This document shows positions 1 to 25,658 of a stretch of DNA of 25,658 nucleotides, piece after piece (positions within the stretch are counted from its first letter, which is position 1; the number at the start of each line of letters is the position of its first letter). Location: the IMG/VR virus record IMGVR_UViG_3300009314_000290, positions 1 through 25,658 of that record. The stretch is one strand, 5' to 3'. The notes beneath the pieces were generated by a model, which saw nothing but the letters and a program-made list of their open reading frames with translations, was not told the origin of the DNA and ran no database searches. This DNA comes from a virus. The position numbers were made by a program, and so were the translations under genes.

Positions 1-450
1 GTAGGAGCATTAACCGAAGCCGAAAAAGAATATTTGAGAATGAAAATTGAAGATGCTGTGAATGCTACAAACGCAGCTCTTAGCGAAGGAATACTGCCAG
101 GGGGGGGAATGGGTTTATTAAAAGCAAAAAACTCATTACAGGAGCTTACTGGCGACGAGAACGCAGGGAAGATTATAATGGAGAAAGTTTTAGAGAGTTG
201 TGTGAGGCAATTAGCCAAGAATAGCGGAGATAACGCTGATACGGTTATTGAAAAATGCTCTGACGGAAAATCAAACGGCTATAATTTCTATAATCAACAA
301 TATGAAGATTTAATTGAAACAGGCGTAATAGACCCTTTAAAAGTAGTTAGATGCGCCTTTGAAAACGCAGTTTCAATGGTATCAAATTTATTAACAACCG
401 AATGCCTAATCCCTGATACAAGGGAGAAGCAGGAGGTTAAAAGATTATGA
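1..450 (+). CDS. groEL: Chaperonin GroEL, C-terminal part (5' end outside window)
   Basis: The frame is open from base 1 and ends at TGA 448-450. The 149 visible residues match the returning intermediate and C-terminal equatorial part of GroEL: KIEDAVNATNAA (with the Asp equivalent to E. coli catalytic D398), the GGGMGL glycine turn, and YEDLIETGVIDPLKVV followed by TTECLIPD. The family folds proteins in a double-ring ATPase chamber in the cytosol. The usual C-terminal GGM tail is absent; the protein ends in a short charged tail (EVKRL). It overlaps groES by four bases (ATGA), so the two genes are translationally coupled. The order groEL then groES is the reverse of most bacterial operons. 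Position next to a portal gene says it is phage-borne, probably for folding capsid or tail proteins (inference). Confidence 0.93.
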   Translation, partial: VGALTEAEKEYLRMKIEDAVNATNAALSEGILPGGGMGLLKAKNSLQELTGDENAGKIIMEKVLESCVRQLAKNSGDNADTVIEKCSDGKSNGYNFYNQQYEDLIETGVIDPLKVVRCAFENAVSMVSNLLTTECLIPDTREKQEVKRL

Positions 451-752
451 ATCTAAAACCACAAAACAATCAAATAATAATTAGCTGGAAAAACCAATCC
501 AAAGAAGATTTAGCCAAGGATATGCAAAAGGCAGGTTTAACTTTACCAGAAGAAACTCAAGGTAGAGAACAGATGATTGAAATGGGCGAAGTTATGGCTT
601 GCGCTGACAATCTGTTAGATATTCACGATAAGCCAATTATATTAAAAAAAGGTGATAAGATTTTATTTGCCACCTTTACAACTTTTGATTTGGTTTTAGA
701 AGACAAAGAAGCGTTTGCAATCAACGCTAAAGATATTATCGCTATTTTATAA
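447..752 (+). CDS. groES: Co-chaperonin GroES
   Basis: 101 residues, close to the usual 95-100. The C-terminal half is typical: GEVMA, then a KKGDKILFA strand and AINAKDIIAIL ending, equivalent to the E. coli GEVLA / VGDIVIF / ESDILAIV segments. The N-terminal MNLKPQNNQIII matches the first GroES strand. Residues about 20-45 would be the mobile loop that docks on GroEL; it carries GLTLP where E. coli has GIVLT, and is somewhat longer and Lys/Glu-rich. The start is set by a strong AGGAGG at 431-436, ten bases upstream, and by the ATGA overlap with groEL. It should cap the adjacent phage GroEL. Sequence divergence is high, so the call rests on the pattern plus the neighbour. Confidence 0.88.
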   Translation: MNLKPQNNQIIISWKNQSKEDLAKDMQKAGLTLPEETQGREQMIEMGEVMACADNLLDIHDKPIILKKGDKILFATFTTFDLVLEDKEAFAINAKDIIAIL

Positions 753-754
753 TA

Positions 755-2689
755 ATGGTTAAAAGACCTGGAAAATCTAAATATTGGGACAGAATCAAAA
801 CTGAACTAATGGAATACCGGAAGGATATTTTAGGCGAAAACCTTGAAACTATCTGGAGGCAGGCAGACAGAGATTATCTCCCTCATAGACTTGGCAAAAA
901 AGGCAAGAAGATTTTAGTTCAAGATGAGGATAAAGGCTGGGCTTCAAGATTTGTGGAATTGGGTAAAGATAAATGGCAGACTGATGTTGCTACAGTTAAT
1001 CCTTTAATTAAAATCCAAACAGCTCTTTCAATTTTAATAGCCAGAAATCCGAGTGTTGAATTAACCCCAGGCAGTAAGAAATACGAAAACAGCACTCTTT
1101 TACAAAAAGAACTTTATAAGAAATCTTGGGAATTGGCTAAGTCCATTCAACAGCTTAAACTATTCGCTTTCAACCTTAGTAAATACGGCTGGGCAGTTGC
1201 CAGAACCTATCCAATGAAACTCCAAAGGGGCGGTTCAGTGGAATTTAATGGCGTATACCGAGAGAATTTAGACCCTTGGATGACTTGGATAGATGACAAG
1301 ACAAGGCCAAACAGCCCAATGTCAACAAGGGACTGGGCTTGGGCTAAATGGTATGACTTAAAAGCATTAAAGGAGGAATTTGGTAAAGAACCAGGATTTA
1401 AACATATCCAGAAAGGCAAAAGCGAATTACTGGATACCGAATACGAGAAATCAGTTAAGAAATTTGCAGGCAAGGATATGAAGCTGGTTTATTTTTATGA
1501 GAATCTTGATAATGACGCTTTTACCTCAATTTGTGATGGCATTGAGCTTTTTGAAAAAGAATTGCCTTTAGAAGATAGCCAGGGCAATAAGAAACTATCT
1601 CTCTGGCACGCTCCTTGGATGTTAAGGCACGCTGAACTTCCTTATGGCATTGGTATTCCTGAAGTAATCCGCAACGATAAGATTCTTTATAATAAGTTTC
1701 GCAATATGACTTCTGATCAAGTTATTCTGTCTATTTATAAGATGTGGTTTTACGAAGGCACAGACCAGATTGATTCAGACGGCAGAATAAAATTATCCCC
1801 AGGTGTAGGAAAACAAGTAAGCAACCCTAAAAATATTAAGTGGGTAGATGTTCCAGCCGCAGGCAAAGAGGCTTGGGAAGCAATAAAAATGATGCAGGAT
1901 GCTATTGATGAAGCTTCAGGAGTCAGCAGACAGTTAACTTCAGGAGAGGAAGTTGAAAAAACCGCTTATCAATCAGCTCAAAGGGCAGAGTTCGGATTAA
2001 GGAGATTAAACACTCCTCTTGACAATATCACAGACGCTTTAGAACAGGATGCTCAACTTACAATGATAATCAACGAAATGATTTACTCTATTCCTGAAAT
2101 CGTTAAGATAAATAATCCTGATTTAATAGCAAGGTATTACGAGGAAATTAAAGGCGATGCTGAATTATATGAAAGGGATGATCAGGATAATTTCTATGCT
2201 AAACTATATCCTGAAGTTCAAATGAATCTTGATACAGATGAGCAGGAACGGTTAGTTGAGTCAGAAGACGCAAGATTCTTTAGGGTAAAACCAAGAGGGT
2301 TAAAGTGGGAAGGTATGATTTCAGTTAAAGGGCAATCAATCTTAATTGAAACTAAAACTTTAGCCAAACAAATGACCCTTGAAATATTTAATATTATAAC
2401 CCCAATGCTTCAGTGGCCTAAAGAACTTGTTTTGAAACCTATTAAGCAACTTTGTAAGAAATATGAGGTTGACTGGAAAGAGTGGATACCAGATGAATGG
2501 TTGACAGAACAGCCAGAACAGCAACCACAGCAAGGATTATTCATTCCCCAGGATCAACAAACACAGCAACCTCAAACTTTAGCCAATCAAACAATCTTAC
2601 CAAAAAACGAAGTTAAGCCCTCTAAAAGCAATTTAATCAGCCAATCAGCAGGATTATTAAAAAAACCTGCTATGGCTATAGGTAAATGA
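755..2689 (+). CDS. Phage portal protein
   Basis: 644 residues, within the size range of podovirus portals. Portals form the dodecameric ring at one capsid vertex through which DNA is packaged and leaves. Visible features are an N-terminal DYLPHRLGKKGKK region, a middle segment with Trp-rich strands (DPWMTWIDDKTR), the GIPEVIRNDKILYNKFRNM helix, and AIDEASGVSRQLTSGEE with YQSAQRAEFGLRRL, the type of stem/crown helix seen in portals. The C-terminus from about residue 585 is a Gln/Pro-rich low-complexity tail. It begins two bases after the groES stop with no Shine-Dalgarno and overlaps the next gene by four bases. The terminase is not in the window and probably lies upstream of groEL. Confidence 0.82.
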   Translation: MVKRPGKSKYWDRIKTELMEYRKDILGENLETIWRQADRDYLPHRLGKKGKKILVQDEDKGWASRFVELGKDKWQTDVATVNPLIKIQTALSILIARNPSVELTPGSKKYENSTLLQKELYKKSWELAKSIQQLKLFAFNLSKYGWAVARTYPMKLQRGGSVEFNGVYRENLDPWMTWIDDKTRPNSPMSTRDWAWAKWYDLKALKEEFGKEPGFKHIQKGKSELLDTEYEKSVKKFAGKDMKLVYFYENLDNDAFTSICDGIELFEKELPLEDSQGNKKLSLWHAPWMLRHAELPYGIGIPEVIRNDKILYNKFRNMTSDQVILSIYKMWFYEGTDQIDSDGRIKLSPGVGKQVSNPKNIKWVDVPAAGKEAWEAIKMMQDAIDEASGVSRQLTSGEEVEKTAYQSAQRAEFGLRRLNTPLDNITDALEQDAQLTMIINEMIYSIPEIVKINNPDLIARYYEEIKGDAELYERDDQDNFYAKLYPEVQMNLDTDEQERLVESEDARFFRVKPRGLKWEGMISVKGQSILIETKTLAKQMTLEIFNIITPMLQWPKELVLKPIKQLCKKYEVDWKEWIPDEWLTEQPEQQPQQGLFIPQDQQTQQPQTLANQTILPKNEVKPSKSNLISQSAGLLKKPAMAIGK

Positions 2690-2919
2690 CAGACAAACCA
2701 ACACAATCAGGAATAGAAAAATTAGTCCGAGACCCTAAATGGAGCTTTGTTGAAAAGATTGCCCTTGAAATGAAACAAGACAGGAAAGCGGAGAGTATAT
2801 CAGAAGACAATCAATGGGAATTGGTTAAATCAGCTTTAAAAAATAAATATGAATCAAGAGGAATAACTAAATTTTTACAACGATTAAATGAAATTGCCAA
2901 TCAAAACATCCAAAAATAA
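2686..2919 (+). CDS. Small hypothetical protein in head module
   Basis: 77 residues, charged and predicted helical (EKLVRDPKWSFVEKIALEM, then an ENQWELVKSALKNKY-type helix). I do not recognise a family. The start is fixed by an ATGA overlap with the portal stop, which implies coupled translation and a related role in the head. The 3' end overlaps the next gene by 32 bases in another frame. Confidence 0.62.
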   Translation: MTDKPTQSGIEKLVRDPKWSFVEKIALEMKQDRKAESISEDNQWELVKSALKNKYESRGITKFLQRLNEIANQNIQK

Positions 2920-3322
2920 GCCAGAAAGCTCTATAATAATAGATGAGCCAAGAAAGCTTTTAATCCCAGACGAATCAGGCAAAAGCAACCATATCACAAT
3001 GGTTATTAACTGGAATAAGAATATTAAAGATTGCGAGTATATCAAGTTAATTTACCCAGACGGCTCTGAAAGCATAGTCCAAAAAGACAGATTCAGGAGT
3101 ATAATGTTCCTAATAGCCAATCAGGAAGAACGGGAAAAAATGGCAAGACAGAGAATAACCACTGTTAGAACGATTAAAAAAAATTATACGATTGAGTTTA
3201 ACAAGGATACCGCATTTAGAAAAGGCGAAAAAGCAATAATCCCAGTCGCAATCCAAGTCCCTGTCTCAATTCAAGATGAAGTCTTGGATTCAGGAGAAAG
3301 GGAAGGATTTAAACCAAGATAA
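2888..3322 (+). CDS. Hypothetical protein, beta-rich, head module
   Basis: 144 residues with alternating strand-like segments (SIIIDEPRKLLIPD, HITMVINWNKN, YIKLIYPDGSESIV) and a basic helix around residues 80-95. No family recognised. The first ATG overlaps the previous gene by 32 bases and has no Shine-Dalgarno, which is the rule in this module; the next in-frame ATG (at about 2999) would shorten it by 37 residues. Location between portal and scaffold suggests a minor head or head-completion role, an inference from order only. Confidence 0.6.
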   Translation: MKLPIKTSKNKPESSIIIDEPRKLLIPDESGKSNHITMVINWNKNIKDCEYIKLIYPDGSESIVQKDRFRSIMFLIANQEEREKMARQRITTVRTIKKNYTIEFNKDTAFRKGEKAIIPVAIQVPVSIQDEVLDSGEREGFKPR

Positions 3323-3396
3323 TTAATCAGCTATCATCCTTTCGGTTTCTTCTAACCGTAATCAGAAGTAAAACAAGAGGACAATAGCTCAAATAT

Positions 3397-4119
3397 ATGT
3401 CAAAAAAACAAGCTAAAAAAGAAACTACGCAAAAATCAGAAATTGCCCAATTAACCGAGAATATGAAAGGTTTAATTGAAGCATTTTCTACCTTAAGCAA
3501 CGATGTTGCTGATATAAGGACAGAGGTTGAAGCGGTCAAGTCAAAACCTCAACAGCCTGTAGCACCTCAAGAAATCACAGGCACACAGCCAGTCAGTAAG
3601 CTGCCAAGTGAGAATCCAGAAGATGTAGCTAAAAGATTTCCTGATATGAGCAGGGAGAATACACCAATCAAGGAAATGCCCGATTATCTGCCAGTAGAAG
3701 AACCTCCAGTTCAATTTATCCAAGCTAAAGATGAGCTTTTAGGCGAGGAGTTTGGATTAGAAATGGAAGAAATGACTGATAGGGCAGAATACAGAGTCCA
3801 TATCATTGTTCCAGATAGTTACCGCCCAGCTGCTGAGATTCAGAAATATCAGACTCATCACGAAAAAATAAGAACTGATTACCAAAACGAATTAACTCGT
3901 AGGAACGAGAATATCACAGAGGAAGAAATAGAAAAGAAACTCAAGGCGTGGGATGAGGTGAATGATAAAGTTGATATTCCAAGAGACGTTAGAAGCAGAA
4001 ACATTTCAAAAGTCGCAGGTCTTGGAATAAACCAGTTAAGAGAATGGCTAAATCAGGTTAGAGCTAATATCGCTAAATTCCAAGAACAGCCATTACAAGT
4101 CCAAAGAAAAGTTGGATAA
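3397..4119 (+). CDS. Hypothetical head-module protein with N-terminal coiled coil
   Basis: 240 residues. The first 50 (Lys-rich start, then EIAQLTENMKGLIEAFSTL with heptad spacing) look like a coiled coil. Residues about 52-110 are Pro/Glu-rich and probably disordered. The C-terminal half is helical (ENITEEEIEKKLKAWDEV, LREWLNQVRANIAKF). No catalytic motif is seen. It sits in the slot before the scaffold and capsid genes. It could be an assembly factor or head vertex protein, but I do not recognise it. Start ATG follows CTCAAAT with no proper Shine-Dalgarno. Confidence 0.6.
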   Translation: MSKKQAKKETTQKSEIAQLTENMKGLIEAFSTLSNDVADIRTEVEAVKSKPQQPVAPQEITGTQPVSKLPSENPEDVAKRFPDMSRENTPIKEMPDYLPVEEPPVQFIQAKDELLGEEFGLEMEEMTDRAEYRVHIIVPDSYRPAAEIQKYQTHHEKIRTDYQNELTRRNENITEEEIEKKLKAWDEVNDKVDIPRDVRSRNISKVAGLGINQLREWLNQVRANIAKFQEQPLQVQRKVG

Positions 4120-4143
4120 TAATTAAACTTTAACAATTTATAT

Positions 4144-4214
4144 AAGCTACGTAACCCAAAAAGAGATGTCTTTTCTGCCTATAAGGGTTTTTGCGTAGCT
4201 TCTTCCTTATAGGC
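4144..4214 (+). promoter_or_regulatory. Candidate structured RNA with interleaved stems (pseudoknot)
   Basis: Two perfect inverted repeats are interleaved in the gap between the coiled-coil gene and the scaffold gene. Stem A pairs AAGCTACG (4144-4151) with CGTAGCTT (4194-4201). Stem B pairs GCCTATAAGG (4177-4186) with CCTTATAGGC (4205-4214). The order A-B-A'-B' is that of an H-type pseudoknot. Inside, AACCC (4153-4157) could extend stem A with GGGTT (4185-4189), which competes with the end of stem B. AAAAGA (4159-4164) and TCTTTT (4169-4174) form a small inner hairpin. It may be a cis-acting RNA controlling capsid gene expression; no known class is recognised. Confidence 0.55.
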
Positions 4215-4220
4215 GGTCAA

Positions 4221-4241
4221 GACCTCTCTTTGTGGGAGGTC
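4221..4241 (+). terminator. Possible weak terminator hairpin before scaffold gene
   Basis: GACCTC (4221-4226) pairs with GAGGTC (4236-4241), followed by ATTTTAATT. The stem is short and the U-tract poor, so termination would be partial at best. It lies seven bases after the interleaved stems at 4144-4214, an arrangement like an expression platform. Confidence 0.35.
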
Positions 4242-4317
4242 ATTTTAATTAAAGGTTGTGCTTTATTTTGTTCGGGTAAATCTTCAGCCCGCTCCAAATG
4301 AAGTAAAACAAACAAAT

Positions 4318-5223
4318 ATGATAAAGACAATCAATTTAGTCCCTGAAATGGAGGGACAACCTTTGGAGGTTAAGCAACCTACAGAGGACGAATTACAGGA
4401 GGAAAACGAGGAGAAGGAAACTCCTGCGGAAGCTCCAGCCGTAGAAAAACCAGCTGACAGCGGGGAAGGCGACCCCGATAAAAAGCCAGAGGAAGAATCA
4501 GAGGGGGAATCTGAAACTGAAACTGAAACCTCAGAGGAAGAAGCCCCTGAAGATGAAACTCCTGAAGCCAGCGATGATGCTGAAAAGGATCGAGAACAAA
4601 AAGGATTGAAGGCTGAAGAAGACAAACTGACAAAACAAGTCAGGGATAATATTGTCAATCTTCGGTCTCAAAGGCGTGAACAGAAGCAACAAATCACGCC
4701 ACCAAGTTCTCAACCTATCACTCCTTCACAGGAGGATGATATTGACCCTGAAGTCAGCAAAATTGTTGATAAAAGGGTTCAAAAAGTCCTTAAGGATGGT
4801 GGATATGTTCCTAAATCTGAAATGGATAAAGAGAATCTTTTCAAAGGTATGAAAGATGCTGATGATAATTTTCTTAAATCCAGCCCAGAATACATTCATT
4901 CGTCTGAATTACGGAATGAATTTGATGATATTTTGGAATCTGCTGGTGAACCAAAAAATATTGAGGATTACCAGCGAAAGTTAGAAATAGCCCATAGTAT
5001 TATTAAAAAGAATCATCCAGACAGGTTTCCTGTTTCAGCGGCAGGTTCTTCTGTTCAGAAACGGCTGGATACTGCCAGTCGGGGAACGGGCGGAAAGAGC
5101 AAGCCTTCTTCTTCTCAAGGCTCATCATTGAGTCCTGATGAAAAGGCTCAATTACGTCGAGGGGGCTTCACTGAAGATGAAATCAAAGAGTTCGATAAAC
5201 AATTAATTAAGGAAAGACAATAG
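4318..5223 (+). CDS. Acidic scaffold-like protein
   Basis: From ATG 4318 the product is 301 residues. The frame is open further up to a GTG at 4258 (321 residues). I prefer the ATG because it follows CAAAT exactly like the gene at 3397, while GTG has AAAGG only two bases away. Residues about 15-105 are extremely Glu/Asp/Pro-rich, and the C-terminal third is Ser-rich and ends in a charged helix (DEKAQLRRGGFTEDEIKEF). An acidic, low-complexity, helical protein just before the decoration and capsid genes is the usual profile of a scaffolding protein, which guides shell assembly and then leaves. The call rests on composition and position, not on homology. Confidence 0.62.
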   Translation: MIKTINLVPEMEGQPLEVKQPTEDELQEENEEKETPAEAPAVEKPADSGEGDPDKKPEEESEGESETETETSEEEAPEDETPEASDDAEKDREQKGLKAEEDKLTKQVRDNIVNLRSQRREQKQQITPPSSQPITPSQEDDIDPEVSKIVDKRVQKVLKDGGYVPKSEMDKENLFKGMKDADDNFLKSSPEYIHSSELRNEFDDILESAGEPKNIEDYQRKLEIAHSIIKKNHPDRFPVSAAGSSVQKRLDTASRGTGGKSKPSSSQGSSLSPDEKAQLRRGGFTEDEIKEFDKQLIKERQ

Positions 5224-5254
5224 ATTTTCTATTTTCTTTCCAATAACAGCATAT

Positions 5255-5689
5255 ATGGCAGGATTTACTTTAAGAAAAGGCCACGCTGAGGTTGAAGAAG
5301 CCACTATTAGTTCATTGACATTAGCTATTGGTGATCTAATTGAATTAGATGTCGGAGCTACTGCTTGGACTGTAGGCGATTCTGCAACTGAGCATTGGCA
5401 GAGAAAAGGTGTTTGTATGGAAGCTGCTACTTCCTCAGATACTAAGGTTAAAGTTTTATTGGTTAGTCCAGACCAGGAATGGGAAGTTGAATCTGCTAAT
5501 AGCAGTTCTGCTGACGATAACGGTGATAGAATGGTTTTAACTGATAAAAATACCGTTAATAATTCAGGTACAGATAGTACCGCTGAAGAAGCTGTTGTTA
5601 TTCAGATTGCCCCAGTTGGCTCAGCGACTGATAATAAGATTCTTGTTAGATTCTTTGACTCAACTGGTATCAATCCTGATGCTGCGTAA
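5255..5689 (+). CDS. Capsid decoration-like protein
   Basis: 144 residues, beta-rich and Ala/Ser/Thr-rich, without charged helices. It starts MAGFTLRKGHAEVEEA and contains SLTLAIGDLIELD and KVKVLLVSPDQEWEVE strands. Small beta proteins of this type directly upstream of the capsid gene are commonly decoration or stabilising proteins on the shell. It begins after ATATATGG with no Shine-Dalgarno and ends two bases before the capsid gene. No specific family identified. Confidence 0.58.
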   Translation: MAGFTLRKGHAEVEEATISSLTLAIGDLIELDVGATAWTVGDSATEHWQRKGVCMEAATSSDTKVKVLLVSPDQEWEVESANSSSADDNGDRMVLTDKNTVNNSGTDSTAEEAVVIQIAPVGSATDNKILVRFFDSTGINPDAA

Positions 5690-5691
5690 TT

Positions 5692-6705
5692 ATGGCACAA
5701 GCAATTCCATTTACAACTGGAACTTCCCCAGATTTGCTGAATGTCGCTATTCAGAAGATTTGGCTAAAAGTAAAACCTTTTGTAGAAGATTTTTACAAGA
5801 GGTATGTTAATGTAGTTACTGGGGTTACTGATTATTACACCAAAGACAGTTCTCTCTCTGGTATGGGTGAAATGTCTCGTATTCTTGATAATGCCACCAT
5901 CCAGGCAGAATCACCAATTGAGGGATATGATCAAACATATACCCAAGTTCATTACGGAAAACTTTTAAGGGTTTCCAAGATGATGTGGTTTTTCGGGATC
6001 AAGAAAAGAGACCTCACCAGAATTACCACTGAAGTTAAAAGAACTTGTATGAGCGGCCGTGAAAGGATCGTAGCTGATAGAGTGGACAATATGTTTTCTA
6101 CAAGCTACACCAAGAACGATGACGCTGGCAATTACTCTGTTACAACCACTGGTGGTAATAGTGTAGCTTTGGTAAGTAATGCCCAAACACGGGAAGATTC
6201 AGGCACAAATAATAACAACAGAATCACTGATGGCACTACTGTTAACTTTGACTTTGCTTATGATGCGGTAAAAGCTTCTCACTATACCTTGTCTCCGCTG
6301 TCTCCATTAAAAGATGCTAAAGGCAATCCGTTTAATGCTACTCCAACCCAGTTCATTTTCACTAAAGGTTCTCCTGAATCCTTTATTGCCCAAGAAATTC
6401 TTGGTGCTATCAGAAGGGCGCATAAACCTGGTAGTTCTGAATATGACGGATCTGGAGTTCCAGCATTCAAAACAGTTGAATTGCCTTGGATTACTACTAA
6501 TACAAGTTATTGGGCTTGTCAGGATGAGTCTCTCATTAATGACGAGTATGGTATTCAATTCTTGGAGTCACAGCCAATCAAGTTAGAAGGCCCTAATATC
6601 GTATTTACCACAAAGGAAGTTCAATACACCTCTACAACCTTGTTTGCTCTCGGACATAATGATAGCCGAGGTACTGGTGGATCGAAAAACACCAACGCCG
6701 CCTAA
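5692..6705 (+). CDS. Major capsid protein
   Basis: 337 residues, the usual size for an HK97-fold shell protein. Features that fit: an N-terminal helix region (NVAIQKIWLKVKPFVEDFY), an E-loop-like stretch with GMGEMSRILDNATI and QTYTQVHYGKLLRVSK, a long spine-like helix DLTRITTEVKRTCMSGRE, then FIFTKGSPESFIAQEILGAI and a C-terminal GPNIVFTTKEVQYTSTTLF strand run. Preceded by scaffold- and decoration-like genes two bases away. No protease domain is attached and I see no separate prohead protease, so scaffold removal may not need one. Start is AATTATGG, no Shine-Dalgarno. Confidence 0.78.
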   Translation: MAQAIPFTTGTSPDLLNVAIQKIWLKVKPFVEDFYKRYVNVVTGVTDYYTKDSSLSGMGEMSRILDNATIQAESPIEGYDQTYTQVHYGKLLRVSKMMWFFGIKKRDLTRITTEVKRTCMSGRERIVADRVDNMFSTSYTKNDDAGNYSVTTTGGNSVALVSNAQTREDSGTNNNNRITDGTTVNFDFAYDAVKASHYTLSPLSPLKDAKGNPFNATPTQFIFTKGSPESFIAQEILGAIRRAHKPGSSEYDGSGVPAFKTVELPWITTNTSYWACQDESLINDEYGIQFLESQPIKLEGPNIVFTTKEVQYTSTTLFALGHNDSRGTGGSKNTNAA

Positions 6706-6720
6706 CGCTGTCTTAAAATT

Positions 6721-7488
6721 ATGAGGAAGAAAAAGTTCAAGTTTAATCCAGAAAGAATTGCGCTGATTATTTTAGCAGTAGTGTTTGTATTCTCATTTGT
6801 TAAGGCAGAATATTTGAGTCCTAATTCAATTAATGTTGAAGAAGGCGGAGTGTTAAATATTGAGACTTTAAACTTCGGACAATTAGCAGAAGGATTGAAA
6901 GAGACAGTCTTAGGTGCGATTACAATGGATACAAACACCTTTGATCACGGCATTGATATTACTGAAGGCGGTATAACTATTACAGCTGGCGGATTAACTG
7001 TATCAGCAGGTGGAGCAACTATTACTGGTAATATTACCCAAAGTAATGGCACAACCACTATTGATCGTTCTTATGATGGTTATTATGTATCAGGTAGTTT
7101 AACAGCAGCCACTGGAACAGCCACTACCACATTATCCGCTTGGGAAGTCAACATAGGGCAAAGGAGACTTTGCCGAGATGTTGTCATTGACCAGACAGGT
7201 AATCCCGATGATAAGATTTATTTCTCTGTTAGCACATCAACTTATGCTGGCAATGAATTTACCTTTAATAAAGGTTTAATTGCCAGTTCAAGTATTGCTA
7301 CCGCTACTACTGATATTCTCTCTAAAGAGGATGACGAAGGCGGTGACACAAGAGAATGGTGGAATTGGGATAATAGTGTCGGGGTTGGTATTGTAATGAG
7401 TCCAGATGCATTAATTTCTCCAAACGGAAGCTCCACTGACTTTGATGAAGTAGCAGGCACTTGGCACATCTTTTGTTTAGATTACTAA
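6721..7488 (+). CDS. Secreted beta-rich protein with signal peptide
   Basis: 255 residues. The basic start MRKKKFKFNP is followed by a hydrophobic stretch (residues 12-27) and VKA before Glu30, a credible signal peptidase I site. Next come repeated short strands with the rhythm GITITAGGLTVSAGGATI, a Thr-rich linker (GTATTTLSAW), and a C-terminal beta domain with DKIYFSVSTSTYAG, ending WHIFCLDY. The pattern is that of a surface stalk or fibre. A Sec signal is out of place in a virion gene. It is the first of four such genes in a row. Start is AAATTATGAGG without Shine-Dalgarno. Confidence 0.68.
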   Translation: MRKKKFKFNPERIALIILAVVFVFSFVKAEYLSPNSINVEEGGVLNIETLNFGQLAEGLKETVLGAITMDTNTFDHGIDITEGGITITAGGLTVSAGGATITGNITQSNGTTTIDRSYDGYYVSGSLTAATGTATTTLSAWEVNIGQRRLCRDVVIDQTGNPDDKIYFSVSTSTYAGNEFTFNKGLIASSSIATATTDILSKEDDEGGDTREWWNWDNSVGVGIVMSPDALISPNGSSTDFDEVAGTWHIFCLDY

Positions 7489-7494
7489 TTTAAT

Positions 7495-7564
7495 CTGAAA
7501 TGAATTCCTCTTAATCATTGAAACTGTTTCTAAAGGCAGTGGAGATTAAGGGGATAGATTTCAG
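7495..7564 (+). other. Long two-tier hairpin in intergenic gap
   Basis: CTGAAAT (7495-7501) pairs with ATTTCAG (7558-7564). Inside it, TCCTCTTAATC (7506-7516) pairs with GATTAAGGGGA (7544-7554), eleven pairs with one G-U. A small apical ACTG/CAGT stem (7523-7526 with 7537-7540) is possible. No T-run follows on either strand, so this is not an ordinary terminator; it could be an RNA processing or stability element between capsid and surface genes. The rest of the 7489-7608 gap is A-rich with nothing else recognised. Confidence 0.55.
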
Positions 7565-7608
7565 CTTAATAAAAAGGTCGTAAAAAAATAATTAAATAAT
7601 AAAAACTT

Positions 7609-8199
7609 ATGAAAGATAAAATATTATCAATTTTAGTTCCAGCTGCCATAATTGTCGTTCTTATGGTTACTGGTTATTACCTAATATCAGGAATTAAATC
7701 TGATATTAATAAATTAGATCAAAAACAAGAACAAGAATCAGAAACGCTTGGCTATTCTGAAGCAAAAATTGTTGATGTTATAGGAACAGAAACATCTCCT
7801 TATAGCTTTGAAGATAATAATGCTGGTTCTGATACTACAAGAGCAACTACAACTGGAATAATATTTGTTGGTAATGATGTTAATGTTTTGAATTTTGATT
7901 TATTCTTTCCAAAAACATCTTCAACACCGCCAACAACTCATTTTTATGTTATGCAATCAAATGATGCCGATTGCACAACAACAACAGAAGAAGCTGTTAA
8001 TATTGAGTGGGTAGATGTTACTCCAATAACCACTACAGCAAAAACAGCTTCAACAAGTTATGAATTAACTGTTCCACATAATAGATTTGGAGTTACACAT
8101 CAAATTACAAATTGGAATGCTTTATGCGCTAAAATTGTATTAGGTTCAGCTTCAAGCACAGCTTGGGTATCCGCTTCAAAACAATCATTAAATAATTAA
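7609..8199 (+). CDS. Membrane-anchored beta-rich protein
   Basis: 196 residues. One hydrophobic helix (residues about 6-27, with PAAIIVVLMVTGYYLI) follows a short basic start, with no good cleavage site, so an N-terminal anchor is likely. A short charged coil (SDINKLDQKQEQESE) follows, then a beta-rich Thr-rich domain ending CAKIVLGSASSTAWVS. Topology would place the domain outside the cytoplasm. Unknown family; the architecture matches its neighbours at 6721, 8473 and 9983. Start lacks a Shine-Dalgarno (AAAAACTTATG). Confidence 0.62.
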   Translation: MKDKILSILVPAAIIVVLMVTGYYLISGIKSDINKLDQKQEQESETLGYSEAKIVDVIGTETSPYSFEDNNAGSDTTRATTTGIIFVGNDVNVLNFDLFFPKTSSTPPTTHFYVMQSNDADCTTTTEEAVNIEWVDVTPITTTAKTASTSYELTVPHNRFGVTHQITNWNALCAKIVLGSASSTAWVSASKQSLNN

Positions 8200-8201
8200 T
8201 T

Positions 8202-8471
8202 ATGCTAACACCCACCGTAAAAATTAGAACTGGTGGGATTTCCACAGGCAATATTGCCGACGCTGAAACGCCATCAGGAACGATTGACGGTTCTAACACT
8301 TCTTTTACTTTAGCCAATACTCCCAGCCCTACCAGTTCACTTCAATTATTCTATAATGGCCAGCTCTTAACATCTGGGTCTGGCAATGATTTTACCTTAT
8401 CTGGAACAACTATCACAATGTCGTTTGCTCCAGAAACAGGTTCAACCTTGTTAGCTTATTATCGTTATTAA
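8202..8471 (+). CDS. Small fibre-type beta-sandwich protein
   Basis: 89 residues: ETPSGTIDGSNTSFTLAN then SLQLFYNGQLLTSG, then FTLSGTTITMSFAPETGS and a terminal LLAYYRY. This is the short beta module commonly found in phage tail-fibre and appendage proteins, here as a stand-alone gene. Unlike its neighbours it has no signal peptide. It starts two bases after the previous stop and ends one base before the next start, so all are co-translated on one message. Confidence 0.65.
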   Translation: MLTPTVKIRTGGISTGNIADAETPSGTIDGSNTSFTLANTPSPTSSLQLFYNGQLLTSGSGNDFTLSGTTITMSFAPETGSTLLAYYRY

Positions 8472-8472
8472 T

Positions 8473-9957
8473 ATGAGTGATAAAAAACATACAATTTTAA
8501 TAGCAGTGATTATATCTTTAGCCCTTTTTTGGACTATTTGGGTTAATGCCCAAACATTTGACGACCCTTTAACGCTAACTTGTTCTGTTTATCCTAATAA
8601 TTTAATGTTTGAAGATGATTTAATACTTGGAGGCAGAACATTATTAAGAATTGGCGGTCAGGTAATGTGGACAACAAACCTTGACCCTGATCAAGATAGC
8701 GCTGTCCGTATAGGTTCAAGCACTAAAAGGCTGCTTTACCTTTATTCTGATAATATTAATTCAACCTCTGCTACAACGACCAATGCCACTACAACAAACC
8801 TTTATATTAGTGAAGATTTAACAGTTAATTCTGGAATTATATTAGGAGGAACGAGGCGAACTACTTGGCCTGCTGGCTTAACTGACATTACCGGCCAGAC
8901 CCTCGGTTCTTTAGCTGATGTTTCCACCACTACCCCTGTCTATGGTGATCTCCTTATGTGGGATGGCTCTAATTGGACTGATTTAGCAACATCTTCTCTT
9001 AATATCAATACTGATGATACTGTTGAAGGTTCAACTAACTTATATCAGGATTCAGAATTAACTAATTGGATAGATAATGTAACTCTTGGTTCGAGCGGTG
9101 AATTTGAAACTGAAAGTTATGCCTCATCGACCACATCTTTAAATACTCAAGGAACACTCCATATAGGGGGGAACGGAACGATTGAAGGGACATTAGGGGT
9201 TACAGGCCAAATTACAGGCAATGTAACTGGTGCTTTAACTGGAAATGCTGACACAGCTACAAATCTTTCTAATTATGGTTTAGCTTTTACCTGGACAGGA
9301 TTAAATGTTCATTCAGATTTAAGGCCAGCCGTTCTTAATGCTTCTAATACATTAATTGACCTTTTAACAGCAACTAGCGCTACCACATCAGATAATCATT
9401 ATATTGGCGGATTCTTACAAATGAATAGCGGTAACGATAATTACATATATTTTGATGCTGGAGCAGAAAATTTTATGTGGGATGATTCACCAGCTTTATT
9501 TACCTTAACAGATGATTTTGAAGTTACAGGAGTGGCTTCTTCAACGGCAGGATTTAGAGTTAATGATTATTTTACAGTTAATAGTGCTGGAAGTGCTACA
9601 ACAACAAATAGTTTATATGTCAATTCTCAAAGAGTTTATGGTGAACAAGATAGAGCAATAGTTCTTGCTACGAGTACGCTTGATTATATTAGTGATGCTA
9701 CAAGCACAGTGCCGATTGATTATAATTCAAAGGCAAAAACTATTACAGAGATTTACTGTATTACAAATGACAACACAGCAACGATAGGGATTGGCGATGG
9801 AACTAATTTTGATTATGTTGAATGCACTAATAGCGGAGTTAGTAGAACTTCATTAGATAACGGAACATACACAGCCAGAGAAAAAATGGAAGTAGCAGTA
9901 GGTAAAATGACAATGACTCAATGGATAAATATAGTGATTACAGAGTCGTACGATTAA
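8473..9957 (+). CDS. Large secreted fibre/adhesin-like protein
   Basis: 494 residues. The signal peptide is clear: basic MSDKKH, a hydrophobic run to residue 24, then VNA before Gln27. The mature part carries Thr-rich stalk motifs (TTTNATTTNLYI, SASTTSL-like runs), a MWDGSNWTDLATSSLNI segment, collagen-free beta repeats (GTLGVTGQITGNVTGALTG), a YIYFDAGAENFMWDD strand pair, and a C-terminal domain (ITEIYCITNDNTATIGIGDG to MTMTQWINIVI). Similar repeats occur in phage fibres and in secreted proteins of candidate-phyla bacteria. The signal peptide argues for export rather than simple virion assembly. Probable role is attachment; no exact family can be named. Confidence 0.68.
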   Translation: MSDKKHTILIAVIISLALFWTIWVNAQTFDDPLTLTCSVYPNNLMFEDDLILGGRTLLRIGGQVMWTTNLDPDQDSAVRIGSSTKRLLYLYSDNINSTSATTTNATTTNLYISEDLTVNSGIILGGTRRTTWPAGLTDITGQTLGSLADVSTTTPVYGDLLMWDGSNWTDLATSSLNINTDDTVEGSTNLYQDSELTNWIDNVTLGSSGEFETESYASSTTSLNTQGTLHIGGNGTIEGTLGVTGQITGNVTGALTGNADTATNLSNYGLAFTWTGLNVHSDLRPAVLNASNTLIDLLTATSATTSDNHYIGGFLQMNSGNDNYIYFDAGAENFMWDDSPALFTLTDDFEVTGVASSTAGFRVNDYFTVNSAGSATTTNSLYVNSQRVYGEQDRAIVLATSTLDYISDATSTVPIDYNSKAKTITEIYCITNDNTATIGIGDGTNFDYVECTNSGVSRTSLDNGTYTAREKMEVAVGKMTMTQWINIVITESYD

Positions 9958-9982
9958 TAAAGTTCTTTCATTACAGAAAATT

Positions 9983-11128
9983 ATGACTAAAGAAAAAAAA
10001 TCAATTTTAATAACAGTAATAGTGGTAACAATTATTGTGGGTGGGACGCTTATTTATTCTCATAAACCGCCTTTATTTCAAGGAGATACGCCAACCTCAA
10101 CACCAGAAGTTATAGAACCAATCATTGAAGAACCAGCTTTACCAATAACTCAAGTTGAAGATGAATATTTTGAAATAGACAAACATTACAACGATAATGG
10201 ATTACTTTATTGCCAAACATTATATACAGAAGATTTAAAACTTAAAAAAGATAAACTTTCTGAATATTTAGAAAATATTAAGATAACTCAATTAGAAAAT
10301 ACTGAATTAAAAGAAGCTGAGGTTTTAACTTTGTATGTTAGGGGAAAAGGTTTAGGAACGGCCACACTTAAAATAGGCGATGCTGAAGTTATAATATTAG
10401 AATTAGAAAATGGTAAATGGCTAACTAAGTGGGGTAGTGCTTCAGGTTGGTGGACACAAGGACAGATTAATAATGCTTATGTTGAATATACTGGCAATAT
10501 TAAAGTTAGCTCAACTCGGCTTTATGCTGAAGATCAACATTCTTTAACAGATAATTTTGATTCATATTCTACTGGAAACTTACCAGGACAAGGAAGCTGG
10601 ACTGGAAGTAATAATATTGATGTTACTGATGCTGTTACTCAATCAGGGACAAGATCGGTAACTTCAGTAGCAGCTGGTACAGCTACTAAAACATTTACAG
10701 AAGAAGTAACTGGAAATCAGATTGCTTATATGAGAGGAGCTCAAACAAATATCAGTATTGGAAAGTGGGGGATTAGAGATGGCGGAAGTATTATAGGCTC
10801 AATACACATGAGGAATGATGCAACGCTTAGTATTTACAGTGGGGCTTATTATTCTTGTGGGACTTATGTTGCTGATACTTGGTATAAAACAGAAATAGAA
10901 TGGGATCAATCAAGAGATAGTGGAAATGGCGAATTTAGATGTCGCATTGATGACGGGTCTTGGAATACTTGGCGGGCTTTTAGAACAGCAGGGGCTTCAG
11001 CTGATGAGGTTTATATTGATGACGCTGGAAATGGAGGAACATTTTATTTAGATAGTTTTTCAGATCCTAATGCTGGAGCGCCAGCAGGAGCTGAAAGATA
11101 CATAAGAAATCCATTAATATATAATTAA
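9983..11128 (+). CDS. Membrane-anchored protein with ConA-like lectin domain
   Basis: 381 residues. A hydrophobic helix (residues 8-25) follows MTKEKKS, then a Pro/Glu/Thr-rich spacer (30-58), a middle domain (60-180), and from residue 190 a jelly-roll domain beginning TDNFDSYSTGNLPGQGSW and including WYKTEIEWDQSRDSGNGEF and GTFYLDSFSD. That pattern is typical of concanavalin A-like lectin/glucanase domains in surface proteins; no catalytic pair is evident, so glycan binding is more likely than hydrolysis. No cleavage site, so it should stay anchored with the lectin outside. It closes the run of exported genes. Confidence 0.68.
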   Translation: MTKEKKSILITVIVVTIIVGGTLIYSHKPPLFQGDTPTSTPEVIEPIIEEPALPITQVEDEYFEIDKHYNDNGLLYCQTLYTEDLKLKKDKLSEYLENIKITQLENTELKEAEVLTLYVRGKGLGTATLKIGDAEVIILELENGKWLTKWGSASGWWTQGQINNAYVEYTGNIKVSSTRLYAEDQHSLTDNFDSYSTGNLPGQGSWTGSNNIDVTDAVTQSGTRSVTSVAAGTATKTFTEEVTGNQIAYMRGAQTNISIGKWGIRDGGSIIGSIHMRNDATLSIYSGAYYSCGTYVADTWYKTEIEWDQSRDSGNGEFRCRIDDGSWNTWRAFRTAGASADEVYIDDAGNGGTFYLDSFSDPNAGAPAGAERYIRNPLIYN

Positions 11129-11145
11129 ATTAATTAAATAAATCT

Positions 11146-11466
11146 ATGGCTATTACACCCATCGGTAATATATCACAAGAATTATTTGAAAATGCTCGCT
11201 ACACATATTTAAGTGCGGCTGTTTCAGCGTCTGGTGAATCTTTAACAGTTCAAAGTATTAACAAGTTTGCTGTTAACCAAATATTATTTATTGGAGAATT
11301 AGGCGATGAAAAATCAGAAATTGTTAAAACTCATGCCTCAACCGCTCCAAGCGGAACAACTATTACTTTGGTAAGTGGCGGAGTAACCTATGATCACCCA
11401 ATAGATACTAAAGTTTATATTATTGATTATGATCAAGTCGTCTTCTATCATTCAACCTCAACTTAA
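11146..11466 (+). CDS. Connector protein, N-terminal part, before in-frame TAA
   Basis: 106 residues ending at TAA 11464-11466. It begins MAITPIGNISQELFENARYTY and runs into VNQILFIGELGDEKSEIV and VYIIDYDQVVFYHSTST, the first half of a domain I associate with a single larger head-tail connector protein, where it leads directly into an FN3-like segment ending in SDPIP. That second half lies in the same frame right after the stop (11467 onward). The gene is therefore either split by a nonsense change, read through at TAA, or translated as two chains by reinitiation at ATG 11488. Confidence 0.6.
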   Translation: MAITPIGNISQELFENARYTYLSAAVSASGESLTVQSINKFAVNQILFIGELGDEKSEIVKTHASTAPSGTTITLVSGGVTYDHPIDTKVYIIDYDQVVFYHSTST

Positions 11467-11487
11467 ACAGATGATATTGATGATACG

Positions 11488-12507
11488 ATGGCGACAAATG
11501 ATATTGAAGCAGATGCTCTTGAAACAATTTATAAAGATTCCACCTATACCACAGGATATTACTTTGTCAGATTTAAAAATTCAATTGATAGCACTTTTTC
11601 AGGATATTCTGATCCTATTCCAGTTGGCGGATATGCTGACAATACAGTTTTTAAGATTAAAGAAAGGGCATTAGAAGAATTAGGGTTAGATATTTCAGAA
11701 AACTTAACCCACGATTGGCTTAATAGAAGATTATGGGCAGGTAGGAGAATTGTTCACCAAAAAAGGAAAAGGTGGAGCTGGAGACAGCAGTTTGATTATG
11801 ATTTAGGTAATATTGCCACTGGAGATTATAGGGTAGCAATGCCAACTGATATAGCTGACGATAATACAAATAGAGATGTTATGGGTTTTAGGATAAGCGT
11901 TAATGAAAATATGACCCCTGTTACTAAAAGAGAGATGGATGATGAGTGGGAAGGGACAGCCAGAACCACTTTAGCTTCAGCCTATACAGTCGGAGATGGA
12001 ACAATTACCTTAGATGACAGCCGAGATTTAGAAGATAGTGGCAGTATTGAAATAGATGAAGACACTATCGAATATTCAGCAAATAACAGGTCAACTGGAG
12101 TTTTAACAGTGTCAACAGATGGCAGTTCAAACCATTCAGCAAATGTAAATGTCTATCAGAATGTATCTTTTACCCTACCTACTAAATTTACAATTTACGA
12201 AGGTTATGTTTATTTTAACTACCCTATTGCAAGCGATTATAATGGAATGAATTATTGGATGGATTATTATAGAACATTAACCGCCTATGATTCAGACGCA
12301 GATGTTTTAGACGAACCAGAATATGATTTTTATACCTCTTGGTTAAAATATTGTATTAAGAAAAAACAAGATCCTAAAAACGTTAAAATGAAGACAGATG
12401 ATGACTACCAAGCATTTTTGGTTGGTATTAGCGATTTAATCATGAAAGAAACTACAGGCCAGGAAATTCAATTTATTCCAGATATAAGTCATTTAGATGA
12501 GGATTAA
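11488..12507 (+). CDS. Head-tail connector/adaptor protein, C-terminal part
   Basis: 339 residues from ATG 11488; without the TAA at 11464 the gene would be a single 11146-12507 frame of 453 residues. The first 45 residues (TGYYFVRFKNSIDSTFSGYSDPIP) complete the domain begun in the upstream fragment. Then come an adaptor-like helical region (KIKERALEELGLDI, WLNRRLWAGRRIVHQKRKRW) and DYDLGNIATGDYRVAMP, followed by a beta insert and an EYDFYTSWLKYCIKK helix. Helical adaptors of this kind ring the portal in short-tailed phages. No Shine-Dalgarno; GATGATACG precedes the ATG, so reinitiation after the nearby stop is possible. Confidence 0.66.
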   Translation: MATNDIEADALETIYKDSTYTTGYYFVRFKNSIDSTFSGYSDPIPVGGYADNTVFKIKERALEELGLDISENLTHDWLNRRLWAGRRIVHQKRKRWSWRQQFDYDLGNIATGDYRVAMPTDIADDNTNRDVMGFRISVNENMTPVTKREMDDEWEGTARTTLASAYTVGDGTITLDDSRDLEDSGSIEIDEDTIEYSANNRSTGVLTVSTDGSSNHSANVNVYQNVSFTLPTKFTIYEGYVYFNYPIASDYNGMNYWMDYYRTLTAYDSDADVLDEPEYDFYTSWLKYCIKKKQDPKNVKMKTDDDYQAFLVGISDLIMKETTGQEIQFIPDISHLDED

Positions 12508-12520
12508 ATAATGTATAAAT

Positions 12521-13975
12521 ATGTCAGAAATAAAATTACCCATTCATCAATATAGAAATTTTATAAACGGTAGAATAGGAAATGTTAGCGATTATTTATT
12601 ACCAGAAGGAGCTGTTACCACTGCTAAGAATGTTCATTTTGATATTTTAGGTAAAATCAAGTTAAGAGCTGGCGTAACTCTCATTAACAGTCAAATATCC
12701 AACAATTACCCTTGCCTCGGCCTTTATTATTTTGAAGGCACTAACTCCCAATTAGTCGCAGTGTTTTCAGACGGAACTAATAATGATGTCTATTACAAAA
12801 ATGGAGTAAGTTGGACAAAGACATTAGAAAATGACACTAAAGACCTTAAAACAAGATTTACTACTTTTTTAAACAGAGTTATCAGGGTTAATGGCACAGA
12901 TGTAGCTAAGGCTTGGGATGGCAGCGCTGCTTGGAGTCAATATGTTGGCACTTCAGCTAAAGACCTTAACCTTGATGATATGGATTCCTATAAATGTTCT
13001 TTAATAGAAACTTTTAAACAAAGAGTTTATAAGGCAGGATATTCTACAGTTCCAGAAAGAATGTTTTATTCTACTGTAGTCAGCACAACTCCTCATATAA
13101 CTTGGTCACCAACTACTGATTTTATAGACATAGACCCAAGAAACGCTGGCGATTTAACAGCCCTTAAAAGATATGCTTTAGACCTTTTAGTTTTTAAAAA
13201 GAAATTTATGTATCGCTATCGTGGGCAGGCTGGAGTTGACCCAGAACCATTGATCAAAGTCGGCACTCCTTCACAGGAAGCAGTAGTTGAAGCTAAAAAT
13301 GGCATTTATTCTTTTAGCCAAACACCAGCTATTTACCGATATACAGGCAGTTATCCTAAAGAAATCTCAAGGCCAGTATCAGACTTTTTAGAAGCAATCC
13401 CCTCAACATATTTTGCAACTATTTCATCTTGGGTAGAAGCAGACGGCGACCACGTTTGTTTTTCAATAGGGGATGTGACAGTAGGCGGAGTCTCTTGGGT
13501 TAATGTTGTTTTGAGATATACTATCAGTTCTGATGTCTGGACAGTTTATTCATATAACACAGAATTAAGGCGAGGAGCTTTATGGGATAATGGAACTAAT
13601 ATAGTCACAGTAGGCGGAGATGATGACGGCAATATCTTCACTCTTAACAGCGGAACAACAGATAATACCGCAGCTATTCAATACGAGCTTATCACTAAGT
13701 ATTATGATTTTGGAGCAGTATCTGAAACAGCGTTAATTAACAAATTAGCTGGTGTGTGTGAAAAAGCCCAAGAAGGTTTGCTGGCATTTCAAATAAATGA
13801 TAAAATTAAATGGCATACTATTGGTCAGTTAAAAAAATATGTAACAATTTTTAAAAATCAAAAAATAGAAGGACAAAGAATAAGGTTTAAACTTTATGGT
13901 TCTTCTAAAATCAGCCCGTTTATCTTTGAAGGAATAGAAATCCTTGAAGGAATAAATAAGGGCGTTATAGAATAA
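12521..13975 (+). CDS. Tail nozzle / tail stabilisation protein
   Basis: 484 residues. The start matches podovirus nozzle-type proteins: FINGRIGNVSDYLLPEGAV, TTAKNVHFDILGKIKLRAGV, then repeated propeller-like blades such as LGLYYFEGTNSQLVAVFSDG, GIYSFSQTPAIYRYTG and NGTNIVTVGGDDDGNIFTL. The late part (YYDFGAVSETALINKLAG and GQRIRFKLYGSSKISPFIF) is the outer beta domain seen in gp10/gp12-like nozzle proteins. Such proteins extend the connector into the short tail tube. The next gene starts on the last base of its stop codon. Start AAATATGTC has no Shine-Dalgarno. Confidence 0.72.
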   Translation: MSEIKLPIHQYRNFINGRIGNVSDYLLPEGAVTTAKNVHFDILGKIKLRAGVTLINSQISNNYPCLGLYYFEGTNSQLVAVFSDGTNNDVYYKNGVSWTKTLENDTKDLKTRFTTFLNRVIRVNGTDVAKAWDGSAAWSQYVGTSAKDLNLDDMDSYKCSLIETFKQRVYKAGYSTVPERMFYSTVVSTTPHITWSPTTDFIDIDPRNAGDLTALKRYALDLLVFKKKFMYRYRGQAGVDPEPLIKVGTPSQEAVVEAKNGIYSFSQTPAIYRYTGSYPKEISRPVSDFLEAIPSTYFATISSWVEADGDHVCFSIGDVTVGGVSWVNVVLRYTISSDVWTVYSYNTELRRGALWDNGTNIVTVGGDDDGNIFTLNSGTTDNTAAIQYELITKYYDFGAVSETALINKLAGVCEKAQEGLLAFQINDKIKWHTIGQLKKYVTIFKNQKIEGQRIRFKLYGSSKISPFIFEGIEILEGINKGVIE

Positions 13976-14922
13976 TGGATATATTTGATTTTGGGTTTGA
14001 CAAAAATTTATTAAGAATTGACGAAGTTATTGAAACGGATAGTGTATTAACTAATTCAATTCAACCTTCTCAGATAGTAGCTGGGAGTTTGGATTTAGGC
14101 AGGATACAAGTATTGCCAGATGAACAAATTGGGTTAGTAGCTAAAGATGATGTTGGGAGCGAAATATTTAAAATTATAACTGGAGATACAGATGTTGGAG
14201 ATGTTGTTATTGGCAATATTGCTGGTGATTATGCTAAATGGGATAAGAGCGCTGGAACATTTACAGTTAAAGGAACAATTAATGTTCTTGATGAGGGATT
14301 AAGTTTTTATGATGGAGCTAATTTAAGAGCAAGATATTATGTTACCGCTTCTCATATTTTACTTCAGTTAATTAACAATAGTTCAACTGTAATTAATGAA
14401 TTATTAATAGATGATGCTGCTGTTTATTCCAGAGAATCATCTGACCTTGGAACAGCAGGACAAGAATGGTTAGAGTGTTTTTTTAAAAAAGTTAATATAA
14501 CTCAAACACAAACAAGTGGTCATGCTTTAGCAGTAACCAGAAATCTTGCTTCAGGAAGCACTGATGATTCAGTTGCCCACATTACTCAAGATTCTTCTAC
14601 TGATGACCAATTAGCGTTAGATATTACTCAAGACGGGCTTGCTGGAGGGTTAAAAGTAAATACAGTGAATACAAGCAATACAGGAGATGCAGTTTATATC
14701 CTTGCTCAAGGCAATCAAAAAGGCTTAAACATATATCAAGATTATGCCAGTTGCACAGAACCGACTTTAGACCTTAATCACGGAGGAGATGGCGCTCATA
14801 TTATTTTTCAAGGAGACCCTACAAATACTTCTTCTGCTGATGGGGAATTATGGTTTAATGGAACTAATTTAAGAATTAACATAGGCGGAACTGTCTATAA
14901 TATAGATATGACCGCTATATAA
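13975..14922 (+). CDS. Tail fibre/appendage protein
   Basis: 315 residues, beta-rich throughout. The N-terminal part includes an IQPSQIVAGSLDLGRI segment typical of fibre heads, then YAKWDKSAGTFTVKG, a middle of repeating short strands (DSVAHITQDSSTDDQLALDI) suggesting a beta-helix, and a C-terminal ADGELWFNGTNLRINIGGTV, a common ending of phage fibre proteins. It lacks a signal peptide, unlike the fibre-like proteins at 6721-11128, and lies directly after the nozzle gene, so it is the best candidate for the true receptor-binding fibre. Confidence 0.7.
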   Translation: MDIFDFGFDKNLLRIDEVIETDSVLTNSIQPSQIVAGSLDLGRIQVLPDEQIGLVAKDDVGSEIFKIITGDTDVGDVVIGNIAGDYAKWDKSAGTFTVKGTINVLDEGLSFYDGANLRARYYVTASHILLQLINNSSTVINELLIDDAAVYSRESSDLGTAGQEWLECFFKKVNITQTQTSGHALAVTRNLASGSTDDSVAHITQDSSTDDQLALDITQDGLAGGLKVNTVNTSNTGDAVYILAQGNQKGLNIYQDYASCTEPTLDLNHGGDGAHIIFQGDPTNTSSADGELWFNGTNLRINIGGTVYNIDMTAI

Positions 14923-14926
14923 AAAT

Positions 14927-15127
14927 ATGGATTTAGATAAAAAATTACAACAAAAAAAGAATGAATTATATCAGGCCAGTGAACAATTAGCTCAAGTTCA
15001 GCGAGTTTTAAATAGCACTAATACTCGTATTATCCAGCTTAATGCTGAAATAAATCTACTTGGACAGCTTTTAAAAGAAAATAAAAAGAAACCAAAGGAA
15101 CAAAAAGATGGCAAAACAATATTATAA
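14927..15127 (+). CDS. Small coiled-coil protein
   Basis: 66 residues, almost entirely one predicted coiled coil (LDKKLQQKKNELYQASEQLA to NAEINLLGQLLKENKKK) with a Lys-rich tail. No family recognised. Its last 20 bases overlap the next gene in another frame, which supports coupled expression. A role as a small structural or chaperone partner of the internal virion proteins is possible. Confidence 0.58.
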   Translation: MDLDKKLQQKKNELYQASEQLAQVQRVLNSTNTRIIQLNAEINLLGQLLKENKKKPKEQKDGKTIL

Positions 15128-16382
15128 TTTTACAAAAAATGGTGAAATATATGTTAAAGATACCAAGACAAAGACAGCGAAAAAGGTATCAAGTATTCCA
15201 TCTGGAGCGCCAACAATAACTTATACTGGAAGAGTTAGCGACCCTTATTCTTATATGGGAGTTAAAAAGGATACACAAACAACTCCTACACCTACTCCAG
15301 TAACCCCAACTCCTATACCTACCCCAACACAGAAAACCACAACAAAGAAAGTACAAAAATCCCTTATAAGTATTTGGGGAGAAAGAGAGGACTTACAAAG
15401 AGAATTTCCAAACCCATTAGGTAAAGGAGTATCAGCTAACTGGACTATTAATGATTGGTGGAATATGTATGGAGTAAAGGAAATGCCAGATGTTCAGCTT
15501 ATTCAACCAGACCAAAAAGCTGTTGAAGTAGCTGGTTATATCGAAGGATTTAACGAGGGTGATACGAGGGTAAATCCAGTAACAAATAAAAATGAGGTTT
15601 TAACCCCAGATGGGACTTGGCAAGAAATATCAGACACATCAATAGACACGGGAAAAGATGATGTAAATACAGTAAACGATACAAATGGAGACGGAGTAGA
15701 AGATGATTTGGGTGTAGATACATCGGGCTGGTCGCAGGATATGATAGATATATTTACCCAAATGACTGATTTGCTTGAAGCTCAGATAGCAGCAGGAAAT
15801 ACTATTAACCCTGATATTGAAATAGATGAAACAACCGTAGCAGGATTTTTAGACCAAGCCCAAAAAGAATTAGATCCTTATTATTCCAGCTTAATAGAAA
15901 TGGCGAAAAAAGATTTAACTGATACTTTTAGATATAAGCAGGAATCACAACAATTAGCTGAAACGCAGACAGAAAGGCAATACGGCAAGGATTTAGAACA
16001 AATGGGCATAGGATATGCTGAAACTGGAGAGGCATATTCAGGTAAAAGAATTAAAAGCGAACAGGAGCTCGCCCAGTCAACTCAGGAAGCCGTAGATCAG
16101 AGCAGGCGAGATTTCTTTTATCAAACTACTGGACTTGGAACAGCCGCTGAAAGAACATACGGCTCAAAATCATTAAAAGATTTATCATTTCCAACTATTG
16201 CTGGCAAACCGCAAATTATAGCAGGAAAGGCACAATGGGCAAGAGGCGGAGAAACATCTCTTTATGAACTTTCAGGGGAAATCACAGGTGAAATAGAAAA
16301 AGAAAAAGAAGTCGCTGAACGGACAAGAGCCAGCGAACTTGAATCTGTTTATCGCTCTAAAAGAGCATTAGATTATTCTTAA
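15108..16382 (+). CDS. Internal virion-type protein with calcium-loop motif
   Basis: 424 residues. A Thr/Pro repeat linker (residues 58-78) follows a small N-terminal beta domain (YNFTKNGEIYVKDTK). Residues 191-199 (DTNGDGVED) match the DxNxDGxxD calcium-binding loop. From residue 230 on it is helical and Gln/Glu-rich (LDQAQKELDPYYSSLIEMAK, TERQYGKDLEQMG), as in proteins ejected with phage DNA. It has AAAGGA at eight bases before its ATG, one of the few sites in this module. Function is inferred from size, helical content and order before two more such genes. Confidence 0.6.
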   Translation: MAKQYYNFTKNGEIYVKDTKTKTAKKVSSIPSGAPTITYTGRVSDPYSYMGVKKDTQTTPTPTPVTPTPIPTPTQKTTTKKVQKSLISIWGEREDLQREFPNPLGKGVSANWTINDWWNMYGVKEMPDVQLIQPDQKAVEVAGYIEGFNEGDTRVNPVTNKNEVLTPDGTWQEISDTSIDTGKDDVNTVNDTNGDGVEDDLGVDTSGWSQDMIDIFTQMTDLLEAQIAAGNTINPDIEIDETTVAGFLDQAQKELDPYYSSLIEMAKKDLTDTFRYKQESQQLAETQTERQYGKDLEQMGIGYAETGEAYSGKRIKSEQELAQSTQEAVDQSRRDFFYQTTGLGTAAERTYGSKSLKDLSFPTIAGKPQIIAGKAQWARGGETSLYELSGEITGEIEKEKEVAERTRASELESVYRSKRALDYS

Positions 16383-16393
16383 TAAATAAAATT

Positions 16394-17734
16394 ATGTCAA
16401 TAGCAACACCAGAACAAATAAAACAAATTTATACTCAACATATTGGCCGTGAGCCAACTCCTCAAGAATTAGGCCATCACGCTTCTAATCGGACAGGGGT
16501 AGAACATTTAACCAATTGGGCTAAACAACAAACTGGAACTCAGCCTTCTGTTTTAGGAACAAGTAATCCTATTTCAAACTTCACATCTGCTATTATGGGA
16601 AAGCTTAAAGAGTATCAGGGTTCAACGTCCGCTGATTTAATTAAAAGAAAAAATGCCATTTTGAAAAAGATGTATCAAAAACAATCCCAGATAACTCCAG
16701 AGGAACAAAGGGTATTATCGCCAGGCCAGCAAACAGCTATCAGGAGTGGTCAAGTATCTGCTTTAGAGCCAGAGCTTGAAGCTACTAAAGGACAAATATT
16801 AGATAGAAAAGAAGCTAGAAGCAGGTTTTTAGAAACTTTTAATATAGCGAGGCAATTAGGGCAGGATATGGAAACCTTAAAAGAAAAACAGCGAGACAGA
16901 GCTTTTGAATCGCTTAGTATTATTGCTCAATCAGGTGAAGATATTCCTCAAGATCAATTAGGAGAATTAATTAGCTTAACTGGCTTAGATGCTGAAACTT
17001 TACAGGGGTATTATCAGACACTACAGGAAAAAGCTGATTATGACAAAAATATACAAGATTTAGAAATAAACCTTAAAAAAGCTCAAATTTTCAAAGCATA
17101 TAAAGATAGCCAAACTCCAGAAGGAGTATTAACCTCAGATCAAATTTCTAATCTCTTTAAAATCCAAACAGCTATTAGACAAGATAAAGATGTCAAAAAT
17201 TTCATAGATATTAGAGATTCTTACGATAGGGTTTTGGCTTCAGCTGAAAACCCAAGCGCAGCTGGTGATTTAGCTCTTATCTTTAACTATATGAAAACCC
17301 TTGATCCAGATTCTGTTGTTAGAGAATCTGAATTTGCCACAGCAGCAGCTTCTGGTGCTTATGGTGAAAGATTGAAAGCCGCAGGAGAAAAAGTTCTCAA
17401 AGGTAAAAGATTGTCAAATGAAATGCGGAATGATTTTGTTGATAGAGCAAAGCGACTATATGAGCCAAAGAAAAAGAATTATGATAGAGCAATTGATATG
17501 TATAAATCTCAAGCAACTGCGGTTAATGTTCCAGTTGATTTAGTTGTAAGGGATTATACAACCCCAGGAGAAACAACCTCTGGTAATATTGATGTTGATT
17601 TACAAGATGATATTATTAACAATGCTAATACTTTTGAAACAAGAGAAATATTGATTCAGGAACTGATGAAAGAATATCCTGAATTAACTGAAGAACAAAT
17701 ATCTACTAAGGTTTATACATTAATACCTGATTAA
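16394..17734 (+). CDS. Internal virion-type protein, DUF4214-like start
   Basis: 446 residues, mostly helical. Residues about 5-45 (PEQIKQIYTQHIGREPTPQE plus a following NWAKQQ helix) resemble the short DUF4214-like repeat of secreted proteins, a weak match. The rest is long charged helices (QRDRAFESLSIIAQSGEDIP, DLEINLKKAQIFKAYKDSQ), and residues about 260-380 form a conserved-looking helical region with NPSAAGDLALIFNYMKTLDP followed by VVRESEFATAAASGAYGERL. That last segment is common in proteins ejected by podoviruses and in prophage lytic-module proteins. Start AAATTATGTC, no Shine-Dalgarno. Confidence 0.6.
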   Translation: MSIATPEQIKQIYTQHIGREPTPQELGHHASNRTGVEHLTNWAKQQTGTQPSVLGTSNPISNFTSAIMGKLKEYQGSTSADLIKRKNAILKKMYQKQSQITPEEQRVLSPGQQTAIRSGQVSALEPELEATKGQILDRKEARSRFLETFNIARQLGQDMETLKEKQRDRAFESLSIIAQSGEDIPQDQLGELISLTGLDAETLQGYYQTLQEKADYDKNIQDLEINLKKAQIFKAYKDSQTPEGVLTSDQISNLFKIQTAIRQDKDVKNFIDIRDSYDRVLASAENPSAAGDLALIFNYMKTLDPDSVVRESEFATAAASGAYGERLKAAGEKVLKGKRLSNEMRNDFVDRAKRLYEPKKKNYDRAIDMYKSQATAVNVPVDLVVRDYTTPGETTSGNIDVDLQDDIINNANTFETREILIQELMKEYPELTEEQISTKVYTLIPD

Positions 17735-17738
17735 TAAT

Positions 17739-19337
17739 ATGGGAAGATTAACAGATAGATTACAACAACAAAATATTCAAACAGGGAGGTTATCCAAGAG
17801 GTTGTCTTTATCAGAAAAGCCATCCAATCCTATTAAAGATTTTTTCATTGGAGCAGGCAAGGGAGTTTTAAGCACTGCCAGAGGTGTTGGTGAATTAGGT
17901 TATAAACTAAGAAAGAGAATAGTTAAAGCAACAACCCCTAAAGAGAAAGAGGAAGAAGCCCTAAAAAAAGTTGGTACATACAAACCATTAGCTCCTTCTA
18001 AATCAACTACTCCAGTTGGAACAGCCCAAAAAATTGGTTTTGGAGCTGAACAAATTGGCGAGTTTATGATCCCAGTTGGTCAAGCAAAGGCAGTAACTAA
18101 ACTTGATGATGTTATTCGTTTAGCTGGTCTTGGTAAAAAGGCCACTGGAGCTTTGAAATTAACAGGCAGGAGTGCTGTAAGTGGAGCAGAATTTGCTGGT
18201 AAAACAGCATTACAAACAGGAGGTGATTCTGGAGAAACTAAAATAGCAGGAGCTATAGGATTAGCAACTCCGCCTACTTTAGCTGGTTTAAAAAAAGCTG
18301 CCCCGGTTGTAGGGGATATTACGGCAAGTGTATTAGCACAAATGATAGGCAAAGAGCCAGCCCATATCAAAGTTGCTTTTATGAGTCCTAAAATTGTTGC
18401 TAATAAAATATCTCAAAAGATTATTCCACTACAAGTTAGGGAAAAAGCTGTTAAAGCTCTTGGTAATTATAGGCAACAAATTAGCCAACAATTTTCTTCT
18501 TCTTTATCTCAAATCCAAAAACAATATGTAAAAACAACTAAATCACTGGGTTTAAAGAATGCTATTGAAGTTACTGGATTACCTTCAATTTTTAGAAAAT
18601 ATGGAATAGCTGTTGAACTTAAAGGAACAAAGCTTAATTTTGATAAACTCAATAGCTCAATTGTAAAATCAGGTGAGAAAAAAAATCTTCAAATGGTTTT
18701 TGATACAATTAGAAATCAAAAAGATTTTTCACCAAAGGGCATACAACGAGTCGCAGAAAGAATTAATGCTTTAAGTGAATTCGCTTTTGGAAAAGGGACA
18801 AAAACCAGTAGAGTAATATCAAGTATCCATAACAAATATTCTGATTTCATAAAACAAATATACCCTGAATTATCTACAGCAAGAGCTGAATATGGCACAT
18901 CAAAGGAAATTATTAAAGGAATTGATGATATACTTAAATCTATTAAAAATGAAAAAGCCGATCCAACAAAGGTAACGACTTCTGTTCGCAAATTATCAAA
19001 TGTTTTTAAAGAAGATAACGAGGCATATTTGTATGCTATTAAGCGCCTGGAGCAAATATCAGGCAGAGATTTATTAAAAGATTTAGCTGCAAGTGAGTTT
19101 CAAAATATAGCACCTCAATCATTTGGCAGTAGAATTGCACAAGCTGGATTGCTTACTGGGGGATTATTTTATAATCCTTTGATAATTGCTGCTATGCCTT
19201 TGTTTTCACCAAGAGCTATTGGTAAATTATCAACAACAGCTGGTCGTGCTTATCCATTTACTAAAGAAGCAATAAAAGTATCACCAAAAGTAATCACTCC
19301 ATTATTACGATCTAATAACGAAACTCCTTTGCGTTAA
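17739..19337 (+). CDS. Internal virion / DNA-ejection-type protein
   Basis: 532 residues. A basic N-terminus (RLTDRLQQQNIQTGRLSKRL) is followed by a Gly/Ala-rich, partly hydrophobic stretch (residues about 95-210), a helical middle, ARAEYGTSKEIIKGIDDIL, and LLKDLAASEFQNIAP before a hydrophobic C-terminal helix (AGLLTGGLFYNPLIIAAMP). Large proteins of this type at the end of a podovirus structural operon are usually ejected to form a conduit through the envelope. No lytic domain is visible. It is the last gene of the unbroken late cluster; a 192-base gap follows. Confidence 0.62.
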   Translation: MGRLTDRLQQQNIQTGRLSKRLSLSEKPSNPIKDFFIGAGKGVLSTARGVGELGYKLRKRIVKATTPKEKEEEALKKVGTYKPLAPSKSTTPVGTAQKIGFGAEQIGEFMIPVGQAKAVTKLDDVIRLAGLGKKATGALKLTGRSAVSGAEFAGKTALQTGGDSGETKIAGAIGLATPPTLAGLKKAAPVVGDITASVLAQMIGKEPAHIKVAFMSPKIVANKISQKIIPLQVREKAVKALGNYRQQISQQFSSSLSQIQKQYVKTTKSLGLKNAIEVTGLPSIFRKYGIAVELKGTKLNFDKLNSSIVKSGEKKNLQMVFDTIRNQKDFSPKGIQRVAERINALSEFAFGKGTKTSRVISSIHNKYSDFIKQIYPELSTARAEYGTSKEIIKGIDDILKSIKNEKADPTKVTTSVRKLSNVFKEDNEAYLYAIKRLEQISGRDLLKDLAASEFQNIAPQSFGSRIAQAGLLTGGLFYNPLIIAAMPLFSPRAIGKLSTTAGRAYPFTKEAIKVSPKVITPLLRSNNETPLR

Positions 19338-19467
19338 ATATATAAGCTAGTAATAAACAAACAATTAACCACTTCATACTATTAATCCCTCTATTAAACA
19401 TTCCATTAACAAACTTAACACATTATTAAACATTAAAATTAATTATCCCTAATTACTTCTTTACTGT

Positions 19468-19498
19468 CAATAGTGCCTTATCCACAGGCCAGCTATTG
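19468..19498 (+). promoter_or_regulatory. Hairpin displaying a consensus DnaA box, in AT-rich gap
   Basis: In the gap 19338-19529, TTATCCACA (19478-19486) is an exact match to the bacterial DnaA-box consensus. It lies in the loop of an inverted repeat: CAATAG (19468-19473) with CTATTG (19493-19498), and GCCT (19475-19478) with AGGC (19486-19489). The 19338-19465 part is very AT-rich with TTAAACATT-like repeats and no gene. Candidate replication start or regulatory site. A single 9-mer match is expected by chance about once in several such windows, so confidence is limited. Confidence 0.4.
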
Positions 19499-19523
19499 TC
19501 AAGAAAGTAGAATAGAATACTAT
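19496..19523 (+). promoter_or_regulatory. Possible promoter giving an almost leaderless message
   Basis: TTGTCA (19496-19501) and TACTAT (19518-19523) are separated by 16 bases, a fair sigma-70-like pair. Transcription would start about 19530, which is the ATG of the next gene, so the mRNA would have little or no leader. It overlaps the right arm of the DnaA-box hairpin, so binding there could affect transcription. Confidence 0.35.
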
Positions 19524-19529
19524 TAAGAT

Positions 19530-19712
19530 ATGGATATAAATGAATTCGTAAAACAACTTAATGAATTAACAGCCCAAGTTTCAGGTTTAGCGGCTGATGT
19601 TGACTGGTTAAAGCTTATTCTGATTTTCCTAGCAGCAGGTACACTTGGGAATGGAATAATTAGCGGTTTACATTTCCGTGACTTTAAAAGAAACGGAAAT
19701 AATAAACAATAA
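19530..19712 (+). CDS. Small membrane protein, XhlA-like layout
   Basis: 60 residues: an N-terminal amphipathic helix (DINEFVKQLNELTAQVSGLA), Trp27 then one membrane helix (about 27-47, LKLILIFLAAGTLGNGIISG), and a basic tail (RDFKRNGNNKQ). This layout is that of small XhlA-type holin accessory proteins, but the sequence is too short to be sure. First gene after the late cluster; ATG has no Shine-Dalgarno. Confidence 0.55.
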   Translation: MDINEFVKQLNELTAQVSGLAADVDWLKLILIFLAAGTLGNGIISGLHFRDFKRNGNNKQ

Positions 19713-19740
19713 GTAGTTCTTTAAAACAAGTTAAACATAA

Positions 19741-19769
19741 AGGAGGTTAATTTGAAATTAACATTTTAA
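19741..19769 (+). other. Strong ribosome site on a five-codon mini-ORF
   Basis: AGGAGG (19741-19746) stands five bases before TTG 19752, which opens only five codons (MKLTF) to TAA 19767-19769. The downstream lipoprotein ATG at 19791 is in the same frame but beyond that stop and has its own weaker GAAAGG. The site may load ribosomes for a leader peptide or be a relic of an earlier start. Confidence 0.3.
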
Positions 19770-19790
19770 AGTAAATGAAAGGCATAGAGT

Positions 19791-20078
19791 ATGAAACTAT
19801 TATTGATAGTATTGATTTTATACGGATGTGCTAAACCTACATTCCACAAAACAGTAGAATTAGATATTAAGGTTCATATTATGGATGAAATGTCTTTTCG
19901 CAAAATCTTCCCTGAATATCCAAGAGTAAGAGGTTTAGCAACAAAGAACAATTATATCTATATCATAGGAGAAGATGGAATCATAGGAGAAGATGGAATA
20001 TTTGTTGACTGCTACATTCTTGGTCATGAACTTAAACATCTACTTCATTGGAAAGATCCTGAAATACTTAAACCATAA
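19791..20078 (+). CDS. Small lipoprotein with HEXXH zinc-peptidase motif
   Basis: 95 residues. MKLLLIVLILYGC is a short lipoprotein signal with the acceptor Cys at position 13. The only other striking feature is HELKH at residues 79-83 with another His at 86, the zinc-binding signature of metallopeptidases. The domain is far shorter than usual zincins, so it may be a reduced or inactive form. IGEDGI is duplicated at residues 59-70 by an 18-bp DNA repeat. It would sit on the outer face of the membrane. AAAGG eight bases before the ATG is a moderate ribosome site. Unknown family. Confidence 0.6.
   Translation: MKLLLIVLILYGCAKPTFHKTVELDIKVHIMDEMSFRKIFPEYPRVRGLATKNNYIYIIGEDGIIGEDGIFVDCYILGHELKHLLHWKDPEILKP
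19962..19997 (+). repeat. 18-bp perfect tandem duplication inside lipoprotein gene
   Basis: ATCATAGGAGAAGATGGA occurs twice head to tail (19962-19979 and 19980-19997), duplicating the six residues IGEDGI in frame. Likely a recent slippage event. Confidence 0.85.
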
Positions 20079-20092
20079 AGAAAGGAGGGCTT

Positions 20093-20272
20093 ATGAAAGT
20101 AATTATTAAGGATGTTACAGAAGAAGTTATATCTAGAATTGTCAAAGCAGAGGCAAAGAAATATGATGTTCCTGTTAAGATTCAGGGAACTAAAGCTGTA
20201 TTTCTTTCTCACGAAGATTCTAAACAACACATTATTGAAGATGTAAAAAGTATCTTTGACAAAAGGAGGTGA
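20093..20272 (+). CDS. Small hypothetical protein
   Basis: 59 residues: MKVIIKDVTEEVISRIVKAE, then AKKYDVPVKIQGTKAVFLS and a C-terminal helix ending FDKRR. Alternating strand and helix suggests a small alpha-beta fold; no family recognised. The start is well supported by AAAGGAGGG with five bases to the ATG. Its stop (20270-20272) lies inside the AGGAGGTGATTAA ribosome site of the next gene, four bases before that gene's ATG, so the pair is tightly coupled. Confidence 0.68.
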   Translation: MKVIIKDVTEEVISRIVKAEAKKYDVPVKIQGTKAVFLSHEDSKQHIIEDVKSIFDKRR

Positions 20273-20276
20273 TTAA

Positions 20277-21041
20277 ATGTCACAATTAGTTTTACATCGA
20301 GGCGCACAAGAAGTAACCAAAGACCAGCTTGACTTAATCCAGCTCCCCGAAGCTACTGAAAGCTATACTCCTGTTTCTCATTACGACCTTGCCAACTCAC
20401 TTGCCACTATAGGCCAAGATATTCTCACTGATTATTCCTTGATAGGCGAGAATTACGGCATAGCCAGACAAGGCAACCAGCTCTTTGCTGTCCTCAAGTT
20501 CAAAAAGGATAATAGTGAAATGGCTCTCTCTATAGGCTTTAGGAATTCCTACGACAAGTCAATGTCAATCGGTATTTGTATGGGAGCGAGCGTGTTTGTC
20601 TGCGACAACTTGGCATTAACCGGCGACATTGCCGTGATGAAAAAGCACTCTAAAAATGTGCTTACAGTCCTTGAAGACTTAGCGATCACAACTCTCTACA
20701 AAGCCCAGTACACGTTCGGGAAGCTGATCAAGGACAGCGAGGCTATGAAGGCTCGGCAGATTTCCGACAACCAGGCTTTTCAAACTTTAGGCGTTCTTTT
20801 CGGTCACGGGATACTCTCACCCCGCCAGCTCCCGGTAGTCAAGGGAAATTGGTTAAAGCCCCAATTTGATGAATTCCAGCCCCGCAATATGTGGTCATTC
20901 TACAATGCCGCCACCGAAGCCCTTAAATCTTCTCCGCCTCTTAATGTGATGGAACGCCATATCCGTCTACACGATACGATTATCGGGGAGGTCATAGACG
21001 TAACCCCTGAATTGGTCAGAACCCGCCAGGAACATCTGTAA
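20277..21041 (+). CDS. DUF932 family protein
   Basis: 254 residues. The segment IGFRNSYDKSMSIGICMGAS followed by VFVCDNLALTGD (about 85-118) is the signature of DUF932 / phage-plasmid-like proteins, whose function is not established and which usually travel with mobile elements, often near RadC-like genes as here. Strong AAGGAGGTGAT ribosome site. The gene is markedly richer in G+C (about half in places, such as 20821-20880) than the structural genes (about 30% at 18601-18660), pointing to separate origin or different codon selection. Confidence 0.82.
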   Translation: MSQLVLHRGAQEVTKDQLDLIQLPEATESYTPVSHYDLANSLATIGQDILTDYSLIGENYGIARQGNQLFAVLKFKKDNSEMALSIGFRNSYDKSMSIGICMGASVFVCDNLALTGDIAVMKKHSKNVLTVLEDLAITTLYKAQYTFGKLIKDSEAMKARQISDNQAFQTLGVLFGHGILSPRQLPVVKGNWLKPQFDEFQPRNMWSFYNAATEALKSSPPLNVMERHIRLHDTIIGEVIDVTPELVRTRQEHL

Positions 21042-21053
21042 GGGGGGGGTGAT

Positions 21054-21536
21054 ATGGATTTCTGGACAGAGCTTAAAAGCGGTAAATTCGCTAATATGGT
21101 TAGGGAGGCTTCCAGGGGCCAGGTAATAAATAACTCCCAGGAGCTGTTTAATGTCTTAAAACCCTTGTTTGCCAAGTATGATGATGTAGAGGTTTTTTAT
21201 GTCATCTTCCTTGATGCTAAAAACAAGGTAATCTCTATTGATAAAATGTTTTCAGGTAGCTTGACCGCTTCCACTATTTATCCAAGAGAAATTATTAAGA
21301 AGGCTTTAGAGGTTGGGTCGGCAGCTGTTATATTGTCGCATAATCACCCGTCAGGCGATACTAACCCCTCATCAGAAGACTTGGCAATAACTTTTAAGGT
21401 CTGTATGGCTCTCGGTAGCGTGGACATCACTTTACACGAACACCTGATAGTCGGGGATGGTTATTATAGCATGGCGGACAGCGGTTATATCAGGCAGGCA
21501 AATGACAAATATAAAAGTTGTTTTGAAAGGAGGTGA
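21054..21536 (+). CDS. radC: RadC-like JAB/MPN domain protein
   Basis: 160 residues. HNHPSGDTNPSSED (residues 96-109) is the JAMM zinc motif of RadC proteins, with His96, His98 and Asp109 as ligands; VGSAAVILS before it and VDITLHEHLIVGDGYYSM after it are equally typical. The helix-hairpin-helix part of full-length RadC is missing, as is usual in mobile-element copies. Biochemical role of the family is unsettled and it is no longer thought to be a plain repair gene. An unusual run of eight G (21042-21049) makes the ribosome site. Follows the DUF932 gene by 12 bases. Confidence 0.88.
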   Translation: MDFWTELKSGKFANMVREASRGQVINNSQELFNVLKPLFAKYDDVEVFYVIFLDAKNKVISIDKMFSGSLTASTIYPREIIKKALEVGSAAVILSHNHPSGDTNPSSEDLAITFKVCMALGSVDITLHEHLIVGDGYYSMADSGYIRQANDKYKSCFERR

Positions 21537-21541
21537 TGTAA

Positions 21542-21856
21542 TTGATACATAGTTTTGAAGATTTATTAGCCAGCTTGCCCGAAGATCAGATAAACGGTAA
21601 AATGAAAGATGAACTTAAAACAGCTTATGACTTTGAGCTTGAACAGATAAAACGCTATATTAATCAAGCTCAAAACCCTCAAGCCGTCTTGCTCCCCTTT
21701 AATCAATCTGGAAGTCAGTTTATCGCAAACTTCTGGGTCAATGACCTTGCTCTCCCCGCTAAAAACCAATTCAATTGGCATCTCCAGAACACCAGTCAAT
21801 GGCTCTATGCTGGTTGTATCTTAGTTCAAAATGGCAGAGTCAGCCTCCATCACTAA
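21542..21856 (+). CDS. Hypothetical protein with TTG start
   Basis: 104 residues from TTG 21542. The start is fixed by AAAGGAGGTGATG at 21526-21538; no in-frame ATG is available nearby. N-terminal half is helical (DELKTAYDFELEQIKRYI), C-terminal half beta with several Trp/Asn (FIANFWVNDLALPA, NTSQWLYAGCILVQ). No family recognised. Last gene of the strong-ribosome-site group that includes DUF932 and RadC. Confidence 0.65.
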   Translation: MIHSFEDLLASLPEDQINGKMKDELKTAYDFELEQIKRYINQAQNPQAVLLPFNQSGSQFIANFWVNDLALPAKNQFNWHLQNTSQWLYAGCILVQNGRVSLHH

Positions 21857-21861
21857 TCACA

Positions 21862-21914
21862 GGGGATTACAAAAACTGAAACAACAAATAACGCTTGTTT
21901 CAGAGCTAATCCCC
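21862..21914 (+). terminator. Two-tier hairpin after accessory genes
   Basis: GGGGATTA (21862-21869) pairs with TAATCCCC (21907-21914), and inside it GAAACAA (21878-21884) pairs with TTGTTTC (21895-21901). It starts five bases after the previous stop. The following TTCCTCTCCTT is pyrimidine-rich but not a clean U-tract, so it may be a terminator or a processing/protective structure. Nothing else is recognised in 21915-21988. Confidence 0.5.
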
Positions 21915-21988
21915 TTCCTCTCCTTGCTAATAATTTTGTCATAGGTCTATGCGCCCATTTTGTTGGCAGCGAAAGGAATTATAAATTT

Positions 21989-22741
21989 ATGAATCCAATC
22001 CCAAAAAAATACCAAAAAAAATATAATGGATGTCTACCTAATCCAAGAGATGACCGTGATTTAGTATTAGGGGATGTTGCCTATGTTCCAGATCCTAATT
22101 GCCCCGCTTGGGAAGAAAATTATAATGTTGAACAAAAACACGGCCTTTTAGTCAGAGACCATCAAGGTTCAAGTTTAAGCTGTGTTGGTCAAGGATGGAG
22201 CAAGTATCTTGAAATGTTAAACCTAATTGAAACGAATAAGGTTCTTAATTTATCTGCTAAAGATATTTATTCACAAATCTTTTTACCTTCAGGCGGATCT
22301 TATATTCGAGACGGCGCTAAGATTGCTGTTAAAAATGGCTGTACCACAGAGGACTATATTTCATCTTATCAAAACGGAAAACCTCCATCAGAATCTTTTA
22401 TGAGACAGAAAAAACAGACTCCTGAAAGCAAAGATAATGCCTTAATTTACCAATCTAAAAAATTCGTTAAACTTGACCTTAGTTACCCCCTAACAGATCA
22501 GAACTGGGAAGATGTCCGACAAGTCATCTGGCAATATCACGGCTTTGTTTCGGGCTTTCGAGGACACTGTATCTATTTTATGGGTTATGGAATTGAAAAC
22601 GGTAAAAGATTTATTAAATATATTAACTCTTATGGAAAAGATTTTAGCGAGGACGGCACTGGAAAGTGGTTTGATAATTTTGGTGAATTATTTGACATCA
22701 CTTTTCTTGTTGACCAAGCTAATATTAAAAAAAAAATATGA
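21989..22741 (+). CDS. Papain-like (C1) cysteine peptidase
   Basis: 250 residues. The catalytic set of the papain family is visible: Gln59 and Cys65 in RDHQGSSLSCVGQGW, His193 in FRGHCIYFMGYG, and Asn213 in YINSYGKDF followed by GTGKWF. Intervening SAKDIYSQIF and GSYIRDGAKIAVKNGC match the C1 fold. No signal peptide. Upstream of a holin-like gene, it could be a peptidoglycan-cleaving endolysin, though C1A members usually cut proteins, so a virion or host-protein target is possible. Start has AAAGGA eleven bases upstream. The next gene overlaps by four bases (ATGA). Confidence 0.8.
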   Translation: MNPIPKKYQKKYNGCLPNPRDDRDLVLGDVAYVPDPNCPAWEENYNVEQKHGLLVRDHQGSSLSCVGQGWSKYLEMLNLIETNKVLNLSAKDIYSQIFLPSGGSYIRDGAKIAVKNGCTTEDYISSYQNGKPPSESFMRQKKQTPESKDNALIYQSKKFVKLDLSYPLTDQNWEDVRQVIWQYHGFVSGFRGHCIYFMGYGIENGKRFIKYINSYGKDFSEDGTGKWFDNFGELFDITFLVDQANIKKKI

Positions 22742-22965
22742 CTCAAAACGAATTAGACAATTTATACAATCTTGGTTTATTCAGAGATTCAGACGATGAC
22801 GCAAAAGGTTATCTTGATCACGATCACCCCTTTGTTGTTTCAGAACTTTTAAAAGCCCCTGAACACGAAGTTTATGACAGGGCATTAAGTTTCCTCAGAT
22901 TAACAGGGCTGATAAAGTTTTTTGATAAAAGGCATATCTTGGGTAAAATCTTTAATAAAAAATGA
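22738..22965 (+). CDS. Small acidic hypothetical protein
   Basis: 75 residues: acidic first half (NELDNLYNLGLFRDSDDDAK, LDHDHPF) and a basic C-terminus (FFDKRHILGKIFNKK). No family recognised. Start and stop both overlap neighbours by four bases (ATGA at each end), tying it to the peptidase and holin-like genes. Confidence 0.62.
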   Translation: MTQNELDNLYNLGLFRDSDDDAKGYLDHDHPFVVSELLKAPEHEVYDRALSFLRLTGLIKFFDKRHILGKIFNKK

Positions 22966-23321
22966 CCAACTATTATAACGAAATTTCTAAAGCCCAATTA
23001 TGGTATGACTGGAAAAAAGGTCGACTTGCTTATGTTAAAAGTAAATATAAATTAAGAATATGGAAATGGACTATCACTGTATCAGTCTATTCTCATAGAA
23101 AACAAAATATAATGAAACAATGGTATCAAAGCCGAACAATTTGGAGCAGTATTTTAAGAGGGGTAGCAGGTATTCTTACCTCTTTGGCTCTGGTTTTGAA
23201 CGGTGAATTATTATTTATAGATTTCCTACCAGGCTTGATCACTACACTTTGGGGTATTGTTGATGTTATTATTAGGACAAAAACAACTCAACCTCTTGCT
23301 GGTTTTAGCCTTAAAAAATAA
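22962..23321 (+). CDS. Holin-like membrane protein
   Basis: 119 residues. The N-terminal 55 are basic and aromatic (WYDWKKGRLAYVKSKYKLR). Then come two hydrophobic helices, about 60-80 (IWSSILRGVAGILTSLALV) and 82-104 (ELLFIDFLPGLITTLWGIVD), ending in a polar tail with RTKTTQP. A Trp-containing entry to the first helix, a short turn and an RTKTTQP-type ending are common in small phage holins. Role would be to open the membrane for lysis. Joined to the peptidase by the intervening gene through four-base overlaps. Confidence 0.6.
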   Translation: MTNYYNEISKAQLWYDWKKGRLAYVKSKYKLRIWKWTITVSVYSHRKQNIMKQWYQSRTIWSSILRGVAGILTSLALVLNGELLFIDFLPGLITTLWGIVDVIIRTKTTQPLAGFSLKK

Positions 23322-23467
23322 TGAAACGCAAAAAACGAATACCACAATGGAAGGAAGACGAAATAAGGACCAGACGAAACAAGCGCCGTCTCTGTTCTCG
23401 TTGTGGAACACATCCAAGAGACCCCTATTACGGCGATTTGTGTACTTGGTGTGGTCGTAGGTCGTAA
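23321..23467 (+). CDS. Zinc-ribbon micropeptide
   Basis: 48 residues: a very basic N-terminal half (MKRKKRIPQ, then IRTRRNKRR) followed by two CxxC pairs, CSRC and CTWC, 14 residues apart. This is a minimal zinc ribbon with a nucleic-acid-binding composition. ATG lies on the last base of the previous stop (TAATG), so it is coupled to the holin-like gene. Could be a small regulator or a ribosome-associated peptide; no family identified. Confidence 0.65.
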   Translation: MKRKKRIPQWKEDEIRTRRNKRRLCSRCGTHPRDPYYGDLCTWCGRRS

Positions 23468-23471
23468 GGTA

Positions 23472-23501
23472 TTGACATAAAAAAGGATTTTATAGTATTT
23501 T
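23472..23501 (+). promoter_or_regulatory. Sigma-70-like promoter
   Basis: A perfect TTGACA (23472-23477) and TATTTT (23496-23501) with an 18-base spacer, directly after the zinc-ribbon stop. Transcription would begin near 23508 and run through a roughly 100-base leader into the gene at 23606. It is the clearest promoter in the window. Confidence 0.55.
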
Positions 23502-23544
23502 ATATATAAGGGGGGAATGGTTAATTCCATTTCCATAACGGAGG

Positions 23545-23598
23545 GGGCGACCCGTTTGGGTTGCCCTTTCCAAATTTTGTTGTTTAACAAATTGGAGG
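23545..23598 (+). promoter_or_regulatory. Structured 5' leader hiding a ribosome site
   Basis: First hairpin: GGGCGACCC (23545-23553) with GGGTTGCCC (23558-23566), a GTTT loop and one G-U pair, followed by TTT. Second: CCAAATTTTGTT (23570-23581) with AACAAATTGG (23586-23595), imperfect, whose 3' arm includes the start of the GGAGG (23594-23598) for ATG 23606. Folding could mask the ribosome site, or the first stem could act as an attenuator. Confidence 0.45.
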
Positions 23599-23605
23599 TG
23601 AAACA

Positions 23606-23824
23606 ATGTCACAAAAAGTTGGAGCTTTATGGCTCAACGAGAGCGAGAAGAAAACCAAGTATCTCGCAGGTTATATTGACTTGGGTATTCACGGACAGGC
23701 CAGAGTGGTTGTCTTTAAGAACGAACTCAAGGAAAAGGACAATCAGCCCGATTATCACGTATTGCTTTCAGAGGATAATAATGGTAAAAAGGCAACCAAA
23801 GATGATGATGCTCCTTTCGTCTAA
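23606..23824 (+). CDS. Small conserved-type protein (KVGALW family)
   Basis: 72 residues: MSQKVGALWLNESEKKTKYL, then AGYIDLGIHGQARVVVFKN, NQPDYHVLLSEDNN and an acidic end (DDDAPFV). The layout (GALWL, VVVFKN, QPDYHVLLSE) recurs in small proteins of phages, plasmids and candidate-phyla bacteria, sometimes likened to DUF736. An acidic C-terminal tail on a small beta protein recalls single-strand DNA-binding proteins, but that is only a guess. It has its own promoter, structured leader, strong GGAGGTG site and terminator, so it is a separately controlled gene. Confidence 0.7.
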   Translation: MSQKVGALWLNESEKKTKYLAGYIDLGIHGQARVVVFKNELKEKDNQPDYHVLLSEDNNGKKATKDDDAPFV

Positions 23825-23870
23825 TGTCGTCTTACGGAACGTGAGCGGAACATTCACCTATTTACAACAT

Positions 23871-23894
23871 AAAAAGCCGTTTAATCGGCTTTTT
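23871..23894 (+). terminator. Rho-independent terminator, usable in both directions
   Basis: AAAAAGCCG (23871-23879), loop TTTAAT, CGGCTTTTT (23886-23894), then AAC. Perfect nine-pair stem with T-run, on either strand. It ends the transcript of the gene at 23606 and separates it from the tRNA. Confidence 0.9.
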
Positions 23895-23918
23895 AACTTC
23901 TTAATATTATTCAATATA

Positions 23919-23994
23919 GCCCCCGTAGCTCAGTGGATAGAGCATTGGATTCCTAATCCATGTGCCGCAGGTTCGATCCCTGCCGGGGGCACCA
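23919..23994 (+). tRNA. tRNA-Arg, anticodon CCU, CCA encoded
   Basis: A 76-base cloverleaf. Acceptor GCCCCCG pairs perfectly with CGGGGGC (23984-23990), then A and an encoded CCA. D arm has GCTC/GAGC with AGTGGATA loop. Anticodon arm TTGGA, loop TTCCTAA with CCT anticodon, TCCA. T arm GCAGG TTCGATC CCTGC is complete. It reads AGG codons, which are used in this AT-rich genome. It could be a phage tRNA or the remains of a tRNA integration site; no integrase is in the window. Confidence 0.96.
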
Positions 23995-24148
23995 TTAAAA
24001 CACATAGTTATACAACATACTCCATAACCATTTTTTGCTGTGTAACAAATAAGTAACAAATCGGAAAATGTGATCTCTCTCTTTCTATCCTAATATATCC
24101 TAAAATTACAAAATATCTAAACACACATATTCTCCGAAATCACCAGGT

Positions 24149-24272
24149 GTTAACCGTTCTGTATCCGTTCAGCATCTATTTAGTTTCCGTCTAAGTATCC
24201 TTCCGTTAACCGTTCTGTCTCAGTCTAAGTACTCGCTCAGTACTCGTTCCGTACCCGTTCCGTAAACGTTAA
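24149..24272 (+). repeat. Phased array of about eleven 11-bp repeats (candidate origin/operator)
   Basis: Between the tRNA and the primase, GT-starting units of 10-12 bases follow each other without gaps. They begin at 24149, 24161, 24172, 24183, 24195, 24205, 24217, 24229, 24240, 24251 and 24262. Best copies are GTACTCGTTCC and GTACCCGTTCC; consensus about GTANYCGTTCN. GTTAACCGTTCTGT is repeated exactly at 24149 and 24205. The spacing is one helical turn, so a bound protein would cover one DNA face. Such iteron-like arrays beside a primase suggest a replication origin or an operator. Flanks: 23995-24148 is AT-rich, with GTAACAAAT twice 11 bases apart (24042, 24053); 24273-24338 is AT-rich with TCAATATT twice. 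No gene is seen in 23995-24338. Confidence 0.7.
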
Positions 24273-24338
24273 AATTGAAGCATTATTTGCTTACATTTTC
24301 AATATTTTAACTGACTCAATATTAAGGAGGAACGGATA

Positions 24339-25658
24339 ATGAGCTTTAAAAATAGAAATAAAAAGACAATAACCGACACAAAACAACATCAGGACAAGTT
24401 CCTGATTGGTCAGGAATTATTGTATAATCATGATGGAATTGTGGAGGTGCGAGTCCTTGGCGCAAAAGGCCAAAATCGCGCATGGGAAGGAGATGCTTGG
24501 AAAATCGTTTATGGTTATTTTGATGATCCAGATGAGTTGTGGAAAAGCGTTCGTAGGTTGGAAAAGGTTAATGCGACCTATGAGGGAGTATATATAACGC
24601 CAAATCCTGTCAAATCAGAGCTTTTGCTCAGAGCAGAAAATTGTTTAAAAGTCGTAAGAAAAGGCGACAAACTCACCGCCGATAAGGATATTCTATCACT
24701 AAATTGGCTATTTATAGATGTGGATAGAGTAGATTCAAGCAAAAATTCAGCTGCTCAAGGTGAACTAAAGGCATGCCTCAAAGTCCGCAATAAAATAGCT
24801 AAATTTATGCAAAAAAATGGATGGCCGGCACCTATTGAAGCGATGTCAGGAAACGGCGGTCATCTGCTGTTTAGACTTCCTGACCTAGAAAACAGTCCAG
24901 ACAATATAAATACGATTAAGGGTATTTTGGCATTCCTTGCAGATAAATTTGATACCGATGTGGTAAAAGTAGACCGAGTGACGTACAACCCGGCAAGGTT
25001 GGTCAAGCTTTACGGGACTATGGTCCGTAAGGGCAAAAACAGCAGAAAAAGACCTCATAGGCTTTCCAGGATTGACGATATGCCTGAGTACGTAGAGCCA
25101 ATAAGCAAAAAAAATTGGAAAAGCTATATTAGTGCCCATGTTAAGCATTCTGTAAAAGCTAAGCAAAAGCCCGGACAAGATCTTTCCGTCCTCCCATTTA
25201 AACAAATTGATGTTGAGGCATACTGTAAAATTAATAATATTACAATCCAACAAATCAAACAGGAAGAGGAGAGGGCGATTTATGTATTAACCCGATGCTT
25301 ATTTAATCCTGAACATCGCAAAAAAGATGCCGCGATCATTCAATCAAATATAGGCTTAGTCTCTTATCATTGTTTCCATAACTCATGTAGAGACAAGAAT
25401 TGGAAAGATGTAACGGAAAAGTGTGGATTACCAGAGAGTTGTTGGAAAGAAGGGCCGCCGTGGTTTACGTGTTTAGGAGGAAGTGAGAAATTCATTCCGG
25501 CCATTTTAGCAGACTATATCCAGATAAAATATCAAATTATTAACAGTACAGATTCTTTTTACCAATATATGGATGGCGTTTGGAAACAAGTTGATCGAGA
25601 CCATCCGTCCATGATTATTGACAAGTATCTAAGTGAAAAATCTACTAAAAGTAGAATT
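24339..25658 (+). CDS. Archaeo-eukaryotic-type primase (PrimPol/D5-like), 3' end outside window
   Basis: 440 codons, open to the window end. ATG 24339 has AAGGAGG at 24324-24330. The three motifs of the AEP fold are present: FIDVDR with Asp127 and Asp129 (metal binding), SGNGGHLLF with His175, and DRVTYNPARLVKLYGT with Asp212 and Arg220/Lys223. A zinc-binding segment follows: Cys320, His326 in CLFNPEHRKKDAA, then Cys345, His347 and Cys350 in HCFHNSC, as in phage and plasmid primases of this type. A D5-like N-terminal part and a superfamily 3 helicase probably follow beyond the window (family expectation, not seen). It would start replication, possibly at the adjacent repeat array. Confidence 0.85.
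   Translation, partial: MSFKNRNKKTITDTKQHQDKFLIGQELLYNHDGIVEVRVLGAKGQNRAWEGDAWKIVYGYFDDPDELWKSVRRLEKVNATYEGVYITPNPVKSELLLRAENCLKVVRKGDKLTADKDILSLNWLFIDVDRVDSSKNSAAQGELKACLKVRNKIAKFMQKNGWPAPIEAMSGNGGHLLFRLPDLENSPDNINTIKGILAFLADKFDTDVVKVDRVTYNPARLVKLYGTMVRKGKNSRKRPHRLSRIDDMPEYVEPISKKNWKSYISAHVKHSVKAKQKPGQDLSVLPFKQIDVEAYCKINNITIQQIKQEEERAIYVLTRCLFNPEHRKKDAAIIQSNIGLVSYHCFHNSCRDKNWKDVTEKCGLPESCWKEGPPWFTCLGGSEKFIPAILADYIQIKYQIINSTDSFYQYMDGVWKQVDRDHPSMIIDKYLSEKSTKSRI

Follow-up and report, generated by a model that had tools for sequence, protein, structure and literature searches.

The virus studied here is best explained as a tailed phage whose late operon, close to the capsid gene, holds a set of fibre-like proteins, and the N-terminal helices with which these proteins begin are very probably export signals. 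On balance we consider it probable that these proteins mainly end up exposed on the infected cell or released from it. The original prediction was of exported, surface-displayed fibre-like proteins; export is supported by the family-wise conservation of the leaders in divergent viruses, and display would be its simplest consequence.

The window, by which we mean the whole stretch of DNA that was analysed, corresponds to an IMG/VR virus record, is 25,658 bases long and has 31 plus-strand genes; the record IMGVR 3300009320_000366 represents the same virus, being identical where tested. An ORF check confirmed the four predicted reading frames at 6721-7488 (sp1), 7609-8199 (tm2), 8473-9957 and 9983-11128, all on the plus strand. 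They are clustered, as had been proposed, but they are four of a run of five rather than consecutive, because a gene without a helix (8202-8471) sits between the second and the third. Each of the four proteins starts with a basic tip followed by one very hydrophobic helix; averaged over the most hydrophobic 17 residues within the first 50 amino acids, the Kyte-Doolittle hydropathy is 2.76 for 6721, 2.86 for 7609, 2.67 for 8473 and 2.85 for 9983. The next window gene reaches 1.96 and the remainder of each of the four proteins does not exceed 1.32. Shuffling of the first 50 residues matches the observed values in at most 0.4% of cases for each gene, and the chance that all four should fall in a run of five among the 31 plus-strand genes is about 0.0035. 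The fibre-like gene at 13975, said to be free of such a helix, does indeed lack one (hydropathy 0.68), and the Thr/Ser-rich composition is borne out by Ser/Thr contents of 18-25%.

Searches with the capsid, portal, TerL, sp1, tm2 and p144 proteins recovered a clade consisting of the window virus, L004/L005, L006, L008 and L009; L010 possibly belongs to it, its contig ending within the capsid gene. Among the five clade viruses, identity is 61-79% for TerL and 52-75% for the portal. The leaders are specific to this clade when it is set against the sister phages L011, L073 and L079, which have related portal and capsid proteins but are more distant, and whose fibre-like genes downstream of the capsid gene have no leader. 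A leader screen of the other TerL relatives, covering genes of at least 150 amino acids, returned one case, L038:6203, also after a capsid-like gene. This gene (6203-7027) encodes an independent signal-bearing protein with a weak GH16 match, and the TerL identity of its phage is 46%. The portal, the capsid, 6721, 7609 and 9983 found no match among 50,697 phage records; 8473 alone had one.

Leaders were typed by explicit rules (a basic n-region, a hydrophobic stretch and a (-3,-1) site after that stretch), and the call of export is based on hydropathy, charge, the (-3,-1) rule and conservation. The VKA and VNA sites of the original prediction hold up, since VKA|EY in 6721 (signal peptide at residues 1-29) and VNA|QT in 8473 (ending at residue 26) are both acceptable to signal peptidase I; 7609 and 9983 have no acceptable site at the end of the hydrophobic stretch and are anchor-like. 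By the same rule, a candidate site lies past the hydrophobic stretch in all five sp1 leaders and in three of three fibre leaders. The tm2 protein is of the uncleaved-anchor type in the window and in three other viruses, two of its sequences showing chance (-3,-1) matches that lie inside the hydrophobic stretch. The net charge of the n-region is +1 to +7 in all four proteins and their orthologues, with the exception of the tm2 of L008 (0), and the n-regions of sp1 are all basic, from +5 to +7. This division into cleaved and anchored families, kept over divergent sequences, is the best evidence that the helices are genuine export signals; that leaders and anchors stay family-specific in this way gives the export of these proteins good support.

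The sp1 protein (255 amino acids) consists of the signal peptide, a conserved stem and a swappable C-terminal domain. Its gene lies directly after the capsid gene, and encodes a leader, in all five distinct clade viruses (the window and four others) whose sequence reaches that point, the orthologues being L005:8667-9344, L006:9842-10606, L008:10224-10931 and, for L009, L090:1444-2166 on the minus strand. Leader and stem, to about residue 88, are related in all pairs (z 11.7-30.4; identity 35-77%). The C-terminal parts are of two types, related within each type and unrelated between them (z -1.4 to 2.3). Between L005 and L009 the C-terminal part is 88% shared and the N-terminal part only 48%, p144 and the portal being at 50-55%. 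Judged from these alignments, the distal domain of sp1 is exchanged between viruses on a constant, putatively exported stem, as happens in exposed binding proteins. Cys151 and Cys252 are common to the window and L006.

The tm2 protein (196 amino acids) combines an uncleaved N-terminal membrane anchor with a beta-rich domain and was found in four of the five clade viruses (window, L006, L008 and L009), the L005 contig stopping after sp1. Its cysteines Cys122 and Cys173 are invariant in all four; the cysteine pairs of this family, and in part those of sp1, fit a location outside the cytoplasm but do not prove it. A structural model (pLDDT 58) places the beta-rich domain behind a long helix (residues 2-43, low confidence). 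Searches of the PDB and viral fold libraries returned weak matches only (best viral E 1e-4, query TM-scores below 0.5), and tm2 is left without a family name because these scores are too low.

Beyond tm2 the gene order differs between the viruses. In L006 and L008 a coiled-coil gene, a 103-amino-acid gene and a signal-bearing fibre-like gene follow; the window has instead an 89-amino-acid gene (8202-8471), 8473 and 9983. The product of 8202-8471, also on the plus strand, is beta-rich and leaderless, with a weak match to the tail-fibre profile phrog_21412 (E 6e-4). The 8473 protein (494 amino acids) has a signal peptide, tail-fibre-like modules and a C-terminal domain with Cys429 and Cys451; its positional analogues are L006:12349 and L008:12770, so that signal-bearing tail-fibre-like genes are present in three viruses. 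The phage-record match of 8473 is a weak one, to cyanophage fibre modules (E about 1e-3), and L006:12349 matches the tail-fibre profile phrog_9942 (E 8e-12). The L006 fibre also has S74-like repeats that match very long bacterial ORFs. None of sp1, tm2 and 9983 matched a described fibre family in profile searches.

The 9983 protein (381 amino acids) has a membrane anchor, a Pro/Thr-rich linker and a C-terminal domain for which a ConA-like fold had been predicted. That assignment is plausible through a homologue, but a Pfam search with 9983 itself gave no match for such a domain and the AlphaFold2 model, of low confidence (pLDDT 47), gave no significant fold match; a PDB profile search was empty. 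The homologue is the leaderless L081:8247 of a related phage (30% identity over 150 amino acids, E 8e-19), which matches PF22585 Sialidase-like_CBM with an E value of 6e-4, below the curated cut-off; this weak profile evidence makes the lectin-like label plausible. By position, as we read it, the L081 gene precedes one resembling window gene 12521. A small-genome bacterium (1.4 Mb) also encodes a signal peptide joined to a counterpart of the 9983 domain (E 4e-11, 34%), and since this gene lies near one for a serine recombinase it may be on a mobile element. No orthologue of 9983 was found outside the window virus, the contigs of the other viruses ending before any equivalent.

The genes upstream of sp1, on the plus strand like it, comprise a putative portal gene (755-2689; weak match to PF23899 SU10_portal, E 0.0016), a gene for a scaffold-like acidic protein, so called from its position and composition (4258-5223), that for p144, a small conserved and probably capsid-associated protein (5255-5689), and the gene for the presumed major capsid protein, identified by position and conservation, with no Pfam match (5692-6705). 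Directly ahead of the portal gene lie genes for a phage GroEL and a GroES-like protein (window 1-752 and L002:2910-4774; the GroEL has 520 amino acids in L002), the GroES-like gene being kept also in L005 and L006. Several capsid genes are interrupted by group I introns and ORFs resembling homing endonucleases (L006:9387-9617, L009:16914-17096, L005:7083-8219 and L079:10858-12727), with Rfam group I matches in L006 and L009. Elsewhere in the window, two ORFs (11146-11466 and 11488-12507) correspond to a single 453-amino-acid ORF in L002 (15168-16529), probably owing to a sequencing or assembly frameshift; 19791-20078 encodes a small protein, without a Pfam match, that starts like a lipoprotein (LYGC), contains an HELKH motif and is possibly an exported metallopeptidase-like lipoprotein; and a tRNA-Arg (CCT) gene lies at 23919-23994.

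Two RNA hairpins, unrelated to one another in sequence, bracket the scaffold, p144, capsid and sp1 genes. The first and longer, at 4155-4236 ahead of the scaffold-like gene, has similar counterparts at the equivalent place in six other viruses, sister phages included, giving z scores of -5.1 to -7.7 over the seven. The second, at 7490-7569, parts sp1 from the other three genes and folds in all four viruses that have both sp1 and tm2 (z -4.0, -5.5, -8.0 and -5.2); besides the window, the viruses concerned in one or other hairpin are L005, L006, L008, L009, L011 and L079. In the alignment of the sp1-tm2 hairpin 98.9% of cells pair and 11 of 22 pairs are changed on both sides. Almost no shuffle equals this covariation and structures slid along the alignment drop to 29-58%, the latter being a lenient control because the structure was derived from the same sequences. 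An intrinsic terminator was considered for 7490-7569 and rejected, the sequence after it being A-rich and free of a T-run; counts of internal promoters and terminators in the window were no different from chance expectation. By analogy with T7 we suggest that the hairpins are possible RNase III-type processing sites and, if this is right, sp1 would share the transcript segment of the capsid.

Taken together, these observations suggest a scheme in which the late operon would deliver, alongside the capsid proteins, a fibre-like set that enters the Sec pathway. Sp1 and the 8473 fibre would probably be cut by signal peptidase I, and tm2 and 9983 would remain in the membrane through their N-terminal helix, the domain facing outwards. 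The tips, which are beta-rich and swappable, would reach out from the surface of the infected cell, or be released, and may bind something outside, glycans or cell surfaces being most likely; their use could lie in adhesion or in the masking of receptors. In favour of this scheme are also the bacterial signal peptide joined to a 9983-like domain and the independent signal-bearing protein of L038. Against it, the domains as such belong to the usual stock of virion proteins, since the sister phages have leaderless fibre-like proteins at the same place and L081 has the same lectin-like domain, again leaderless. A more specific version, to which we give a little under even chances, is that the fibre slot has been turned into a late display module that coats the infected cell and alters its sticking or the binding of phages, sp1 on this account lying in the RNA stretch of the capsid genes.

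A different use of export is conceivable, though we rate it as unlikely: the proteins could be virion fibres that pass through Sec, stay at the membrane or outside it and join finished virions at or after lysis. In every clade virus the genes do stand after the capsid gene and ahead of later structural genes, the same slot holds fibre-like genes in the sister phages, and the hairpins put sp1 in one RNA stretch with the capsid genes; a virion role fits 8473 and the L006 fibre, because both match phage tail-fibre profiles. Tailed-phage heads are, however, assembled in the cytoplasm, no tailed phage is known to us to take up fibres exported by Sec, and the phage already possesses a leaderless fibre-like gene at 13975. 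It is less probable still, and in our view distinctly doubtful, that the helices are anchors by which fibres inside the cytoplasm are attached to the capsid or to one another. Such a role would sit well with the leaderless genes in the equivalent slot of the sister phages and with the modelled running-on of the tm2 helix, but not with the signal-peptidase-like sites kept in the sp1 and fibre families and not in tm2, the strongly basic n-regions of sp1 or the conserved cysteine pairs of tm2 and sp1; such a helix would, moreover, tend to draw a cytoplasmic protein to the membrane. That the genes are host-derived cargo (morons), picked up by chance and without a shared role in infection, is very improbable and already disfavoured by conservation: the bacterial counterpart of the 9983 domain with its signal peptide and the bacterial matches of the L006 repeats speak for it, but position and order are fixed in at least four divergent viruses, and profiles of sp1 and tm2 found no real match as host genes in 380 and 287 genomes of one small-genome phylum, the single match covering the leader only.

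Two routes to the host were tried and set aside: TerL gave five distant matches in genome contigs of unrelated groups, which is uninformative, and the phage GroEL has counterparts with up to 43% identity in numerous genomes from one small-genome phylum, which is not decisive. Patescibacteria-like features are no more than suggestive.

If display on the infected cell is the true fate of these proteins, a tailed phage would have a lytic-phase programme of surface display embedded in its capsid gene cluster, and the adhesion of infected cells, or their susceptibility to other phages, would change during virion assembly. The system also offers an easy way to find out whether host-exported fibres are usable by tailed phages at all, with the leaderless sister phages as a natural comparison.

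The original prediction held that no phage system of this form had been described, which is roughly right for the block as a whole, although phage-encoded surface proteins are known, both as PblA/PblB and as the ConA-like proteins of Patescibacteriota phages. PblA and PblB of Streptococcus mitis phage SM1 reach the surface in lysogens and are not known to use a Sec signal for it. They resemble the present set as structural-type phage proteins found on the bacterial surface and acting in adhesion, and a bacterial-surface role is described for the SM1 products (PMC2920869); the window set differs in having dedicated leaders or anchors on short proteins within the capsid gene cluster. In groundwater Patescibacteriota phages, ConA-like genes, annotated as auxiliary metabolic genes, have been proposed to make the surface of the host cell more adhesive (PMC12911398). 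Compared by description, these too are phage-encoded and of proposed surface function; signal peptides are nowhere mentioned in the text of that source, and its passages on ConA-like genes describe no capsid-linked block or domain swapping (PMC12911398). The sister phages L011, L073 and L079, together with L081:8247, have the same slot or domain as the window but no N-terminal helix. The superinfection-exclusion proteins T5 Llp, N15 Cor and P1 SimC are exported to the host envelope and change what binds there; each is one small protein or lipoprotein without fibre-like character, usually expressed early or in lysogens. The likeness to these lies in the placing of exported phage proteins in the envelope, whereas the window set is fibre-like and made up of several genes.
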